A stretch of 64,000 bases of DNA, taken from assembly GCA_018729555.1 (NCBI GenBank), contig JAHHQG010000030.1, forward strand, positions 62,001 to 126,000, read 5' to 3'. The notes beneath the pieces were generated by a model. That model was not told the DNA's origin. It ran no database searches and saw only the letters and a list, made by a program, of their open reading frames with translations. The DNA is from Clostridiales bacterium. Its GTDB lineage: Bacteria > Bacillota > Sulfobacillia > RBS10-35. The position numbers and the translations under genes are program-made. This document shows positions 1 through 64,000 of the stretch, piece after piece; positions within the stretch are counted from its first letter, which is position 1, and each line of letters begins with the position of its first letter.

Positions 1-1296
1 CAGATCAGCCCCCTCTCCCAGATGTTGGTCATCACCTTCCTCATGCACGCCAGCGCCGCCACGGGCCTGGCGGCGGGCATCGCCTTCATCCGGGGTCTGA
101 CGGGCCGGCCCCTGGGGAATTTCTGGTGGGATCTCATCAAAGCATCCCTGCGGGTCCTCTGGCCGGCTTCCCTTTTGGTGAGCCTCCTCCTCGTCTCCCA
201 GGGGGTGCCCCAGACCTTCACCTTCGTGCGGGAGGCCCACACCCTGGAAGGACCCCTCCAGACCGTCCTCACAGGCCCCATCGCCAGCTTTGAGAGCATC
301 AAGCACCTGGGGACCAATGGAGGCGGCTACTTCAACGCCAACGCCGCCCACCCCTTCGAAAACCCCACCCCCTTCACCAACCTCCTCCACATGCTCTCCA
401 TGATGTGGATCCCCGTCGCCCTCCTCTTCACCTTCGGCCATGCCGCCCAAAACCGGAGGCTTCCCTGGGTCCTCTTCGGCGCCGCGGGGATCATCTTCGT
501 GGGGCTCCACGGGCTCCTCCTCCATGCCGAAGGTTCCGGGAACCCCCTCATCCACCAGCTGGGGATCGCCGGCCCCAACTGGGAGGGGAAGGAGGTCCGC
601 TTCGGGATAGAGGGGACCAGCCTCTTTGTGAGCGTCACCACCGGAGCCACCACCGGATCGGTGGATAGCGCCCACGGAAGCCTCATGCCCTGGGGCCAGC
701 TGGTGCCCCTTTTGCAGATGATGCTCAACGCCGTCTTCGGGGGCATCGGGGTGGGGGCCATGAACCTTTTGGCCATGGCCCTCCTGACGGTCTTCCTCAT
801 CGGCCTCATGGTGGGGCGTACCCCGGAGTTTTTGGGGCGGAAGGTGGAGCAGCGGGAGATGGCTCTCTTGGCGGCTGTCATCCTCATCCACCCCGTCATC
901 ATCCTTATCCCCACAGCCCTCGCCCTCTCCCTGCCCCAGGGCGTCGAGGGCCTGACGGCCTCCACCTTCCAAGGGCTCACCCAGGCCCTTTACGAATACA
1001 CGTCGGCCGCCGCCAACAACGGCTCCGGCATGGGCATCAACGGAGATCAGCCCTTCTGGAACGTCAGCACCGGCCTGGTGATGCTCCTCGGCCGCTACCC
1101 GTCCATCGTCCTCCTCTTGGCCGTGGCCGACAGCCTGCGGAAGAAGAAGGCCGCCCCCTTGGGGCCGGGGTCCCTCCGCCTGGATACAGGCCTTTTCGCC
1201 GGCATTCTGGCCTTCATGATGCTCCTTTTGGGCGCCTTAAACTTCTTCCCGGCCCTGGCTCTGGGTCCCCTGGCCCAAGCCTTCATGCTTCCTTAA
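1..1296 (+). CDS. kdpA: Potassium-transporting P-type ATPase subunit A, 5' end outside window
   Basis: This is the potassium channel-like subunit of the KdpFABC high-affinity K+ pump in the cytoplasmic membrane. The frame is open from base 1 and about 431 residues are visible. The family is usually about 560 residues, so roughly the first 130 are missing upstream. Selectivity-filter loops are recognisable: [10 protein letters not shown] near base 313 and [14 protein letters not shown] near base 1005. Hydrophobic helices continue to the C-terminus. The stop at 1294-1296 is followed by AAAGGAGG, the ribosome site of kdpB, so the genes form one operon. The promoter and any kdpF lie outside the window. 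Confidence 0.97.
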
Positions 1297-1309
1297 AGGA
1301 GGTGGTGCC

Positions 1310-3307
1310 ATGCCTTACCTGGGAGCCTTGAAAGTCGCCCTGTCCAAGCTGAATCCCCTCTACCTTTGGCGAAACCCCGTCCTTTTGACGGTGGAAGCCG
1401 GAGCCCTCTGGGCCACCTACGAAGCCCTCTTTACCCCCCAGGGCGGCCCCTTCCCCCTCCTCGTCGCCGTCATCCTCTGGCTGACGGTGCTCCTCGGCAC
1501 CTGGGCCGAATCCTTGGCCGAAGCCCAGGGCAAGGCCCGGGCGGAAAGCCTCCGGCGCACCCGCCAGGAAACCATGGCCAAAAAGCTGACGGGGAAGGAC
1601 CGGGAGTACCGGCTGGTGCCGGCCTCCAGCCTGCGGAAGGGGGACCGGGTCCTGGTGGAAGCCGGCGACATCATCCCCGGCGACGGCACCGTCCTGGAGG
1701 GCATCGCCACCGTGGACGAATCGGCCATCACCGGTGAATCGGCCCCCGTTCTCAAAGAACCGGGAACCGACGTGGCTTCCAGCGTCACCGCCGGCACCCA
1801 GGTGGTGAGCGACTGGCTCATCATCCAGATCGACGTCAACCCGGGGGAAAGCTACCTGGACCACATGATCCGCCTGGTGGAAGGCGCCACCCGCAAGCCC
1901 ACCCCCAACGAACAGGCCCTCCAGGTCCTCCTCGTCGCCCTCACCCTCATCTTCGCCCTGGTGGTGCTGACCCTCTGGCCCTTGGCCCGCTTCCTCGGGG
2001 CTACCCTCGACCCCGTCTACGGCATCGCCCTCTATGTCTGCCTCATCCCCACCACCATCGCCGCCCTCCTCAGCGCCGTGGGCATCGCCGGGATGAACCG
2101 GGTGGCCCAGTTCAACGTCCTCGCCTTGAGCGGCCGGGCCGTGGAAGCCGCGGGGGATGTGGACGTCCTCCTCCTGGACAAGACGGGCACCATCACCTAC
2201 GGCCACCGGATGGCCGCCCAGTTCATCCCCGTGGGCGGCCACAGCGAGATGGAGCTCATCGCCGCCGCCCTGCGGACATCGGTGGCCGACGAAACCCCCG
2301 AAGGCCGCTCCATCGTGGCCCTGGCCCGGGAAAAAGGCGTCCTCCCCGGGGAAGAATCCCCCGGCACCACCTTCATCCCCTTTGCGGCGGAAACCCGCAT
2401 GAGCGGCATCGACACCCCCGACGGCCTTCGACTCCGGAAAGGCGCCGCCGATGCCGTGGAAGCGTGGGTGAAGGCGCAGGGAGGCACCATCCCCCCCGAC
2501 CTCCAGGCCGCCGTGGAGAAAGTCTCCCTAGAGGGAGGAACGCCGCTGGTGGTGGCCCAGAACCAAGAGATCCTGGGGGTCATCTACCTCAAGGACACGG
2601 TCAAGGAGGGCCTCAAGGAGCGGTTTGCCGAGCTTCGGAAGATGGGCGTCCGGACCATCATGTGCACCGGCGACAACCGCCTCACCGCCGCCACCATCGC
2701 CCGGGAAGTGGGGGTGGACGAATACCTGGCGGAAGTCACCCCCGAAGCCAAGATGGAGAGGATCCGCAAGGAGCAGGCCGCCGGCCACCTGGTGGCCATG
2801 ACGGGGGACGGCACCAACGATGCCCCGGCCCTGGCCCTGGCCGATGTGGGCCTGGCCATGCAGAGCGGCACCCAGCCCGCCAAGGAGGCCGCCAACATGG
2901 TGGACCTGGACTCGGACCCCACCAAGCTCCTGGACGTCATCGCCATCGGCAAGCAGCTCCTCATCACCCGGGGCGCCCTCACCACCTTTTCCATCGCCAA
3001 CGATGTGGCCAAGTACTTCGCCATCCTGCCGGCCCTTTTGGCCCCCGGCATCCCCGCCCTTGAGGCCTTGAACATCATGCACCTCCACTCCCCCCAGGCG
3101 GCCATCCTCTCGGCCGTCCTCTTCAACGCCCTCATCATCCCGGCCCTCATCCCCCTGGCTTTGAGGGGCGTCAGGTACCGGCCCGCCCCCGCTCAGGCCC
3201 TCTTGGTCCGGAACATGGCCCTTTACGGGGTGGGGGGCGTCCTCCTCCCCTTTTTCGGCATCAAGCTTTTGGACCTGCTGGTGACGGCCGTGGGGGTGGT
3301 GCCGTGA
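1310..3307 (+). CDS. kdpB: Potassium-transporting P-type ATPase subunit B
   Basis: This is the catalytic subunit that hydrolyses ATP for the Kdp K+ pump; 665 residues, close to the family norm. Visible P-type ATPase motifs are TGES at about residue 141 (actuator), DKTGT at about 290 with the phosphorylated aspartate, and [10 protein letters not shown] at about 499. Membrane helices lie at the N-terminus, between the actuator and phosphorylation domains, and at the C-terminus. The ATG follows GGAGGTGGTGCC. The stop overlaps the kdpC start by four bases (GTGA), consistent with translational coupling. Confidence 0.98.
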
Positions 3308-3873
3308 AGGGCGAACTCTGGCGGAGCCTCCGCGCCGCCCTCCTCTTCTTCCTCGCCACCGGGGTTCTCCTCCCCCTTTTGACCACCGGCCTGGCGGAGG
3401 TGTTCTTCCCCCGCCAGGCCCAGGGAAGCCTCCTCTACGATGACGAGGGTATCCTTCGGGGATCTCGACTCATCGGCCAGGCCTTCACCGGGCCCCAGTG
3501 GTTCCACGGCCGGCCCTCCGCCTCCGGCTACGATCCCCTGGATTCGGGGTCCCCCCAGCTGGGCCCCCTGGATCCCCGGCGGCTGGAAGCGGCCCGGAAG
3601 GCCCAGGAAAGGTGGACGGCCGACCATCCCGGGATCCCCATCCCACCCGAACTGGCGGCCCTTTCCGCTTCGGGTCTCGACCCCCACATCACCCGCGAAG
3701 CAGCCTTGGCCCAGGTGCCCCGCATCGCCCGGGAACGGGGCATCCCCGAGGAGGAACTCATCCGCCTGGTGGACAGCCTCACGGAACGGAGCTTTGGCTT
3801 TTTGGGAAACCCTCCTCGAGTGAACGTCCTCCTCTTAAACTGGAAACTGGCCCAGCTTTCAGGAAGACCCTGA
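3304..3873 (+). CDS. kdpC: Potassium-transporting ATPase subunit C
   Basis: This is the small subunit of the Kdp complex that assists ATP binding by KdpB; 189 residues, normal length. One N-terminal membrane helix (about residues 10-33) is followed by an extracytoplasmic domain. The family signatures [10 protein letters not shown] and [12 protein letters not shown] are visible. The start is GTG at 3304, sharing four bases with the kdpB stop. The gene ends 19 bases before the short kdpD. Confidence 0.96.
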
Positions 3874-3892
3874 GGGCCGGAGGAGGAACCCC

Positions 3893-5026
3893 ATGGCCGG
3901 CGACGAAACCCGCCTTCAGCCCGACGAAGCCCTGCGGGAAGCCCAGAAGGCCAAAAAGGGCCGCCACCGCATCTACCTGGGCTATGCCGCCGGGGTGGGG
4001 AAGACCTACGCCATGCTCCGGGAAGGCAACCGCCTCCTCCAGCAGGGGCAGCGGGTGGTCATCGGGGTGCTGGAGCACCACGGCCGCCAGGAGACCCTGG
4101 ACCAGGTGGGTGATCTCCCCATCATCCCCAAAAAGCGCATCCCCTACAAAGGCGTCATCCTCGAAGAGATGGACCTGGACGCCATCTTGGCCCTCCACCC
4201 CGACTGGGTCCTGGTGGACGAGCTGGCCCACACCAACGTTCCCGGCTCCCGCAACACCTACCGTTACCAGGACGTCCAGGAACTGCTGGAAGCCGGCATC
4301 AACGTCATGTCCACCGTCAACATCCAGCATGTGGAGAGCCTCAACGACATCATCAGCCGCATCACCGACGTGGAAGTGCGGGAAACCTTCCCCGACTGGG
4401 TCCTGGACCAGGCGGACGAGATCATCCTCGTGGATATCCCTCCGGAAGTTCTGGAAGAGCGCCTCCGCCAGGGGAAAGTCTACGATCCCCAGAGGGCCCA
4501 GCGGGCCCTCAAGAACTTCTTCCGCAAGGGAAACCTCCTCGCGTTAAGGGAGCTCACCCTCCGCAAAGTGGCCCAGGAGATGGACGATCTCCTGGGGGAC
4601 TACCGCAAGGATGAGCAGATCGAGGAAACCTGGGCCACCTCCGACCGGATCCTGGTGGCCATCACCCCGCAGGAATCCTCCCGAGCCCTCATCCGGGCGG
4701 GTTGGCGGGTCGCCCAGCGCCTCAAGGGGGACCTCTACGTTGTCCACGTTCGCCAGAGGCCCCTCACGGAGGAAGAGGAGGGCACCTTAGACCGCCTTAT
4801 GGATTGGGCCCGAAAGCTGGGGGCCACCGTCCGCCAGGTGGAACACCGGGATCTGGTGGAGGGCCTTCTCCAGGTGGTGGAGGAAGAGGAGATCACCCAG
4901 CTGGTCATCGGGGCTTCGCGGCCATCCCGCTGGCAGGAGATCCTCTACGGCTCTCCCATCACCCGCATCCTCCGCAAGCACCCCCAGCTGGATCTCCTCG
5001 TCGTCTCCGACCGCACCCGGGATTAG
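3893..5026 (+). CDS. kdpD: Short KdpD-like sensor protein (KdpD N-terminal and USP domains only)
   Basis: This 377-residue protein has the KdpD N-terminal domain with Walker A GYAAGVGKTYAML (about residue 24) and the conserved DELAHTNVPGSRN region (about 117), followed by a universal-stress-type domain from about residue 245. The transmembrane segments, GAF region and histidine kinase of full-length KdpD (about 900 residues) are absent, and no response regulator follows. Its start has a good ribosome site (GGAGGAGG). Such short forms are known next to kdpABC in some Firmicutes and Deinococci. I infer it senses a signal and acts on the pump or an unlinked kinase. The stop overlaps the convergent mutM stop. 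Confidence 0.9.
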   Translation: MAGDETRLQPDEALREAQKAKKGRHRIYLGYAAGVGKTYAMLREGNRLLQQGQRVVIGVLEHHGRQETLDQVGDLPIIPKKRIPYKGVILEEMDLDAILALHPDWVLVDELAHTNVPGSRNTYRYQDVQELLEAGINVMSTVNIQHVESLNDIISRITDVEVRETFPDWVLDQADEIILVDIPPEVLEERLRQGKVYDPQRAQRALKNFFRKGNLLALRELTLRKVAQEMDDLLGDYRKDEQIEETWATSDRILVAITPQESSRALIRAGWRVAQRLKGDLYVVHVRQRPLTEEEEGTLDRLMDWARKLGATVRQVEHRDLVEGLLQVVEEEEITQLVIGASRPSRWQEILYGSPITRILRKHPQLDLLVVSDRTRD

Positions 5027-5820
5027 ACCTGACACGCGGGACAAAAGGTGCTCCCCCGTCCCGCCACCACATCCCGCCGAAGGGGCGTGTTGCAGCGCGG
5101 GCAGGGCTCCCCCTTTCGCCCATAGACCGATAGCCGCCGGGCAAACCGGCCTTCTTCCCCCAGAGCATCTTGGAAGTGGCGAAAGGTGGTGCCGCCCCAC
5201 AAAAGGGCCTCTTCCATGACTTCCCGCAAGGCCTGAAGGAGCCTTTCGGCTTCTTTTGGGCTAAGGGACATCCCCGGCCTTCCGGGCCGGATCCCGGCGC
5301 GAAAGAGGGCCTCGTCGGCGTAGATGTTCCCCACCCCGGAGAGGATCCTTTGGTTGAGGAGGAGGGCCTTGATGGGTGCCCGGCGCCGCCGCCACTCCGC
5401 CAAGACCGCCTCCCCGGCGTCAAAGGGATCAGGCCCCAGGCCGTCCCACGGGGCCGGGGACCCCGGCGAAAGGAGATAGCACCGGCCGAACTTCCTCGGG
5501 TCCCAGAAGAGGAGGTGGCCCCGGGTGAGGGCCAGGTGAAGGTGGAGATGCTGGCCGGGAAAGGGGGGCCCTTCCCGGTAGAGGAGGCGGCCCGACATCC
5601 TGAGGTGAAAGCCCAGGACAAGGCCGCCTTCCGCCTCCATGAGGATGTATTTTCCCCGGCGCTCCACCGACCGAAAGGGCTTTCCCTTGAGGGCCTGCCA
5701 TAGAGACCCCTCCCCCACAAGGACGTGGGGCGAAAGGCGGAGGATGCCCTCCACCGCCTCCCCCAGGACCACCGGGCGGAGGCTTCTCACCACCTGCTCC
5801 ACTTCGGGAAGCTCAGGCAC
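5023..5820 (-). CDS. mutM: Formamidopyrimidine-DNA glycosylase
   Basis: This is the base-excision repair enzyme that removes 8-oxoguanine and nicks the abasic site. The protein has 265 residues and begins PELPEVE, so the catalytic proline is the residue after the initiator. The C-terminal zinc finger reads CPRCN ... CPAC. The start is GTG at 5820, which lies inside the last codons of polA (8-base overlap), so polA and mutM are coupled, as in many Firmicutes. The 3' end overlaps the convergent kdpD by four bases. Confidence 0.97.
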   Translation of the reverse strand: MPELPEVEQVVRSLRPVVLGEAVEGILRLSPHVLVGEGSLWQALKGKPFRSVERRGKYILMEAEGGLVLGFHLRMSGRLLYREGPPFPGQHLHLHLALTRGHLLFWDPRKFGRCYLLSPGSPAPWDGLGPDPFDAGEAVLAEWRRRRAPIKALLLNQRILSGVGNIYADEALFRAGIRPGRPGMSLSPKEAERLLQALREVMEEALLWGGTTFRHFQDALGEEGRFARRLSVYGRKGEPCPRCNTPLRRDVVAGRGSTFCPACQV

Positions 5821-8395
5821 CGAGGTCCATAGCCTCCAGATCGGCCCAGCTGGGCCCCGCCGACACCTCCACCTGCAAGGGCACCTTCAGCTCCGCCACC
5901 GACGTCATGATGTCCCGGAGGAGCTTTCCCACGGCCTTGGCCTGATCTCGAGGCGCTTCCACCATGAGCTCATCGTGAACCTGGAGGATCAGGCCAGCGG
6001 AAGGGATCTCCCGCTGGAGCGCCTCTTCCACCTGGACCATGGCCATCTTGATGAGATCGGCCGCCGTCCCCTGGAGGGGCGTATTCATGGCCGCCCGCTC
6101 CGCCGCCTGCCGCCGTGCGTAATGGCGCGAGCGGATGTCGGGAAGGTAGCGGCGCCGGCCGAACAACGTCCGGACATACCCCTTTTCCCGGGCTTCCGCC
6201 ACGCTCTTCTCCAGATACCCCTTCACCTTGGGGTACTCCTCGAAGTAGGCGCGGATGAACCGGTGGGCCTCCTCCCGGGAAATCCCCAGGGTCCGGGCCA
6301 GCCCGTAATCGCTCATGCCGTAGATGATCCCGAAGTTCACCGCCTTGGCCGCCGACCGCTGAGCCGGCGTCACCTCGGCTTCGGGGATCCCCAGCACCTG
6401 GGCCGCCGTATGCCGGTGGATGTCGGCTCCCCGGCGGAAGGCCTCCAGGAGCTTGGGATCCTCCGAGAAATGGGCCAGAAGCCGGAGCTCGATCTGGGAG
6501 TAATCGGCCGAGATGAGAAGGTGATCCGGGGCGGCCACAAAGGCCTTCCGCAGCTGCCGGCCCACCTCTTCCCGCACGGGGATGTTCTGCAGGTTGGGAT
6601 CCACGCTGGAAAGGCGCCCGGTGGCGGCGATGGTCTGGCCAAAGGTGGTGTAGACCCGGCCCGTCTCCGGGTCCCGCCGCTCCATGAGGCCCACCACATA
6701 GGTGCTGAGGAGCTTCGCCAGGGTGCGGTGCTCCAGGACCTTTTGCGGCAGGGGATGGAGGGGCGCCAGGAACTCCAAGGTCTCGGCATCGGTGGAGTAG
6801 CCCGTCTTGGTCTTCTTTTGTGGCGGGAGGCCCAGCTTTTCGAAGAGGATCTTCCCCAGCTGCTGGGGGGACGCGATGGTAAAAGGTCCCCCCGCCAGCT
6901 CAAAGATCTCCTGTTCCAGCTCCTTCAGCCGGCCCTTAAAGTCCCTTTCCAGCCGCTTCAGGACCTCCAGATCCACCGCCACCCCCCGGGCCTCCATGCG
7001 GGCCAGGACCGCCAGGAGGGGGAGGTCGATCTTCTCCCAGACGTCCCAGAGCCCCGCCTCCTTGAGGGCCTCCGCCGCCTCCTCCCAGAGGGCCAAGGCC
7101 ACCTTGGCCTCATCCTCCAGGGTGTAGGTCTCCTTCTCCAGACCCTTTCCCAGGCGAGAGGCCATGTAGACGGCATCGTAGCGGGTGCGCCCCGGCTCCA
7201 GAAGATAGCCCGCCAGCTCCAGGTCAAAAAGGGGCGGGAGGGAAAGATCCTTTTCCCAGAAGTAGGCGCTCCGCAAGAGGGGCTTGAGGCCAAACCCCGC
7301 CAGGAGATGGCCCTCTCCCGCTCCTTTGACCCGCACCCAGGCGCCGGGGCGGGGCGGCACCGGCCGCCCTTCCCGGGTCCACACCCCCGCCCAACCGAAA
7401 AGGCCCTCGGCCGGAAAGGCGAGACCCGCAAAGCCCTCCCCTTTTTGCACCTCAAGAGGCTGGGGGAGCTGGTCCAGGGACGTCGCCTCCTTTTCTTTCG
7501 GCCCTTCCTCCTTTTCTGCCGGAACCATCTCTTCGTACCGGCGCCAGAGGCTCCGCATGTCGAGGCCTAAGAAAAAGGCCTGGGCTTCCTCCGAGCGGCG
7601 AAGCTTCAGCCGGAGGTCCTCCCAGTCCACCTCCAGGGGGACATCGAGGCGGATCTGCGCCAGCTCCCGGGACACCAACGCCTGCTCCTTTCCCTGGAGC
7701 AAGAGCTCCTTGGTCCTGCCCGCCACCTGATCTAAGTGGCGGTAGAGATCCTCCAGGGACCCGAAGGACTGGATGAGCTTTAAGGCCGTCTTTTCGCCGA
7801 TCCCCTTCACCCCGGGGATGTTGTCGGACGCATCTCCCATGAGAGCCTTCACGTCGATGAGCTGGGGCGGCTCCAGGCCATACCGCTGCCGGATCGTGGG
7901 GAGGTCCACCTCTTCCACCTCGGTGATGCCCTTTTTGGTGTAGACCACCCGGATGGCTTCATCCACCAGCTGAAAGGCATCCCGGTCGCCGGTGACGATG
8001 GTGACCTGAAGACCGTCTTTCTCCGCTCTTTTGCTGAGGGTCCCCAGGACGTCGTCGGCTTCGAAGCCTTCTTTTCCCACCCAGGGGATACCCAGAAGGG
8101 TAAGGCTCTTTTCCAAAAGCGCTTCCTGGCTCTTGAGATCTTCGGGCATGGGGGGCCGCTGGGCTTTGTACTCCTCATACACTTCGTCCCGGAAGGTCGC
8201 CCCCGGGCGATCCAGGACCACGGCCACGTAATCGGGCTCCCGCTCCTTGATGAAGCGCAAGAGCATGTTGAAAAAGCCCAAAAGGGCGTGGGTGGGCTGG
8301 CCGGAGGAGCTGGTGAGGGGCGGCAAGGCGTAATAAGCCCGGTGGAGGAGGCTGTGGCCGTCCACCAGGAGAAGATGACCTTTCGCCATCGTCAC
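5813..8395 (-). CDS. polA: DNA polymerase I
   Basis: An 860-residue family A polymerase for repair and Okazaki fragment maturation. The N-terminal 5'-3' nuclease domain (about 1-290) carries LLLVDGHSLLHRAYYALP and VTGDRDAFQLVDE. The middle domain lacks the DxE and other acidic motifs of an active 3'-5' exonuclease, as in Taq polymerase, so proofreading is probably absent. Polymerase motifs are DYSQIELRLL (about 633), KAVNFGIIYG and QVHDEL (about 806). The start GTG at 8395 overlaps the tatA stop by four bases; an ATG two codons later is an alternative. Confidence 0.98.
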   Translation of the reverse strand: MTMAKGHLLLVDGHSLLHRAYYALPPLTSSSGQPTHALLGFFNMLLRFIKEREPDYVAVVLDRPGATFRDEVYEEYKAQRPPMPEDLKSQEALLEKSLTLLGIPWVGKEGFEADDVLGTLSKRAEKDGLQVTIVTGDRDAFQLVDEAIRVVYTKKGITEVEEVDLPTIRQRYGLEPPQLIDVKALMGDASDNIPGVKGIGEKTALKLIQSFGSLEDLYRHLDQVAGRTKELLLQGKEQALVSRELAQIRLDVPLEVDWEDLRLKLRRSEEAQAFFLGLDMRSLWRRYEEMVPAEKEEGPKEKEATSLDQLPQPLEVQKGEGFAGLAFPAEGLFGWAGVWTREGRPVPPRPGAWVRVKGAGEGHLLAGFGLKPLLRSAYFWEKDLSLPPLFDLELAGYLLEPGRTRYDAVYMASRLGKGLEKETYTLEDEAKVALALWEEAAEALKEAGLWDVWEKIDLPLLAVLARMEARGVAVDLEVLKRLERDFKGRLKELEQEIFELAGGPFTIASPQQLGKILFEKLGLPPQKKTKTGYSTDAETLEFLAPLHPLPQKVLEHRTLAKLLSTYVVGLMERRDPETGRVYTTFGQTIAATGRLSSVDPNLQNIPVREEVGRQLRKAFVAAPDHLLISADYSQIELRLLAHFSEDPKLLEAFRRGADIHRHTAAQVLGIPEAEVTPAQRSAAKAVNFGIIYGMSDYGLARTLGISREEAHRFIRAYFEEYPKVKGYLEKSVAEAREKGYVRTLFGRRRYLPDIRSRHYARRQAAERAAMNTPLQGTAADLIKMAMVQVEEALQREIPSAGLILQVHDELMVEAPRDQAKAVGKLLRDIMTSVAELKVPLQVEVSAGPSWADLEAMDLGA

Positions 8396-8592
8396 CGTTC
8401 GACGGCATCCGCCTCGTCCGGGGCGGAGGCATCTTTCTCCGCTTTCGGCGCGCTGGCTCCGCTGAAGCTCTCTTTGAACTCCCGAAGGGCGCTTCCCAGG
8501 GAGCGGCCGATCTCGGGAAGGCGCTTAGGCCCAAAGAAGATGACCGCCAGGGCCAGGACCAAAAGCAGCTGCATCAAACTGGGGGTATGCAT
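8392..8592 (-). CDS. tatA: Sec-independent translocase protein TatA/TatE
   Basis: A 66-residue membrane protein with one N-terminal helix followed by the TatA hallmark FFGPKRLPEIGRSLG and an amphipathic helix, then a charged tail. It forms the pore component of the twin-arginine pathway for folded proteins. The ATG is preceded by AGAAGGAGGGG. No tatC is nearby. The stop overlaps the polA start. Confidence 0.95.
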   Translation of the reverse strand: MHTPSLMQLLLVLALAVIFFGPKRLPEIGRSLGSALREFKESFSGASAPKAEKDASAPDEADAVER

Positions 8593-8640
8593 TCCTTCCC
8601 CTCCTTCTGCCCTTAACAGTACTGCAGGAGGAAAGGGCCA

Positions 8641-9612
8641 TCAACGATCCGACAAAAAGGTGACTTCCACCTGGGCCCATTGGGCTGCCTGCCAGAGCTG
8701 GACCCTTTTTTCCTCCAAGGCTTCCCGTTCCGCCTCCGACGGCGCCGCAGGTTCCCCTTGCAAAAGGGCTTTCCATGCCCGCTCCGCCTGCCGCAGTTCC
8801 TCGTCCAGGGGGATGGCCTCCACCTTCAGCTCCTTCAGATGCCCCTGGTCCGCCAGGGTGGCCACCAGATCGTCCACCAGAGCCGAGGACACCTGCAACC
8901 GCAAACGGGCCCCTCCTTCCTCCGAAGCTTTCCCCTCCACCAGACGAGCTCCGAAGCGAGCAGCCGCCTTGAGGGTTCCGGCAAGGGAGCTCTCCACATC
9001 GGCGCTGGTCACCGTCACCCACACCAGCCGCTGGTAACGGGGAGGGTCGGTGGGGAAGAGAAGGGGCGCTTCTCCGGCTCCCTGAAGGGCGGCGGCCGGC
9101 GAGGCGGCCGCCCGCGATGCGACGGTCGCTTCCTTGTCGGGAGGCTGGTCCCCCTCCGCCCGGGCTTCGGAGGAAGCCCCTTCATCCACGGACAGGGGCT
9201 TTACGTCCTCCGCCGCAACTTCCGCCTCGGCATGGAGCTCCTTTGCCGGCTCAGGATGCCATGACGACCAGGCCAAGATCCCTCCCCCGGCCCCCGCCAG
9301 GAGGAGGAAAAAGGCGGCCACCGCCGCCAAGGCGACCTGCCAGCCCCGTCCCACCGCCCTTGCCGGGGCGGACCGGGCCGCCACCAGGGGGGCATAGCGA
9401 AAGAGGCGATCCCGCAAGGTGGCCTGAAAGTGGGGCGGAAGGGGCGGGAGGGGCAGCTGCCGCAGGGCTTCCTGCATCTGGCGCAGATCCTCCAGCTGCC
9501 GGGTGCAGTCAGGCTCCGACGCCAGGGCCAGCTCCACCCGGACCCGTTCTTCGGAGCTCACCTCGCCGTCGAGATAGGCGCTCAACAGTTCCGGCGGGAG
9601 GGAGCAGGTCAT
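8641..9612 (-). CDS. Membrane anti-sigma factor, RsiW-like, with degenerate zinc site
   Basis: This 323-residue protein starts with an anti-sigma fold (about residues 1-65; LLSAYLDGEVS). A single membrane helix (about 92-113) is followed by a long extracytoplasmic part ending in a coiled-coil-rich region. It starts just after the ECF sigma gene (TGA-G-ATG), so it is the expected antagonist of that sigma factor. The usual HxxxCxxC zinc motif reads ALASEPDC: the histidine and first cysteine are replaced and only the last cysteine remains. Release would be by regulated proteolysis if it follows the RsiW model, which is inference. Confidence 0.8.
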   Translation of the reverse strand: MTCSLPPELLSAYLDGEVSSEERVRVELALASEPDCTRQLEDLRQMQEALRQLPLPPLPPHFQATLRDRLFRYAPLVAARSAPARAVGRGWQVALAAVAAFFLLLAGAGGGILAWSSWHPEPAKELHAEAEVAAEDVKPLSVDEGASSEARAEGDQPPDKEATVASRAAASPAAALQGAGEAPLLFPTDPPRYQRLVWVTVTSADVESSLAGTLKAAARFGARLVEGKASEEGGARLRLQVSSALVDDLVATLADQGHLKELKVEAIPLDEELRQAERAWKALLQGEPAAPSEAEREALEEKRVQLWQAAQWAQVEVTFLSDR

Positions 9613-9613
9613 C

Positions 9614-10216
9614 TCATTCCACCTGCCTTTCCCCTTCCTGGACGGAAGATGACGGCAAAAGTTCCGCCATGAGGGCCCGCCGAAGGGCCATGCGGGCCCG
9701 ATGGAGGCGCGATTTCACCGTCCCCTCCGGGATCTGCAGCACCTGGGCGATGTCGGCGTAGCTCAACCCCTCCACGTCCCGCAGCACCAGAGGCACCCGG
9801 AACTCATCGGGGAGGGAGAGGAGGGCCCGTTCCAGCTCCGCCCGGTGCTCCTTGCGCAGCACCACCGCCTCCGGGCCGGGCTGGGGATCGGGCCAGTCGA
9901 CCTCTTCCAGGTCATCCCCTTGGGGGCGGATGTCCACCACCCTGGGCCGCCTTTGGCGGCGGCGGTACTCATCCAGGCAGACGTTGGTGGTGATGCGATG
10001 GAGCCATGTGCCGAAGGACGAATCGCCGCGGAAGGTGGGAAGGGAGAGGAAGGCCTTCAATAAGGCCTCCTGCGCCATATCGGCGGCATCTTCCGGATCC
10101 CCCGTCAGGCGGAGAGCCAGGTGGTAGACCTTCAGCTGGTGGCGGGCGATGAGTTCCTCAAAGGCCGCCACCTGCCCTTCTTGGGCCAGGCGCAGGAGCT
10201 CCTTTTCCGATACCAT
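9614..10216 (-). CDS. ECF RNA polymerase sigma factor (SigW/RpoE type)
   Basis: A 200-residue sigma-70 family factor. Region 2 (about 20-90) shows DAADMAQEALLKAF and GTWLHRITTN; region 4 (about 135-185) shows LPDEFRVPLVLRDVEG and the helix-turn-helix EGTVKSRLHRARMALRR. The next gene encodes its presumed anti-sigma. It lies 34 bases downstream of tRNA-Leu, so both could share a transcript. The regulon cannot be read from this window. Confidence 0.95.
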   Translation of the reverse strand: MVSEKELLRLAQEGQVAAFEELIARHQLKVYHLALRLTGDPEDAADMAQEALLKAFLSLPTFRGDSSFGTWLHRITTNVCLDEYRRRQRRPRVVDIRPQGDDLEEVDWPDPQPGPEAVVLRKEHRAELERALLSLPDEFRVPLVLRDVEGLSYADIAQVLQIPEGTVKSRLHRARMALRRALMAELLPSSSVQEGERQVE

Positions 10217-10249
10217 GAACCCTCACAATCCCTGGGATGGGCATAAAAA

Positions 10250-10336
10250 TGGTGCCGGAGGTGGGATTCGAACCCACACGGCCTTGCGGCCACACGATTT
10301 TGAGTCGTGCGTGAATGCCAGTTCCACCACTCCGGC
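10250..10336 (-). tRNA. tRNA-Leu (anticodon CAA)
   Basis: The sequence folds as a class II tRNA. The acceptor stem GCCGGAG pairs with CTCCGGC, followed by discriminator A and an encoded CCA. The anticodon loop is CTCAAAA with anticodon CAA, which reads UUG. A long variable arm (GTGGCC-gcaa-GGCCGT type) and GGGTTCGAATCCC in the T arm are visible. A short T run follows the CCA. Confidence 0.97.
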
Positions 10337-10370
10337 ACTGCCACCCATACTTTAGCACAGGCTTTGCCCT

Positions 10371-11303
10371 TTAGCCATTGTCAGCCTGTGCCAAGTTGGG
10401 CATATTTTCGACCTCGATGCTGAGATCCAGCAGATCACCGCCCCGGAGGACCGTCAACGTGGCCCGCTCGCCGGGGCGCCGCCGGGAAAGGAGCCTGCGG
10501 ATGGCCCCCAGCTGGTGGACCGGCTGACCGTCGACGTAGACCACCAGATCCAGGGGCTGGACACCGGCCCGCGCCCCCGGCCCGTCTTCCGCCACATAGG
10601 TGACGGCCACGCCCCGCTTCACCGGCAGGGCAAAGAGCTGGGCCACGGCGGGATCCACCTCTTGCGCCTCCCCGCCAAACCCCAGCCAGGCATGGGTGGC
10701 CTCCCCGTACTCGATGATCTGATTGGCCACCCGCCACGCCGTCTCCGCCTGGACCGCCAAGCTGAGGCCGTGCATCCAGCTGAGGATGCTCACTCCCGCC
10801 ACCTGGCCGTCCAAAGTCACCAGGGGGCCGCCGATGTTCCCGGGATGGACCAGGGCATCGGTGACGATGAGGCCATCCACGGGGAGGCGCTCCGGCCGGT
10901 AGATGCTGCGGTCAGCCGCCACCACCACCCCCATGTTGGCCGTCACCCCCTGCCCGAAGGAATCCCCCAGGGCCAAGACGATGCGGCCCGCAAAGAGCTC
11001 CTCTTCGTTCAAAAGGGGCGGCAAGACTTCCTCGGCCCGGCCTTCCAGGCGCAAGAGGGCAAGGCCGTAAAGGGGATCGGTCGCCACCGGGTACGCCGGG
11101 AACTTCCGCCCCTCAGGGGTGCGGACGGTGAGCTCCCATCCTTTCTCCCCCAGCTGAGCGCTGGTGAGGACATGGCGCCGATCGATAAAGGTCCCGCTTC
11201 CCAGGGTCACGGAACCGTCCTTGTGGCGCTGGCCAACGATGTGGGCCACCGCCTTCCTCCCCATCTCCACCGCCTGGCGGTTGGCCTCCGACCACCGATC
11301 CAT
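10371..11303 (-). CDS. HtrA/DegP-like protein with PDZ domain and lost catalytic triad
   Basis: A 310-residue protein with a trypsin-like fold followed by a PDZ domain (from about residue 225, with GPGARAGVQPLD). All three triad positions are altered. The His segment reads LTSAQLG (Q for H), the Asp segment reads DPLYGLALLRL (G for D), and the Ser segment reads GNIGGPL (I for S). No signal peptide or membrane anchor is seen, so it is probably cytoplasmic. The start ATG at 11303 follows AAAGGAGGTGGCGGC. It is likely a scaffold or binding protein rather than a protease. The fold call is firm; the role is unknown. Confidence 0.85.
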   Translation of the reverse strand: MDRWSEANRQAVEMGRKAVAHIVGQRHKDGSVTLGSGTFIDRRHVLTSAQLGEKGWELTVRTPEGRKFPAYPVATDPLYGLALLRLEGRAEEVLPPLLNEEELFAGRIVLALGDSFGQGVTANMGVVVAADRSIYRPERLPVDGLIVTDALVHPGNIGGPLVTLDGQVAGVSILSWMHGLSLAVQAETAWRVANQIIEYGEATHAWLGFGGEAQEVDPAVAQLFALPVKRGVAVTYVAEDGPGARAGVQPLDLVVYVDGQPVHQLGAIRRLLSRRRPGERATLTVLRGGDLLDLSIEVENMPNLAQADNG

Positions 11304-11388
11304 GCCGCCACCTCCTTTTCGTTCGTCGGCTATTTCCACTATATCACGACCTTTCCCATTCCCTAGGGCGTGCTACCATGGGCGTAGG

Positions 11389-12222
11389 ATGAAACGCCTT
11401 TTCCTCGTTCTTGCCCTTTTCCTCGCCTTTTTCTTGACGGCTTGCCGGCTCTCGCCGGCCACCCCCCTGGCCGAGACGCCGCCGCCCCTTCCCCTTCCCC
11501 AGGAAGGGGAGCCGGCCCCGCCCCGGGAACCGGAAAAGGTCACCCAATGGCCGCCGGTGGCCGTCCTCATGTACCACCAGCTGGGCGACCCACCGCCGGG
11601 CCACCCGTGGCCGGAGCTCTACGTCTCAAAAGACGCCTTTGCCGCCCAGCTGGACTGGCTGGATCGGGAAGGCTTTCACCCCGTGACCCTGAAGGAAGTT
11701 CTCACCGCCTGGCGGGAAGGCCGCCCTCTTCCCGATAAGTCCGTGGTCATCACCTTCGATGACGGCTATGCCAGCACCGTCCAGGTGGGCCTCCCCCTGC
11801 TGCAGGCCCATGGCTTTCCCGCCGTCCTCTTCCTCCAGGGAAACCTCCTCAACCGGGCCGGCGCCGTCAGCGACGCCATGGTCCGCACCTGGCTGGAAGC
11901 CGGCATGGAGCTGGGGTCCCACACCATGCGCCACCTGGACCTCACCCGCGCCTCAGAAAAGGATCTGGAGGCGGAGGTGGTGGGCTCCCGCTCCTTCCTG
12001 GAAACCACCTTTGACATACCGGTCCTCACCTTCGCCTATCCCGCCGGCCGGGCCGACGACCGGGCCCGGTCCATGGTGGAACAGGCGGGCTACGAAGCCG
12101 CCTTCACCACCCGGTCTGCCTGCGCCCGGGCGGAAGATGATCCCTTTCTCCTCCCCCGCCTGCGGGTGAACGGGAGCGACAGCCTGGAGGCCTTCGCCCG
12201 CAAAGTCAGCTGCCACCCCTAG
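11389..12222 (+). CDS. Polysaccharide deacetylase lipoprotein
   Basis: A 277-residue exported protein. The N-terminus has a signal peptide ending in a lipobox (FFLTAC), so it is probably anchored to the outer face of the membrane. The NodB domain shows VLMYHQLG, the metal-binding TFDDGY (about residue 120) and SHTMRHLDL (HxxxH, about 175), and FAYPAG. Members remove acetyl groups from peptidoglycan or other GlcNAc polymers. It is divergent from the HtrA-like gene with an 85-base gap. The substrate is not known. Confidence 0.93.
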   Translation: MKRLFLVLALFLAFFLTACRLSPATPLAETPPPLPLPQEGEPAPPREPEKVTQWPPVAVLMYHQLGDPPPGHPWPELYVSKDAFAAQLDWLDREGFHPVTLKEVLTAWREGRPLPDKSVVITFDDGYASTVQVGLPLLQAHGFPAVLFLQGNLLNRAGAVSDAMVRTWLEAGMELGSHTMRHLDLTRASEKDLEAEVVGSRSFLETTFDIPVLTFAYPAGRADDRARSMVEQAGYEAAFTTRSACARAEDDPFLLPRLRVNGSDSLEAFARKVSCHP

Positions 12223-12308
12223 TTTCGCTTCAAGCCGACGTGGCCCTTTTCGGGATCGGCCGGGCCGATGCGGACCTCTCCCTCCCCCGCCATGGGCCAT
12301 CGCCCCTT

Positions 12309-13064
12309 TCAGTCCCGAAGGGGCAATAAGCCGCCCGTCACCGCCACCACCGACCCCGTGATGTACCCCGAGGCCCTCTCCGCAAGAAAAGCCACCACCC
12401 TCGCCACATCTTCCCCCGTGCCGGGCCTCCCCATGGGCTCCGGCACCGCTACCCCTTCCGCCTCGGCGATGGTCTTTTCTTTCCACGGCTGGCGGATGTC
12501 CCCCGGGGCCACCATGTTGGCGGTGATGCCGTACGGGGCTTCCTCCAGGGCGAGGGTCCTCACCAGGCTCAAAAGCCCCGCCTTGGCGGCAGCATACGGG
12601 CCTCTTCCCGGCCATCCCGGAGCCCCTTCCACCTCTGCAAAGCCGAAAAAGATGAGGCGCCCGAAGCGGCGACTGCGCATGCCAGGAAGAAGAACCCTGC
12701 AGAGGTAAAACGCGGAACTTAGGTTTCCCTCCAGCATGGCCCGCCAGAGGTCGAGGGACGCCTCCGCCACGGGGATCTTTTGCCGCTCGAAGGGCCCCGC
12801 CCCGTGCACCAGCACGTGGATGGGCCCCAGCTCCTTTTCCGCCTGGCGCACCAGCCCTTCCGCTTCCCCGGGGCGGCCCACATCCCCGGCGATGGCCGCC
12901 GCCTCTCCTCCCAGGGACCTGATGGCGGCCACCAGCTCCAGGGCCTCCCTGCGGCTTTCCCGGTAATTCACCGTCACCCGATAGCCCCTTTGGGCCATGT
13001 AAAGGGCTACCTGCCGCCCCAGGCCCCGGGCACCCCCCGTGATCAGCACATGGCCCTGGCTCAC
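12309..13064 (-). CDS. Short-chain dehydrogenase/reductase, catalytic Ser replaced
   Basis: A 251-residue SDR with a Rossmann motif TGGARGLG at the N-terminus, a VHGAGP motif, and YAAAK carrying the catalytic Tyr and Lys. The position that normally holds the catalytic serine (GRIITIGS in FabG) reads GRLIFFGF, so the serine looks replaced by phenylalanine. The start GTG at 13064 overlaps the upstream phosphotransferase-like stop by four bases (GTGA). It is the last gene of a long minus-strand string. Reduced activity or a different substrate is possible. Confidence 0.88.
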   Translation of the reverse strand: MSQGHVLITGGARGLGRQVALYMAQRGYRVTVNYRESRREALELVAAIRSLGGEAAAIAGDVGRPGEAEGLVRQAEKELGPIHVLVHGAGPFERQKIPVAEASLDLWRAMLEGNLSSAFYLCRVLLPGMRSRRFGRLIFFGFAEVEGAPGWPGRGPYAAAKAGLLSLVRTLALEEAPYGITANMVAPGDIRQPWKEKTIAEAEGVAVPEPMGRPGTGEDVARVVAFLAERASGYITGSVVAVTGGLLPLRD

Positions 13065-14062
13065 GTCCTCTCCCACCCCCGCAAAAGGGCCTGGACCTTC
13101 TCGCGGTTTTCGTGAAGGAAATCGAGGTAGGCTTCCTTGGCCGTCAAAAACCCCACCGCCTTGATCATCTCCCCCAGAAGGAGCCGCTCCCGCCATCGCG
13201 GGTGGAGGGGAATCACCGACCGGTACCCCTCCAGAAAGGCCCGCCGCAGCGGCCCCAGCTGGCGGTAATCCTCCGCCGTCCCATCGGGGGGAAGGCTCCA
13301 TAAGGGCATCACCCAGTCCATCTCGGCAAAGCGGGCCCGGGCGTGCTCAAAGTCCAGGAAGGCCACCACCCGCGCCTCTCCCCCTTCTCCGGCGTAAAGG
13401 ATATTTTCCCCGTGGAGATCCTGGTGGCAGAAGACGGGCTCTTCCGCCTCCCCCAGGTAAGCCAGATGGGCCTCCACGAACTGCCGGGCAAAGAAGGCTT
13501 GTCCCTCGCTGAGCCAGCCTTCGGAAAGGGCCTGGGCAGCCCGTTTGGCGAACTCGGCTTCTTCAAAGCGGCGCGCCGAACCCTGGCTTTCGCCTTCCCA
13601 AAAGGGACCGAAGCCCTCTCGCGGAAGGGGCACCCTGTGGAGATGGCCCAGGGCCTCTCCCCAGCTGCGGGCGAGGCTCAGGTGCCCTTCCGGGGGCACA
13701 TGGCGCAAGCCTCGCCCCGGAACCTTCCCTTCCAAGAAGGAGAGGAGGAGATAGGGGAGCCCGGCATCGGGGAGCTCCCCTTTGCCCATCACCTGAGGGA
13801 CGGCCACCGGTCCGGGGGGGTGGTCTGCCAGCCAGCGGAGGGTCTCCTCTTCCCCGTCCCGGTGGATGTCAGCCCCGCGCCCGTACACCCGCAGGGAAAA
13901 CCGCCGGCCGTCTCCCGTCTCCAGAAAGACGTTGAGGTTTCGCCGCCCGTAGGGAAGAAAGCGGTAGCGGCGGAGGTCATGGCCAAGGCCATGGGCCTCC
14001 AGGACCATCATGAGGTCTTTCACCGAAATCTCCGCCCGCCCAGGAATCTCCACGTGGGCCAA
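13061..14062 (-). CDS. Aminoglycoside phosphotransferase-fold kinase family protein
   Basis: A 333-residue protein of the APH/choline kinase fold. The catalytic loop CHQDLHGENIL is at about residue 223 and the metal-binding LDFEHA at about 245. These kinases phosphorylate small molecules; the substrate cannot be read here and antibiotic resistance should not be assumed. The start TTG at 14062 lies nine bases after AAAGGAGG. It sits between the zinc-ribbon gene and the SDR, coupled to the latter. Confidence 0.85.
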   Translation of the reverse strand: MAHVEIPGRAEISVKDLMMVLEAHGLGHDLRRYRFLPYGRRNLNVFLETGDGRRFSLRVYGRGADIHRDGEEETLRWLADHPPGPVAVPQVMGKGELPDAGLPYLLLSFLEGKVPGRGLRHVPPEGHLSLARSWGEALGHLHRVPLPREGFGPFWEGESQGSARRFEEAEFAKRAAQALSEGWLSEGQAFFARQFVEAHLAYLGEAEEPVFCHQDLHGENILYAGEGGEARVVAFLDFEHARARFAEMDWVMPLWSLPPDGTAEDYRQLGPLRRAFLEGYRSVIPLHPRWRERLLLGEMIKAVGFLTAKEAYLDFLHENREKVQALLRGWERT

Positions 14063-14077
14063 GGGCTCATGCCTCCT

Positions 14078-14443
14078 TTAGGGCGGCGCCTCCTGCCAGT
14101 CCTTGCCCTCGGCGCGGGCCGCCCTCCCCTTTCCCGCCTTCATCCAGCCCTGGAGAACCTCCCCCTCAGGCTGCCGCCCCAAGCTCCTCAGGAGAACCTC
14201 CAGTCCGGCCGCCGCCATGAGGACCGCCACCGCCAAGGGCAAGGGTTTGAGGCGCAGGTCGGTGGTCCACTCGATCCAGGCGGCCCCCACTAGGGGAAGG
14301 AGGAGGAGGGTTCCGCCCAAACCTGCCCACAGACGGGCCCAGGGGCGGGTCCGCCGGGGAAGGGAAAGGGCCGTTTCCTCGCCGCAGGCCGGGCAGACCT
14401 CCGTGCCCGGGAGGAGGCTCACCCCGCAACGGGGACATATCAC
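14078..14443 (-). CDS. Zinc-ribbon membrane protein of unknown function
   Basis: A 121-residue protein with an N-terminal zinc ribbon (CPRCG ... CPACG, about residues 3-20) and two hydrophobic segments (about 38-58 and 70-88), ending in a basic tail. No family function is recognised. It lies between the MoaB-like gene and the phosphotransferase-fold gene in the same direction. Confidence 0.75.
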   Translation of the reverse strand: MICPRCGVSLLPGTEVCPACGEETALSLPRRTRPWARLWAGLGGTLLLLPLVGAAWIEWTTDLRLKPLPLAVAVLMAAAGLEVLLRSLGRQPEGEVLQGWMKAGKGRAARAEGKDWQEAPP

Positions 14444-14477
14444 CGTCGGATCCCCTCCCCCTGATCCCTATGCGCCT

Positions 14478-15005
14478 TCAGCGCCGAATTTCCCAAAGGA
14501 GGTGAGAGAGCTCCGGCAAGAGGAGCCGATCCAAGGCCAGGGCCACCGCCTTGGGGGAGCCGGGGAGGGCCACCAAAAGCTTTTTCGCCGCCACCCCCGC
14601 CAGCGCCCCCGAGAGCATAGCCGCCGGCCCGATCTCCTGGAAGCTCAGCCAGCGAAAGAGCTCCCCGAAACCGGGAAGCTCCTTGTCCAGAAAGGGCCGG
14701 AGCGCCGCCACCGTCCGGTCGCGGGAGGACAGGCCCGTGCCCCCGCTGGTGACGATGACGTCCACCTCCGGATCATCCAGCCAGGTGGCCACCACCCGGC
14801 GGATGGCCTCCACCTCGTCGGGCACCTGGGCCAGGTGGCGGACCGCATGGCCTGCCGCTTCCACCTTTTCCACGAAGACCCGGGCCGAGCGGTCGTCTTG
14901 TCCCCGCCGGCTGTCGGAGACGGTGCAAAAGGCCGTCGCCAGCGAAGGCCAAGCTTCTTTGGCCTTTTCCCGGTGCTCCCCCGGAACCTGGCCCTCCCCC
15001 GTCAT
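14478..15005 (-). CDS. MoaB/MogA-family molybdopterin-binding protein
   Basis: A 175-residue protein with the molybdopterin-binding fold. It has the signature VTSGGTGLSSRDRT at about residue 88 and ALPGSPKAV near the C-terminus. The family adenylylates molybdopterin in molybdenum cofactor synthesis. No other moa/mog gene is in the window. The ATG at 15005 overlaps the E2 stop by four bases, so it is translated with the dehydrogenase genes. That pairing is unexplained. Confidence 0.88.
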   Translation of the reverse strand: MTGEGQVPGEHREKAKEAWPSLATAFCTVSDSRRGQDDRSARVFVEKVEAAGHAVRHLAQVPDEVEAIRRVVATWLDDPEVDVIVTSGGTGLSSRDRTVAALRPFLDKELPGFGELFRWLSFQEIGPAAMLSGALAGVAAKKLLVALPGSPKAVALALDRLLLPELSHLLWEIRR

Positions 15006-16261
15006 CCCTGGAAAGCCTCCAGGCGTCGCTTCACTTCCCGGAGGAAGCGGGCCGCCTCGGCCCCGTCGGCCACCCGGTGGTCAAAGGAGAGGCAGAGGGC
15101 CATCATGGTGCGGATGGCGATGCCGTCCCCCACCACCACCGGTTTCCGCTGGGCCCTTTCGGTGGTGAGGATCCCCGCCTGCCCCGGCGGGATGATGGGC
15201 ATGGAGAGAAGGGTCCCCAGGGCCCCGGTGTTGTCCACGGTAAAGGTGGCCCCCTCCACGTCCTCCAGGCGGAGCTGCCCCTGCCGGGCTCGTTGGGCCA
15301 AGTCATAGACCCGCCGCGCCAGCCCGGCGAGGTTCAGCTGGTCGGCATCGTGGATGACGGGGACCATGAGACCCTGGTCCGTGGCCACGGCGATGCCGAT
15401 GTTCACCTTCCCCCGCAGGAGGATGTGGTCGCCGCCCCAAGAAGCGTTCAGCTGGGGCACCGCCTGAAGCGCCTCCACCGCCGCCTGGATGGCGAAGGGG
15501 AGGAAGGTGAGGGGCACCCCGTAGCGGCTCCGGAAAGCCTCCCCCTCCCGCTGGATGTAGGCTTCGATGGCCGTCACGTCGGCTTCCACCATGGTCCAGG
15601 CATGGGGGATGGTGCGGGCGCTCTCGGCCATGTTCTGGGCGATGGCGCGGCGGATGGGCGTGAGGGGCACCCGGCGATCCCCCGGCAAGGAAACCGGCGG
15701 GCGCACCTCTTCTTCCCCCTTGGCCGCCGGCTCCACCGGCAGCCGGGCCGGCTCGGGGCGAGAAGAAGGGGCGGGAGCCGGTGCCGGCGCAGCCGCCTCT
15801 CTTTCCTTCGCGAGGTAGGCCTCCACATCGGCCACCGTCACCCGGCCGCCGGCACCTGTCCCCTTCACCTTGGACAGATCGATGCCGTGTTCCTTGGCCA
15901 GGCGCCGCACCGCCGGGCTATACCGGCGCTCCTCGTCCCGGGCAGAGGCTTCCGCCGGCGCCGCCGCAGCCGGGGTTTCCGCCTTTTCGCCCTCCGGCGC
16001 TTTCGCCCCTTCCTGGGCCGCCCCTTCCACCTCCAGGATGCATAGGGGCGCCCCCACCGGCACCGTCTCCCCTTCCGGCACCAGGATCTCTTTCACCCGG
16101 CCCGTCTCGGGCGATGGCACCTCCGCCGTCACCTTGGCGGTGACCACCTCCAGAAGGGGTTCATACTTCTGGACCTGATCCCCCGGCTTCTTCAGCCAGG
16201 TGACCACCGTCCCTTCCGTCACCGTTTCCCCCAGCTGGGGCATCTTCACCGTGTAATCCAT
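15002..16261 (-). CDS. 2-oxoacid dehydrogenase complex E2, dihydrolipoamide acyltransferase
   Basis: A 419-residue E2. The lipoyl domain at the N-terminus carries the modified lysine in EVVTAKVTAEVPS (about residue 43). The peripheral subunit-binding domain is at about 110-150 (SPAVRRLAKEHGIDLS). The catalytic acyltransferase domain ends with SFDHRVADG. Ala/Pro/Glu-rich linkers separate the domains. It follows E1beta by 15 bases. The substrate (pyruvate or branched-chain 2-oxoacid) cannot be decided; sequence texture leans to the branched-chain/acetoin group. No E3 gene is seen here. Confidence 0.95.
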   Translation of the reverse strand: MDYTVKMPQLGETVTEGTVVTWLKKPGDQVQKYEPLLEVVTAKVTAEVPSPETGRVKEILVPEGETVPVGAPLCILEVEGAAQEGAKAPEGEKAETPAAAAPAEASARDEERRYSPAVRRLAKEHGIDLSKVKGTGAGGRVTVADVEAYLAKEREAAAPAPAPAPSSRPEPARLPVEPAAKGEEEVRPPVSLPGDRRVPLTPIRRAIAQNMAESARTIPHAWTMVEADVTAIEAYIQREGEAFRSRYGVPLTFLPFAIQAAVEALQAVPQLNASWGGDHILLRGKVNIGIAVATDQGLMVPVIHDADQLNLAGLARRVYDLAQRARQGQLRLEDVEGATFTVDNTGALGTLLSMPIIPPGQAGILTTERAQRKPVVVGDGIAIRTMMALCLSFDHRVADGAEAARFLREVKRRLEAFQG

Positions 16262-16276
16262 GGGATCGCCCCCCTG

Positions 16277-17266
16277 TCAAAATTCCACCAGCTCCCTGGC
16301 CGCCGCCACGATCTTGGCCACATCCGGGGTGAACTCCTTTTCCAGGACGCTGGCATAGCCGATCCCCGGGACGTCGGGACCCGCCAGGCGCCGCACGGGC
16401 GCATCCAGGTGCAGGAAGGCCTCATCGGCGATGATGGCGGCGATTTCCGCCCCCGCGCCGTAGGTGAGGTTATCTTCGTGGACGATGAGGGCCCGGCCCG
16501 TAGCCTTGGCCGCCTCGACGATGGTCTTCTTGTCGAGGGGCTTCAAGGTGCGGACGTCCACCACCGTGGCCTCGATCCCCTGCCGGCTGAGCTCCTCTGC
16601 CGCCCGGAGGCATTCGTGGAGCATGTAGCCGTACGCGTAGAGGGTGATGTGGCGCCCCTCCCGGCGCACCTCCGCCGGGCCGATGGGCACCACGTAATCC
16701 CCGTCGGGGATGTCCTGCTTGATGGAGCGGTAGCACTTCTTGTGCTCGAGGAAGATCACCGGGTCGTCATCCCGGATGGCCGCCTTCAAAAGGCCCTTCA
16801 CGTCGTAGGGAAAGGCAGGCGCCACCACCTTCAGGCCGGGGATGTGGGCGTAAAAGGCTTCCACGCTCTGGCTGTGATAGAGGGCCCCATGAACCCCCGG
16901 TCCCCCGCCGTAGGGCATCCGGACCACCATGGGCACCTTCCATCCCCCGTTGGAGCGGTAATGGATCCGGGCCGCCTCGCTCTGGATCTGGTTGAAGGCG
17001 GGGAAGGAAAAGTCGGCAAACTGCATCTCGGCGATGGGCCGCAGGCCGTGGAGGGCCATGCCGATGGCCACCCCCGCGATGCTGGCCTCCGCCAGGGGCG
17101 TGTCGATGACCCGCCGCTCCCCGAACCGGTCGATGAGGCCGACGCTGGCCCGGAAGACACCTCCCCGCTTGCCCACGTCTTCGCCCAGGAGCACCACCCG
17201 TTCATCCCGGGCCATCTCTTCTTCCATCGCCTCTCTTACGGCATCCACATAGAACTTTTCCGCCAT
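16277..17266 (-). CDS. 2-oxoacid dehydrogenase E1 component, beta subunit
   Basis: A 329-residue transketolase-like beta subunit with GEDVGKRGGVFRAS near the N-terminus, HGLRPIAEMQFADF in the middle and a transketolase C-terminal domain (VVDVRTLKPLD). It pairs with the E1alpha encoded just upstream. The ATG at 17266 follows AGGGGGGA; the frame extends upstream but lacks a better ribosome site. Gap to the E1alpha stop is 13 bases. Confidence 0.95.
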   Translation of the reverse strand: MAEKFYVDAVREAMEEEMARDERVVLLGEDVGKRGGVFRASVGLIDRFGERRVIDTPLAEASIAGVAIGMALHGLRPIAEMQFADFSFPAFNQIQSEAARIHYRSNGGWKVPMVVRMPYGGGPGVHGALYHSQSVEAFYAHIPGLKVVAPAFPYDVKGLLKAAIRDDDPVIFLEHKKCYRSIKQDIPDGDYVVPIGPAEVRREGRHITLYAYGYMLHECLRAAEELSRQGIEATVVDVRTLKPLDKKTIVEAAKATGRALIVHEDNLTYGAGAEIAAIIADEAFLHLDAPVRRLAGPDVPGIGYASVLEKEFTPDVAKIVAAARELVEF

Positions 17267-17279
17267 GGACCGTCCCCCC

Positions 17280-18278
17280 TTAGAGCTCGATGGGCGTGGC
17301 GTACACGTGGGTGTAGAGGTCCTCGGGCTTGGGATCGGGCGCCTTTTGGGCTTCATCCGTCGCCCGGTCCACCTCTTGGCGCACCTCCCGGTCGATGGCC
17401 GCCAGCTCCTCGTCGCTGATGACCCCTTGTTCTTTCAAGAAAGCGGCAAAATGGCCCAAGGGGTCCCGCTCCTTCAAGGCCTCCATCTCTTCCTGCGTCA
17501 TGTAGGTCCGGGGATCGTCGTCGGTGGAATGGCCCGTGAGGCGGGGCACCATCACTTCCAGGAGGGTGGCCCCCTCCCCCCGGCGGGCCCGCTCCACCGC
17601 TTCCTTTGCGACCCGATAGACCTCCAACACCTGGAGGCCGTCCACCGTCACCCCCGTAAGGCCGTACCCCGCCGCCCGCAGGGACACCCGGTCCACCGCC
17701 ATCTGCTTTTGGAGGGGCACCGAGATGGCCCACTGGTTGTTCTGCACCACGAAGATCACGGGGAGCTTGTAGATGCCCGCCCAGTTGAGGGCTTCGTGAA
17801 ACTCCCCCTGGCTGGCGCTGCCCTCCCCGATGGAGGTGTAGAACACCCGGTCTTCCCCCAGCTGCTGGGCGGCGTAGGCCATGCCCACGGCGTGGAGGGT
17901 CTGGGTGGCCACCGTGGAGGACTGGGTGACGATCCCTTTTTGCGGATGGCTGTAGTGGGACGGCATCTGGCGGCCACCGCTGCTGGGACCGTCGGCCTTG
18001 GCGAAGAAATCCAGCATCACCTCGAGGGGGGTCATGCCCATCCGCAGCACCACCCCCAGGTCCCGGTAATAGGGGAGAACGATGTCATGCCCCGGCTTAA
18101 GGGCCCAGCTGATCCCGATCTGGGCCCCTTCATGGCCTTGGCATCCGATGGCGAAGGGCGCCTGCCCCATGCGATTCAGCACCCACTGGCGCTCGTCCAA
18201 GCGCCGGGCGAGAAGCATGAGGCGGTACATCTCCTTAAGATCCTCTTCCGTCAACCCCAACTGGCGGTAATCCGCCAT
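17280..18278 (-). CDS. 2-oxoacid dehydrogenase E1 component, alpha subunit
   Basis: A 332-residue thiamine diphosphate-dependent subunit. The ThDP motif starts GEGSASQGEFHEAL (about residue 155) and ends VVQNN. The segment GRQMPSHYSHPQKGI resembles branched-chain 2-oxoacid dehydrogenases, and GHSTDDDP is the phosphorylation-loop region. The ATG is preceded by AAGGAGGTGGGCCC. It starts the E1alpha-E1beta-E2 trio. Confidence 0.95.
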   Translation of the reverse strand: MADYRQLGLTEEDLKEMYRLMLLARRLDERQWVLNRMGQAPFAIGCQGHEGAQIGISWALKPGHDIVLPYYRDLGVVLRMGMTPLEVMLDFFAKADGPSSGGRQMPSHYSHPQKGIVTQSSTVATQTLHAVGMAYAAQQLGEDRVFYTSIGEGSASQGEFHEALNWAGIYKLPVIFVVQNNQWAISVPLQKQMAVDRVSLRAAGYGLTGVTVDGLQVLEVYRVAKEAVERARRGEGATLLEVMVPRLTGHSTDDDPRTYMTQEEMEALKERDPLGHFAAFLKEQGVISDEELAAIDREVRQEVDRATDEAQKAPDPKPEDLYTHVYATPIEL

Positions 18279-18322
18279 GGGCCCACCTCCTTCACTACCC
18301 TATCGATATGGACCGGTCCCCG

Positions 18323-19201
18323 CTAGCCGTAGACAAACGCGTCCCTCTCCAGGCGGGCCTCCTCCCGCGCCCAGGCTTCATAGGCCTCCCGATCCCGGCC
18401 GTAGAGAAAGCGGGCCAGGTACCGCATCCCCTGGCCGAGAAGGGGCCCCGGCCGGCCGTAGTACCGCTCCGGCAGAAGGAAGATCCGCCGCTCCCGCACC
18501 AGGGGAAGTTCCTCCCACCCCGGCCGAGAAGCTATATCCTTCACCTTCATCCGCCGCTCGCCGCTGCCGCACCAGCAGACAAAATAGGTGTCAGGCTGCC
18601 GCCGGACCACCTCCTCCGCCTCGACGGGGCTGCTCTCCTTCTCCAGATCGGAAAAGACCGGCTCCAGACCCAAAAGCTCCAGCATCTCGTGGATCCAGCT
18701 GGGGCGGCCCGCCACGATGATGGGCTTCGGCCACCACTCCCAGGCCGCCTTTTGGGGCAGGGGGATGCCCTTTTGCGCCCTCGCCTCCCGGGCCCGAAGG
18801 GCCTCTTCCCGCGCCTCCCGCAGGTCTTCATCCAGCCGCGCCACCACCTCTTCCCCCTTTTCCTCCAGGGAGAGGGCCTGGGCCACCTGCCGGATGCCCT
18901 TTCGCACCCCGTCCAGGGTGTGGCTTTCCACCACCACATAGGGAAGGCCCATCTCCTGAAGCTTGGCCACCCCTCTTTCCATCCCCGGAACGCTCAAGGA
19001 CGCCAGGACCAGATCGGGCTTGAGGGCCGCCACCTTCTCCACGTCGACGGTGAGGTCGCCCCCCACGTTGGCGCAGTGCTGGAGATGGGGGCCAAGGTAG
19101 CGGTCCTCCAAGGACCAGCGGTCCACCCCCACCAGATCCTTTTCCCGCCCCAAGGAAAGGACGATGTCGGTGTTGCTGGGGGTCAGGGACACCAGCCTCA
19201 C
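18323..19201 (-). CDS. BtuF-like cobalamin/periplasmic-binding-fold protein without signal peptide
   Basis: A 292-residue protein of the metal/cobalamin-binding BtuF/FecB fold (VSLTPSNTDIVLSLG at the start; KVAALKPDLVLASL at about 55). The N-terminus begins directly with the fold, so no export signal is present and a cytoplasmic role is likely. It overlaps the HD gene by four bases and lies two genes from a cobalamin adenosyltransferase, which suggests a link to B12 handling. No ABC permease or ATPase for it is in the window. Confidence 0.8.
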   Translation of the reverse strand: MRLVSLTPSNTDIVLSLGREKDLVGVDRWSLEDRYLGPHLQHCANVGGDLTVDVEKVAALKPDLVLASLSVPGMERGVAKLQEMGLPYVVVESHTLDGVRKGIRQVAQALSLEEKGEEVVARLDEDLREAREEALRAREARAQKGIPLPQKAAWEWWPKPIIVAGRPSWIHEMLELLGLEPVFSDLEKESSPVEAEEVVRRQPDTYFVCWCGSGERRMKVKDIASRPGWEELPLVRERRIFLLPERYYGRPGPLLGQGMRYLARFLYGRDREAYEAWAREEARLERDAFVYG

Positions 19202-19773
19202 GTTCCCACCCCTAGACCCAGCTCCTTTTCCACCGACCGCATGGCCTCGATGCAGAAGGCGATATGCTCATCCAGGGGCACGCCGAATTCTTCCGCCCCC
19301 TGGTAGATGTCCTCCCGGGACACTCCCCGGGCAAAGGCCTTATCCTTCAGCTTCTTCTTGACGGACTTCACTTCCAGGTTCTCCAGGCTCTTATCGGGCC
19401 TCACCAGGGCGCAGGCGGTGATGAACCCTGAGAGCTCATCCACGGCAAAGAGGGCTTGGGCCATGGGGGTATCCCGGGGAACCCCCGAGTAGTTGGCATG
19501 GCCCAGGATGGCCTTCAGCATATCCTCGGGCCAGCCCCGCTCCCGCAAGAATTCCACCGCCCGGAAGGGGTGGTCCTCCATGGTGGGGTAGCGCTCGTAA
19601 TCGAGGTCGTGGACCAGCCCCACAATCCCCCAGCGCTCTTCATCCTCCCCCAGGCGGCGGGCATAGGCCCGCATGCAGGCTTCCACCGCCAACATATGGC
19701 GGCGGAGGTTTTCGCCGGTGACCCATTCCTGCAAAAGCTGCCATGCTTCTTCTCGCGTCGGTTCGTGGCTCAT
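19198..19773 (-). CDS. HD-domain hydrolase
   Basis: A 191-residue HD-fold protein. The metal ligands are visible in LRRHMLAVEACM (H), VGLVHDLDYERYP (HD) and LGHANYSG. The family cleaves phosphoester bonds; the substrate is unknown. The ATG at 19773 follows AAAGGAGAGAACCC and overlaps the adenosyltransferase stop (ATGA). The next gene overlaps it in turn, so three genes are coupled. Confidence 0.88.
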   Translation of the reverse strand: MSHEPTREEAWQLLQEWVTGENLRRHMLAVEACMRAYARRLGEDEERWGIVGLVHDLDYERYPTMEDHPFRAVEFLRERGWPEDMLKAILGHANYSGVPRDTPMAQALFAVDELSGFITACALVRPDKSLENLEVKSVKKKLKDKAFARGVSREDIYQGAEEFGVPLDEHIAFCIEAMRSVEKELGLGVGT

Positions 19774-20339
19774 GGGTTCTCTCCTTTCCGCGGTGCTCCT
19801 ACCCAAGGGACATCGGCCACACCCCGGCGGCGGTTCACCGCCCGGGCCAGGGCAAAGAGCCAGTCGGAAAGCCGGTTGAGGTAGGCCAACACCACCAGAG
19901 GCACTGGCTCTTCCCCCGCTAGGCGCACCACCTCCCGCTCCGCCCGCCGGCAGACGGTCCTTGCCCCGTGGAGGAAGGCCGCTTCGGGGCTTCCCCCCGG
20001 CAAGATGAAGGTCTTAAGTTCCCCCGCCTCCTCCATGGCCTCATCGATCCAGGATTCCAGCTTCAGGATATCCTCTTCATCCAGGCCCCGGGCGGGAGGC
20101 TTTTCCCGATGGGGAGGCGTCGCCAGGAGGGCTCCCATCTGAAAGAGATCCCCTTGGACTTCCAAGAGGCGCCGGTGCCATTCATCTTCGGCCTTAAGGT
20201 AAGCGGCGCAGATCCCCAGCCAAGCGTTCAGCTCGTCCACCGCCCCGTAGGCTTCGACCCTGGGAGATGTCTTGGAAACCCTCTGCCCGCCAAAAAGAGA
20301 GGTCTCCCCTTTATCCCCTCCCCGGGTGTAGATCTTCAT
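19770..20339 (-). CDS. Cob(I)yrinic acid a,c-diamide adenosyltransferase, PduO type
   Basis: A 189-residue ATP:cob(I)alamin adenosyltransferase. It begins MKIYTRGGDKGETSLFGG, the ATP-binding segment of the PduO class, and has SPRVEAYGAVDELNAWLG at about 25 and ARTVCRRAER near 130. It makes adenosylcobalamin in the cytoplasm. ATGA overlaps couple it to the glycosidase gene upstream and the HD gene downstream. I found no cobalamin riboswitch in front of this string. Confidence 0.95.
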   Translation of the reverse strand: MKIYTRGGDKGETSLFGGQRVSKTSPRVEAYGAVDELNAWLGICAAYLKAEDEWHRRLLEVQGDLFQMGALLATPPHREKPPARGLDEEDILKLESWIDEAMEEAGELKTFILPGGSPEAAFLHGARTVCRRAEREVVRLAGEEPVPLVVLAYLNRLSDWLFALARAVNRRRGVADVPWVGAPRKGENP

Positions 20340-22033
20340 GGCCCATCCCTCCTCGGCGTCCAGTCATCGAGGATCGCCTTCACCTCTTCAAAGGCACCCT
20401 CATGGCCGAGCCGCAGCTGCCACGACGCGACCCCCGCCAGGCCCAAATCCCTCGCCAGTTCCACCCGCCGGCGGAGGGTCTCTTCCGTCTCCAGCCACAT
20501 GCGGTACCTCCGCCCCTTTTCCTGCCACTCCACCCGCGGCACCCCGTGGACCTCATCCCACACAGGGGTAAGCTTCTTTTCCCGGACCGTTTCTTCCTGC
20601 TGGCGAAGGCCAAGGGCCGTGGATTTCCACCCGCCCTCTTCCTCCCGCCACAAGCGGGTGTAGAAGGGAAGGCCCAGAACCAGCTTTTCCGGCGGCACCT
20701 CCATAAGGGTGGCTTCCACGCCCTTTCTCACCCAGGGAAGGCCGGCCGTGGGACCGGGGGAAGGGGCGTTCCCCGGGGTCTGATCGTAGGCCATCACCAT
20801 GATGAAATCGGCCGCTTCCGAAAGGGCCCGGCGGTCGTAGAAGAGGCTCCAGTTGGGGCTCCCCCCCGGAAAGGTCACATCCACCGAGAGGACCAGGCCG
20901 GCCCGCCGCATGAGGGGCGACAGCTCCCGGATGAACTGGGTGAAAAGGTCTTTATCCTCCAGATAGACGTTTTCGAAATCCACGTTGATGCCATCCAGCT
21001 GAAGGGCCTGGGCTTGGGCCACAAGCTGGCGGGCGGCCTCCCGGCGGGCATGGGTGCTGGAAAGAAAGGCGTGGGTAAGGTCGGGATCAAAGCGGTTGCT
21101 GAAAAGGGCCCACACCAAAAGGCCTCGTTGGTGGGCGGCCGCCACATAGGCGGGGTCCCCCAGGCTGGCGACGAGCCCGTCCTCTTCCAGGTGAAACCAG
21201 GTGGGGGAAAGGATCCCCACGCCGGGAAGGGGCGGGTAGCGGGAAGGATCGGCCCCCCTCACCGTCACCAAATCCCACGTCAGGTGGAAGGGCCCGGGGG
21301 GAAGGCTCCTCGGGCGGGGTTCGGGCCGGACGGTTTCACCCGGAAAGAGGCCCGTCAGGACCACATGATCCTTGGGAAGCCAGCCCACCCGGCCGTCCTC
21401 CAGCTGCACCAGGTACCATCCCTTCACTTCGCCCCACACCCGCACCTCCCTCCCCGGGTCCACGGCCGCCAGGCGCCGGCTACGGGCATGGGGATCTTCC
21501 TTCAGCCAAAGGGTCCCTTCCCACCAGGCCGGGGTCCGGATCTCCCCCATGAGGCGGGGGGTGGTCGCCCGGTCCACCGTCACCAGGCCCGTCTCGGCAT
21601 GGATGGTCACGTTGAGGGGGTAGAGGAAAGAAAGGGCCTTCAAGGGCACCCACACCGATCCCCCCATCTCCCGCCAGGGGGCTGCCAGGCGGAAGGGCTC
21701 CTCGTTGATCCAGGCCTCCAGATCCCCCTCCGAGAGGATCACCCACCGGTCTTTCGTGGTGAGGACCAGGAGATCTTCCCCCCCGTCGAAGTAGGCATGG
21801 GGGTCGATGTAGGTGTGGAAATCCTCGAAGCGAAGGTAGGCTTCCTCCCCTTCCAACCGGAGCTGCACGGGGAGGATCTCCCCTTCGAAGACGAGCTGGG
21901 GTTCCCCGAGGGAAAGGGCCGGGGCCGCCCCCCAGCCCCGCTCATAGGCCAAGGCAAAGGCGCCGGCCCATAGGATGGCCAGGAAAGCGGCCCACCCCAG
22001 CGAAGGGGGTGTGCGCCGGGCGTGGCGCGCCAT
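20336..22033 (-). CDS. Membrane-anchored or secreted glycosyl hydrolase family 18 protein with SH3 domain (YaaH/YdhD-like)
   Basis: A 565-residue protein with an N-terminal hydrophobic segment (about 12-30). A copper-amine-oxidase-N-like region follows (about 50-160), then an SH3-like domain (about 175-235), and a GH18 barrel to the C-terminus. The catalytic strand reads LDGINVDFEN, the variant of DxxDxDxE seen in spore-cortex glycosidases such as YaaH and YdhD, with the acid/base Glu present. It probably acts on peptidoglycan at the cell or spore surface. Its stop overlaps the adenosyltransferase start. Confidence 0.88.
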   Translation of the reverse strand: MARHARRTPPSLGWAAFLAILWAGAFALAYERGWGAAPALSLGEPQLVFEGEILPVQLRLEGEEAYLRFEDFHTYIDPHAYFDGGEDLLVLTTKDRWVILSEGDLEAWINEEPFRLAAPWREMGGSVWVPLKALSFLYPLNVTIHAETGLVTVDRATTPRLMGEIRTPAWWEGTLWLKEDPHARSRRLAAVDPGREVRVWGEVKGWYLVQLEDGRVGWLPKDHVVLTGLFPGETVRPEPRPRSLPPGPFHLTWDLVTVRGADPSRYPPLPGVGILSPTWFHLEEDGLVASLGDPAYVAAAHQRGLLVWALFSNRFDPDLTHAFLSSTHARREAARQLVAQAQALQLDGINVDFENVYLEDKDLFTQFIRELSPLMRRAGLVLSVDVTFPGGSPNWSLFYDRRALSEAADFIMVMAYDQTPGNAPSPGPTAGLPWVRKGVEATLMEVPPEKLVLGLPFYTRLWREEEGGWKSTALGLRQQEETVREKKLTPVWDEVHGVPRVEWQEKGRRYRMWLETEETLRRRVELARDLGLAGVASWQLRLGHEGAFEEVKAILDDWTPRRDGP

Positions 22034-22036
22034 AGC

Positions 22037-23128
22037 CTACGCGCGAAGCTCCGAGGGTGCAGCCCCGGTGAGGGCCGCCACCTGGAGGGCCAGCTTCCTG
22101 AAGGTCTTCGCCGCCTCGCTCTCGGGGTCCGTCGCCACGATGGGCCGGCCGCTGTCGCTCCCTTCCCGCACTTTCACCTCGAGGGGGATCTGGGCGAGGA
22201 GCTCCGTTCCCAAGATCTGGGCCATCATCTTGCCGCCGCCCTTTCCGAAAATGTGGGTCACCTCGCCGCAGTGGGGGCAGCGGAAGTAGGCCATGTTCTC
22301 CACCACCCCGAGGATGCGGAGCTCCGTCTTCTCCGCGAAGATACCGGCCCGCTGGGCCACGTTGGTGGAGGTGGCTTCCGGCGTGGTGACCAGCAGCATC
22401 TGGGCCCGGCGGAGCTTGGTGGCCACCGTCAAGGCCACATCCCCCGTCCCCGGGGGAAGATCCACCAGGAGGTAATCCAGATCGCCCCAGAGGACATCCC
22501 GCAAAAACTGCTCCACCGCCCCGCTGATCATGGGGCCCCGCCACACCACCGCCTGCCGGGGACCCGTGAGAAAGCCCATGGACATCACCTGCAACCCGTA
22601 GGCTTCCATGGGGACGATGGCCTTCTCAAAGACCCGGGGCGGCCCTTGGAGGTCCAGGAGGGTGGGGATGGAAAAGCCGTGGATGTCGGCATCCAGGAGT
22701 CCCACCCGATAGCCCTCCTGGGCGAGGGCCACCGCCAGGTTCACCGTGACGGTGGACTTCCCCACCCCCCCCTTGCCGCTGGCCACGGCGATGACCCGGG
22801 TGGGGCTGTCGGGGTCCAAGATGGCCGAGCGGGGCTGGGGCTGGGGCCCCCGGATCTTCTCCACCAGGGCCTGGCGCTGCTCCTCGGTCATGATGCCCAG
22901 CTTGACCCGCACCTCCCCCGCCCCGGCTCTTTCCCGCAGGGCTTTTTCCACGTCTCTTTCAATACGATGGGAAAGGGGACAACCTTCCACCGTCAGAAGG
23001 ATCTCCACGAGGACCGTCGAACCTTCTATGTGAATATCCTGGACCATATCCAGATCCGTAATGGGGCGGCCCAGTTCCGGATCGTAGACCGAGGACAGGG
23101 CTTCCCACACCGATTCGCGCGTGAGCAC
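22037..23128 (-). CDS. Mrp/ApbC-family iron-sulfur carrier ATPase with DUF59 domain
   Basis: A 363-residue P-loop protein. The N-terminal MIP18/DUF59 domain (about 1-85, SVYDPELGRPITD) is followed by the Walker A motif SGKGGVGKST at about 115 and the C-terminal CPHC pair that binds a cluster. The family loads Fe-S clusters onto target enzymes. The start GTG at 23128 is preferred because GGAGGTG lies six bases upstream and the protein then begins LTRESVWEAL, as in other Mrp proteins. It heads the long minus-strand string. Confidence 0.93.
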   Translation of the reverse strand: MLTRESVWEALSSVYDPELGRPITDLDMVQDIHIEGSTVLVEILLTVEGCPLSHRIERDVEKALRERAGAGEVRVKLGIMTEEQRQALVEKIRGPQPQPRSAILDPDSPTRVIAVASGKGGVGKSTVTVNLAVALAQEGYRVGLLDADIHGFSIPTLLDLQGPPRVFEKAIVPMEAYGLQVMSMGFLTGPRQAVVWRGPMISGAVEQFLRDVLWGDLDYLLVDLPPGTGDVALTVATKLRRAQMLLVTTPEATSTNVAQRAGIFAEKTELRILGVVENMAYFRCPHCGEVTHIFGKGGGKMMAQILGTELLAQIPLEVKVREGSDSGRPIVATDPESEAAKTFRKLALQVAALTGAAPSELRA

Positions 23129-23279
23129 GGGGAACACCTCCAGTCACCACCTCATTCTACCGTAGGATGGGTGGAGGGAAACCTCCAGCCCCAGGGACCG
23201 CCAGAGATGGCAGAGGACGATACTCGCCAAGGCTTTTGGAAATCCGTATAGTGGTCAGTAACAGAAAGGCGGTGGGGCC

Positions 23280-24125
23280 ATGCACAGCCATACCTGGATC
23301 CTGGAACACCTGTCGGACGACGACCTCCGCTTCCTTGTCCGTGCTCTGGTCACCCGCCGCGACGACCACGAACATGTCGTGGAGGTCCTGCGGGATAAGC
23401 CGGACCTGGTGGACATCATGCTGGAGGACCCCGCCCTCTTCGAGCGGCTCTGGGGGGATGCGGAAGCCCTCAACACCGTGTCGCCCTATCTCTTCTTCTC
23501 GGCGGCCCTGCGCCAGGTGCGGCGGGAAATGCGGGGATCGTCCCCGACCTTCGAGTTCGATGAGGACGATAGCCGCTACCCGGTTTTCGACGGGGCGGAG
23601 GTGCGGGCCTTCCTCTCGGATCCTGCCCGGCGCCACTACCTGGTGGAGCTCCTGGTCTCCTTCACCCGGGGCTACAGCCAAGGCCAGGGGGGCTCCCCCG
23701 AAAAGCGCACCATGAAGTGGCGCTTCGGCCACCTGGACCTGGCGGCCTTGGAACGCCTCCAGACCATCGTGGAGCCGGCCGATCGCTTTGCCGTGGACCG
23801 GCGCATCGGGGACCTCAGCCTCTTCATGGCCGGCGCGTGCGTCAGCAGCGAAGCCAAACCCCTCATCCAAGAGCTGGCCCGGCAGGTGGGGATCCCCCTG
23901 GAGGGAAGCTCCCTTCGCGAGTCGGTGGAAGCCTTGGAGGAACACGGGCGCCGGGCTTACCTTCGGGTTTCCCAGCACCCCATCGCCATCCGCACCGGCC
24001 AATCGGCCCTCTTCCAGGTCCTGGCCAATGAAATCCACCTGGCCCGCAAGGCCCTCAACCACCTGCACCTCCACTACATGCCGCCCCTCCCGGGGCTGGC
24101 GGCCCCCCTCATGGGGACGGGCTGA
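23280..24125 (+). CDS. Conserved hypothetical protein, 281 residues
   Basis: I do not recognise this protein. It is a soluble, mostly helical, acidic protein beginning MHSHTWILEHLSDDD. A repeated pattern of short helices runs through the first 110 residues (VVEVLRDKPDLVDIML; ALFERLWGD), and a basic central part KRTMKWRFGHLDL precedes a helical C-terminus rich in His. No signal peptide or membrane helix is seen. The ATG has AAAGGCGGTGGGG upstream. It is divergent from mrp and ends six bases before the convergent pyk stop. Codon use is native. Confidence 0.8.
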   Translation: MHSHTWILEHLSDDDLRFLVRALVTRRDDHEHVVEVLRDKPDLVDIMLEDPALFERLWGDAEALNTVSPYLFFSAALRQVRREMRGSSPTFEFDEDDSRYPVFDGAEVRAFLSDPARRHYLVELLVSFTRGYSQGQGGSPEKRTMKWRFGHLDLAALERLQTIVEPADRFAVDRRIGDLSLFMAGACVSSEAKPLIQELARQVGIPLEGSSLRESVEALEEHGRRAYLRVSQHPIAIRTGQSALFQVLANEIHLARKALNHLHLHYMPPLPGLAAPLMGTG

Positions 24126-24130
24126 TCCCT

Positions 24131-25534
24131 CTAGACGGTGTGGACTTTCATGAGGTTGGTGGTCCCCGGAGATCCCGGGGGCCATCCGGCCGTGATGATC
24201 ACCTGCTCGCCCCGGGAGAGGAGGCCCTTTTCCACGGCCGCCTCCATGCTCCTCACCAGGAGTTCGTCGGTGCTGCCGGCCGGGGGCATGAGGAAGGGAG
24301 TCACCCCCCAGACCAGCTTGAGCTTTCGCACCGTCTCCAGATGGGGTGTGGGCGCCAGGATGGGGATGGGAGGCCGCCAGGCCGCCACCATCCGGGCGGT
24401 GTAGCCCGACTCCGTCGGTGTCACGATGGCCCGGGCCCGAAGCTGAAGGGCCGCCTCCACCGATGCCCGGCAGACCGCCGCCGTCACGTCCCCTGCCCCC
24501 GACCCTCCCTTCCCCTGCAAGGCTACCGCCTGGCTGGCCCGGTCGGCGATCCGCTTCATGGTCATCACCGCCTCCACCGGGTGCTTCCCCACGGCGGTTT
24601 CCTCCGACAGCATGACGGCATCGGCCCCGTCCAGGATGGCGTTGGCCACATCGGCCGCCTCCGCCCGCGTGGGCCGGTTCTGGGTCGTCATCGATTCCAG
24701 CATCTCCGTGGCGATGATGACGGGCTTTCCGTGGAAAAGGCCTTCTTTCACCAGTTCCTTTTGCAGGAGGGGAAGCTCCTCCGGAGGGATCTCCACCCCG
24801 AGATCCCCCCGGGCCACCATGACCCCATCGGCGGCCCGCCAGATCTCTTCCCGGTGATCCACCGCCACCTGGCTTTCCAGCTTGGCGATGAGCCAGGGGT
24901 GAAAGCCTCGGGCGGAAAGGGCCCGCCGCACCTCTTCCACGTCCTTCCCCCGCTGCACGAAGGAAAGGGCCACAAAGGCCGCCCCCGCCGAAAGGCCCGT
25001 TTCAAGTCCCTCCCAGTCCCGCTGGGTGAGGAGGGGGAGGGGCAGGGGAACGCCGGGGAGGACCATCTTCTTTCCCGAGGTGAGGATCCCCCCTTCCTCC
25101 ACGGTGAAGACGACCCTCCCCTCCTCCACCGCCTCCACCCGGCCCTTGATGCGCCCATCGTGGAGGAGGACGGCCTGTCCCGGTTCCACCCACTCCCCAA
25201 GGGGGATCCCCGGCAAAAGGAGGACCCCCGGCCCGGGCCTTCCTTCGGGCACCACGGCCCACCTCTCCCCCGGCTTTAGCTCCGGCTCTCCCTCCACCTC
25301 CACCCGCAGCTCCGGACCGGCGGTGTCCAAAAGAAGGGGAGGGCGCAAAAGGGGGTCCGGGAGAAGGGCTTCCACCCGATCCGCCCAAAAGGCCACCTCG
25401 TCGGGACCCGTGTGGGAGAGGTTGATGCGCAGCACATCGGCCCCCGCCTGAAGGACCCCCAAGAGCTTTTGGGGGTCCTTCAGGGAAGGACCGAGGGTCG
25501 CGATGATCTTGGCTCCCACCCTTCCCCTCCTCAC
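24131..25534 (-). CDS. pyk: Pyruvate kinase
   Basis: A 467-residue glycolytic enzyme without the extra C-terminal PEP-utiliser domain of Bacillus Pyk. Visible motifs are RINLSHTGPDE, IIATEMLESMTTQNRPTRAE (substrate-binding region, about 270) and DAVMLSEETAVGK. The frame opens with GTG at 25534, overlapping the pfkA stop. A GTG at 25519 has AGGAGG six bases upstream and is a good alternative start. It is co-transcribed with pfkA. Confidence 0.97.
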   Translation of the reverse strand: MRRGRVGAKIIATLGPSLKDPQKLLGVLQAGADVLRINLSHTGPDEVAFWADRVEALLPDPLLRPPLLLDTAGPELRVEVEGEPELKPGERWAVVPEGRPGPGVLLLPGIPLGEWVEPGQAVLLHDGRIKGRVEAVEEGRVVFTVEEGGILTSGKKMVLPGVPLPLPLLTQRDWEGLETGLSAGAAFVALSFVQRGKDVEEVRRALSARGFHPWLIAKLESQVAVDHREEIWRAADGVMVARGDLGVEIPPEELPLLQKELVKEGLFHGKPVIIATEMLESMTTQNRPTRAEAADVANAILDGADAVMLSEETAVGKHPVEAVMTMKRIADRASQAVALQGKGGSGAGDVTAAVCRASVEAALQLRARAIVTPTESGYTARMVAAWRPPIPILAPTPHLETVRKLKLVWGVTPFLMPPAGSTDELLVRSMEAAVEKGLLSRGEQVIITAGWPPGSPGTTNLMKVHTV

Positions 25535-26487
25535 CGCGACAAGGTGGCAGCCAGCTCTAAGTATTTCCGGGGATAAGGGGGCGGAAGCTCCAGGGCCTCT
25601 TCCAGGTCCAGGAGATGGACCTCATCCCCCTTCACGCCCACCAAGACGTTTTTCTCCCCTTGGGCCAGGGCTTCCACCGCCCGGCTCCCCAGGCGGGCCG
25701 CCAGGATGCGGTCCTGGGCCGTGGGGGAGCCCCCCCGCTGGATATGGCCCAGGACCGTCACATGGGCGGAAAGGCCCATGGCCCCCAAGGCCTCGGCCAC
25801 CTCGCCTCCTTTGCCGGCCCCCTCCGCCACCACCACCAGGCTGTAAAGCTTTCCCCGCCTTCGGCTTTCGATGAGCCGCCGCGCCACTTCCTCGAGGGAA
25901 ATGGGCGCTTCCGGGATGAGGATGGGGTCTCCGCCGGCGGCGAGGCCGGCATAGAGGGCCAGGGCCCCCGAGTGGCGGCCCATGACTTCCACCACGAAGA
26001 TGCGCTCGTGGCTGGTGGCCGTATCCCGCAGGCGATCCATGGCCTCCACCGCCGTGTTGACGGCGGTGTCAAATCCCACCGTCCGGTCGGTACCCCCCAT
26101 GTCGTTGTCGATGGTGGCGGGCACCACCGCCACCGGGATCCCCAGGCGGGAAAGGGCCAGCGCCCCCCGGGCGGTGCCGTTGCCCCCCACCGCCACCAGG
26201 GCCTCCACCCCCCACGCCTTAAGGCGCCGGGCGGCTTCTTCCTGGTGGCGCCGTTCCATAAAGGCCGGGGAGCGGCCCGCCAGGAGTAGGGTGCCTCCCC
26301 GGTGGACCATCCCCGCCACATCTTCGGTGGTCAGAAGGCGGGCATCGCCGTCCAGAAGGCCCTGGAACCCCCGGCGGACCCCCATCACCTCGATGCCTAA
26401 AGCTTCGGCCTGGCGCACCACCGCCCGCAGAACGGCGTTCATGCCGGGGGCGTCCCCCCCGGAGGTGAGGACCGCCAGGCGCTTCAT
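25531..26487 (-). CDS. pfkA: 6-phosphofructokinase
   Basis: A 318-residue phosphofructokinase. It has LTSGGDAPGMNAVLRAVVR at the start, the catalytic PATIDNDMGGTD (about 125), and EVMGRHSGALAL. Small residues at the positions equivalent to E. coli 104 and 124 (Gly, Ala) suggest ATP rather than pyrophosphate as donor. The usual GGDGS reads GGNGT, so the metal-binding aspartate 103 is replaced by asparagine. It overlaps the DUF2007-like gene upstream and pyk downstream. Confidence 0.96.
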   Translation of the reverse strand: MKRLAVLTSGGDAPGMNAVLRAVVRQAEALGIEVMGVRRGFQGLLDGDARLLTTEDVAGMVHRGGTLLLAGRSPAFMERRHQEEAARRLKAWGVEALVAVGGNGTARGALALSRLGIPVAVVPATIDNDMGGTDRTVGFDTAVNTAVEAMDRLRDTATSHERIFVVEVMGRHSGALALYAGLAAGGDPILIPEAPISLEEVARRLIESRRRGKLYSLVVVAEGAGKGGEVAEALGAMGLSAHVTVLGHIQRGGSPTAQDRILAARLGSRAVEALAQGEKNVLVGVKGDEVHLLDLEEALELPPPYPRKYLELAATLSR

Positions 26488-26741
26488 AGGCCGTCGGAGG
26501 GGGGCCGTAGCCGCCGCTTCTTGGGGGAGGCCAGGAAGGCCGTCAGCACTTCATGGGCTTCGGCCGCTTCCGATTCGGGCACCAGCACATCGTAGGGGGC
26601 GCTGGGGCCCATGTGGGGGACTCCCCCCGGCCGCAGCATGACGAGGAAGCCTTCTTCTTCCAAAAGCTCCTTCACCATCTGGGCCCACGTTTCGTTGGGC
26701 GCGATGTAAAGAACCTTCCAGGAAGGCGCAGAACCCACCAT
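26484..26741 (-). CDS. DUF2007-like small protein
   Basis: An 85-residue protein (WKVLYIAPNETWAQMVKELL) of the DUF2007 'putative signal transducing protein' type, a small ferredoxin-like fold. The ATG at 26741 is eight bases from GGAAGGAGG; an ATG at 26747 is only two bases from it. The stop overlaps pfkA (ATGA), so it is translated with the glycolysis genes. No function is assigned. Confidence 0.7.
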   Translation of the reverse strand: MVGSAPSWKVLYIAPNETWAQMVKELLEEEGFLVMLRPGGVPHMGPSAPYDVLVPESEAAEAHEVLTAFLASPKKRRLRPPSDGL

Positions 26742-26804
26742 CGCCATGGCCTCCTTCCAGCTGCCCTGCGGCCTACCTTCGACCCGCCTCGACAGCCTTC
26801 CTCC

Positions 26805-27125
26805 TCAGCTGAAAAGATTTTGCAGCTTCAGCGCCAGGCCCATGTCGCCCTGGACCTTGAGCTTTCCCTGCATGAAGGCCGCCATGGGATTGAGTTTGCC
26901 TTCCAAAAGGGCCCCCATATCCTCCACCGCCATGGAGACCGTCACCTTCGGGGAAGGGTGGGTCCCCTCCAGGATCTCCACCTCTCCATCCTTCGCCTCG
27001 GCGTAGAAGCTTCCGCCACCTTCGCCCGTCAGGTGGAACTGGAAGGATCCCGAGAGACCCGCCACCTGCTCCTTTTTCCCTTCCAGCGACGTCCTCAGCT
27101 TCTCGATGGCTTCGCTGACCGTCAT
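26805..27125 (-). CDS. SCP2 sterol-binding domain protein
   Basis: A 106-residue single-domain protein of the SCP2 fold: SFQFHLTGEGGGSFYAEAKDG, PKVTVSMAVEDMGALLEGKL and a C-terminal MQGKLKVQGDMGLALKLQNL. The fold binds lipids or acyl chains. It is divergent from the dehydrogenase at 27185 and stands just upstream of the DUF2007-like gene. The ligand is unknown. Confidence 0.9.
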   Translation of the reverse strand: MTVSEAIEKLRTSLEGKKEQVAGLSGSFQFHLTGEGGGSFYAEAKDGEVEILEGTHPSPKVTVSMAVEDMGALLEGKLNPMAAFMQGKLKVQGDMGLALKLQNLFS

Positions 27126-27184
27126 GATCGACCGCCTTTCCCATGGAAAGTCATTCCCATTATCCTACAAAGGAGGTGACGTCG

Positions 27185-28108
27185 ATGCAGGAACGGGTCG
27201 GGTTTATCGGCCTTGGCATCATGGGAAGGGCCATGGCCTTGAACATCTTAAAGAAAGGATTTCCCCTGACCGTCTGGAACCGCACCCCCGAAAAGATGGA
27301 GGCCATCGCCCGCGAAGGGGCGGAAAAAGGGGCGAACCCCGCAGATGTGGCCCGAAAGGTCACGGTGGTCTGCACCTGCGTCGGCGGCCCCGACGATCTC
27401 CTGGAGGTGGTGGCCGGCCCGAAGGGCCTTTTGGAAGGCGCCCAGCAGCGACAAGGGGAACATGGCCCCCTTTTGCACGTCGATTTCTCCACCGTCTCCC
27501 CCGAGGCCTCCCAGAAGGTAGCCCGCCTGTGGGAGGAGGCCGGCGGCCGCTTCCTGGAAGCCCCCGTCACCGGCGGGGAAAAGGGCGCCAAGGAAGGAAC
27601 CCTCACCATCATGGCGGGGGGCCATGAGGAGGATTTCCAGAGGGCCCTTCCCATCCTTGAGGCCGTGGGGGAACGGATCCACCTCATCGGTCCCCACGGT
27701 TCCGGCCAGCTTTTGAAGCTCATCGGCAACATGATCGGGGGCATCGCCCTCTGGGGTGCCCTGGAAGGCCTTCTCCTGGCGGAACGGGGCGGCCTTCCCA
27801 TGGACCAGGTGAAGGAAGTCCTCACCCACTCCAGCGCCGACTCCGCCTCCTTGCGCCTCCTCCTCCAGAGGCTGGAAAGCGGCCGGTATCACCCCGGCTT
27901 TCCCTTGAAACACCGCCTGAAGGATTTCCGCCTGGCCCTCCGGGAAGGGGAGCGGAAAGGGGTGCCCCTCCCCGCCGCCGCCCTGGTGACCCAGATGTAT
28001 GGGTCGGCCTTCTCCATGGGGCTGGGCGAGGACGATCAAACGGCCGTCTACCCCTTTTTCAAGGAGCGGTTCTTGGGCTTTCACCCGGAAGAAAAGAAAG
28101 CGCGTTAG
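27185..28108 (+). CDS. NAD(P)-binding 3-hydroxyisobutyrate dehydrogenase-family protein
   Basis: A 307-residue beta-hydroxyacid dehydrogenase. It begins with the dinucleotide-binding motif VGFIGLGIMGRAMA. The substrate-binding DFSTVSPEAS and EAPVTGGEKGA follow, and the catalytic lysine sits in GSGQLLKLIGNMIGG (about 176). The substrate could be 3-hydroxyisobutyrate, tartronate semialdehyde or a related acid. The ATG at 27185 follows AAAGGAGGTGACGTCG. A perfect palindrome lies downstream. Confidence 0.92.
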   Translation: MQERVGFIGLGIMGRAMALNILKKGFPLTVWNRTPEKMEAIAREGAEKGANPADVARKVTVVCTCVGGPDDLLEVVAGPKGLLEGAQQRQGEHGPLLHVDFSTVSPEASQKVARLWEEAGGRFLEAPVTGGEKGAKEGTLTIMAGGHEEDFQRALPILEAVGERIHLIGPHGSGQLLKLIGNMIGGIALWGALEGLLLAERGGLPMDQVKEVLTHSSADSASLRLLLQRLESGRYHPGFPLKHRLKDFRLALREGERKGVPLPAAALVTQMYGSAFSMGLGEDDQTAVYPFFKERFLGFHPEEKKAR

Positions 28109-28141
28109 GCCCCTTCGAGAAGGGGACCCACCCGATGGAAA

Positions 28142-28173
28142 GGGAAGGGCCCCTCAGCTGAGGGGCCCTTCCC
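28142..28173. terminator. Perfect 32-bp palindrome between convergent genes, likely bidirectional terminator
   Basis: The arms are 16 bases each and are exact reverse complements, starting GGGAAGGGCCCC and meeting at AGCT. It sits between the convergent genes ending at 28108 (+) and 28197 (-). A short T run (28194-28198) is 20 bases beyond it on the plus strand; no T run abuts the stem, so a factor-independent terminator is likely but not proven. Confidence 0.7.
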
Positions 28174-28196
28174 TCAGGAAGGCCGCTTGACGGTTT

Positions 28197-29843
28197 TTAG
28201 AGCTCTCCGTAGGTCCTCTCCCCCATGAGATAGGTGGCCAGGACCCGGATCTCCGAGAGTTCCTCGGGGTCCACCTCAAAGGGATCCCGATCCAGGATCA
28301 CCAGGTCGGCGCTTTCGCCGGGAAGGAGCCTTCCCCGTTCCCCTTCGGCCCCCAGGGCATAGGCGCCTCCATACGTATAAAGGTGAAGGGCCTCTTCCAG
28401 CGAAAGCTTCTCCTCGGGTTGCCAGCCCCCTTTTGGCTCTCCTTTCTCATCCTGCCGGAGGACGGCCGCCTGAACCCCCTCCAAGGGGTTTAGGGGCTCG
28501 ATGGGGCAGTCGGAGCTAAAGGCGAGGGGAACGCCCGCCCGAAGAAGGCTCTTCCAGGCGTAGGAGCTTTTCCCCCGCTCCGGCCCCACCCGCTTCTCGA
28601 TGATGGGAAGATCGCTCTTCACAAACCTCGGCTGCACATCCCCCACCATCCCCAGGGCTGCCATGCGGGAAAACTGGGACGGCTCCATGATCTGGCAGTG
28701 GATCAAGCGGGGGCGAAAGACGGCCCGGGGCCCCCTCCCCCAGAGGCCCTCCCCTTCCAAGGTCTTTCTCACCTCGGCCACGGTGCGGAGGACCTGCTCC
28801 GCCGCCGCATCGCCGATGGCGTGGATGCACACCCCGATGCCCGCCCGGAGGGCCCCTTCCACCGCCTCCTCCAGGGATTCATCGTCCCAGAGGAGAAGCC
28901 CCCGGTTCCCGGGATCGTCGCTGTAGGGTTCGAGGAGGGCCGCTGTCCGCCCTCCTAAGGAACCGTCGGTGAAGATCTTGGCTTCACCATAGAGGAAGAG
29001 GGGCGACGTCCCCACCGGCTGACCCGTCCGAACTCCCTTCCCTTTGGCTTCCTCCAAAAGCTCGATGGGAAAATCCCAGGAGACCCGGACGGGAAGGAGA
29101 CCTTCTTCCGCCAGCTCCCCGTAGATGGCTTCCACATCCTCGAAGGACGGATGACCGTCGGTGGGGTAGACGTGGCGGCTGCCGTCGTTGGAGTGGAGGG
29201 TGGTGATGCCCACCCGGGCCGCCTCCAGGGCTCCCTTCCGGACGTACCCCTTCCACTGGCTCCGGGAAAGCGAAGGCATGGCCCCCGCTACCCAGGCGAT
29301 GGCCCCTTCCCGGAGGATCCCCGTAGGGATACCCTCCTCATCGAGATCCACCAGGGAAGGCGGAAGCTCCCGCTGCCCGGGCCAGACGCCCGCCGCCTTC
29401 AGGGCCGCCGTGTTGGCCAGGGCCACATGGCCGCAGCGGCGGCGGAGGAGAAGGGGCCGCTCCCCCGTGGCCGGGTCCACGTCCTTTCGGTGGGGAAGGC
29501 GGCCTTCCGCAAAGCGGGCATCGTCCCAGCCGTGGCCGAAGATCCAGCCCTCCCCGGGAGCTTCTTTCACCTTCGCCACCAGCTCCGCGATGCTTCCCAC
29601 CTGGGTGAGGTCCAACTCGTGGAGGAGCTTTCCCAGCATGAAAAGGTGCAGGTGGCTATCGATGAAGCCCGGCATGATGAAGCCTTCCCCGGCATCCACC
29701 ACCCGGGTGGTGGGCCGCCGCAAGGCCAGGATCGCCTCCCGGCTCCCCACCGCCGCCACCTTTCCCCCTTGGATGGCGACCGCCTCTCCCCGGGGGAGCC
29801 CTTTTCCGGGCCAAACGGCCTTCCCGAGAAGGATCAGGTCCAA
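28197..29843 (-). CDS. Amidohydrolase, YtcJ/exoenzyme-regulatory-protein AepA-like
   Basis: A 548-residue metal-dependent amidohydrolase of the YtcJ group. The metal ligands are HLH in GFIDSHLHLF, a His in HCQIMEP, and an Asp in FSSDCPIEPL. The carbamylated-lysine strand is AKIFTDGSLGG. It ends with the composite beta-sandwich (ESADLVILDRDPF). I place the start at TTG 29843, since AAAGGAG lies eight bases upstream and the protein then begins DLILLGKAVWPG as in relatives; an ATG at 29870 is the alternative. The substrate is unknown. Confidence 0.88.
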   Translation of the reverse strand: MDLILLGKAVWPGKGLPRGEAVAIQGGKVAAVGSREAILALRRPTTRVVDAGEGFIMPGFIDSHLHLFMLGKLLHELDLTQVGSIAELVAKVKEAPGEGWIFGHGWDDARFAEGRLPHRKDVDPATGERPLLLRRRCGHVALANTAALKAAGVWPGQRELPPSLVDLDEEGIPTGILREGAIAWVAGAMPSLSRSQWKGYVRKGALEAARVGITTLHSNDGSRHVYPTDGHPSFEDVEAIYGELAEEGLLPVRVSWDFPIELLEEAKGKGVRTGQPVGTSPLFLYGEAKIFTDGSLGGRTAALLEPYSDDPGNRGLLLWDDESLEEAVEGALRAGIGVCIHAIGDAAAEQVLRTVAEVRKTLEGEGLWGRGPRAVFRPRLIHCQIMEPSQFSRMAALGMVGDVQPRFVKSDLPIIEKRVGPERGKSSYAWKSLLRAGVPLAFSSDCPIEPLNPLEGVQAAVLRQDEKGEPKGGWQPEEKLSLEEALHLYTYGGAYALGAEGERGRLLPGESADLVILDRDPFEVDPEELSEIRVLATYLMGERTYGEL

Positions 29844-29998
29844 CCGGTCATCTCCTTTCCCCCGTTCCATTGGACAGGCCCGTTCCCTTTCCCTCCCGGA
29901 TTCTTTTACCTGTTTTTCTCATATAGGAGATCCGGCAGGATTTTCGCAGGACCGCTCCGAAGATTATTGAGGTTTATCAACATGAAGGAGGCGTGACC

Positions 29999-31612
29999 TT
30001 GAAGCGTTGGCCTTGGTCCATCCTGACGGTGCTGACGGCGGCCCTCTTTCTCTTCAGCGCCTGCGGCGGAACCTCGACGGGGACGGGAGAAGGCCCCACC
30101 ACCGCCGACCAGGTGCTCCACGACTGGCTCACCACCGACCCCAAGACCTTCGATGTCCAGGGAGATACCACCATCGCCGTCTACGAGATGGGGCGGAACC
30201 TCTACAGCACCTTGGTCCGATACAAGAAGGGCACCTTGGAGCTGGAGCCGGAGCTTCTCGCCAAGATGCCCGAGATCTCGCCCGACGGCCTCACCTATTC
30301 CTTTGAGCTCAGGGACAACATCGTGGCCTCCGACGGTACCACCCGCCTCACTTCCAGCGATGTCCTCTACACCATCAAGCGCATGCTGGACCCCAACGGG
30401 GGCGGCGCCAGCCCCTGGCTCTTCGAGCCCATCAAAGGGGCGAAAGACTTCATGGAAGGAAAAACCCAGGATATCGAGGGGTTCATCATCCAGGACGACA
30501 CCCACTTCCAGATCGTCTTGGAGGCCCCTTATGCGCCCTTCCTCCAGTACCTGGCGGTGCCGGCCGCATCCATCTACATCGAATCCCTGGTGAAGGCCGC
30601 CGGGGATGAGTGGCCCACCAAGCCTGTGGGCACGGGCCCCTTCTACCTGGACACCTACATCCCCGACCAGAAGATCGTCTTCAAGAAGAACCCCTACTAC
30701 TTCGAAGAAGGGCTTCCCAAGCTGGATGCCATCGAAATCCGCATCATCCCCGATGAGGCCACGGGCCTTTTGGATTTCGAAAAGGGCACCTTCGACATCA
30801 CCTCCATCCCCGACACCGACTTCGAGCGCATCACCACCTCGGGGAAGTACACCATCCTGAAAAACGACGCCCTCAACACCTACTTCTTCCTCTTCAACAT
30901 GGATAACCCCCAGTTTGCCGATAAACGGGTGCGCCAGGCCATCGCCATGGCCATCGACAAAGAAAAGATGGTCAAGACCCTTTTGGGCGGCAGGGGGAGC
31001 GTGGCCCACGCCTTTGTGACCCCCGGCATCCCCGGGGCCTTCCCCCCTGGCGAGGGGCCGGCCCTCCCCTACGATCCCGAAAAAGCCAAAGCCTTGGTGG
31101 AAGAAGCGGGAGCCACGGGGAAGACCATCACCATCTGGCAAAGCGGGAAAGCCGGAGATTCCGCCAGCAACACCAACTTGGCCATCCAGGAGATGCTGCG
31201 GGCCATCGGGTTGGAGCTGAAGGTGGAGATCCGGGATCGCTCCGCCTACTTCGAGGCCCGGGCCAAGGGGGAGATCCCCGGCTACCAGGGGAACTGGTGG
31301 GCCGATTTCCCCGATCCCGATAACTACCTCTGGACTTTCTTCCACAGCTCCAGCTCCAAGCGCTATTCCAGCAACTACAAGAATCCCGAGGTGGACCGGC
31401 TCCTGGAGGCGGCCCTCAACTCCAGCGATCCCGCCGAGCGGGCCCGCCTCTACCAGCGGGTGGAGGACATCGTGGTGGGCGAAGACGTGGCGGTGGTGCC
31501 CCTCTACCACCTCCAGCAGTTCCGGGCCCTCCAGCCCAACGTGAAGGATGTGGTCATGTACCAGACGGGGCTGGTGGATTATCGCTGGACCTATAAGGAA
31601 CCGGGCCGTTAA
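29999..31612 (+). CDS. Peptide-type ABC transporter substrate-binding lipoprotein (family 5)
   Basis: A 537-residue extracellular solute-binding protein of the DppA/OppA family. A signal peptide ends in the lipobox LFSAC, so the protein is lipid-anchored outside the membrane. Family segments include YSFELRDNIVASDG, VGTGPFYL and RQAIAMAIDKEKMV. The TTG at 29999 is eight bases from GGAGG; a GTG at 29993 is too close to it. The two permease genes follow after a hairpin. The ligand (peptide, or another small molecule such as nickel or sugar) is not readable. Confidence 0.94.
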   Translation: MKRWPWSILTVLTAALFLFSACGGTSTGTGEGPTTADQVLHDWLTTDPKTFDVQGDTTIAVYEMGRNLYSTLVRYKKGTLELEPELLAKMPEISPDGLTYSFELRDNIVASDGTTRLTSSDVLYTIKRMLDPNGGGASPWLFEPIKGAKDFMEGKTQDIEGFIIQDDTHFQIVLEAPYAPFLQYLAVPAASIYIESLVKAAGDEWPTKPVGTGPFYLDTYIPDQKIVFKKNPYYFEEGLPKLDAIEIRIIPDEATGLLDFEKGTFDITSIPDTDFERITTSGKYTILKNDALNTYFFLFNMDNPQFADKRVRQAIAMAIDKEKMVKTLLGGRGSVAHAFVTPGIPGAFPPGEGPALPYDPEKAKALVEEAGATGKTITIWQSGKAGDSASNTNLAIQEMLRAIGLELKVEIRDRSAYFEARAKGEIPGYQGNWWADFPDPDNYLWTFFHSSSSKRYSSNYKNPEVDRLLEAALNSSDPAERARLYQRVEDIVVGEDVAVVPLYHLQQFRALQPNVKDVVMYQTGLVDYRWTYKEPGR

Positions 31613-31624
31613 GGATGACCATGG

Positions 31625-31656
31625 GGGCGCATCGCGGGGGCGCGATGCGCCCTTTT
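31625..31656 (+). terminator. Intra-operon hairpin with T run after the binding-protein gene
   Basis: A perfect 12-bp stem, GGGCGCATCGCG with CGCGATGCGCCC, closes a GGGG loop and is followed by TTTT. It lies between the binding-protein stop (31612) and the first permease (31677). Such partial terminators reduce transcription of the membrane genes relative to the abundant binding protein. Confidence 0.85.
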
Positions 31657-31676
31657 GTGTGAGGTGAATTGGACCT

Positions 31677-32597
31677 GTGTTGCGCTATGCTGTGAGGCGG
31701 CTCCTCTGGGCCATCCCCGTCCTCATCGGAGTGACCCTGGTGACCTTCATCCTCCTCCACGTGGTCCCGGGGGATCCCGCCCTCAACATGCTGGGAGAGC
31801 ACCCTGACCCGCAGACGGTGGAAAAGCTCCGCCGCCAGCTGGGGTTGGATCGGCCCCTTCCCCAGCAGTACCTGGATTTTCTCGCCAAAGCCGCGGTAGG
31901 AGACCTGGGCACCTCCTACTACCGCAAGGTCCCCGTCACCCAGCTCATCGCCCAGCGGTTCCCCGTGACGGCCACCGTCGCCCTTTCCGCCATGGCGGTG
32001 GGCGCAGCCTTGGGCCTTTCCGCCGGGATCTTGGCGGGGGTGCGCCACCGCACCCTCTGGGATACGGGGAGCATGGCGGTGGCCCTGGCCTTTATCTCGG
32101 CGCCCATCTTCTGGACGGCCCTTTTGGCCCAGCTCCTCTTGGGCTTTCGCTGGGGGATCCTCCCCATCTCGGGATGGGAAGGCCCCATCTACGTGGTGAT
32201 GCCCGCCCTGGTCCTGGGGACCCGCTATGCCGCTTCCATCGCCCGCTACACCCGCTCCAGCCTCTTGGAAGTCATTCGGCAGGATTACATCCGCACCGCC
32301 CGCTCCAAGGGCCTGGGGGAACGGGCCATCATCTACCGGCATGCCCTAAAGAACGCCCTCATCCCCGTGGTGACCATCATGGGGCTGGAGCTGGGAGGCC
32401 TTTTGACGGGCTCCATTCTGACCGAGACCATCTTCGGCATCCCCGGCCTGGGCCTTCTCACCCTCGACGCCCTCACCAGCCGCGACATGCCCCTGGTGCA
32501 GGGGACGGTGGTCTTCACCGCCTTCGTCTTCGTGGTGAGCAACCTCCTGGTGGACCTCTCCTACGCCTGGCTGAACCCTCGCATCCGGTACGCGTGA
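31677..32597 (+). CDS. Peptide-type ABC transporter permease, DppB-like
   Basis: A 306-residue membrane protein with six helices. The DppB family start RYAVRRLLWAIPVLIGVT and the EAA-loop region YIRTARSKGLGERAIIYRHALKNAL (partly: TARSKGLGE) are visible, and it ends SYAWLNPRIRY. It forms the channel with the next gene. The start GTG at 31677 has TGAGGTGA about ten bases upstream. Confidence 0.95.
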   Translation: MLRYAVRRLLWAIPVLIGVTLVTFILLHVVPGDPALNMLGEHPDPQTVEKLRRQLGLDRPLPQQYLDFLAKAAVGDLGTSYYRKVPVTQLIAQRFPVTATVALSAMAVGAALGLSAGILAGVRHRTLWDTGSMAVALAFISAPIFWTALLAQLLLGFRWGILPISGWEGPIYVVMPALVLGTRYAASIARYTRSSLLEVIRQDYIRTARSKGLGERAIIYRHALKNALIPVVTIMGLELGGLLTGSILTETIFGIPGLGLLTLDALTSRDMPLVQGTVVFTAFVFVVSNLLVDLSYAWLNPRIRYA

Positions 32598-32610
32598 AAG
32601 GATGTCTCGT

Positions 32611-33489
32611 ATGAAGCAGCCCTCGGAAAGCTTCTGGCGGGATCTTCTGCGGCGGCTCCTCCGCCGCCCCGTGGCCGTCCTTTCCCTGGCGGTCATCGTC
32701 GCTTTGGCGCTGGTGGCCCTCTTGGCCCACTACCTCGCCCCCGCCAACCCCAACCAGCAGGAGCTTTTGAGCCGCCTGGCCCCGCCCGGGAGCCCCAGCG
32801 ACTTCACCCGCACCGGGACCTTCGTCCTGGGGGCCGACCAGGTGGGCCGGGATATCCTCTCCCGCATCATCTACGGCTCCCGCATCTCCCTGGCGGTGGG
32901 CCTGGTGGCCATCTCCATCGAGCTATTCCTGGGGACCCTACTGGGCTCCCTGGCGGGCTACTTCGGCGGCTGGTGGGATACCGCCATCATGCGCCTGGCG
33001 GACATCATGTTCGCCTTTCCCAGCCTTCTCTTCGCCATCGCCGTCATGTACGCCCTAGGGCCTAGCCTTTTCAACGTCTTCATCGCCCTGGGGGTGACGG
33101 GATGGGCCGGCCTCGCCCGCCTGGTGCGGGGGGAGGTCCTTCGCATCAAGAACCTGGAGTTTGTGGAAGCCGCCCGGGCCGCCGGCTCCACCCACAGCCG
33201 CCTGATCCTGAAGCACATCCTCCCCAACGCCGTGGCGCCCCTCATCGTGGCCGCCACCCTGGGGATCCCCGGGGCCATCATGGGGGAAGCAGCCCTCTCC
33301 TTCCTGGGGCTGGGCGTCCAGCCTCCTACCCCCAGCTGGGGGAGCATGATTTACGAAGCCCGCGCCTACCTAAGGGTGGCCCCCTGGTTTTCCCTCTGGC
33401 CGGGTCTGGCCATCATGGTGACGGTCTTTGCCTTTAACCTCCTGGGGGATGCCCTCCGGGACATCCTGGACCCCCGCCTCCGGGAGTGA
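32611..33489 (+). CDS. Peptide-type ABC transporter permease, DppC-like
   Basis: A 292-residue membrane protein, partner of the DppB-like permease. After one N-terminal helix it shows LGADQVGRDILSRIIYG, the EAA loop EAARAAGSTHSRLILKHILP and the C-terminal LGDALRDILDPRLR. The ATG at 32611 is eight bases from AAAGGA; an ATG at 32602 is almost on top of it. No ATPase genes (DppD/DppF) follow. The stop directly abuts the stop of the convergent amj gene. Confidence 0.94.
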   Translation: MKQPSESFWRDLLRRLLRRPVAVLSLAVIVALALVALLAHYLAPANPNQQELLSRLAPPGSPSDFTRTGTFVLGADQVGRDILSRIIYGSRISLAVGLVAISIELFLGTLLGSLAGYFGGWWDTAIMRLADIMFAFPSLLFAIAVMYALGPSLFNVFIALGVTGWAGLARLVRGEVLRIKNLEFVEAARAAGSTHSRLILKHILPNAVAPLIVAATLGIPGAIMGEAALSFLGLGVQPPTPSWGSMIYEARAYLRVAPWFSLWPGLAIMVTVFAFNLLGDALRDILDPRLRE

Positions 33490-34296
33490 TCAGCGGACGA
33501 TGAGATGGGTGACCTCCACCACCAAGAAGACCGCCGGCCGGAAGATGAGCTGGGCCAGGAGGGTGCCGGCGATCTTGGTAGCGGCAAGGAGGGCCGCCAT
33601 GGCATACACCTGGCCCTGAGGCCGCTTTCCCTCCAGCACCTGATCGGTGATGAGGGCCGCCACCGGGTCCACAAAGAGGACGAAGAGCACCGTAGCCCCC
33701 CCGTTGATGACCCCCGACAGCTGGCTGGCGGTGGTGCGGAAGTGGGGCACCAGGGAACCGGCGTAGAGGGCCGCCGGGACCCCTGTGGTGTAGATGGCCG
33801 TGATGAGGATGTTCAAAAGGAGAAAACCCCAGGGAAGGCCTGAAAAAGTGAGGCGGCTTAAGGTCTTGGGCGTAGGGGGCTTCACCTTCTGCCAGGCGGC
33901 CTTCAGGGTGTCGGGTTTGAGGAGGGAGAAGATGAGGGGCAGGACCGACCCTGCCCGATCGAAGCGGCGGATGGCAGCCGTGAAGATCCGCACAAACGAG
34001 GGGATGAAAAAGGCTCCCAGGAGGGCCCCCAGGGTGGCCGCCAGGAGAAATCCTCGAAATTCCCGCTCCAGGCTGTGGATATCCCCCCGCAAAAGGGCGA
34101 GATCCACCAGGCTCCCCAGAAGGGGCAGCTGGATGAGGTTGGCCGTCCGGGAGGAAAGGGCGAGGACGTTGAAGAGGGAGATGGAAGTGGCGAGGCGCCC
34201 GGTCTGCACCCCCGCCGGCCGGACAGCATACGCCAGGGTGTCCACCAGGTGGATAAAGGCCGTGAAGAAGAAGACTGCCGCCACCCGACCCGACAC
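33490..34296 (-). CDS. amj: Lipid II flippase, Amj family
   Basis: A 268-residue polytopic membrane protein. The N-terminal segment HLVDTLAYAVRPAGVQTGR, followed by TSISLFNVLALSSRTAN, matches the Amj (YdaH, DUF2837) family, an alternative to MurJ for flipping lipid II in Bacillus subtilis. The GTG at 34296 lies seven bases after GGAGGAGG. Codon use is native. It stands at the left edge of the mobile island. Confidence 0.88.
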   Translation of the reverse strand: MSGRVAAVFFFTAFIHLVDTLAYAVRPAGVQTGRLATSISLFNVLALSSRTANLIQLPLLGSLVDLALLRGDIHSLEREFRGFLLAATLGALLGAFFIPSFVRIFTAAIRRFDRAGSVLPLIFSLLKPDTLKAAWQKVKPPTPKTLSRLTFSGLPWGFLLLNILITAIYTTGVPAALYAGSLVPHFRTTASQLSGVINGGATVLFVLFVDPVAALITDQVLEGKRPQGQVYAMAALLAATKIAGTLLAQLIFRPAVFLVVEVTHLIVR

Positions 34297-34430
34297 CCTT
34301 GCGCCTCCTCCGGTAGTTGTACCACTCTGGCCGCCCCACCACCACGGTGCGCCATCCCTCAGCCAAAATGGGACCAAAGGGGTCCCGGATCACTCACGGA
34401 GAAATCTCACCGAAGGGACGTGCTCTGCCC
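34297..34430. other. Spacer between amj and the IS481-like remnant
   Basis: This spacer probably holds the amj promoter on the minus strand. A 13-base word GGTCCCGGATCAC at 34381-34393 recurs at 37107-37119 near the right border of the island. I see no gene here. Confidence 0.4.
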
Positions 34431-35127
34431 ATGTCCCTCGCCAGCCGCCGCGAGTATCTCGCCTCCATGCGCGAACGGTACTGAGCGGCCCAAAGGCGCC
34501 GCGAACGCACCGCGATCCCGGACGAAGTCCAGCAAGTCTGCGGCTACCACTGAACCATTCGAGTTCTCCGCCAGGCCACGCCGCCGGCTCCCTCGCCCCC
34601 GACCCGGGCTTCTGCAAAGCCGGATCCCCATAGCCACCTGCGACTGGGACGAAGCCCGCCCGGGGGACTTGGAGGTCGATCGGGTCGACCATAACGGCCG
34701 CTCGACGTCCGGCCGGTACGCGGACACCCTCAGCACGGTCGACTTCGTGACGGGCCGGAGCCGCCGCGCCCTCCCCGGCCGAAGGAGAGCGCAACGTCCA
34801 CGAAGCCATCCAGGACCTGATGGCCCAATGGCCCTATCCGGTCTGAGACCTCCATACCGGCCACGGCGCCGAGTTCGCCCACCGTCACCTGCACCGGTGC
34901 GCCGAAGCGCACAACCTGACGTTCACCCGCCCTCTATCGCAAGAACGACAACGCCCATCGGCTACGCCCGCTACGACCGCCCCGAGGAGGTCGAACAGCT
35001 CAACCGGCTCCACGCCCGCTTGGACCTCTACGCCAACCTGTTCCTCCCGGTCCGGAAGCTCAAGAACAAGGTCCGGGACGGCGCCCGGGTGCGCAAATCC
35101 TACGACGCGGCCCGGCCCCCGCTTTAG
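34431..35127 (+). pseudogene. Decayed IS481-like DDE transposase
   Basis: Fragments of a transposase can be read in shifting frames. The start MSLASRREYLASMRERY and later VCGYH and IRVLRQ match the N-terminal helix-turn-helix region (usual VCGYHRKYAIRLL). LTFTR, RKNDNAH, GYARYDRPEEVEQLN and LFLPVRKLKNKVRDGARVRK match the DDE C-terminal half. In-frame stops, frameshifts and deletions are present, and only about 700 of the usual 1200 bases remain. The reading ends YDAARPP and jumps to the IS end at 35123. Confidence 0.82.
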
Positions 35128-35140
35128 CTGAGTTGACACG
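35123..35140 (+). repeat. IS end, copy 1 of an 18-bp direct repeat
   Basis: The 18 bases TTTAGCTGAGTTGACACG occur here and again, same strand, at 37146-37163. The reverse complement CGTGTCAACTCAGC has the TGT-type end common to IS481-like elements. It abuts the transposase remnant. Confidence 0.75.
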
Positions 35141-35159
35141 GAACCGGCTGCCTCCATGT

Positions 35160-35345
35160 CAAAAAGTGTGGTCAGGCCTTCAGGTGAGCAAAGGGAACAA
35201 AGGCCAAACGCATTTTCCGGACATACACTTCGCGACTTTTGAAGCCATAACTGATCCGTTTCAGCAGTTGGATCTTCCTGTTCCCGCCCTCGGTGCAGCC
35301 GTTCGTCGTCCGCCCGGGTGGATAGGCAAGGATTTCGTTCTTCCG
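35160..35345 (-). pseudogene. ISL3-family transposase C-terminal fragment
   Basis: The minus strand reads NGCTEGGNRKIQLLKRISYG then FKSREVYVRKMRL and ends at a TGA. This is the conserved C-terminal block of ISL3 transposases (usual NG.TEG.N.KIK.IKR..YG). Nothing upstream of this block is left. It differs from the ISL3 remnant at 43684, so two separate elements are represented. Confidence 0.8.
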
Positions 35346-35561
35346 GCGCTTAACCGTTCGCCCCCTCGGCCCGAGCGCCGCATCGCCGGCCCCCTCGGAT
35401 CCGCCAGGCGCGCCTCGATGTTCGGGGGAAACGAACGCCCCGAAGCAAAAGGCGCCGGATCGTTCCGGGACTTTGCTTGCCTCTTCGGCCCCGCGGCGGA
35501 GGCGAGGCGAAACCGGCCTCCGTTCGCCGGGCGGACGGATCGGGCCCTCGGCCGCTTGACC

Positions 35562-36881
35562 TCAGAAATGAGGGAAAAAGAGAAGCTGCACCAGAAACAA
35601 CACGGCAAACAGCCAGAGAAGCGGATGGACCGTCCGCCCTCGTCCGGAAAAGAGCATCAAGAGCGGGTGGGCGATGAAGCCGAGGGCGATGCCGGTGGCG
35701 ATGCTCGAGGTGAGCGGCATCGTGAGGGCGATGAGAAAGGCCGGGAACGCCTCTTCGAACCGGTCCCAGCGGATGTGCCGGAGACTTTGCAGCATGAGGC
35801 TCCCGACAACGATGAGCGCCGGCGCCGTGATCGCCGCCAGGCCGGCAACGGCGGAGACCGTCGGGGCGAAAAAGACGCTCAGGATGAAGAGCCCCGCCAC
35901 CACGACGGCGGTGAGCCCCGTCCGGCCGCCGGCGGCGACGCCGGTGGACGACTCGATGTAGGCGCTCGTCGGGCTGGTGCCGAGCATCGCGCCGACGGTC
36001 GTGGCGACGGAATCGGCAAGGAGGGCGTGCTGGACGCGGGGCATCATGCCGTTTTTGAGGAGCCCCGCCTGTTCGGCAACGGCGATCATCGTCCCCGTCG
36101 TATCAAACAGCGTCACCAGCAAAAAAGAAAAGACGACGGCATACAGGCCGTGGTGCACGACGTCAAAGACGGCCTGCCACGGGCTTTCGAACACGAGCCA
36201 CTCCGGCATGCTCGGCACCGAGACGAAGCCGTCGTCGAAGCGGAGCATACCGAGGCCGTAGGCGACGGCGCCGGTGAAAACCATGCCGAAGAAGAGCGCT
36301 CCCGGCACTCGAAGGACGAAGAGGACGGTCGTGACGAGGAGTCCGACAAGGGCAAGGGCCGTCGCCGGCGCCCGGAGGTCGCCGAGGGTGACGAGGTTTT
36401 CCGGATGCTTGGTCACGATGCCGCTCAGCCTCAGGCCGATGAAGGCGATGAAAAGCCCGATGCCGGCGGTGATACCGTGCTTCAGATTGTCCGGGATCGC
36501 CCGGATGAGAGCTTCCCGGAAACGCGTTAGCGAAAGCAGCAAAAAGAGCACCCCGGCGACGAACACCGCTCCGAAGGCGACGTCGTACGGCACGCCGGCG
36601 TTGCCGGCGACGGCGTAAGCGAAGTAGGCGTTCATCCCCATGCCGGGGGCGATGGCGATCGGATAGTTCGCGAAAAGTCCCATCCAGAGCGTTCCGATCA
36701 CCGTCGCGAGGATTGTCGCCATGAACACCTGTTGAAACGGAACGCCGGCCTGGCTCAAGATGATCGGATTGACCACGACGATGTAAACCATCGTGAGAAA
36801 GGTCGTCACGCCGGCCAGGACCTCTCGCGGAACGTTCGTGCCGCGGGCGCGCAGTTCAAAGCGCTTTTCCAGTCCGTTCAC
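35562..36881 (-). CDS. AzgA/PbuG-type purine (guanine/hypoxanthine) permease
   Basis: A 439-residue transporter with about 12-14 helices. Family landmarks are AGVTTFLTMVYIVVVNP, APGMGMNAYFAY and GTSPTSAYIESSTGVAAGGR. It imports purine bases by proton symport. Codon use is foreign: ACG, CCG and GCG are frequent, whereas neighbouring genes use ACC, CCC and GCC. It is flanked by IS481-like and ISL3 fragments, so recent acquisition is likely. The GTG at 36881 is preceded by GGAGGGGTCAGG. A PurR-box-like site lies upstream. Confidence 0.94.
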   Translation of the reverse strand: MNGLEKRFELRARGTNVPREVLAGVTTFLTMVYIVVVNPIILSQAGVPFQQVFMATILATVIGTLWMGLFANYPIAIAPGMGMNAYFAYAVAGNAGVPYDVAFGAVFVAGVLFLLLSLTRFREALIRAIPDNLKHGITAGIGLFIAFIGLRLSGIVTKHPENLVTLGDLRAPATALALVGLLVTTVLFVLRVPGALFFGMVFTGAVAYGLGMLRFDDGFVSVPSMPEWLVFESPWQAVFDVVHHGLYAVVFSFLLVTLFDTTGTMIAVAEQAGLLKNGMMPRVQHALLADSVATTVGAMLGTSPTSAYIESSTGVAAGGRTGLTAVVVAGLFILSVFFAPTVSAVAGLAAITAPALIVVGSLMLQSLRHIRWDRFEEAFPAFLIALTMPLTSSIATGIALGFIAHPLLMLFSGRGRTVHPLLWLFAVLFLVQLLFFPHF

Positions 36882-36933
36882 CCTGACCCCTCCATCAAGA
36901 GTATTGCGTTCTGGCCCGCGCGGTAGCGGCCAT

Positions 36934-36946
36934 AAAACCGAACGTT
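36934..36946 (+). promoter_or_regulatory. Candidate PurR box upstream of the purine permease
   Basis: AAAACCGAACGTT matches the Bacillus PurBox consensus AWWWCCGAACWWT at 12 of 13 positions. It lies about 55 bases upstream of the permease GTG, in opposite orientation. PurR regulates pbuG in Bacillus subtilis. I do not see a guanine riboswitch core here. A second PurBox arm is not evident. Confidence 0.4.
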
Positions 36947-37145
36947 AATCAGGCCAGGAAGAATAATATTCGTCGGCTAAGAGAGGGGCAAGCCTCTATC
37001 TTTGCCTGTCGTTCCGGTCTGCCGGTCGTCGGGGTCGGGAAACTTCTTCCTCGATCGGAGGGGTTTCGGCGAGGCGCGCGTAAGAGTCCGCCTGAAAACC
37101 GAAGGAGGTCCCGGATCACCTGATGAGGACCCGGGGGGTAACCTT

Positions 37146-37163
37146 TTTAGCTGAGTTGACACG
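37146..37163 (+). repeat. IS end, copy 2 of the 18-bp direct repeat
   Basis: Identical to 35123-35140. Here it is preceded by GACCCGGGGGGTAACCTT but no transposase sequence is recognisable, so it is a solo end of a lost IS481-like copy. Together with copy 1 it brackets the purine permease and the ISL3 fragment. Confidence 0.72.
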
Positions 37164-37203
37164 AGGTGGAAAGACCTTAACCGGAAGGTTTCAAAAGAAA
37201 GGG

Positions 37204-37209
37204 TATAAT
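37204..37209 (+). promoter_or_regulatory. -10 element for the DUF2892 gene
   Basis: A perfect TATAAT lies 36 bases upstream of the ATG. The hexamer 17 bases upstream (CCGGAA) is a poor -35. Transcription of the DUF2892-DUF3267 pair probably begins near 37216. Confidence 0.55.
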
Positions 37210-37244
37210 GGGCTCAACCATCTCTTTCCGAGGAGGGAAGGGCC

Positions 37245-37430
37245 ATGACCCAAAACGTCGGCGCCATCGATCGGATCATCCGCGTCCTCGCGGGGGTGGG
37301 CATCCTCTCCCTGGTCTTCTGGGGACCCAAGAGCAACTGGGGCTGGCTGGGCCTCATCCCCCTGGTGACGGGTTTGGTGGGCTACTGCCCCCTCTACAGC
37401 CTCTTCGGCATCTCCACCAAAAAGAAGTAG
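37245..37430 (+). CDS. DUF2892 (YgaP-type) inner membrane protein
   Basis: A 61-residue protein with two hydrophobic segments and the family ending GYCPLYSLFGIS. It begins MTQNVGAIDRIIRVLAG. The ATG follows GAGGAGGGAAGGGCC. Members often accompany rhodanese or sulfur genes, though none is adjacent here. It precedes the DUF3267 gene by ten bases. Confidence 0.9.
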   Translation: MTQNVGAIDRIIRVLAGVGILSLVFWGPKSNWGWLGLIPLVTGLVGYCPLYSLFGISTKKK

Positions 37431-37440
37431 GGAGACAGCC

Positions 37441-37974
37441 TTGGATGCCGTGACCCGAGAAAAAGTGCAGGTGTCCATGGCCAAGGCGCAGGCCCTCACC
37501 CTCCTCTTGACGGTAGGAGCCTTCCTCCTGGAGGCCCTCCTTTTCCTCCTCATCCGGGGAGGGATCCCTCCCCTCCATGTGGGTCCCCTGGGATTCGTCC
37601 TCGCGGCCATCCTCGGGATCTTTGCCCACGAAGCCATCCACGGCCTTGCTTTCCTCACCGTTGGAAAGGCGTCATGGAAGGACATCCGCTTCGGCATCCT
37701 CTGGAAATACCTCACCCCCTACTGCCACTGCCAAAAACCCCTCACCCGCCGGGCTTACCGCATCAGCCTTTGGGCGCCGGCGGTGATCCTGGGCCTCTTG
37801 CCCATGGCCGTAGGCCTCATCCTCCCCAGCTCCGGCTGGGGCCTCTTCGGGGTTTTCTTCTTCGGAGCGGCCGGCGGGGATCTGGCCCTGGATCACGCCG
37901 TCAAAAAAGTCCCTCCCGATGCCCGTCTCCTGGACCATCCTTCGGAGCTGGGCTTTTTCATCCTTTCGGATTAG
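37441..37974 (+). CDS. DUF3267 putative membrane metalloprotease
   Basis: A 177-residue membrane protein with about four helices. HEAIHG at about residue 63 is a zinc-protease-like HExxH motif inside a helix, as in DUF3267 proteins. The start is TTG at 37441 with GGGAGA upstream. The last 17 bases overlap the convergent methyltransferase gene. Substrate unknown. Confidence 0.85.
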   Translation: MDAVTREKVQVSMAKAQALTLLLTVGAFLLEALLFLLIRGGIPPLHVGPLGFVLAAILGIFAHEAIHGLAFLTVGKASWKDIRFGILWKYLTPYCHCQKPLTRRAYRISLWAPAVILGLLPMAVGLILPSSGWGLFGVFFFGAAGGDLALDHAVKKVPPDARLLDHPSELGFFILSD

Positions 37975-39361
37975 GCTTCAAAAGCCCTTTGGCTTCCCCA
38001 TGCCACCCCACCCCTTGGAGGGGCTGCGTGAAATCGCCGTAGCTCCCGCGGGGCGGGTGAACCCGCTCCGCCTTTTGCCACAAGGACACCAGCTCCACAT
38101 GGGGGGTATGGGGGAAGAGGTCTAAGGGCTCCAGGTCCAGGAGCCGGTAGCCTTCCCGCTGCAGCACCGCCCCATCTTGGGCGAAGGTTTCCGGCTGGCA
38201 GGAGACGTAGACCACGGTAGGAGGCTCCAGGGCCGCCACCTTCTCCATCACCCGCCGACCCGCCCCTCCCCGGGGAGGGTCCAAAAGGACGGCATCCCAG
38301 GAAACTTCCCGGATGGCCTTCTCGTGGGTCAGGAGCTGGCGCACATCCCCCGCCAAGAACCGGGCGGAAAGGCCATTTTCCTCGGCATTTTCCCGGGCCC
38401 TTACCACCGAAGGTTCGTAGATCTCCACCCCCCACGCCTCCACCCCTTCCCGGGCGAGGAGGAGGGTGAAGGTGCCCGTCCCGGCATAAAGGTCCAGGAC
38501 CCGCATCCCCGGGCGCGGGGAAAGGTACGCCTTGACCCGTTCCCAAAGGAGGGCCACGGCTTCCCGGTTCACCTGGAAGAAGGTGCCGTGCTCCAGCCGG
38601 AAGCGGATGCCCTCCACCTCTTCCACCAGGTAGCTTCGCCCGAAGAGAAGTTCGGAAGCTTCCTCCTGGAGGGCATCGCCTTTTCCCTTCTGCAAGAGAA
38701 GGAGGGCTCCCGCCAGGGGGACATCCCGTCTCAGGCGCGCTACCCAATCGTCCAGGGACCCGCGGGGAAACCCTTTCTTTTCCGTCGCCGAAAGGGCCGC
38801 CAGGACCTTTTCCTCTGTGGCGCTCCACCGGACTCGGAGGTGGCGCAAAAGCCCTTGGTGGCGCTTCTTGTCGTAACCGGGAAGCTTCCAATCCCTGGCC
38901 CAGGCCCCCGTCACCTCCATGGCCTTCACCAGGGACGGGTGGGCGATGGGGCAGGCCCCCAGAGGGACGACGCGGGCGAAGTCCCCCCGCTCATGGAGGC
39001 CCGGTTCGCCTTCCGCCGAAAAGGTGAACTCCATCTTGCTGCGATATTCCCAAGGGGAACTTCCCGCCCTTAAGGGCCGCACCCCGTGGGGATCCAGGCC
39101 TTCTTTCGCCAGGGCTCGCCGCACCCTTGCCTCTTTCCACGCCCGCTGCCACACCAGGGCCGCATGCTGGCCGCTGCAGCCGCCGCAAAGGCCAAAGTGG
39201 GCGCAAAGGGGGGCTACCCGCAGGGGATGGAGGGTCTCCAGGGTGACGAGGCGGGCTTCCCTCCCCTCCCGCACCACTTCCCCTTCCTCTCCGGGGAGCC
39301 CGTAGGGGATGGGTCTTTTCCCCGCCTGGGCCCATTCCTTTTCCCCGGGCAAAAGCTTCAT
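37958..39361 (-). CDS. 23S rRNA (uracil-C5)-methyltransferase, RlmD/RlmCD family
   Basis: A 467-residue SAM-dependent RNA methyltransferase. Four cysteines for a 4Fe-4S cluster appear in CAHFGLCGGCSGQH and GACPIAHPS. The SAM site is LDLYAGTGTFTLLLA (about 305). The catalytic cysteine is in VYVSCQPETFAQD near the C-terminus. The TRAM domain is short or missing at the N-terminus. The exact target uridine (747 or 1939) cannot be assigned. The ATG overlaps the DUF72 stop. Confidence 0.92.
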   Translation of the reverse strand: MKLLPGEKEWAQAGKRPIPYGLPGEEGEVVREGREARLVTLETLHPLRVAPLCAHFGLCGGCSGQHAALVWQRAWKEARVRRALAKEGLDPHGVRPLRAGSSPWEYRSKMEFTFSAEGEPGLHERGDFARVVPLGACPIAHPSLVKAMEVTGAWARDWKLPGYDKKRHQGLLRHLRVRWSATEEKVLAALSATEKKGFPRGSLDDWVARLRRDVPLAGALLLLQKGKGDALQEEASELLFGRSYLVEEVEGIRFRLEHGTFFQVNREAVALLWERVKAYLSPRPGMRVLDLYAGTGTFTLLLAREGVEAWGVEIYEPSVVRARENAEENGLSARFLAGDVRQLLTHEKAIREVSWDAVLLDPPRGGAGRRVMEKVAALEPPTVVYVSCQPETFAQDGAVLQREGYRLLDLEPLDLFPHTPHVELVSLWQKAERVHPPRGSYGDFTQPLQGVGWHGEAKGLLKPNPKG

Positions 39362-40161
39362 GGCCGACCCTCCAATAGGGCCTTCATCTGGCGGGCGTTG
39401 GTGACGGCATAGGAACCGTAATTGTTGTTAAAAAGCACGTGGACCTCCTCGGCTCTTTCCGCCAGGGAGCGGGCCACCTGGGAAAGCTCCTGAAGCTCCT
39501 CTTGGCTGTAGAGGTAGTAAAAGCGCTCGCCGCTGGTCCGGGTCTTTTTGTACCAGGTCTCCCGGTTTCGCCCGTGAAGGCGAAGGATGGAAAGGCGGGC
39601 TTCCGTCACCGCCGGCACCAGAGGGACCGACCCCTCCCCCACCTGGGGCTCATCGGGCACCACGTGGATGAAGCCGTGGTGTTGCAAGAAGGCGAGGGTG
39701 TCATGGATGCGGTCATCTCGGTACCAAGAGCGGTGGCGGAACTCCACCGCCAGGGGAAGATCCTCCCAGAGGCGCCGCACGTAGAGAAGGTAGTCCAGCC
39801 GCCCTTCCCCGTAGTGAAACCACGGCGGAAATTGCAAGAGGACGGCGGAAAGCTTCCCGGCCTCGCGAATGGGTTCCAGGGCCGAGGCAAAGCGCCGGAA
39901 GTCGTCTTCGGTCGGCTCTTCACCCCGACGGTGGAAGGTGAAAAGGCCGTAAGCCTTCACGTGAAAGCGAAAATCCGGCGGCGTCCTTTCGTTCCAGAGG
40001 GCAAAATTCCGCTCCGAAGGCGGGTGGTAAAAGGTGCTGTCCACCTCCACCACGGAAAAGAAGCGGCTGTAATAGACGATCTGCTGGGCTTTGGGAAGCC
40101 CAGGCGGGTAAAAATCTTGGTGGTCGCTCCAGGAGCAGGTGCCGACCCGGATGATGCCCAA
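39358..40161 (-). CDS. DUF72 family protein (YecE-like)
   Basis: A 267-residue TIM-barrel protein starting GIIRVGTCSWSDHQDFYPPG, with VEVDSTFYHPP, LLQFPPWFHYGE and AVEFRHRSWY, all typical of DUF72. It ends VLFNNNYGSYAVTNA. The TTG at 40161 matches the family start and has GAAGGAC upstream; a longer frame upstream shows no family similarity. The biochemical role is not established. It overlaps rlmD by four bases. Confidence 0.9.
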   Translation of the reverse strand: MGIIRVGTCSWSDHQDFYPPGLPKAQQIVYYSRFFSVVEVDSTFYHPPSERNFALWNERTPPDFRFHVKAYGLFTFHRRGEEPTEDDFRRFASALEPIREAGKLSAVLLQFPPWFHYGEGRLDYLLYVRRLWEDLPLAVEFRHRSWYRDDRIHDTLAFLQHHGFIHVVPDEPQVGEGSVPLVPAVTEARLSILRLHGRNRETWYKKTRTSGERFYYLYSQEELQELSQVARSLAERAEEVHVLFNNNYGSYAVTNARQMKALLEGRP

Positions 40162-40242
40162 TGTCCTTCGCCCTCTCGCCCTAAGGATATCGTGTACTGA
40201 AAGGGGGTCCCAGGGGCATAGGCCTTCAGCGGGGATGAAGGC

Positions 40243-40695
40243 ATGCACCTCACCGCCGGCCAAGGGTTGCTCATGGTCATCCTTCTGGCAGGGCTACTCT
40301 CCCGAAATGCGGTGGTGGCGGCTGCCGCCGCCATCCTCCTCCTCCTCCACCTGGGGGATGCCAAGGGCCTTTTGCACTGGGTGACCCGCCATGGCCTCAC
40401 CCTAGGCTATCTCTTTCTCCTCCTGGCGGTCCTGGCGCCCCTCTTGGAAGCCCCCCTCACCCGGAAAGATCTCCTCCAGGTGGTGCTGGGGCCAGCCTCC
40501 CTGGTGGCCCTTTTGGCCAGCGCCCTGGGGAGCTGGCTCGCCTACCACGGGGTGCGGTTCATGGATCGCCAGCCCCAGATCCTCCTGGCTCTGGTCCTGG
40601 GAACGGTGGTGGGGACGGTGGTCCTCCGAGGGGTTCCCACCGGGCCCCTCATCGCCGCGGGGTTTACGGCCCTTTTGCTGGAGCTCATCTACTAA
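40243..40695 (+). CDS. DUF441 membrane protein (YtwI-like)
   Basis: A 150-residue membrane protein with four helices. The start LTAGQGLLMVILLAGLLSRN, the central GPASLVALLASALGSWLAYHG and the C-terminal VPTGPLIAAGFTALLLE match DUF441, a family found mainly in Firmicutes. Function is unknown. It runs into spmA with a 12-base gap. Confidence 0.9.
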   Translation: MHLTAGQGLLMVILLAGLLSRNAVVAAAAAILLLLHLGDAKGLLHWVTRHGLTLGYLFLLLAVLAPLLEAPLTRKDLLQVVLGPASLVALLASALGSWLAYHGVRFMDRQPQILLALVLGTVVGTVVLRGVPTGPLIAAGFTALLLELIY

Positions 40696-40707
40696 AGGAG
40701 GATGTCC

Positions 40708-41292
40708 ATGATCAGTTACCTCTGGGGGCTCCTTCTTATCAGCGGCCTTGTCATCGGGATGGCCCAGGGCCATTTCACCGCCCTCAGCCAGGCCTTTTCC
40801 AGGGAGGCTGTCCATGCCGTGCAGGCGAGCCTGCAGCTGGCCGGTCTGGTGTCCCTTTGGTTTGGCATCAGCCGGATCGCGGAGGCATCGGGCCTGGTGG
40901 CCTTCCTCGCCCGCCTGGTGGCCCCTTTGATCCGCTGGCTCTTCCCCGGCCTTCCCCCCAAGCACCCCGCGTTGGGGGCTATCGTGTTGAACCTCACCGC
41001 CAATGGCTTGGGTCTTGGAAATGCCGCCACGCCCTTTGGTCTAAAGGCCATGGCCCACCTCCAGGAGCTCAACCCCCATCCCCATCGGCCGTCGGCCGCC
41101 ATGGTGACCTTCCTGGCCATCAATAGCGCCGCCATCACCCTGGTTCCCACCACCACCCTCGCCATCCGGGCCGCCAGCGGCGCCAGAGATCCCAGCGACA
41201 TCGTGGTGCCGGCTCTTATCGCCAGCGCCATCGCCCTTTTGGTCACCGTCTTCGCTCTTCTCCTCTGGCGCCTTTTCTGGAGGCCCACCTGA
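40708..41292 (+). CDS. spmA: Spore maturation protein A
   Basis: A 194-residue membrane protein with five to six helices and the nucleoside-recognition (Gate) domain: LTANGLGLGNAATPFGLKAM and FLAINSAAITLVPTTTLA. With SpmB it is needed for spore core dehydration in Bacillus. The ATG at 40708 is seven bases from AAAGGAGG; an ATG at 40702 is too close. The stop overlaps the spmB start by one base. Its last 40 codons lie inside the 907-bp repeat. Confidence 0.95.
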   Translation: MISYLWGLLLISGLVIGMAQGHFTALSQAFSREAVHAVQASLQLAGLVSLWFGISRIAEASGLVAFLARLVAPLIRWLFPGLPPKHPALGAIVLNLTANGLGLGNAATPFGLKAMAHLQELNPHPHRPSAAMVTFLAINSAAITLVPTTTLAIRAASGARDPSDIVVPALIASAIALLVTVFALLLWRLFWRPT

Positions 41293-42078
41293 TGGCCGCC
41301 TTTTCCCAGTGGATCCTCCCCTCCTTCGTCGCCCTCTCCGTCGCCCTGGCCCTCACAAGGCGCCTGGACATCTTTCGCCTCTTCATCGAAGGGGCGGAAG
41401 AAGGCCTGCGCCTGGTGGTGCAGATCTTCCCCTATATCCTCGGGATGTATGTGGCCATCGGCATCTTCCAGGCCGGGGGTGCCCTCTCCCTCCTGACCCA
41501 GGTCCTCTCCCCTCTTTTGGTCCCCCTCCACTTCCCTCCCGAACTTCTGCCCCTGGCCATCATCCGGCCCCTATCAGGAGCTGCTGCTCTGGGTTACCTG
41601 GTGCAGGTCCTGGAGCGCTTTGGCCCTGATTCTTTCACGGGAAGGCTGGCCAGCGTCATGCAGGGGAGCAGCGAGACCACCTTCTATGTCCTCAGCATCT
41701 ACCTGGGTTCGGTGGGAATCCGCCGAGCCGGAGCCGCCCTTTTCTTCTGCCTTCTGGGGGATACCGCCGGCCTTCTCTCGGCCCTTTGGGTGAGCCGCTG
41801 GGTATGGGGCGGATGATGGGACCAAGTGATCAAGAGACTGAATCGGCCCCTTAGACCGGGCCGTGGCCTTTCCTCACCCGTTTCACGATGGCCCTCCAGC
41901 CTCTTGCCAAGGGAGTCAAAGGGGTAGGGCAATCCCAGCAGCGATACTGAAGGAACAAGAGGAGACTGTAACCGATGCCGAGGGCCGCCCGGGTTTCATC
42001 GGCCCACCGGTCCCAGCCCGAGATGAGGAGAAAGATGGCCAACAGATTGACCAGGGCCAGAAAGGAGCGGCGCACCCA
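41172..42078 (+). repeat. 907-bp direct repeat, copy 1
   Basis: This segment appears identical to 44380-45286 (offset 3208). It covers the 3' end of spmA, all of spmB, the intergenic gap and the 3' end of the minus-strand membrane gene. Beyond 42078 the two loci remain alignable but diverge sharply, inside a codon-preserving coding region. That pattern indicates recent recombination or conversion between older duplicated cassettes. Confidence 0.95.
41292..41816 (+). CDS. spmB: Spore maturation protein B, copy 1
   Basis: A 174-residue membrane protein with the Gate domain: PYILGMYVAIGIFQAGGA, IIRPLSGAAALGYL and MQGSSETTFYVLSIYLGSVG. It works with SpmA in spore maturation. The ATG overlaps the spmA stop. 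An identical second copy lies at 44500-45024. It is convergent with the membrane gene at 41851. Confidence 0.95.
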   Translation: MAAFSQWILPSFVALSVALALTRRLDIFRLFIEGAEEGLRLVVQIFPYILGMYVAIGIFQAGGALSLLTQVLSPLLVPLHFPPELLPLAIIRPLSGAAALGYLVQVLERFGPDSFTGRLASVMQGSSETTFYVLSIYLGSVGIRRAGAALFFCLLGDTAGLLSALWVSRWVWGG

Positions 42079-42252
42079 GGGGTCCTGCCAGTAGATCCCC
42101 AAAAAAAGAGCTGCCAGCCCTCCTCCCATGAAGGGCCAAAAGAGTCCCCAAGAGGGCTGAAGCTGCGCCCCCAGGGCCGTTCCTACGGCGAGGACCATGG
42201 GAAGGAAGAACCTCCAGCCAGGTCCCTTCCGATCCATCGCCTTCGGGTTCAT
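41851..42252 (-). CDS. Small membrane protein of the PSW/GIYW family, C-terminal module alone
   Basis: A 133-residue membrane protein with about four helices. It shares with its paralogues the block PSWGLFW ... LGIYWQDPWVRRSFL (about 34-65), followed by a tail with CWDCPTPLTPLARGW. I do not recognise the family. The ATG at 42252 follows GGGAGGGTGGAGAC. It corresponds to the second half of the fused protein at 45059. The last 75 codons are inside the perfect repeat. It lies downstream of the precursor and first membrane gene; an immunity-type role is inference. Confidence 0.75.
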   Translation of the reverse strand: MNPKAMDRKGPGWRFFLPMVLAVGTALGAQLQPSWGLFWPFMGGGLAALFLGIYWQDPWVRRSFLALVNLLAIFLLISGWDRWADETRAALGIGYSLLLFLQYRCWDCPTPLTPLARGWRAIVKRVRKGHGPV

Positions 42253-42528
42253 GTCTCCACCCTCCCAGAGAAACCCCTCCGACCGATTTCCACCCACGTC
42301 CTCCGGTCTCCTCTTCCACACTTTCCTCCTCCGCCCCGGCTGCCAGAACGGTAATGCCTTGGCTCCAAGCAGGGGCCAAAGGAAGAAAGGCCCAAGTGTC
42401 CTACCCGGTGATGAAGGCCCGTTTCCTTCTCGGCCCTTTGGGATCCGCCCCCCGTCATCCCCGTCAGCCGTCCCGCGGACCTGACTTCCCGCCTCTCTCG
42501 CGTGGGACTCCGCCGGGTCAACGGACCG

Positions 42529-42903
42529 TCATGCATCGTCATTCTCATCACCCGGTGGACGATCACATCCCGCGCACCAAAACGTGAGAAGAAGAAACAG
42601 GCCAAAGCCCACCGCAAGAAGGCGCTTCTCTTCCGTTTCCCCGTGCCTCCACGCGCCAAAGAATCCTGGACTGGCAAAAAAGATAGCCATCAAGAGAAGC
42701 GCGAGGCGAACGTGGGGATGATCCCAGTAGATGCCCACGATGATGGCTCCCAGGGAAGCACCAAGGACCATCCACGTCTTCTCCCAGGAAGGAAAAGATT
42801 CCGCCAAATAACTGTAGGATAGGGACAAGAGGAGGAGAAAGAGGAGCGTTAAGCTCGGCAACGTTTTGGAAAGCTGCTTCCTCTCCTCGCTCCCTCGGGT
42901 CAT
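42529..42903 (-). CDS. Small membrane protein of the PSW/GIYW family, N-terminal module, coupled to the precursor
   Basis: A 124-residue membrane protein with about four helices: an N-terminal helix (about 12-32), then PSWEKTWMVLGASLGAIIVG, GIYWDHPHVR and a final helix ending in FWCAGCDRPPGD. It starts at 42903 with an ATGA overlap on the stop of the cysteine-rich precursor, so translation is coupled. It corresponds to the first half of the fused protein at 45059. Such a partner next to a toxin-like precursor suggests self-protection or export. No family is recognised. Confidence 0.75.
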   Translation of the reverse strand: MTRGSEERKQLSKTLPSLTLLFLLLLSLSYSYLAESFPSWEKTWMVLGASLGAIIVGIYWDHPHVRLALLLMAIFFASPGFFGAWRHGETEEKRLLAVGFGLFLLLTFWCAGCDRPPGDENDDA

Positions 42904-43574
42904 CGGATGACCATCCTTAAAGGCTCCAAAGAATTTGCGCAACGGCCTTGGCATCCACCCCACCCCGGGTCCATCCCACCGCCCCCACCAGTGCCGCCCG
43001 CTGCACACGCTTCCTCGCAATAGAGGGCACCAACCAACCCATACCCCAATGCCCCCCACCCGGCGCAGATCGGAAGTCCCGCTCCAGTCAGCAGGCTAAC
43101 GATGCATGGCGACGAAACGAGAACATAGCAGGCTGCGCCGCAACCTTGCACCCCACTCTTTGGAGTCGGCTCCCGGCCAGGCCCCTGAGATATGTCATTC
43201 AGGTCGTATGGGACATATCCAGTGAGCATCTCTTCTCCCAATTGCACGTGCGTGAACATCCCACCGTCTGGGGCACTCGAACCCGTCACCCGCAGAGTCG
43301 CAAGCACATGGTCTGTCGCGGACGAGTACACGACTATAACGCCGAGGAACGCCAGGGTTTGCTCCGAAGCCGGGATGAAGATCTCCAGGAGATCTCCGAC
43401 AGGTTGCGCGAATCCAACATCCTTCTTCAACCGGTCAGCATCCCTGCCCAACCCATCAATCTCTTGGAGGACTGCATCAGGCAAATCCACTAGGACATCA
43501 AGCTGTACCCCGTCGGAAGCAGCGCTGGGGGGTTGACCCAACGTAAACATTAAGAGCAACACGACGGCAACCAC
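42900..43574 (-). CDS. Secreted precursor with C-terminal eight-cysteine domain, copy 1
   Basis: Read from GTG 43574, the 224-residue protein has a hydrophobic signal segment (about 1-20, ending QPPSAAS), an N-terminal region of about 120 residues, and a C-terminal region starting GCGAACYVLVSSPC. That region has six cysteines among Gly/Ala/Leu-rich helices, a Gly-rich linker, and two more cysteines (GGCQGRCANS). The layout resembles halocin C8-type precursors. The homologous copy has about 29 more N-terminal residues; here they are in another frame (ATG 43663), separated by a one-base deletion near 43576. The n-region of the signal peptide is therefore lost if GTG is used. Confidence 0.7.
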   Translation of the reverse strand: MVAVVLLLMFTLGQPPSAASDGVQLDVLVDLPDAVLQEIDGLGRDADRLKKDVGFAQPVGDLLEIFIPASEQTLAFLGVIVVYSSATDHVLATLRVTGSSAPDGGMFTHVQLGEEMLTGYVPYDLNDISQGPGREPTPKSGVQGCGAACYVLVSSPCIVSLLTGAGLPICAGWGALGYGLVGALYCEEACAAGGTGGGGGMDPGWGGCQGRCANSLEPLRMVIR

Positions 43575-43671
43575 CTCCGAGCGCGTTTGCTCGCGAAGTT
43601 TCCATCCTGGCGCAGATCGTGGAACAGGCCTTTAGCCACAGCACGTCCCCCCATCTCCTCCATGATGCTCC

Positions 43672-43701
43672 ACTATACGAACCTTACCTGGGGGCTGTCA
43701 A
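43672..43701 (-). promoter_or_regulatory. Promoter reading into the copy 1 precursor
   Basis: On the minus strand TTGACA (43701-43696) and TATAGT (43677-43672) are 18 bases apart, a near-consensus sigma-A promoter. Transcription would begin about 43665, next to ATG 43663, so the message would be almost leaderless. The -35 box falls next to the transposase stop codon at 43684, in sequence that may belong to the IS end. Confidence 0.65.
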
Positions 43702-44300
43702 ACCTTGGCCGGCTCTGCACGCCAATAAGTGTGGCGCCAGTTCCAAGAGAAACCCTGGCAGGAGGCCCAAAAGCATCATCTTGCGGATATAGGTTTCCGC
43801 GTTCCTGAACCCGTAACGCAAACGTTTCAAGAGCTTGATCTTGGTGGGGGTGCCCTCGGTAAACCCCTTGGTGATGCGAAGGCCATGGAAAGCCTGAATG
43901 GCTTCTCGCCATGCCTTTAGCGTCCGCCCCCACTGCACCATCGCCACGTCTGAGGCGTCTTGGGTGTTGAAGCTGATCCGGTCTAAGAACACCGCCGCCT
44001 CTTGGCGGTCCTTGGCTTCATACACGGCCCGGAGCTCCTCCTTGACAGCATGAAAATGCCTCACGTTGGCATGGTTTTCGTAGATCCACCGGAGCTCTTG
44101 CGCCTGCCTTGGCGTCAGTTCCTCTTTTTCAAAAGGGGCCAGCGCGGCCGCCGGGTGACCTCCGTCTCCACCTTCCGGGCTTCTTCCGCCGGGGGGTTGG
44201 CATCCTGGATCACGTGGAACCGGTCCACCACCACCTTGGTATGGGGCAGCTGGGCATGAGTTTAAGCCGCCAGGCTTTCTTTATGTCGCTCCATACCCCC
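43684..44300 (-). pseudogene. ISL3-family transposase, N-terminally truncated and frameshifted
   Basis: The minus strand shows WSDIKKAW, VVVDRFHVIQDAN (catalytic region), then ELRWIYENHANVRHFHAVKE and the C-terminal block GFTEGTPTKIKLLKRLRYGF. The usual asparagine before GFTEG reads KGFTEG. A frameshift near 44265 and the missing N-terminal zinc finger make it inactive. It lies exactly between the two precursor cassettes and its upstream side ends at the second copy of the 907-bp repeat. Confidence 0.85.
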
Positions 44301-44379
44301 GCGATCGGTGCATCGGAACTTCCCCCATGACCCGGCGCTTCAGCACCCGCCGGACCCCTCCGTCTCCCGCCCCGGGACG

Positions 44380-44500
44380 CGCCAGCGGCGCCAGAGATCC
44401 CAGCGACATCGTGGTGCCGGCTCTTATCGCCAGCGCCATCGCCCTTTTGGTCACCGTCTTCGCTCTTCTCCTCTGGCGCCTTTTCTGGAGGCCCACCTGA
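44380..44500 (+). pseudogene. 3' fragment of spmA, second copy
   Basis: The last 39 codons of spmA (SGARDPSDIVVP to RLFWRPT) and the stop are repeated here without the rest of the gene. It marks the left end of the second repeat copy. Confidence 0.93.
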
Positions 44501-45024
44501 TGGCCGCCTTTTCCCAGTGGATCCTCCCCTCCTTCGTCGCCCTCTCCGTCGCCCTGGCCCTCACAAGGCGCCTGGACATCTTTCGCCTCTTCATCGAAGG
44601 GGCGGAAGAAGGCCTGCGCCTGGTGGTGCAGATCTTCCCCTATATCCTCGGGATGTATGTGGCCATCGGCATCTTCCAGGCCGGGGGTGCCCTCTCCCTC
44701 CTGACCCAGGTCCTCTCCCCTCTTTTGGTCCCCCTCCACTTCCCTCCCGAACTTCTGCCCCTGGCCATCATCCGGCCCCTATCAGGAGCTGCTGCTCTGG
44801 GTTACCTGGTGCAGGTCCTGGAGCGCTTTGGCCCTGATTCTTTCACGGGAAGGCTGGCCAGCGTCATGCAGGGGAGCAGCGAGACCACCTTCTATGTCCT
44901 CAGCATCTACCTGGGTTCGGTGGGAATCCGCCGAGCCGGAGCCGCCCTTTTCTTCTGCCTTCTGGGGGATACCGCCGGCCTTCTCTCGGCCCTTTGGGTG
45001 AGCCGCTGGGTATGGGGCGGATGA
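44500..45024 (+). CDS. spmB: Spore maturation protein B, copy 2
   Basis: A 174-residue protein identical to copy 1. It lacks an upstream spmA and its own ribosome context is only the spmA fragment, so it may be poorly expressed unless read through from the left. Perfect identity shows the copy is very recent or maintained by conversion. Confidence 0.93.
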   Translation: MAAFSQWILPSFVALSVALALTRRLDIFRLFIEGAEEGLRLVVQIFPYILGMYVAIGIFQAGGALSLLTQVLSPLLVPLHFPPELLPLAIIRPLSGAAALGYLVQVLERFGPDSFTGRLASVMQGSSETTFYVLSIYLGSVGIRRAGAALFFCLLGDTAGLLSALWVSRWVWGG

Positions 45025-45058
45025 TGGGACCAAGTGATCAAGAGACTGAATCGGCCCC

Positions 45059-45817
45059 TTAGACCGGGCCGTGGCCTTTCCTCACCCGTTTCACGATGGC
45101 CCTCCAGCCTCTTGCCAAGGGAGTCAAAGGGGTAGGGCAATCCCAGCAGCGATACTGAAGGAACAAGAGGAGACTGTAACCGATGCCGAGGGCCGCCCGG
45201 GTTTCATCGGCCCACCGGTCCCAGCCCGAGATGAGGAGAAAGATGGCCAACAGATTGACCAGGGCCAGAAAGGAGCGGCGCACCCAAGGATCGCGCCAAT
45301 AGGTCCCGAAGAAGATGGCTGCCAGCCCTGCTCCCACTAGGAAGCACGTCAAGCGCCAAGAAGGCAGGAGCTGCGCCGCCGAAGAGGACACCATTGTCAG
45401 GACCATGGGGACAAAGAATCTCCAGCCCGGTTTTTTCAGCTCCGCCGCCTTCTGGCTCACCTCGCTTTCGATAAGTTTCCTGTCGCACCCTGCGCAAGAG
45501 GCCAGCAAGAGGCCAAAAAGGGCAAGGCCTAGCAGGAGGAGCCCCTTCTCTTTGGCTCCCACGTGACTCCACGCGTCGAGAAGGGGAAAACCCGTAAGGA
45601 AGATGGCCATCAACATCAGGAAGCGACGAACACCCAAGCTGTCCCAATAGATGCCCACGAAAATGGACCCCATAGACGCTCCCAAACCCATCCAGAACCA
45701 TTCCCAGGATGGCCAAACTTGGACTAAGGACACGACAAAAAGGATCCACAGAAAGGGAAAAGCCAGCTCCCAACCCGGCCCAGCTGGAGAATTCCCTTTG
45801 TCCACCTCACCCATCAT
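45059..45817 (-). CDS. Two-module membrane protein of the PSW/GIYW family, fused form
   Basis: A 252-residue membrane protein with about eight helices in two homologous halves. The first half has PSWEWFWMGLGASMGSIFVG then GIYWDSLGVRRF and ends LLASCAGCDRK; the second has PSWRLTCFLVGAGLAAIFFG then TYWRDPWVRRSFL and ends with CWDCPTPLTPLARGW. In the other cassette the two halves are separate genes. The ATG at 45817 overlaps the copy 2 precursor stop (ATGA). The C-terminal 75 codons are inside the perfect repeat. Function unknown; immunity or transport is inferred from context. Confidence 0.78.
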   Translation of the reverse strand: MMGEVDKGNSPAGPGWELAFPFLWILFVVSLVQVWPSWEWFWMGLGASMGSIFVGIYWDSLGVRRFLMLMAIFLTGFPLLDAWSHVGAKEKGLLLLGLALFGLLLASCAGCDRKLIESEVSQKAAELKKPGWRFFVPMVLTMVSSSAAQLLPSWRLTCFLVGAGLAAIFFGTYWRDPWVRRSFLALVNLLAIFLLISGWDRWADETRAALGIGYSLLLFLQYRCWDCPTPLTPLARGWRAIVKRVRKGHGPV

Positions 45818-46562
45818 CGGATCATCTCCGCCAGCGGATCCACAAAATTAGCGCAACCCCTTGGGCAAGCCCCTGAACCAGGGATGCCCCCGCCGCTCCC
45901 GCCCGAACGTTCTGCGTTACACACGTAATGACATATAATTATGGTAACTGCCCCATACCCAGCAGTCGCCCCCAATCCCGCGCAAAGAAATGAATGGATG
46001 GCGCAGGGTACCAACTGAACGACTGCAAAACATGCCAATTCCCCCCTATACTGCAAGCTTCCACCTTACCTTTTGGCATCGACGCTGACCATGGAGCCTG
46101 GGACAAGTCCTCGAACCCGATCGGCACATGTCCCGAGACGATGTCCTCCCCCACATGGACGTGTAAAAAGGTGCCTCCGTCGGGCGCTCCACTCCCGGTT
46201 ACCCGATAGGCAGACAGCACTTCATCCGTTGCCGGTGAATAGAGCACAAGAAGGCCCATCAACTCCCAAGTTTGCTCCGAAGCCGGGATGAAGATCTCCA
46301 GGAGATCTCCGACGGGTTGCGCGAATCCAACATCCTTCTTCAACCGGTCAGCATCCCTGCCCAATGCGTCCATCTCTTGGAGAACTGCATCAGGCAAAAC
46401 CTCTAGGACATCGAGCTGTATCCCTTCGGAGGCCGCGCTGGGGGGTTGGGCCAACGTCAACATGAAGAGCAACCCGACGGCAACCACATACCGCGCGCGT
46501 TGGCCCGCGAAGTTTCCACCCTGGCGCAGATCGTCGAACAGGCCTTTAGCCACGGCATTCAC
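45814..46562 (-). pseudogene. Secreted precursor with eight-cysteine domain, copy 2, one-base frameshift
   Basis: From GTG 46562 the protein has an n-region with KGLFDDLRQ and QRAR, a signal segment ending QPPSAAS and about 120 further residues close to copy 1. Within GKVEACSIGG the frame breaks at a run of six G (plus-strand C 46041-46046). With one extra G it would continue ELACFAVVQLVPC ... LCAGLGATAGYG ... ICHYVC, a Gly/Ser linker and ACPRGCANF. All eight cysteines then align with copy 1. Without the extra base translation stops after QLP. The stop at 45814 overlaps the membrane gene. Confidence 0.72.
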
Positions 46563-46847
46563 CGCATCGCCCCCATGTCACGCCTATCTTTTACCATAAC
46601 TGGCGTCACTTCTAGTGCGCATCAAGTTTTAGTGGGCTGTACGTGGACAAATCCACCGAAAAGCCACGGCAGGCGACCTGGAAGGATATGGATGATATAG
46701 CTGACGGGGTCCTGAAACCATAGCTTAACCGTTGACGAGCTCCATTTTCGTCCAGTCGCAAATTGTCTGTAAAAGGCGGTCTGGATCATGCGGCGTCAGT
46801 GTCCTTTCCCGTAGACTCAGCCAGTCGCCGTTGGGCTTGCCGGTCAG

Positions 46848-46976
46848 ATCTTCGGTGACACGATGATCGCCACCGCTATTTTACCGGTTGCTTCACCAAT
46901 CGGTGGTGATCAACATCCGCGGTGAATCCTACCGGTTACGGGAAAAGAAGCGAGCAGGACTTTTAGGAATCCGGCC
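46848..46976 (+). pseudogene. IstB (IS21-family ATPase) C-terminal fragment
   Basis: Reading IFGDTMIATAIL and, after a two-base loss, RLLHQSVVINIRGESYRLRE matches the C-terminal end of IstB helper ATPases. Upstream parts are missing. It is a third IS family represented near the cassettes. Confidence 0.72.
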
Positions 46977-47121
46977 TGTGGTTTCTCCCCGTGATGCAAA
47001 GCCCGTCAGATAACAGAGACGAACGCCCCCATGGTGCCTCCGGGCTTACTTCACCTTCTGCGGCCCTATCTAGGTGGATGACCGCCCTCACACCATTCCC
47101 ATCTCATCCAAAACTCAGAAC

Positions 47122-47158
47122 GATTCCGATCTTGACGGTTAATCGGAATCATTCCGAT
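47122..47158. promoter_or_regulatory. Operator-like palindrome upstream of the DsrE-like gene
   Basis: ATCGGAAT-C-ATTCCGAT at 47142-47158 is a perfect 8-1-8 palindrome (its core is a 7-1-7 inverted repeat). A third half-site GATTCCGAT sits at 47122-47130. The set ends 34 bases before the TTG start. Spacing of this kind is typical of Fur/Zur/PerR-family operators, but other regulators are possible. Confidence 0.6.
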
Positions 47159-47192
47159 AATTGAGCCAACCTTTGGGAAGGAGGAGCCTTCT

Positions 47193-47602
47193 TTGTCCAA
47201 ACCGAAAGTCGCCTACCTCGTCTCTTCCCCCCGGGCCGCCAGCTACCGCGTGGGCCAGATGATCCTTCCTCAGCTGGAAGCCGGCACCCACGGGGTGGAG
47301 GTGATGGCTATGTTCTTCTTCGACGACAACGTCTATGCCCTCCGGAAGGGCCATCCTTTGGGGGAGAGGCTGGGAGCTATCGCCAGAGAAAAAGGTATCC
47401 TCCTCATGATGTGCGATGCCTGCGCCCTGGAACGGGGACAGGCCGCCGGCGAACCCGGTGGTGCGCCCCGGACGGGAGAGGCCGCCAAGAACCGGGCCAT
47501 GTGGAACCTCTGGATACGGTGGAAGGCGTCCAGGCGGGCTGCTTTCCCGACCTGTACGCCGCCCTTTCGGAAAACCCGCCGGACTACGTCATCACCATCT
47601 GA
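47193..47602 (+). pseudogene. DsrE-like sulfur-relay family protein, frameshifted
   Basis: The first part reads KVAYLVSSPRAASYRVGQMI, MFFFDDNVYALRKGHPLGER and MMCDACALERG, a DsrE-like fold with a conserved cysteine pair. After about 47455 the frame must shift by one base; the other frame then continues WCAPDGRG, GHVEPLDTVEGVQAGCFPDL and ends PPDYVITI. One missing base restores a protein of about 136 residues. The TTG start has GGAGGAG upstream. It may be a true pseudogene or a sequencing error. Confidence 0.72.
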
Positions 47603-47603
47603 G

Positions 47604-48074
47604 TCACCGGGCTACGTCCACAAATTGGGCTCCCGTGGCTTTCTGAAGATCTCGGGGGTTTAGCCACAGCTGAACCCCCCTTCTCCCTGCGCTGATGCTG
47701 ATCCATTCCTTCTGCAAGGCCCCCTCGTGGATGTACACGGGGAGGGGCCTCCGGGTACCGAGGGGTGATACCCCTCCCCTCACATACCCCGTCACCCTTG
47801 TGAGGTCCGCGAGGGGCAAAAGCTCCACCCGCTTCACCCCCGCCGCCTGAGCCGCCTTCTTCTCGCTGAGCTCCTTATCCCCCGGAACGAGAAAAAGGGC
47901 ATACGGTTCAGGCTTACCCGGCTCCAAACGCACCGCCAAGGTCTTGTAGATCTGATCTAAAGGGATCCCCATAAGCTCTGCCGCTTCTTTGGCATCCCCC
48001 ACCACCGCCTCAATGGTGCGGACCTCGAAGGGAATCCCTTTCGCCTTCAAGATGCGGATGGCTGGCGTCTCCAC
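47604..48074 (-). CDS. YbaK/EbsC-family Cys-tRNA(Pro) deacylase
   Basis: A 156-residue protein of the YbaK fold: ETPAIRILKAKGIPFEV, VVGDAKEAAELMGIPLDQIY, KTLAVRLEP and YVRGGVSPLG. Members hydrolyse misacylated Cys-tRNA(Pro). The start GTG at 48074 comes one base after the stop of the transporter gene and matches the family N-terminus. Confidence 0.92.
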   Translation of the reverse strand: METPAIRILKAKGIPFEVRTIEAVVGDAKEAAELMGIPLDQIYKTLAVRLEPGKPEPYALFLVPGDKELSEKKAAQAAGVKRVELLPLADLTRVTGYVRGGVSPLGTRRPLPVYIHEGALQKEWISISAGRRGVQLWLNPRDLQKATGAQFVDVAR

Positions 48075-48075
48075 C

Positions 48076-49404
48076 CTAAGCCCCCTTTTCGGCCAACACG
48101 GCCACCGCCTGGCGGGAGCGGGCATAGAGCCAGAGGATCTCCACCCCAAACCCCGCCAGGACCGCCAAGGCCCCCAGGGCCGACCCCGGCCCTGGAAAGG
48201 ACCTGGCTAGAGAAAAGAGTATCACCAGGGAAACCACTGAGTTGGTGAGGGACCCCACCTGCACCGTCTGGGACCGCCCCTGGCGCACCAGATGGGCCTG
48301 AAGCCAGTTCTGGGCCACCACCAAAAAAGGAAGGGGGGAAAGGAGGCGGAGGGTGAAGAGGGCCGGCGAGACCAGCTCTGGGGGAAGGCCTAAGGCCACC
48401 CCCAGGTAGAAGGGCGCCAGGGGCGTGAAGCTGAGGGCTCCCAGAAGGGCTCCTGCCCCGAAGGCCAGTGACCAGGCGAAGGCCCCCACTTCCTTTAGGC
48501 TCCGGGCGTCCCTCACCGTCACCAAGGCCAGCTGCTGGATCATGCGGGTGGTGTTGGCGAGGAGAAGGGCCGTGGTCCATACCGCTGGCCAGATGGCCAA
48601 GGCCGCCAAGCCATCGGCGGTGCGGGCCAGCCCCCCCTGCAAAAGGGGTTTGGAGAGAAAGAGGTAGGAGGCGCTGGCCGCCAGGGGCCAGTAGAAGGAC
48701 CAAAGCCACCTCATGGTGGGCGGAAGGGGTCTTCCGTCGGGAAGATAGGGCTCCTTTTCGTCGGCAAACGCCCCGGGATGAAAGTATCCGCGGGCTGCCA
48801 GGGTCACCCAGACGGCCTCCACCCCCACGCTGATCCCCAAGGCCATCCCGCCCACAAGGGCCCCGGGCCACCTTAAGAACACCCCCAAGGCCAGCCCTCC
48901 CAAAAGCCCGAGGAACCGCCCGATACTCCCCCAGGCGAGGGCCCGGCTCCTCCCTTTGCGGATGAGGAGCCCCTGCATCACCCTCCGCCAGGCGATGAAC
49001 CCGGGGTAGAGGAGAAGGGCCTTTAAGGCCGGGCGGCCCGCCTCCGCCACCGCCTCCGGCACCGCCAAGATCTCCCGGAAGACCAGGTGGTAGAAGGGCG
49101 TCCACCAGGCCAAAAGGCCAAGGAGGGCCGTCAGGGGAAGGGCCCAGAGGAGCATGAAGAAAAAGAGCCGCTTAAAGGTCTCCCAGGAGCGGGAGAGGGC
49201 GGTGCTGGCGTGGAGGAACATGAAGATGGGGGCTTCGAAGAGGATGGCCAGGCTCTCCGCCACCCCAAAGGCCGCCAGGTGGACTTCCGGGTGGGAAAGG
49301 CGGGTCAGGGTGGCTGCCACCAGAGGGCCGGTGGTGAACATGATCATGTCGGAAAAGGCGAGGGGCAGGTAGAGGGAAAAGAGCTGCCGCCAGGAAGACC
49401 CCAA
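48076..49404 (-). CDS. MATE/MVF-superfamily-like membrane transporter
   Basis: A 442-residue membrane protein with about 12 helices. The start LFSLYLPLAFSDMIMFTTGP resembles MATE and oligosaccharide flippase families. No substrate can be assigned. It lies directly downstream of the candidate 6S RNA and its terminator, and is coupled to the YbaK gene. Confidence 0.7.
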   Translation of the reverse strand: MGSSWRQLFSLYLPLAFSDMIMFTTGPLVAATLTRLSHPEVHLAAFGVAESLAILFEAPIFMFLHASTALSRSWETFKRLFFFMLLWALPLTALLGLLAWWTPFYHLVFREILAVPEAVAEAGRPALKALLLYPGFIAWRRVMQGLLIRKGRSRALAWGSIGRFLGLLGGLALGVFLRWPGALVGGMALGISVGVEAVWVTLAARGYFHPGAFADEKEPYLPDGRPLPPTMRWLWSFYWPLAASASYLFLSKPLLQGGLARTADGLAALAIWPAVWTTALLLANTTRMIQQLALVTVRDARSLKEVGAFAWSLAFGAGALLGALSFTPLAPFYLGVALGLPPELVSPALFTLRLLSPLPFLVVAQNWLQAHLVRQGRSQTVQVGSLTNSVVSLVILFSLARSFPGPGSALGALAVLAGFGVEILWLYARSRQAVAVLAEKGA

Positions 49405-49421
49405 GGGACCGCCTCCTCAGC

Positions 49422-49450
49422 AAAAAAAGAGCGCGCCTCGCGACGCGCCC
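49422..49450 (-). terminator. Terminator of the candidate 6S RNA / aspS transcript
   Basis: On the minus strand GGGCGCG pairs with CGCGCTC (one G-T wobble) around the loop TCGCGAGG, followed by TTTTTTT. It separates the aspS/6S region from the transporter gene. Confidence 0.85.
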
Positions 49451-49640
49451 TTCCCGGCTAAACCCGCCATCGCCGTGCCCTGGAAAGTTTGAAACCTGCC
49501 CCCGGCAGGTGGGTGCCATTGGAGCCGGTTCCGCCTTCCTGGTCTCCAGGCCTGGCGTCCCCGACCCCCTCCGGCTCCCTTATCTTTGGCGTTGGTTCGA
49601 AACTTCCACCAGGTGATCACGGGCGCAGCAGGCTTCCCGC
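49451..49640 (-). ncRNA. ssrS: Candidate 6S RNA
   Basis: The 190-base gap after aspS folds by eye as a 6S rod. A long closing stem pairs CCTGGTGGAAGTTTCGAACC with GGTTTCAAACTTTCCAGG. An open central bubble follows, with a small hairpin (ACCTGCC-ggg-GGCAGGT) on its 3' side. The distal stem GGAGCCGG/CCGGCTCC ends in CCTGG-aga-CCAGG. 6S RNA inhibits sigma-A RNA polymerase in stationary phase. The 6S-1 gene of Bacillus subtilis is, as I recall, also next to aspS. A promoter and a terminator bracket it. I did not run a covariance model. Confidence 0.7.
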
Positions 49641-49644
49641 ACCT

Positions 49645-51447
49645 TTATTGTATCCCCCGGGCCTGCGGGGACAACACCGTCTGCAGCCCCAATTCCCGGA
49701 GCTGGTGGGGATCCACCGGGGCCGGTGCCCCCGTCAAGGGGTCGGTGCCGCTGGCCGACTTGGGGAAAGCGATGACCTCCCGGATGCTCTTCGCCCCCAC
49801 GAGGAGCATCAGGATCCGCTCCAGCCCCAGGGCCATCCCTCCGTGGGGCGGCACCCCGTACTGGAAGGCATCCAGCAAAAAGCCAAAGCGCTTCTGGGCT
49901 TCTTCCGGGGAAAAGCCCAGGATCTCCAGCACCTTTTCCTGCCATTCCCGCTGGTGGATGCGGAGGCTCCCGCTGCCGAGCTCATAGCCGTTCCACACCA
50001 GATCGTAGGATTGCGCCCGGATCTCTCCCAGGCGGCCTTCTGCAAAGAGGGCCTCATCCTCGGGATGGAAGAGGGTGAAGGGGTGGTGCTGGGCGTCCCA
50101 GCGGCCCAGCTCCTCATCCCAGGCAAAGAGGGGGAACTCCAACACCCAGAGGAGCCGATCCCCTCTCTCAGCGAGCCCCAGCCGCTGCCCCAGCTGCTGG
50201 CGGAAATGGCCAAGGATCTCTGCGGCCTTCTGCCACGGACCTGCCGCAAAGAGGACGAGGCTTCCCTCTTGAAGCTGAAGGATGTCCCTCAGCCTTTCCC
50301 CCAGAGAGGTCCAGCGTCCCTCCTGGAAGAAGAAGCGGGCCAGAGGACCCCGGAGGCTTTCCCCCTGCCACGCCAGCCACGCCAGGCCCGGTGCCCCCAG
50401 GGAGCGGGCTTCGTCTTCCATCTGGTCCATCTCTTTGCGGGAGAAGGATGCACCCCCCGGGACCGCCAGGGCCTTCACCCGACCTCCTCCCTCAAGGGCC
50501 TTTCGGAAGACGCCGATGTCGCTTTCTCCCATGAGCTCCGACACATCCCGGATCTCGTAGGGGATGCGGAGATCGGGCTTATCGCTCCCGAACCGCTCCA
50601 TGGCCTCCCGGTAGGTGAGGCGGGGAAAGGGATGGGGCACCTCCCGGCCCACCGCCGCCAGGGTCTCCACCATCATGGCCTCCACCGTCTGGAGGATATC
50701 CTCCTGGGTGACAAAGCTCATCTCCAGGTCGATCTGGACAAAGTCGGGCTGGCGATCGGCCCGCAGGTCTTCGTCCCGGAAGCAGTGGGCGAACTGGACA
50801 TACCGCTCGATCCCCGCCACCATCAAAAGCTGTTTAAAGAGCTGGGGCGACTGGGGAAGGGCATAGAAGGAGCCGGGCTCCAGGCGGCTGGGCACCAGGA
50901 AATCCCGGGCCCCTTCGGGGGTGGAGCGGGTGAGAAGGGGCGTGGTGATCTCGTAGAAGCCGTGGCGGGCGAACCATTCCCTGGCCCTTAAGGTGAACTC
51001 ATGGCGCAGGCGAAGGTTTTCCTGCAGTTCCGGCCGGCGAAGATCCAGGTAGCGGTAGCGGAGGCGAAGGATCTCGTCCACCTTGTCGGCATGGTCCAGC
51101 TCGAAGGGAAGGGGTTTGGCCGCGCTGAACACCTTGACGCCCCGCGGGCGGATCTCCACCTCCCCTGTGGGAAGCTGCGGGTTTTCCGTCCCGGGAAGGC
51201 GCCGCACCACTTCGCCGCGGATGGCCACCACATATTCGCTCCGCCATTCCCGGACCTCCCGGTGGAGCTCCGGCACCTCTCCCTGGTCGAAGACCACCTG
51301 CACCCGGCCCGTCCTGTCCCGCACCTCGACGAAAATCAGCTGGCCGTGGTCACGGATGCGGTGAACCCAGCCGTTCACCACCACCTCCTCCCCCACATGC
51401 TCAAGGGATGCCTCGCCGCACCAAAGGGTCCGCTGCCACGCCTTCAC
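49645..51447 (-). CDS. aspS: Aspartyl-tRNA synthetase
   Basis: A 600-residue class II synthetase. The N-terminal OB-fold anticodon domain (about 1-110) contains GWVHRIRDHGQLIFVEVRD. Motif 2 is FRDEDLRADRQPDF and motif 3 is GMALGLERILML, with the bacterial GAD insertion between (about 290-410). It charges tRNA-Asp (or Asp and Asn if non-discriminating). The GTG at 51447 overlaps the hisS stop by four bases and follows GGAGGAGG. Confidence 0.98.
   Translation of the reverse strand: MKAWQRTLWCGEASLEHVGEEVVVNGWVHRIRDHGQLIFVEVRDRTGRVQVVFDQGEVPELHREVREWRSEYVVAIRGEVVRRLPGTENPQLPTGEVEIRPRGVKVFSAAKPLPFELDHADKVDEILRLRYRYLDLRRPELQENLRLRHEFTLRAREWFARHGFYEITTPLLTRSTPEGARDFLVPSRLEPGSFYALPQSPQLFKQLLMVAGIERYVQFAHCFRDEDLRADRQPDFVQIDLEMSFVTQEDILQTVEAMMVETLAAVGREVPHPFPRLTYREAMERFGSDKPDLRIPYEIRDVSELMGESDIGVFRKALEGGGRVKALAVPGGASFSRKEMDQMEDEARSLGAPGLAWLAWQGESLRGPLARFFFQEGRWTSLGERLRDILQLQEGSLVLFAAGPWQKAAEILGHFRQQLGQRLGLAERGDRLLWVLEFPLFAWDEELGRWDAQHHPFTLFHPEDEALFAEGRLGEIRAQSYDLVWNGYELGSGSLRIHQREWQEKVLEILGFSPEEAQKRFGFLLDAFQYGVPPHGGMALGLERILMLLVGAKSIREVIAFPKSASGTDPLTGAPAPVDPHQLRELGLQTVLSPQARGIQ
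49647..49674 (-). promoter_or_regulatory. Promoter of the candidate 6S RNA
   Basis: TTGTCC (49674-49669) and TACAAT (49652-49647) are 16 bases apart on the minus strand, inside the end of aspS. Start would be near 49640, just after the aspS stop at 49645. Confidence 0.6.
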
Positions 51448-52721
51448 CGCCGTACCCCTCCTCCAAGGGCTGCCGTCACGATGCTTTCGAAATCCTCGAG
51501 GGGATGTTCCGTCTGCTCCCCCGTCGCAAGGTTTCGCAGGAGAAACCGGCCCCGCTCCAGCTCCTCCGCCCCCACCATGGCCACCCACCGGGCCCTCTTC
51601 CGGTCAGCCAGCTTCATGAGGCTCTTAAGGCTCCTCCCGCCGTAGTCCGTCTCCACCCAAAAGCCTCGATCCCGAAGACCCTCTAAAAGGGGGAGGAGAT
51701 GCTCCCCTTCCGTTCCCGGGGCCGCCACGAAGAGATCGGGCCCCTCTTCCTCATCCCCGCGGACCCCTTCCGCCTCCAGGGCCGCCAGCCAGCGCTCCAG
51801 CCCCAGGCCAAACCCGATGCCCGGTACGGGAGGACCTCCCAGGGCTTCCGCCAGCCCGTCGTAGCGTCCTCCCCCGAAGAGGGCCGCCTTTTCCCCCAGC
51901 TCCTCGTGGACAAACTCGAAGACGGTCCGGGTGTAGTAATCCAGGCCCCTCACCAGGGTGAAATCCTCCCGGAAAGGGATCCCCAGGTCCCAAAGGGCCC
52001 CTTTCACCGCCTCATGGTGCCGCCGGCAGTCGTCGCAGAGGTAATCGACGGAACGAGGGGCTTCTTCGGCGTACTGCCGATCTTCCTTGCAATCGAGAAG
52101 CCGCAGGGGGTTTCGCTCCAGCCTCACCTGGCAATCGCGGCAGAGCTTTTCCTTGAGGGGCCGGTAATATTCCAGAAGGGCCTCCCGGTAGCGGGGCCGG
52201 CAGACGGGGCATCCGATGCTGTTGAGGCGAAGCTCCAGGCGCCTTAGCCCCGATTCCCGCACCGCCCGGTAGCCCAGGGCGATGACCTCCGCATCCCAGA
52301 GGGGATGGGGGCTTCCCAAAAGCTCCACCCCGAACTGGTGGTGTTGGCGCAGCCGGCCAGCTTCCGGCTTTTCATACCGGAAGATGGACATGATGTAGTA
52401 CAGCTTCACCGGCTGGGGCCTCGCCTGGAGGCCGTTTTCCAGGTAGGCCCGCATGACGGCCGCCGTCCCTTCGGGCCGGAGGGTGAGGCTGCGGCCGCCC
52501 CGGTCCTCAAAGGTGTAGGTCTCCTTCTGGACGATGTCGGTGGTATCCCCCACGCCCCGGTGAAAGAGCTCCGTGTACTCAAAGGTGGGGGTCCGGATCT
52601 CTTCGTAGCCGTAGCGGCGCGCCACCGACCGGATGAGGGCCTCGATCTTCTGCCAGCGCCGCGACTCAGGGGGCAAGATATCGGCGGTTCCCCGCGGACG
52701 GTGCCACCTCTTCAATGCCAT
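51444..52721 (-). CDS. hisS: Histidyl-tRNA synthetase
   Basis: A 425-residue class II synthetase. It begins with RPRGTADILPPESRRW, has the motif 2 region SIFRYEKPEAGRLRQHHQFG, and the histidine-specific LVRGLDYYTRTVFEF. The C-terminal anticodon domain ends ESIVTAALGG. It precedes aspS as in most Firmicutes. A TATACT -10 is visible on the minus strand at about 52753-52748; I see no T-box leader in the 80-base gap to thyA. Confidence 0.98.
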   Translation of the reverse strand: MALKRWHRPRGTADILPPESRRWQKIEALIRSVARRYGYEEIRTPTFEYTELFHRGVGDTTDIVQKETYTFEDRGGRSLTLRPEGTAAVMRAYLENGLQARPQPVKLYYIMSIFRYEKPEAGRLRQHHQFGVELLGSPHPLWDAEVIALGYRAVRESGLRRLELRLNSIGCPVCRPRYREALLEYYRPLKEKLCRDCQVRLERNPLRLLDCKEDRQYAEEAPRSVDYLCDDCRRHHEAVKGALWDLGIPFREDFTLVRGLDYYTRTVFEFVHEELGEKAALFGGGRYDGLAEALGGPPVPGIGFGLGLERWLAALEAEGVRGDEEEGPDLFVAAPGTEGEHLLPLLEGLRDRGFWVETDYGGRSLKSLMKLADRKRARWVAMVGAEELERGRFLLRNLATGEQTEHPLEDFESIVTAALGGGVRR

Positions 52722-52802
52722 TCCTCCCGCTCGGGTTTACTCCCCCAGTATAGCCCCTCCCCTCCCTTCCAAAGAGAGGGACTCTTCCATTAGGATAAAG
52801 GC

Positions 52803-53594
52803 ATGAGGATCTACCTGGATCTCCTGGAACGCATCCTGAAGGAAGGGGTCCCTTCGGAAGACCGGACGGGGACCGGCACCTTGAGCATCTTCGGCCACCA
52901 GATGCGCTTCGACCTCTCCAAAGGTTTTCCCCTCCTGACCACAAAAAAGCTGAACTGGAAGGCCATCGTCCACGAGCTCTTATGGTTCATCCGGGGAGAT
53001 ACCAACGTCCGGTACCTCCATGACCACGGTGTCCACATCTGGGATCCCTGGGCCGACGAAAAGGGGGATCTGGGCCCCATCTACGGGAAGCAGTGGCGGG
53101 CCTGGGAAGGCCCCGACGGCCCCATCGACCAGCTGCAGCAAGTGATCGAGGAGATCCGGAAGAACCCCTATTCCCGAAGGCTGGTGGTGAGCGCCTGGAA
53201 TCCGGGGGATCTTCCCAAGATGGCCCTTCCCCCCTGCCACATCCTCTTCCAGTTCTACGTCCGCGGCGGAAAGCTCTCCCTCCAGCTCTACCAAAGGAGC
53301 GCCGACGTCTTTTTGGGGGTGCCCTTTAACATCGCCAGCTACTCCCTCCTCCTCATGATGGTGGCCCAGGTCACGGGTCTTCAGCCGGGGGAATTCATCC
53401 ACACCCTGGGGGATGCCCACCTCTACCTCAACCACCTGGAGGTGGCCAAGATCCAGCTGCAAAGGGAGCCCAGGCCCCTTCCCCGGGTGGTCCTGAACCC
53501 CGAGATCCGGCGCTTGGAGGACTTCACCTTTAAGGACATCCAGCTCTTGGATTACCACCCCCATCCCCACCTCAAGGCGGAGATCTCCGTATGA
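52803..53594 (+). CDS. thyA: Thymidylate synthase
   Basis: A 263-residue folate-dependent enzyme that makes dTMP. It begins [14 protein letters not shown], with [13 protein letters not shown], the active-site cysteine in [10 protein letters not shown] (about residue 146) and [14 protein letters not shown]. It is divergent from hisS with an 80-base gap, and its stop overlaps the folA start (ATGA). The ThyA-FolA pair restores the tetrahydrofolate oxidised by ThyA. The pair splits the usual dtd-hisS neighbourhood. Confidence 0.98.
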
Positions 53595-54109
53595 TGGAGG
53601 CCGTCCTGGCCGTCGACGAGGATGGGGTCATCGGCGTCGACGGGAAGCTCCCCTGGAACCTCCCCGACGACCTTCGCCACTTTCGGGAGCTGACCCTGGG
53701 CCATGCCATCGTCATGGGGCGAAAGACCTACGAATCCATCGGGCGGCCCCTTCCCCAAAGGGAAAACATCGTCCTCAGCCGGGACCCTTCCTTTCAACCC
53801 CAAGGGGTGCGGGTGGTTCGAGATCCAAAAGAGGTCTTGGCCCTCCCCGGGACCGTCTTCGTCATCGGGGGGGCCCACGTCTTTCGCCTCTTCCTCCCCC
53901 ACTGCCAGCGGTTTCACATCACCCACGTGGCGGGAAAGTTCCCAAGGGAAGGGGCCGTCGCCCGCATCTCCCTGGATTTCTTAAAGGGCCTCCCCATCAC
54001 CCGGGCGAGCTTTCACCCCAAAGACGACCGCCATTCCCATGCCTTCACCCTCTGCACTTACGAGCGGCGGTTGGCCGAGCGGGAACCGATGGCGTTGAAG
54101 CCGCTGTAG
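53591..54109 (+). CDS. folA: Dihydrofolate reductase
   Basis: A 172-residue enzyme. The start reads [20 protein letters not shown], then LPDDLRHF (active-site acidic residue), [14 protein letters not shown] and [13 protein letters not shown]. It overlaps thyA by four bases. The last 52 bases overlap the convergent membrane gene at 54058. Confidence 0.97.
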
Positions 54110-54756
54110 ATCACGATCCATCCCACGGCCATGGTGGCCCAGAAGGCGCCGGGAAAGCCCACGCGGGCCGCCGTCCCCGCCGCGCCCAAAAGGAGCACCC
54201 CCAGGGCGATGAGGCTGTTCCCCACCGCCACCCGCCGGGGTGCCCGGGCGGTGTAGGCCCGCCAGGCAGAGGCCGCCGCCACCAGCATGACCGCCAGGAG
54301 ACCGAAGGTGTTGAGGAGGATGGTGTCCAGAAGCCAGAGGAGCCCCAAGGTCCCCTGGTGAGGGATGACCCCCGTCCCCGGCTGGCCCGCCAGGGTGAGG
54401 AGGGCCCCTTCATCCACCGGGAGAAGGGCCAGGAGAAGGGCTCCCAAAAGGGAGAGGGCCAGCACCCCGGCCACCGCCCCTTTCACCAGGGAAGGCCGCC
54501 TTTGGCCCCATTCCAGGTGGAGGCTCCCCAGGCCCATGTAGGCGGCCATCCACATGGCCCCCAAAAGGTAATAGAGCCTAAAGAACCATGGGTTGGTAAA
54601 GTACACGGCCCCCAGGTAGGCGAGGGTGGCCACCAGCCCCATGACGATGGCCGCCGCCCACCAGCGCATGGGGGGCCAGGGGGAGCGAAGGGCCTTTCGC
54701 ACCACGCTGATGCTGAAAAGCGCCACGACGAGAAGCTGCAGCCAGGCGAAAATCAC
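54058..54756 (-). CDS. Seven-helix membrane protein of unknown function
   Basis: A 232-residue protein with about seven hydrophobic helices and few charged residues. Segments include NPWFFRLYYLLGAMWMAAYM and QGTLGLLWLLDTILLNTFG. I do not recognise the family. The GTG at 54756 starts two bases after the dtd stop, with AAAAGGAGGG upstream, so it is translated with dtd. The 3' end overlaps folA on the other strand. Confidence 0.8.
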   Translation of the reverse strand: MIFAWLQLLVVALFSISVVRKALRSPWPPMRWWAAAIVMGLVATLAYLGAVYFTNPWFFRLYYLLGAMWMAAYMGLGSLHLEWGQRRPSLVKGAVAGVLALSLLGALLLALLPVDEGALLTLAGQPGTGVIPHQGTLGLLWLLDTILLNTFGLLAVMLVAAASAWRAYTARAPRRVAVGNSLIALGVLLLGAAGTAARVGFPGAFWATMAVGWIVIYSGFNAIGSRSANRRS

Positions 54757-54757
54757 A

Positions 54758-55201
54758 TCATGCCCTCCTTTTGGGGCTCTCCAGGAGAAGGGTCACGGGG
54801 CCGTCGTTCACCAGCTCCACTTCCATGTGGGCCCCGAAGACCCCCTTTTGCACGGGAACCCCCAGATCCTCCAGATGCTGGATGACGCGTTCATAAAGGG
54901 GAATGGCCACATCCGGTGGGGCGGCCTCGGTAAAAGAGGGGCGCCGGCCCTTCTGGGCATCTCCCAAAAGGGTGAACTGGGAGACCAAAAGGGCCTCGCG
55001 CCCCGTCTCCAAAAGGGAGCGGTTCATCCGCCCCTCATCGTCGGGAAGGATCCTCAGATGGGCCAGCTTTTCCGCCATCCACCGGGCATCCTCCGGCCCG
55101 TCATCCCGGGCTACCCCCAGGAGGATGAGGAAACCTGGACCGATGCGGGCCACCACCTGCCCGTCCACCGTCACCGATGCCCGTCGACAGACCTGCACCA
55201 C
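54758..55201 (-). CDS. dtd: D-aminoacyl-tRNA deacylase
   Basis: A 147-residue enzyme that removes D-amino acids from tRNA. Signatures are RRASVTVDGQVVARIG, LLVSQFTLLGDAQKGRRPSF (SQxT motif) and the cis-GP motif in VNDGPVTLLL. The family normally begins MRAVVQRV. Here the matching codons are ATC-CGC-GCG-GTG-GTG-CAG, so either ATC at 55210 initiates or GTG at 55201 is used and three residues are lost. AAAGAGG is placed well for the ATC. It follows relA, the normal Firmicutes order. Confidence 0.94.
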   Translation of the reverse strand: MVQVCRRASVTVDGQVVARIGPGFLILLGVARDDGPEDARWMAEKLAHLRILPDDEGRMNRSLLETGREALLVSQFTLLGDAQKGRRPSFTEAAPPDVAIPLYERVIQHLEDLGVPVQKGVFGAHMEVELVNDGPVTLLLESPKRRA

Positions 55202-55227
55202 CGCGCGGATGCTCGCTCGCCTCTTTC

Positions 55228-57387
55228 TCAGCGGGCCGCCCGCTGCATGGGCCGCTCCACCGCATGGACGTTGGGGATCCGAAGGAGCTTCTGGCGGATG
55301 TATTCCAGCTGCTCCGTATCCCGGATCTGGAGGACCAGATGGATGGAGGCGCTGCCGCCTTTTCCGCTCCTGGCGCTGGCTTCCAGGATGTTCACCCGGC
55401 TTTCACTGATCTGGCGGGCCACATCGGAGAGAAGCCCCGGCCGGTCGCTCCCGATCACCTCCAGCTCCACCGGGTAATACCCCACGTTCACCTCATGCCA
55501 GCGCACCTCGATGAGCCGCTCGGGATCCCGCAGGTTCTCGTTGACATTGCGGCAGTCGGCCCGGTGGATGGTCACCCCGCGGCCCCGGGTGATGTACCCC
55601 ACGATGCGGTCCCCCGGGACGGGGTGGCAGCAGCTGGGGAAGCGCACCAGGACGTTATCCAGCCCTTTGACGCTGACACCCCCCGAGGGCTTCCCCCACT
55701 CCTTCCCCTTGGGCTTGGCCACTTCCTCCAGGGGATCCTTCTGGTCCGTCTCCTTGCGGTAGATGTCCCGCAAGCGATGGGCCACCTGCGACGCGGAAAG
55801 GCCTCCATATCCGATGGAGACCAGAAGGTCCTCCACGCCGGCGGTCCCCATCTTCTTTCGGAGCTCCTCCATCCGGGCGTCCGTCATGACCTCGTGAGGA
55901 TTGAGGCCCAGGTGGCGCAGCTCCTTCATCAGGAGGTCCTTGCCCCGCTCCAGGTTTTCCTGCCGGTTGGCCTTCTTGAACCACTGGCGGATCCGGTTCT
56001 TAGCGGTGGAGGTCCGCACCAAGCTCAGCCAGTCCAGGGACGGCTGGGCCTGGGGATGGGTGATGATTTCCACGATATCCCCGTTCTGGAGGGTGTAATC
56101 GGAGGGAACCATCCGCCCGTTGACACGGGCCCCGGCATAATGGTGGCCCACTTCCGTATGGATGCGGTAGGCGAAATCCAAAGGCACCGAGGAGGCGGGG
56201 AGGCCGATGACATCCCCCTTGGGGGTGAAGACGAAGACCTCGTCTGAGAAGATGTCCAGCTTGAGATCTTCCATGAACTCCGCCGGATCTTTCGTCTCCC
56301 GCTGCCACTCCAACACTTCCCGGAGCCAGGCCAGCTTCTTGTCGAACTCGGGGTCGGTCTTCCCTTCCTTGTACCGCCAGTGGGCGGCGATGCCGTACTC
56401 CGCCGTCTTGTGCATCTTCTCCGTCCGGATCTGGATCTCAAAGGGCTCCCCCAGGGGCCCGATGACGGTGGTGTGAAGGCTCTGGTACATGTTCTGCTTG
56501 GGCGTGGCGATGTAATCCTTAAAGCGGCCGGGAAGGGGCTTCCACATGGAATGGACGATGCCCAGGGCCGCGTAGCAGTCCCGCACTTCCTTCACGATGA
56601 TGCGGATGGCCAAAAGGTCGTAGATCTCCGAGAGATCCCGGCCTTTCTGCATCTTCTTATAGATGCTGTAGAAGTGCTTCGCCCGCCCGTCGATGACCGC
56701 CTGGATACCCGCCTCATCCAGCTTCTCCCGGATGTACCCGATGATCACCTGGGCCCTTCGCTCCCGTTCCGCCCGCTTGAGGGGCATCCTACGGGCGAGG
56801 TCCATATAGGCTTCCGGGTCCAGGTAGCGCAGGGCGAGATCCTCCAGCTCCCACTTGATGCGAAAGATCCCCAGGCGGGCTGCCAGGGGGGCATAGATAT
56901 CCAAGGTTTCCTGGGCGGTGGCCACCTGGTGCTGGCGGCTCATGGCCCCCAAGGTCCTCATGTTGTGGAGGCGGTCCGCCAGCTTGATGAGGATCACCCG
57001 GATATCCTTGGCCATGGCCAGGAACATCTTGCGGATGTTTTCCGCCTGGGCTTCCGCCGGGCTCTTGAAGGTAAGGCGCTCCAGCTTGGTGACCCCGTCC
57101 ACCAGCGAGGCCACTTCTTCCCCGAACCGGGTCTGGAGATCCTCCAGGGTCACCTGGGTGTCCTCCAGGACGTCGTGGAGGAGGGCGGCGGCGATGGTCA
57201 CATCGTCCAGCTCGAGATCCGCCAGGATCTGGGCCACGGCCAGGGGATGCTCGATATAGGCTTCCCCGGAGCGGCGCCGCTGACCCTGATGGGCCTCCCG
57301 GGCAAATTCGTAGGCCCGCCGGATGAGGTCCACATCGGCATTTTTCTGATAGCTTGCCACTTTCTTTTCCAGCTCCGCCACCGACAT
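55228..57387 (-). CDS. relA: Bifunctional (p)ppGpp synthetase/hydrolase, Rel
   Basis: A 719-residue stringent response enzyme. The hydrolase HD domain (about 25-180) has IEHPLAVAQIL, ALLHDVLEDT and DRLHNMRTL. The synthetase domain follows (about 230-350, YATPKQNMYQSLHTTVIGP-like region: PKQNMYQSLHTTVIGP), then TGS (DVFVFTPKGDVIGLP-like: VFVFTPKGDVIGLP) and a C-terminal ACT domain. Both catalytic domains look intact. The ATG at 57387 follows GGGAGGTGAGG. Confidence 0.97.
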   Translation of the reverse strand: MSVAELEKKVASYQKNADVDLIRRAYEFAREAHQGQRRRSGEAYIEHPLAVAQILADLELDDVTIAAALLHDVLEDTQVTLEDLQTRFGEEVASLVDGVTKLERLTFKSPAEAQAENIRKMFLAMAKDIRVILIKLADRLHNMRTLGAMSRQHQVATAQETLDIYAPLAARLGIFRIKWELEDLALRYLDPEAYMDLARRMPLKRAERERRAQVIIGYIREKLDEAGIQAVIDGRAKHFYSIYKKMQKGRDLSEIYDLLAIRIIVKEVRDCYAALGIVHSMWKPLPGRFKDYIATPKQNMYQSLHTTVIGPLGEPFEIQIRTEKMHKTAEYGIAAHWRYKEGKTDPEFDKKLAWLREVLEWQRETKDPAEFMEDLKLDIFSDEVFVFTPKGDVIGLPASSVPLDFAYRIHTEVGHHYAGARVNGRMVPSDYTLQNGDIVEIITHPQAQPSLDWLSLVRTSTAKNRIRQWFKKANRQENLERGKDLLMKELRHLGLNPHEVMTDARMEELRKKMGTAGVEDLLVSIGYGGLSASQVAHRLRDIYRKETDQKDPLEEVAKPKGKEWGKPSGGVSVKGLDNVLVRFPSCCHPVPGDRIVGYITRGRGVTIHRADCRNVNENLRDPERLIEVRWHEVNVGYYPVELEVIGSDRPGLLSDVARQISESRVNILEASARSGKGGSASIHLVLQIRDTEQLEYIRQKLLRIPNVHAVERPMQRAAR

Positions 57388-57428
57388 GGACCTCACCTCC
57401 CTGGCGAAATCCTTGCAGATTTAGGATA

Positions 57429-57434
57429 ATTATA
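57429..57434 (-). promoter_or_regulatory. Extended -10 of the relA promoter
   Basis: The minus strand reads TGCTATAAT, an extended -10 (TGn plus TATAAT), 42 bases upstream of the relA ATG. The -35 region would fall within the divergent ccmH start and is weak, which suits an extended -10 promoter. Confidence 0.6.
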
Positions 57435-57436
57435 GC

Positions 57437-57820
57437 ATGCCCCTGACGCGTCTGACCTGGATCCTTCTCTTGGCCGGGGGCCTGGCTCTGATCCTGGGCC
57501 TCTGGCTGAAACCCTTTGCAGCTCCCCCGTCCCTGGCGGATCAGGTGGAAGCCATCGCCAGCCAGCTGAGCTGCCCCGCCTGCCAGGGGCAGTCGGCGGC
57601 CCAGAGCCAAAGCGCCGCCGCCTACGAAATCCGCCAGGAAATCGCCCGCCAGCTCCAGGAGGGAAAAACCCGGGAGGAGATCCTCCAGTACTTCCAGGAT
57701 CAGTACGGCTCGTGGATCCTTCTGAAGCCTGCCGTCGTTCCCTTCTGGCCCCTGGCCCTTCTCCTGGCGGGAGGCCTGGTCTTCTTCCTCTGGTGGAAGA
57801 GTCGCCATGGGCTAGAATGA
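57437..57820 (+). CDS. ccmH: Cytochrome c maturation protein CcmH/CycL
   Basis: A 127-residue protein with an N-terminal helix (about 8-26), a soluble domain with the redox motif LSCPACQGQSAAQSQS (about 45) and a C-terminal helix (about 100-120). The family reduces and presents apocytochrome CxxCH for haem ligation on the outer face of the membrane. It precedes ccmF by four bases. It is divergent from relA. Confidence 0.93.
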   Translation: MPLTRLTWILLLAGGLALILGLWLKPFAAPPSLADQVEAIASQLSCPACQGQSAAQSQSAAAYEIRQEIARQLQEGKTREEILQYFQDQYGSWILLKPAVVPFWPLALLLAGGLVFFLWWKSRHGLE

Positions 57821-57824
57821 TCGT

Positions 57825-59945
57825 ATGAGCCTGGACAGCTTCTTTTCCACCCTGGGCACCTTCCTTTTGTGGCTGACCCTAGGCGCCGTGTTTCTTTCAG
57901 CCCTCCTCTTCAGCCTTCCCCGGCCCCACCCTTTCGCCAAGGGATGCCTTTACGTGGGGACCCTTGCCTCTCTTCTGGCGAGCCTTCTCCTGGAATACCT
58001 CCTTTTGACGGACCGCTTCGCCTTCGTCTACGTGGCGGCCCATTCCTCCCGGGCCACCCCCTTCATCTACAAGATGGGGGCCCTCTGGGGGGGCCAGGAG
58101 GGATCCCTCCTCTTATGGCTCACCTTGCTCCTCCTCTTCTCCGCCCTTTTGGCCCGCCGGGTGCCGAGGGAGGCGGCAGCCCGTCGGCTGTGGCCCCGGG
58201 CCCTTGCCATCCTCAGCGCCACGGGCCTCTTCTTCGCCCTCCTTCTGACGGTGGCGGCGCCTCCCTTCGCCCTCCTCCCCGCCGCTCCCGCCGACGGCAT
58301 GGGCCTCAACCGGCTCCTTCGAGACCCGGCCATGCTCCTTCACCCGGTGGCCCTTTACAGCGGCTTTGTGGGCCTCTCCATCCCCTACGCCTTCGCCATG
58401 GCAGGCCTCTGGGAAGGCCAGATGGACGCCTCCTGGATCCGCCTCACCCGCCGGGCCTCCCTCCTCGCCTGGGGAGCCCTTTCCTTGGGCATCCTCCTGG
58501 GGGCCCACTGGGCCTACCACGTCCTGGGGTGGGGCGGCTACTGGGCCTTCGATCCCGTGGAAAACGCCGCCCTCATGCCCTGGCTGACGGCCACCGCCTA
58601 CCTCCACTCCAGCCTCATCCAGGAAAAGAGGGGGCAGCTCCAACGCTGGAACGTCATCCTGGTGGCGGCCACCTTCTTCCTCACCATCCTGGGGACCTTC
58701 CTGACCCGGAGCGGCATCGTCACCAGCGTTCACAGCTTTGCCCAGTCGCCCATCGGGGCCTGGTTCCTCACCTTCATGGGGATCATCCTGGCCTTCAGCG
58801 CTGCCCTCATCCTCTGGCGGTGGCAGGACCTGAAGGATCGAAGGCCGCTTAAAGAGATGATCTCCAAGGAGGGGGCCTTCCTCCTCAACAACGTGGTCCT
58901 CCTGAGCCTGGCTTTGACCGTCCTCTTCGGGACCCTCCTCCCCCTCATCTCGCCCTTCTGGGGAAACCCCCTTTCCGTGGGCGCTCCCTACTTCCAGACG
59001 GCCACGGCCCCCCTCTTCGCCCTCCTCTTCCTCCTTATGGGCATCGGCCCCCTTCTCGCCTGGCAGAAAGCCGACGCCGCCCACCTCTGGAACGTCCTTC
59101 GCCTCCCCCTCCTGGCCTCGGCCCTTTTGGCGGGCATCCTCTTCGCCGCCGGCATCCGCATCCCGGGGACGGTCTTGGGCATCACCTTCGCCTTCTTCGC
59201 CATGGCCGCCGTCCTGGCCGATACCTACCTCCAGGTGCGCCTCCGCCAGGAGAGCCAGGGGGGAGCGTTCCTTCCCACCCTCCTTCGCCTGGTCTGGCGC
59301 CATCCTCGAAAGTACGGGGGCTATCTGGTGCACCTGGCCATCGGCTTCATCGCCCTGGGGGTGGTGGTCTCCACCGCCTTCCAGCGGACGGCCACCGTGG
59401 GCCTTTACCCCGGCGACCAGGTGACGGTGGCCTCCTACACCTTCCAGTTCAACGGGCTCTACCAGCAGGTGACGCCCCACGGCCTCCGGTCCATCGCCCG
59501 TGTGGACGTCACCCAGGGAGGAAAGCCGGTGGCCATCTTGGAGCCGGCCCTCTTCACCTCCTTCGACAAAGCGGGGCGGGAAGGGCCCAATGCGGAGATC
59601 GCCCTCCGCCAGTCCCTTATCGCCGACCTCTACGTGGTCTTTTTGGGCTACGATGACACCTCGGGCCAAGCGGGCTTCAAGATCTACGTGAATCCCATGG
59701 TGGGCTGGATCTGGCTGGGAGGGCTCCTCCTTATCGCCGGCGCCCTTCTGGCCCTCTGGCCGCGGGCGTGGGAAGAGCTGGCGACGGAAAAGAGCCGCCT
59801 CTTGCGATCCCTTTTGGACCTGGAAGAAGACCTCCGCACGGGAAAAATCGGTGAAGCCGACTACCGCTCCCTCAAAGAAAGCCTGGAAGCGGAGCTCCAA
59901 AAGCTGGGGGGCCTGGGCGCCGGAGAGGAACGGCTCCCCCTTTGA
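57825..59945 (+). CDS. ccmF: Cytochrome c haem lyase subunit CcmF
   Basis: A 706-residue polytopic protein with about 15 helices. The haem-handling WWD domain reads WGGYWAFDPVENAALMPWL (about residue 235). Conserved histidines lie in outer loops, and a C-terminal soluble part ends with a coiled region. It ligates haem to apocytochrome c together with CcmH. CcmE, CcmC and CcmABD are not in the window. System I genes are unusual in Firmicutes, many of which use ResB/ResC. Confidence 0.95.
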   Translation: MSLDSFFSTLGTFLLWLTLGAVFLSALLFSLPRPHPFAKGCLYVGTLASLLASLLLEYLLLTDRFAFVYVAAHSSRATPFIYKMGALWGGQEGSLLLWLTLLLLFSALLARRVPREAAARRLWPRALAILSATGLFFALLLTVAAPPFALLPAAPADGMGLNRLLRDPAMLLHPVALYSGFVGLSIPYAFAMAGLWEGQMDASWIRLTRRASLLAWGALSLGILLGAHWAYHVLGWGGYWAFDPVENAALMPWLTATAYLHSSLIQEKRGQLQRWNVILVAATFFLTILGTFLTRSGIVTSVHSFAQSPIGAWFLTFMGIILAFSAALILWRWQDLKDRRPLKEMISKEGAFLLNNVVLLSLALTVLFGTLLPLISPFWGNPLSVGAPYFQTATAPLFALLFLLMGIGPLLAWQKADAAHLWNVLRLPLLASALLAGILFAAGIRIPGTVLGITFAFFAMAAVLADTYLQVRLRQESQGGAFLPTLLRLVWRHPRKYGGYLVHLAIGFIALGVVVSTAFQRTATVGLYPGDQVTVASYTFQFNGLYQQVTPHGLRSIARVDVTQGGKPVAILEPALFTSFDKAGREGPNAEIALRQSLIADLYVVFLGYDDTSGQAGFKIYVNPMVGWIWLGGLLLIAGALLALWPRAWEELATEKSRLLRSLLDLEEDLRTGKIGEADYRSLKESLEAELQKLGGLGAGEERLPL

Positions 59946-60610
59946 TGCCCCAAAAGCTCCTCTCCCTCTTCCTCCTCCTCGGCTTCGTCCTCCTCCCCGG
60001 GGGAAGGCTTTGGGCCCAGGCGGCCCAAGGGCCCACCGTCGTCCAGGAGACCCTGGTCATCACTCGTGAGGGGGGCACCTGGCGCTTCTTCGATACCCTC
60101 ACCCTTTTCCTTCCCGAAGGAGAGGCCCTGAACTCCCTCACCGTGGCCCTTCCCAAAGGGGCGAGGGACATCGCCATCCAGGACCTCACCCGCAGCGAAA
60201 CCCTTTCCTTTGAGATCCTCTCCCGCCTGAGCAGGGGAGGAAACCTCCTCTTGGCCATCCCCCTCGGCCCTTCCCCGAAGGAGGAGCGCCAGCTGGCCAT
60301 CACGTGGAAGGAGGAAAGCGCCCGGATCCTCTGGGAAAAGGATGTCCTCTACCCCACGGTAAACCTCTTTATCCTCATCCCGGAAAAAGGCGTCGCCCTT
60401 CGGGCGAAAGGCGTCTTTGGGTCAGGGAAAGAAACCCTTAGCCAAACCTCTTTTCGCGTTTACAGCAGCCAGCAACTCCTCCCCGGCACCCTGGTGCGCC
60501 TGGATCTTTCCCCCGGCCGCCCCTTCTCCCCCTGGTGGCTCCTCCTCCCTATCCTCGGGATCTTGGCCCTTCTCCTCTGGCGGTTCCGCCGCCCTTCACC
60601 CCCTCGATGA
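59945..60610 (+). CDS. Exported membrane-anchored protein linked to ccmF
   Basis: A 221-residue protein with a signal peptide (about 1-24, ending RLWAQA), a beta-rich extracellular domain (VVQETLVITREGGTWRFFDT; LPEGEALNSLTVALPKG) and a C-terminal membrane helix followed by RRPSPPR. I do not recognise the family. Its ATG shares one base with the ccmF stop, so it is co-translated and may help cytochrome maturation. The last 62 bases overlap the convergent DUF402 gene. Confidence 0.8.
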   Translation: MPQKLLSLFLLLGFVLLPGGRLWAQAAQGPTVVQETLVITREGGTWRFFDTLTLFLPEGEALNSLTVALPKGARDIAIQDLTRSETLSFEILSRLSRGGNLLLAIPLGPSPKEERQLAITWKEESARILWEKDVLYPTVNLFILIPEKGVALRAKGVFGSGKETLSQTSFRVYSSQQLLPGTLVRLDLSPGRPFSPWWLLLPILGILALLLWRFRRPSPPR

Positions 60611-61073
60611 AGGAGAGGGTCCAGCGATAAAGGCGTGGAGCTTCCCCCTCTACGGCCGCTACCGCCACCTGGACATACTCCCAAAGACCCGCCTTCCGAA
60701 GGGGCCCTTCCCCTTCCTCCAGGTCCAGGACCCGGGGCGAGCCCAGCTGCCCTTCGTCCACCGGGTAGAGGATGTCCACCATCAGGTCCCGCCAGGTGAC
60801 TTCCTCCTCCCCCACCCGGGTGCTGTCGCTGACGTTGAAGTAGAGGGCCCGGGGCTTCTCCTTCCGGTCCACCCAGAGGTAAAGGTTGTAGGGCCGGTCT
60901 TCCCAATAAAACCCGTAGGTGGCGCTCCCTTCGGGGAGGAGGATCCCTTCCAGGTTCACCGGCCCCGGCATCACGTAGCGGTAGACCACAAACCCCGGCT
61001 CAAAGAAGATCCGCTCCCCTTCAAAGAGGCTCTCCGGACCCAAGAGCCTCCGCTTACGCTCCCGGTACCTCAT
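60549..61073 (-). CDS. DUF402 family protein
   Basis: A 174-residue protein of the DUF402 (YgaC/FomD-like) family: GFVVYRYVMPGPVNLEGIL, YGFYWEDRPYNLYLWVD and VDILYPVDEGQLG. Related proteins are nucleotide phosphatases, so a phosphatase role is possible. Its ATG lies within the last codons of recJ (20-base overlap). The C-terminal 20 codons overlap the convergent exported-protein gene. Confidence 0.82.
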   Translation of the reverse strand: MRYRERKRRLLGPESLFEGERIFFEPGFVVYRYVMPGPVNLEGILLPEGSATYGFYWEDRPYNLYLWVDRKEKPRALYFNVSDSTRVGEEEVTWRDLMVDILYPVDEGQLGSPRVLDLEEGEGPLRKAGLWEYVQVAVAAVEGEAPRLYRWTLSFIEGVKGGGTARGEGPRSRG

Positions 61074-63096
61074 GGCCCCCTCCTTCCTGCCCGAGGAAAT
61101 GCCTTCGGTACGTGGGGCTCCGCCAGAGCTCCAGCTTCCCCTGGGGAGGCACCCAGAGAAAGACTTCTTCCGTCCCCTTCTTGAGGGGCGCCAGGACCCC
61201 CAGCTCCGAAAAGACCTTCAGGCCCTGGGCAAGATCCTCTAAGGAAAGGTCCAGGGGCAACCCGGCCTTCCGGCAGGCCACCGCCATCCGGGAGGGATCC
61301 CCCGGAAGAAGGGGGGTTCGGTCTCCCAGGGCCTTGAGGATCCGGTAGAGCTGGGCAAGGAGGGCCCGCCCGGGGACTTCCGCCCGGTACCTCCTTTCCT
61401 CCCGCTGGGGATGGCCATCCTCCACCCGCAGGCGGACCGTCACGTCCCCGTTGAAATGGTGCTTTTCCACCCGCCCCACCAGGGCCCACCGGCCGGGAGG
61501 ATCCCCCAGGGGAAACCTTCCCGAGAGGGAAAAGCCGACGGCGGGGAGGTGGCTTCCCCGGCCATCCCCCAGGGAGAGGCGGAGGTGGCGACCGTCTTTT
61601 CCCATGGGCCGCACGGCCCTCAGGGTGACGTCGGGGAAGAGGAAGAGGGGTTCCTCATGGCCGGGGCCGTACGGCCCGAAGCTTTCCAGAAAGGCGAGGA
61701 AAGCTTCGTCCACGTCGCGGAGGTCGGCGGGGGCGTCCACCCGGACCGGCTCAGGCCCGGCCCATACCCGTGAGCGGGCTTGAGCTTGGATGCCCCGGGC
61801 CACCTCCTCCACCTTCTCTTCCGCCAGGGTGAAGCCCACCGCTTCCCGGTGGCCTCCCAGCCGGTGGAAAAGGGGCTTCAGGGGCGAGAGAAGCTGGAGG
61901 AGATCGGCCCCTCCCGCCGCCCTACCCGATCCCCGAACCCAGCCCCCCATCTTTCCCGCCAGGAGCACCGGGCGGCCGTAGTCCCGGGCCAGCTTTCCCG
62001 CCACGAGCCCCAGGACCCCCGGGTGCCAGTGGGGATCGTAGAGGAAGAGGACGGGGTCCTCTTCTTTTTCCCGGGCGAGGAGACGGGCGTGGGCGAGAAC
62101 GGCCCCTTCCACCTTCTGCCGCTCCCTTTGGGCCTGGATCACCGCCGCAAGGGGACCTTCCGCCCCTTCCTCATCCAAGCTCAGCAAGAGCTCCAGGGAA
62201 GGCCGGGGGTCGCCTAAGCGCCCCGGGGCGTTGAGGCGGGGCACCAGGGAGAAGGCAGCGGTGTGGGCCGTGAGGTAGGGGCGGCCCGCTTCTTCCCAGA
62301 GGAGCTTCAGCCCCGGCCGCATGGCCGTCCGAAGGAGCTCCATCCCCTCCCTCACCCAGAGGCGGTTTTCCCCGACGAGGGGCATGCCATCGGCCACGGT
62401 GCCCAAGGCCACCAGGTCCAGGGACGACCGCCACGGCGCGTCCTTTCCCCTCCCGAGGAGGGCCTGGAGAAACTTCAGTGCCACCCCCACTCCCGCCAGG
62501 TGAGGGAAGGGATAGGCGGCGTCGGGTCGGTGAGGATTGACCAAGGCGTCGGCCGGGGCCGGGTTTTCCCCCACCTGGTGGTGATCCAGCACCACCACAG
62601 GAAGGCCCAGGGCTTTGGCCCGGGCCACCCCTTCATGGGCGTGGGTGCCGCTATCCACCGCCAGGACAAGGTCGGCCCCTTGCCGGAGGGCTTCATCCAC
62701 GTGGCGAGGCTGGAGGCCGTACCCTTCCTCCCTGCGGGGGAGGATCACCCGGACGCGGCCCCCCACCGCTTCCAGGGCTTCCGCCAGAAGGGCCGCCCCC
62801 GTGATGCCGTCCACATCGTAATCTCCCACCACGGCGACGGTGCCTCCCGCCCGGAGGACCGCCTCCACCAAGGTGCACGCCTTCTCCATGTCGGGGATCC
62901 GGAAGGGATCGATCCAGAAGTCCTCTTCCCGGAGATCCAGCCAGCGGGCCGCTCCCCGGGCCGTGAAGTTTCGCGCCGCCAACACCCGTCCCGCCAGAAG
63001 GGGGAGATGGAGCTCCCCCGCCAGAGCCTGGGCCCGGGCTTCCAGGTCAGGTCCCCAGGGAGCTCCCCGCCAGGTCCAGGGCATGTCCGCCATCAC
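61054..63096 (-). CDS. recJ: Single-stranded-DNA-specific exonuclease RecJ
   Basis: A 680-residue DHH-family nuclease acting 5'-3' in repair and recombination. Motifs are VVGDYDVDGITGAALL (about 92), VLDHHQVGE (about 170) and NAPGRLGDPR (about 290); the DHHA1 domain has GHREAVGFTL. A C-terminal extension of about 200 residues follows, as in other Firmicutes. The start overlaps the LapA-like stop (ATGA). Confidence 0.96.
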   Translation of the reverse strand: MMADMPWTWRGAPWGPDLEARAQALAGELHLPLLAGRVLAARNFTARGAARWLDLREEDFWIDPFRIPDMEKACTLVEAVLRAGGTVAVVGDYDVDGITGAALLAEALEAVGGRVRVILPRREEGYGLQPRHVDEALRQGADLVLAVDSGTHAHEGVARAKALGLPVVVLDHHQVGENPAPADALVNPHRPDAAYPFPHLAGVGVALKFLQALLGRGKDAPWRSSLDLVALGTVADGMPLVGENRLWVREGMELLRTAMRPGLKLLWEEAGRPYLTAHTAAFSLVPRLNAPGRLGDPRPSLELLLSLDEEGAEGPLAAVIQAQRERQKVEGAVLAHARLLAREKEEDPVLFLYDPHWHPGVLGLVAGKLARDYGRPVLLAGKMGGWVRGSGRAAGGADLLQLLSPLKPLFHRLGGHREAVGFTLAEEKVEEVARGIQAQARSRVWAGPEPVRVDAPADLRDVDEAFLAFLESFGPYGPGHEEPLFLFPDVTLRAVRPMGKDGRHLRLSLGDGRGSHLPAVGFSLSGRFPLGDPPGRWALVGRVEKHHFNGDVTVRLRVEDGHPQREERRYRAEVPGRALLAQLYRILKALGDRTPLLPGDPSRMAVACRKAGLPLDLSLEDLAQGLKVFSELGVLAPLKKGTEEVFLWVPPQGKLELWRSPTYRRHFLGQEGGGHEVPGA

Positions 63097-63410
63097 GAGG
63101 AGGAGGAGCTCTCTTCCGCCGGGGACGCCGCCTCCCCTTTCTCCGCCTGCAGGGCCTGCAGCTGGGCCTGGAGGCGGCGCACCTCCATGCGGCTCCTCAC
63201 TGCCGGCACCAAGCCCAAGAGGGCCACCACCCCCGCCCCGGCGGCCGCTGCCGCCAGGATGACCACCGCCAAGGTCGTCTCACCTGAAGCCGTCAGGAAA
63301 TGGACTTCCACCGTCTGACCGTTCTGGGCCGCAAAGACGGCGATGCCGAGGGCGAAGAGAAGGATCAGCACCATCAGCCAAGGCAAGGTTTTAAACCCCC
63401 TTGCCTCCAT
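63093..63410 (-). CDS. LapA-domain membrane protein
   Basis: A 105-residue protein with two N-terminal helices (about 9-30 and 45-68), the LapA-domain (DUF1049) sequence AVFAAQNGQTVEVHFL between them, a coiled coil (VRRLQAQLQALQAEKGE) and a serine tail. It stands before recJ and overlaps it by four bases. Its role in Gram-positives is not clear. Confidence 0.85.
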   Translation of the reverse strand: MEARGFKTLPWLMVLILLFALGIAVFAAQNGQTVEVHFLTASGETTLAVVILAAAAAGAGVVALLGLVPAVRSRMEVRRLQAQLQALQAEKGEAASPAEESSSSS

Positions 63411-63437
63411 TATTCACGAAGGAGGGCCCATGTCCTT

Positions 63438-64000
63438 TTACGATGTGCCCCGGATCCGCCGACCTTCCCGCCGGGCGATGGCAAAAAGCTCTTCCTTCTC
63501 CAGCTCGGGGAGGATGTAAAGGCGGCCTCCCGCCCTTTGGGCCAGCTCCTCCAGGTAGGCCCGGTTGGGCTCCAGGCCCACGCAGGTGAAGGGGATACGG
63601 CGGCGCCCCAGCTCTTCCGCCTCCGCCAGGGCATCTTCCAGGGGACCCCGCTGGCCCCGGGAGACGGTGGGGATGCCGTCGGTGATGAGGAGGATCAAGG
63701 GGCGGGACGGGCGCGCTCCTTCCACGTAGGTTCGGGCTTCCAAAAGGGCCTGGGCGAGGGGCGTAAGGCCTGCGGGCCGCAGCGCCTCCAGCCCTTTTTC
63801 CACCGCCCCCAGGTGACGGGTGAGGGGGACGTGGAGGGTCACCTCCCGGTTCTGGAAGCTGGCCACGGCGATGCGGTCCCGGCTCTTCCGGGCGAGGTGC
63901 CTCACCAGGTCTTTGGCCGCCTGGATGCGGTGACCGGCCATGGAGGCGCTGGCATCGATGAGGATGATCCAGTCGAGGGATGGGGGATGGCGCCGCCTCA
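63438..64000 (-). CDS. von Willebrand factor A domain protein, N-terminus outside window
   Basis: About 187 residues are visible, open to the window edge. The MIDAS metal site DASASM lies near base 63950, followed by RDRIAVASFQ, the threonine of GLTPLAQALLEA and LLITDGIPT. This resembles the C-terminal domain of ChlD/BchD-type chelatase subunits or a MoxR-partner VWA protein. The upstream part that would decide is missing. Confidence 0.85.
   Translation of the reverse strand, partial: RRRHPPSLDWIILIDASASMAGHRIQAAKDLVRHLARKSRDRIAVASFQNREVTLHVPLTRHLGAVEKGLEALRPAGLTPLAQALLEARTYVEGARPSRPLILLITDGIPTVSRGQRGPLEDALAEAEELGRRRIPFTCVGLEPNRAYLEELAQRAGGRLYILPELEKEELFAIARREGRRIRGTS

Follow-up and report, generated by a model that had tools for sequence, protein, structure and literature searches.

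What role can remain for an HtrA-like protein in which all three catalytic residues have been replaced and no means of export is apparent? The question is raised by a gene at 10371..11303 on the (-) strand of the window, as we call the whole 64,000-nucleotide stretch of bacterial DNA that was analysed. Bacterial HtrA proteins are in general described as proteases outside the cytoplasm. An earlier note had described the product as a conserved dead protease of the cytoplasm that retains its PDZ domain, and had proposed for it a binding or scaffold role; orthologues with an intact triad, or a relocated active site, were named as findings that would speak against this.

Fold of the protein and replacement of its triad

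Translation of 10374-11303 (-) gives 310 amino acids in an intact reading frame, with the stop codon at 10371-10373. The ATG at 11303 is preceded by a strong ribosome-binding site, the Shine-Dalgarno sequence AAGGAGGTG at 11309..11317 (-), with a spacing of 5 nt, so that a longer product starting from the GTG at 11339 is less likely. A helix (residues 3-18) is followed by a trypsin-like domain (about 20-185) and a PDZ domain (about 200-300). The latter, encoded at 10404..10706 (-), was delimited as residues 200-300 from the Pfam PDZ_2 match (229-298) and from conservation. Both Trypsin_2 (E 7e-16) and PDZ_2 (E 4e-13) pass the Pfam cut-offs, and the claim of a retained PDZ domain is thus borne out.

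Pfam, AlphaFold2 and a fold search of the PDB agree on an HtrA-type architecture, a trypsin-like fold and then one PDZ domain. The AlphaFold2 model, built from a 17-row alignment, has a mean pLDDT of 89.9 and a pTM of 0.84; its lowest-confidence ten-residue block, the C-terminal tail aside, is 131-140 in loop L3 (mean 71). The closest solved folds are those of DegQ, DegP and DegS (Foldseek E down to 2e-27, VIA-align Z about 28-29). The protein shares with these the order of the domains, the carboxylate-binding loop of the PDZ domain and the overall fold, but has neither their triad nor an export signal or anchor. Thirteen NCBIfam families match at E 1e-5 or better, none of them above its cut-off; the best HtrA/Deg score is that of TIGR02037, 162.6 against a cut-off of 416.2.

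By alignment the position of the catalytic His is occupied by Gln50 (11154..11156), that of the Asp by Gly80 (11064..11066) and that of the Ser by Ile157 (10833..10835), all on the (-) strand, and the His-Asp-Ser triad of HtrA/Deg (S1C) proteases is therefore absent. The motifs around these positions are preserved (VLTSAQ, DPLYGLALL and HPGNIGGP), as had been claimed. At E 0.01 or better the source genome, of 2.27 Mb in 70 contigs (completeness 96%, contamination estimate 7%), has two more HtrA genes; in both the triad is intact and the N-terminus hydrophobic.

Distribution, descent and predicted location

We refer to the family of dead copies as group A, to its intact sister as group B and to the other HtrA rows as group C. 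When 60 related genomes were searched, another 16 proved to hold a nearly complete match (44-65% identity), separated by a clear gap from the next-best matches (41% or less). A profile from the 17 rows, the window protein and these 16, was then used to search 154 genomes of the class, at most 15 candidates being scored per genome; once identical or contained sequences had been collapsed, 99 rows remained. Among the matches listed, group A orthologues occur in 30 of the 154 genomes and 13 of the 48 families. Two of the 30 copies are contig-edge fragments; the partial copies of G137 (L104) and G142 (L126, 103 C-terminal residues) stand outside the 28 complete rows, and that of G142 was assigned to group A from its sequence alone, without the triad positions. 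The count for group C leaves out the partial row L079 and a second L104 frame.

Neither the same-genus genome G001 (91% complete) nor the f3 genomes G003 and G010 gave a group A match among the matches listed, and the group is widespread within the class, yet patchy. In an even sample of 398 genomes of the phylum, some of them in-class, the only out-of-class match at E 1e-60 among the best five candidates per genome was G408, an intact group B row. A contig scan with short exact peptides reached only close relatives and gammaproteobacterial HtrA proteins. In G006 the same gene lies on contigs C7 and C47 (L033 and L034) with 12,927 identical surrounding bases on both, which suggests redundancy of the assembly and not a true second copy. 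We found no paper on the family in the open-licence literature searched. A survey of 2008 reports 42 inactive homologues among 966 serine proteases and homologues in 91 prokaryote genomes, Symbiobacterium included, and a group A member may be present in its supplement (PMC2605481).

Loss of the triad is common to the group. In the 28 complete copies the His position is Gln in 21, Pro in five, and Arg and Gly in one each, and the Asp position is Phe in 24, Tyr in two, and Gly and His in one each, which makes the Gly of the window protein unusual where 26 of 28 have Phe or Tyr. The Ser position is Thr in 14, Val in six, Met, Ile and Ala in two each, and Asn and Ser in one each. The search for orthologues that the earlier note had suggested thus shows replacement of His in 28/28, of Asp in 28/28 and of Ser in 27/28, the sole complete member with Ser at the nucleophile position (L100, in G092) having Gly for His and Phe for Asp. 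No intact triad was found among the 28 orthologues, while all three residues are present in 67/67 other complete HtrA rows (29/29 of group B and 38/38 of group C).

It might be argued that group A has remained a hydrolase whose active site has been relocated or is built on Thr, given that Thr takes the place of the Ser in half of the copies and that the GNxGG loop is mostly retained. We regard this as extremely improbable. The His that would serve as general base is missing from every complete copy, the Ser position varies among seven residues, and at a threshold of 90% the 28 copies have no conserved Ser, Cys or Lys. This makes it unlikely that a serine or cysteine site has moved elsewhere, and for want of a conserved Ser, Cys or Lys we rejected a relocated nucleophile.

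In all 18 group A pairs that are 80% identical or more, dN/dS lies between 0.08 and 0.18, similar to the 0.04-0.22 of 22 such group B pairs; by this measure close pairs of dead copies are under purifying selection. The window copy is in none of these pairs because its nearest relatives are only 65% identical. Taken with the orthologues that have undergone the same loss, this rules out a one-strain defect or a pseudogene, and the dead protease can be called conserved, as was proposed.

A tree of 76 rows (28 of group A, 29 of group B and 19 of the 38 of group C), built after masking of the triad columns and those adjacent to them, places the 28 dead copies in a single clade with support 100/100. 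Groups A and B together have support 100/99, with group C as the outgroup; group B is sister to group A or, with G408 basal, paraphyletic. Since the dead copies form one clade beside an intact and seemingly unanchored lineage, catalysis was probably lost a single time.

The window protein begins with a helix and has no hydrophobic stretch. Between a point 23 residues before the ATG and residue 21 we detected no hydrophobic segment (best 19-residue mean hydropathy -0.81), and the start lies at a strong ribosome-binding site, in agreement with the claim that no export signal is visible. Judged by sequence only, the export signal or membrane anchor of bacterial HtrA/Deg proteins is missing. The maximum hydropathy of the N-terminus is below 1.3 in 27/29 group A and 29/29 group B rows and at least 1.48 in 19/19 group C rows. 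In the two group A exceptions, L102 (2.13) and L087 (1.51), the hydrophobic stretch lies only upstream of the domain start or likely start, and a start codon with a ribosome-binding-like site is found at, or at most one codon from, the domain start. Group B, of which L043 4989-5936 (+) is one of 29 rows in which the triad is intact and an N-terminal anchor was not seen, is apparently an active cytoplasmic HtrA, which is unusual in itself.

The order of events that best fits these data is loss of the anchor, then duplication, then a single loss of catalysis. An ancestral HtrA without an N-terminal anchor would have duplicated, one duplicate retaining His-Asp-Ser as group B and the other losing catalysis, most simply once, to be maintained afterwards by purifying selection.

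Shift of constraint and proposed role

We compared groups A and B in eight genomes, one per family, of the 19 that hold both; the 28 genome pairs are drawn from only these eight and are not independent. Overall identity is equal (0.497 in A, 0.493 in B) but is differently distributed. The protease domain is less conserved in A than in B (0.455 against 0.551), as are residues 100-128 (0.39 against 0.65), L1 (0.70 against 0.94) and L2 (0.57 against 0.66). The reverse holds for the PDZ domain (0.572 against 0.434, A higher in 27/28 pairs), its carboxylate-binding loop (0.863 against 0.549, A higher in 28/28) and L3 (0.70 against 0.55, A higher in 24/28). The trend is uniform, in that subtracting protease from PDZ identity gives the larger value in A in 28/28 pairs. 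As far as these identities can tell, the active-site loops have lost constraint, and the PDZ domain, its carboxylate-binding loop and L3 have gained it. Folding or subunit contact, instead of peptide binding, could also account for the stronger conservation of the PDZ domain.

Two segments stand out. L3 is encoded at 10863..10913 (-) (residues 131-147, DRSIYRPERLPVDGLIV) and has Tyr135, Arg136, Pro141, Val142 and Asp143 invariant in 28/28 copies. The carboxylate-binding loop, at 10677..10697 (-), comprises residues 203-209 (THAWLGF; role from PMC11642142), of which WLGF is invariant in 28/28. Fixed and specific to group A are, among others, Tyr135, Arg136 and Val142 of L3, His153, Arg191, and Phe209 of the carboxylate-binding loop. 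L2 has become shorter, in most copies NGIPWxxGL. The window protein bears all the marks of the group: membership of the clade, loss of the triad, YRP...PVDG in L3, His153 and WLGF.

In DegS the peptide is recognized by the carboxylate-binding loop of the PDZ domain, and ligand binding there is reported to reposition L3, after which its Arg178 makes contact with the adjacent subunit, including the LD loop (PMC11642142). L3 of DegS senses whether the PDZ domain is occupied and relays this to the active site of the adjacent subunit. The parts that read the ligand, the PDZ loop and L3, are those that group A has kept and tightened, while the triad, L1 and the 100-128 region have been released; in other words, the sensor half of a DegS-type machine would be retained with its blade gone. 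Since the peptide-binding half is now protected and the cutting site lost, these proteins probably sense or hold other proteins rather than cut them.

We therefore favour, as the probable reading, that group A consists of conserved cytoplasmic pseudoproteases derived from HtrA that bind protein C-termini and serve as adaptor or sensor. The binding role put forward in the earlier note gains from the movement of constraint to the PDZ domain and L3; scaffold, adaptor and sensor are candidate forms of that role. Group A would probably form a trimer. The residue at position 4 (Trp, Phe, Leu or Ile in 28/28 complete copies) is compatible with the trimer that is the basic unit of HtrA proteins. The PDZ domain would grip the C-termini of cytoplasmic proteins as its putative ligands, and a remodelled L3 would change contacts with a partner protein rather than switch on catalysis. 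The simplest reading is thus a non-enzymatic binder of C-termini in which a partner may read the change in L3. Arg132 of group A is the residue that we take to align with Arg178 of DegS L3. It is Arg in only 20/28 copies, so that group A may not retain the signal relay of DegS. A more specific version, which we consider rather unlikely, makes group A a dedicated cytoplasmic reader of C-termini, a bladeless DegS-like sensor that would use PDZ and L3 to find exposed or damaged tails and pass them to a protease (group B in genomes that have it, an ATP-dependent one in the others) or to a regulator.

Chaperone-like activity is reported in many HtrA proteins (PMC11642142) and the fold is retained here, from which one may picture a cytoplasmic holdase whose chaperone function has outlived the protease. 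This is unlikely: such a role does not predict that one peptide-binding loop (WLGF), or the L3 motif, should be invariant, and the loops of the cleft diverge.

Dead HtrA homologues are already known in MamO, PflC and plant Deg proteins, which differ from group A in location or architecture. MamO likewise has an HtrA-related trypsin-like domain with a degenerate triad and is kept beside an active relative, but its protease domain is predicted to be periplasmic and is joined to a TauE-like transporter domain, and it has a non-Gly residue 193, a Trp in L1 and a di-His metal site (PMC4794232). Group A keeps Gly155 in 26/28 copies, and the NCBIfam MamO model scores the window protein at 41.9 against a cut-off of 800, which sets it outside that family. 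A trypsin-like domain repurposed in the manner of MamO for a metal or small ligand would give a purpose to His153, which replaces the canonical Asn in 28/28 group A and 0/29 group B rows, and to His204, the same in 28/28. His204 is, however, common to 29/29 group B rows too, and where MamO has H148 and D149 (PMC4794232) the Asp position of group A is preceded by Tyr79 in 28/28; we judge this use of the domain very unlikely. The MamO-like di-His site was rejected, Tyr79 standing at the place of the first His.

PflC, of the medial disk of the Campylobacter flagellar motor, is a triad-less structural part with HtrA-like protease and PDZ domains; it is periplasmic, has two PDZ-like domains and has lost the loop that bears the His (PMC12222027). 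Group A has one PDZ domain and keeps the motif contexts with the residues substituted, and the window protein, at 310 residues and with no signal seen, has neither the protease-PDZ-PDZ order nor the location of PflC. Among plant Deg proteins whose protease domains have lost triad residues, AtDeg7 is reported to use its inactive domain for trimerization, but it is eukaryotic, with two protease and four PDZ domains (PMC3473262). What appears to be new is a stand-alone, predicted cytoplasmic HtrA pseudoprotease common to many families of one class.

The intact sister group and the gene neighbourhood

Group B resembles group A in length, in the N-terminal anchor not being seen and in descent as a sister lineage, but has the triad in 29/29 rows, and its active-site loops, not its PDZ domain, are most conserved. 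Among the matches listed, 19 of the 30 group A genomes hold group B as well; eight families hold both (A in 13 and B in nine of 48), with a hypergeometric p of 3e-5 that is uncorrected for kinship. This invites the idea that group A is a regulatory pseudo-subunit that tunes group B through mixed trimers or direct contact, and there is a precedent in that MamO is required for MamE-dependent proteolysis (PMC4794232). The association may, though, be plain inheritance from one duplication, and in the reported work no physical contact of MamE with MamO was detected (PMC4794232). Furthermore, among the matches listed, 11 of the 30 group A genomes, including that of the window, are without group B (ten of the 11 at least 93% complete), and ten genomes have B without A, one of them (G086) assigned by score only. 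We think a pseudo-subunit unlikely. The co-occurrence is strong, but an obligate partnership is not supported.

Within one bacterial class, HtrA proteins without an export signal are found in many families, and one of their branches has dispensed with catalysis and tightened its PDZ domain. With live and dead relatives in the same genomes, it can be asked directly which components of the allosteric machinery of HtrA retain a use when nothing is cut.

When the ORFs near 17 group A loci were compared all against all, and those common to at least two other loci were listed, no neighbour family was present in more than four other loci, and around 11 group B loci no neighbour was common to more than one other locus. 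With no gene neighbour conserved across families there is no clue from an operon. Linkage is seen only within the order, to an adjacent deacetylase in G000, G002 and G006 and to an ECF sigma gene in G000 and G002; in two genomes of the order the pseudoprotease gene is near both tRNA-Leu(CAA) and the ECF sigma gene, with two further ORFs in between and the tRNA on the other strand in G002 (L063). In the window the divergent gene at 11389-12222 (+) encodes a polysaccharide deacetylase whose N-terminus is lipoprotein-like; a relative of this gene adjoins the pseudoprotease gene in G002 and G006. A tRNA-Leu lies at 10250-10336, and just downstream of it and of the pseudoprotease gene are genes for an ECF sigma factor (9614-10216) and a zf-HC2 anti-sigma factor (8641-9612). 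Elsewhere in the window, judged by eye, three ORFs that resemble a kdp operon are followed downstream by an ORF at 3893-5026 (+) for a KdpD-like N-terminal part of 377 amino acids that lacks a kinase domain.

Follow-up and report, generated by a model that had tools for sequence, protein, structure and literature searches.

It is likely that copy 2, one of two tandem genes for secreted, cysteine-rich peptide precursors in the window (the whole 64-kb stretch of DNA that was analysed), is a recently inactivated paralogue, broken by a single insertion of about 11 bases after the codon for its first core cysteine (Cys1). As a lesion this is ordinary: a peptide gene apparently lost through a short indel. 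The chief value of the analysis is a correction, in that the run of G's at the break is probably a bystander, and copy 1 is unfit to serve as the intact reference.

The frame break in copy 2

The following features of copy 2, and the sequences with which they are compared, bear on the break.

45939-46562, minus strand: copy 2 precursor as now readable (leader, pro-region, Cys1, 33 out-of-frame residues, TAA)
46041-46046, minus strand: hexaguanine run, the 3' part of the frame lesion, read from the sequence
46033-46052, minus strand: the 20 bases that separate the codons of Cys1 (46055-46053) and, in the downstream frame, Cys2 (46032-46030), from the family comparison
45814-46041, minus strand: copy 2 core stranded in another frame (seven cysteines), ending in the ATGA overlap
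45059-45817, minus strand: copy 2 membrane protein, 252 aa, two homologous halves, putative immunity protein
42900-43574, minus strand: copy 1 precursor ORF, core intact, eight cysteines
44380-45459, no strand assigned: segment duplicated from 41172-42251 (spmB-like gene and 3' part of the membrane gene), 94.8% identity

The copy 2 precursor (46562-45939) starts with GTG. On the minus strand, positions 46046-46041 are GGGGGG, directly 3' of the first core cysteine, and the surrounding sequence reads GAAGCTTGCAGTATAGGGGGGAATTGGCATGT. Frame 0 proceeds through KVEACSIGG and then through 33 residues without a counterpart in copy 1, to a TAA at 45941-45939. The first-pass annotation had described six G's just after the first core cysteine (EACSIGG), with translation leaving the frame there and ending after about 30 more residues, and the existence of this break is confirmed.

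Homology to copy 1 resumes in a second frame, at -1 relative to frame 0. This frame contains 75 codons without a stop from 46041 to 45817, and its translation, ELACFAVVQLVPCAIHSFLCAGLGATAGYGAVTIIICHYVCNAERSGGSGGGIPGSGACPRGCANFVDPLAEMIR, matches the core of copy 1 (BLASTP, 41% identity, E 2e-6, seven cysteines aligned). At 45817-45814 (ATGA), the TGA that ends this frame overlaps the start codon of the 252-aa membrane gene, the junction that the annotation had predicted for the downstream frame. We dropped the openness of the frame as proof that it is real, since order-1 random sequences matched in composition and length (75 codons) are open by chance in 13% of cases. We accept the frame because it is homologous to copy 1, its openness being weak evidence. 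Copy 2 thus has the marks of a pseudogene, a frame that is disrupted relative to its homologues with homology continuing in another.

Cysteine spacing and the origin of the lesion

The core of this peptide family contains three cysteine pairs. In copy 2, the gap between the first two cysteines is 20 bases, a net excess of 11 over the 9 bases seen in copy 1 and in three relatives from another genome of the class (G004). The first pair reads C-GAA-C in copy 1 and C-DLA-C, C-GVV-C and C-DAV-C in the G004 members; the comparison comprises copy 1 and the three G004 members that retain this pair, all three of them distant relatives in a genome other than that of copies 1 and 2. Three residues also separate the cysteines of the second pair (6 of 6 stretches) and of the third (all 5 stretches that reach it), and the second and third pairs of copy 2 conform. 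The longer first gap in copy 2 and a frame break in the copy 1 leader had both been missed by the earlier reader.

The excess is not in frame (2 bases by modulo 3), and no one-base change restores the family spacing. The annotation had proposed that a seventh G would return translation to a frame with all of the remaining cysteines aligned to copy 1. The seven remaining cysteines do align, but the result would be C-x7-C, with seven residues in the first pair, and not the conserved C-x3-C. A single slipped or missing G, as had been claimed, therefore does not account for the net excess of 11 bases.

We favor one insertion directly after the Cys1 codon, which would comprise AGTATA and most of the G-run and give a net excess of 11 bases. 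Such an insertion would put the core out of frame and end translation 33 residues on, and the product of copy 2 would now be a secreted pro-region without a core. Decay in the neighbourhood (the break in the copy 1 leader, an ISL3 fragment, duplication of the spmB-like gene and a DsrE-like remnant that has further indels in a sister genome) is consistent with this reading, as are the G004 relatives, at least two of which are without a readable leader. Against it, a search of 84,980 GTDB species genomes with an alignment of the two copies found no close relative that would give the ancestral sequence of copy 2. In the 64-kb window there is no second AGTATAGGGG that could have been the source of the inserted bases, nor another copy of a 22-base stretch when up to three mismatches were allowed.

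Alternatively, copy 2 might formerly have had a wider first ring (C-x7-C) and then have lost one G by ordinary slippage. A one-base indel would be no surprise in a G-run, and the downstream frame is indeed one base off frame 0. However, this history requires two events, an in-frame expansion of 12 bases (four residues) followed by the one-base loss, and C-x3-C is found in four of the four comparable members. We regard it as unlikely, and prefer the single insertion of about 11 bases because it is simpler.

The G-run in its sequence context

The window is 65% G+C and contains 80 G or C runs of at least six bases. Within 24 long open ORFs (32 kb in total), selected on length and codon-position composition and for the most part without a family-search check, there are 34 runs of six and seven runs of seven, and the frames are unbroken. 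By this survey of the 64-kb window, the G6 in copy 2 is ordinary and expected from composition.

These counts bear on whether the break is an error of assembly or of sequencing, the latter having also been suggested in the first-pass annotation. The source is a metagenome-assembled genome (70 contigs, 7% contamination), near-identical repeats within the locus make consensus errors likelier there, and a sister metagenome-assembled genome breaks on either side of the locus. However, 41 G or C runs of six or seven bases were read without harm in the long ORFs, the lesion lies outside the 94.8% repeat, and the miscounting of a homopolymer does not produce an excess of 11 bases. An error is a quite improbable explanation.

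The excess of 11 bases likewise argues against phase variation, in which slippage in the run would switch copy 2 between G6 (off) and G7 (on). The location of the run, within the coding sequence where the core begins, and the preservation of the downstream frame are what such a switch would have. In this respect copy 2 resembles the poly-G phase-variable genes of Campylobacter and Neisseria, in which a G-run also lies within the coding frame at the frame break. Reviews of phase variation require repeat numbers above those that base composition gives (PMC11868660), and in C. jejuni, polyG/C tracts are counted once they reach about seven units (PMC4965091). The tract in copy 2 is shorter than this, and no longer than composition predicts. 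Moreover, changing it by one unit does not toggle a functional product on and off, since the one-base state lacks the ring size of the family, and no relative has a G-run at that site. The switch proposed in the annotation is very improbable.

We give equally little credence to a programmed -1 frameshift or transcriptional slippage at A-GGG-GGG, which would yield both a short and a full product. The downstream frame is at -1 of frame 0, as this would require. However, the heptamer allows re-pairing of the A-site tRNA only, the relatives are without such a site, and the product would still have C-x7-C. Programmed frameshifting was rejected on the poor heptamer and on the lack of a stable structure downstream, where the RNA shows no folding advantage over shuffled sequence (z +1.26).

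Age of the lesion and the state of copy 1

The lesion is probably fairly recent, and young relative to the duplication, because the stranded frame probably remained under constraint for most of the divergence of the two copies. Comparison of copy 1 with copy 2 gives a dN/dS of about 0.20 before the run (3' part of the pro-region) and about 0.33 after it; dS is 1.6-2.0, near saturation, so that the contrast is weak, and too weak for dating. Differences past the run fall 30/25/41 by codon position, a pattern that is only suggestive. These values fit the earlier claim, made from the preserved downstream frame, that the lesion is recent. Over their first 300 bases (dS 0.19) the two precursors resemble each other much more closely than they do further on. 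This similarity, between 43664-43355 and 46577-46268, points to gene conversion or recombination affecting the 5' ends.

Four further features concern the start of copy 1 and its membrane genes.

43575-43664, minus strand: copy 1 leader MEEMGGRAVAKGLFHDLRQDGNFASKRAR, out of frame with the remainder of the precursor, shorter by one base than in copy 2
42529-42904, minus strand: copy 1 membrane protein A, putative immunity protein, with an ATGA overlap with the copy 1 precursor
41851-42252, minus strand: membrane protein B of copy 1, homologous to A
43650-44330, minus strand: ISL3-family transposase fragment abutting the copy 1 start, multicopy in the genome

Judging from its sequence, copy 1 falls short of a clean, intact reference. 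The leader is homologous to that of copy 2 and has one base fewer near 43577, and the first in-frame start of the ORF is a GTG within a signal-like hydrophobic segment. Copy 1 is doubtful as a reference because the leader is one base out of frame and an IS fragment abuts the start. Both copies therefore have frame problems, at different places, and copy 1 may be inactive too. An identical copy of the ISL3 fragment is found elsewhere in the genome, at G000:C20. At the junction of this fragment with copy 1 there is a promoter-like TTGACA-N18-TATAGT (sigma-70-like, 11 of 12 matches), which could drive copy 1.

Membrane genes and putative immunity

In both copies the precursor overlaps a membrane gene through ATGA. 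The combination of a secreted, cysteine-rich precursor and a coupled membrane protein is that of a bacteriocin with an immunity partner. Judged by architecture alone, the peptides are probably bacteriocin-like, and the coupled membrane protein probably confers immunity. The two membrane halves are one ORF in copy 2 (45059-45817) and two separate ORFs in copy 1 (41851-42904). Copy 1 proteins A and B are 28% identical to each other (E 2e-15), and B shares 83% identity with the second half of the copy 2 protein; the 3' half of the copy 2 gene falls within the duplicated segment of 94.8% identity.

The membrane ORF of copy 2 is open. Ribosomes translating copy 2 would halt about 120 bases upstream of it, which should make its translation poorer. 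A cell with such a locus might retain immunity without making the peptide.

Relatives and known systems

Family relatives were found in only one other genome of the class, G004, at three or four places (L012 15453-16552, L009 1504-1914 and L013 138-836, including a tandem pair), and small membrane-type ORFs follow the relatives in L009 and L011. Besides G004, the 154 genomes of the class that were searched contained no close relatives, and neither did 397 other genomes of a phylum sample, viral contigs or plasmids. Weak matches in two genomes, G119 and G019 (E about 0.01), were set aside, as on inspection they had no clear core.

Halocin C8 is made as a secreted precursor with a long pro-region and a C-terminal cysteine-rich core, and its immunity function is linked to the precursor. 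The halocin C8 family (TIGR04449, halocin_C8_dom) and similar secreted, cysteine-rich precursors share this plan with the peptides described here and have a core of similar size, whereas the immunity candidate here is a separate membrane gene. The active fragment of halocin C8 is C-terminal (PMC12893001). Membership of the halocin C8 family was rejected: TIGR04449 has no match in the source genome even at E 10, and it reaches 10 bits in G004, below the cut-off of 24. The precursors likewise have no Pfam or NCBIfam match over the curated cut-off. The locus resembles bacterial bacteriocin-locus pseudogenes in its tandem paralogues, frame lesion, IS debris and open, coupled membrane gene, and differs from them solely in its uncatalogued peptide family.

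We tentatively suggest, as a possibility and not as our expectation, that the three C-x3-C pairs, glycine-rich linker, GC-xx-GCAN-type end and ATGA-coupled, two-module membrane protein define an undescribed family of secreted peptides in uncultured Bacillota. Such a family might turn over by duplication, 5' gene conversion and decay, with the membrane (immunity) gene staying open as the peptide is lost. Having no Pfam or NCBIfam name, it could merit description from intact members.

The surrounding locus

The locus has the look of two tandem copies in decay, accompanied by IS debris and a duplicated segment. Within the 1.08-kb duplication, a short start of unrelated sequence is fused to the second spmB-like gene. 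The ORF at 47193-47663 is probably a pseudogene. Its end is in another frame, and at that place a different gap, of 4 bases, is present in a sister genome; we take the ORF to be DsrE-like, and it has no Pfam match.

In a genome of the same genus (G001), the locus is absent from the assembly. The contigs end at the duplicated segment and, at 47.4 kb, in the DsrE-like remnant, which is what breakage of the assembly by repeats would give. G001 was ruled out as a source of the ancestral copy 2 sequence, since its contigs stop on both sides of the locus. In the genomes G002 and G006, which are more distant, the flanking genes (MATE-like, spm-like and DUF72-like) are retained, separated by a short interval. 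This short interval, together with the repeats, indicates that the peptide locus occupies an insertion-prone interval. Third-position G+C is 0.51-0.66 in the peptide genes, compared with about 0.8 in the surrounding long ORFs.
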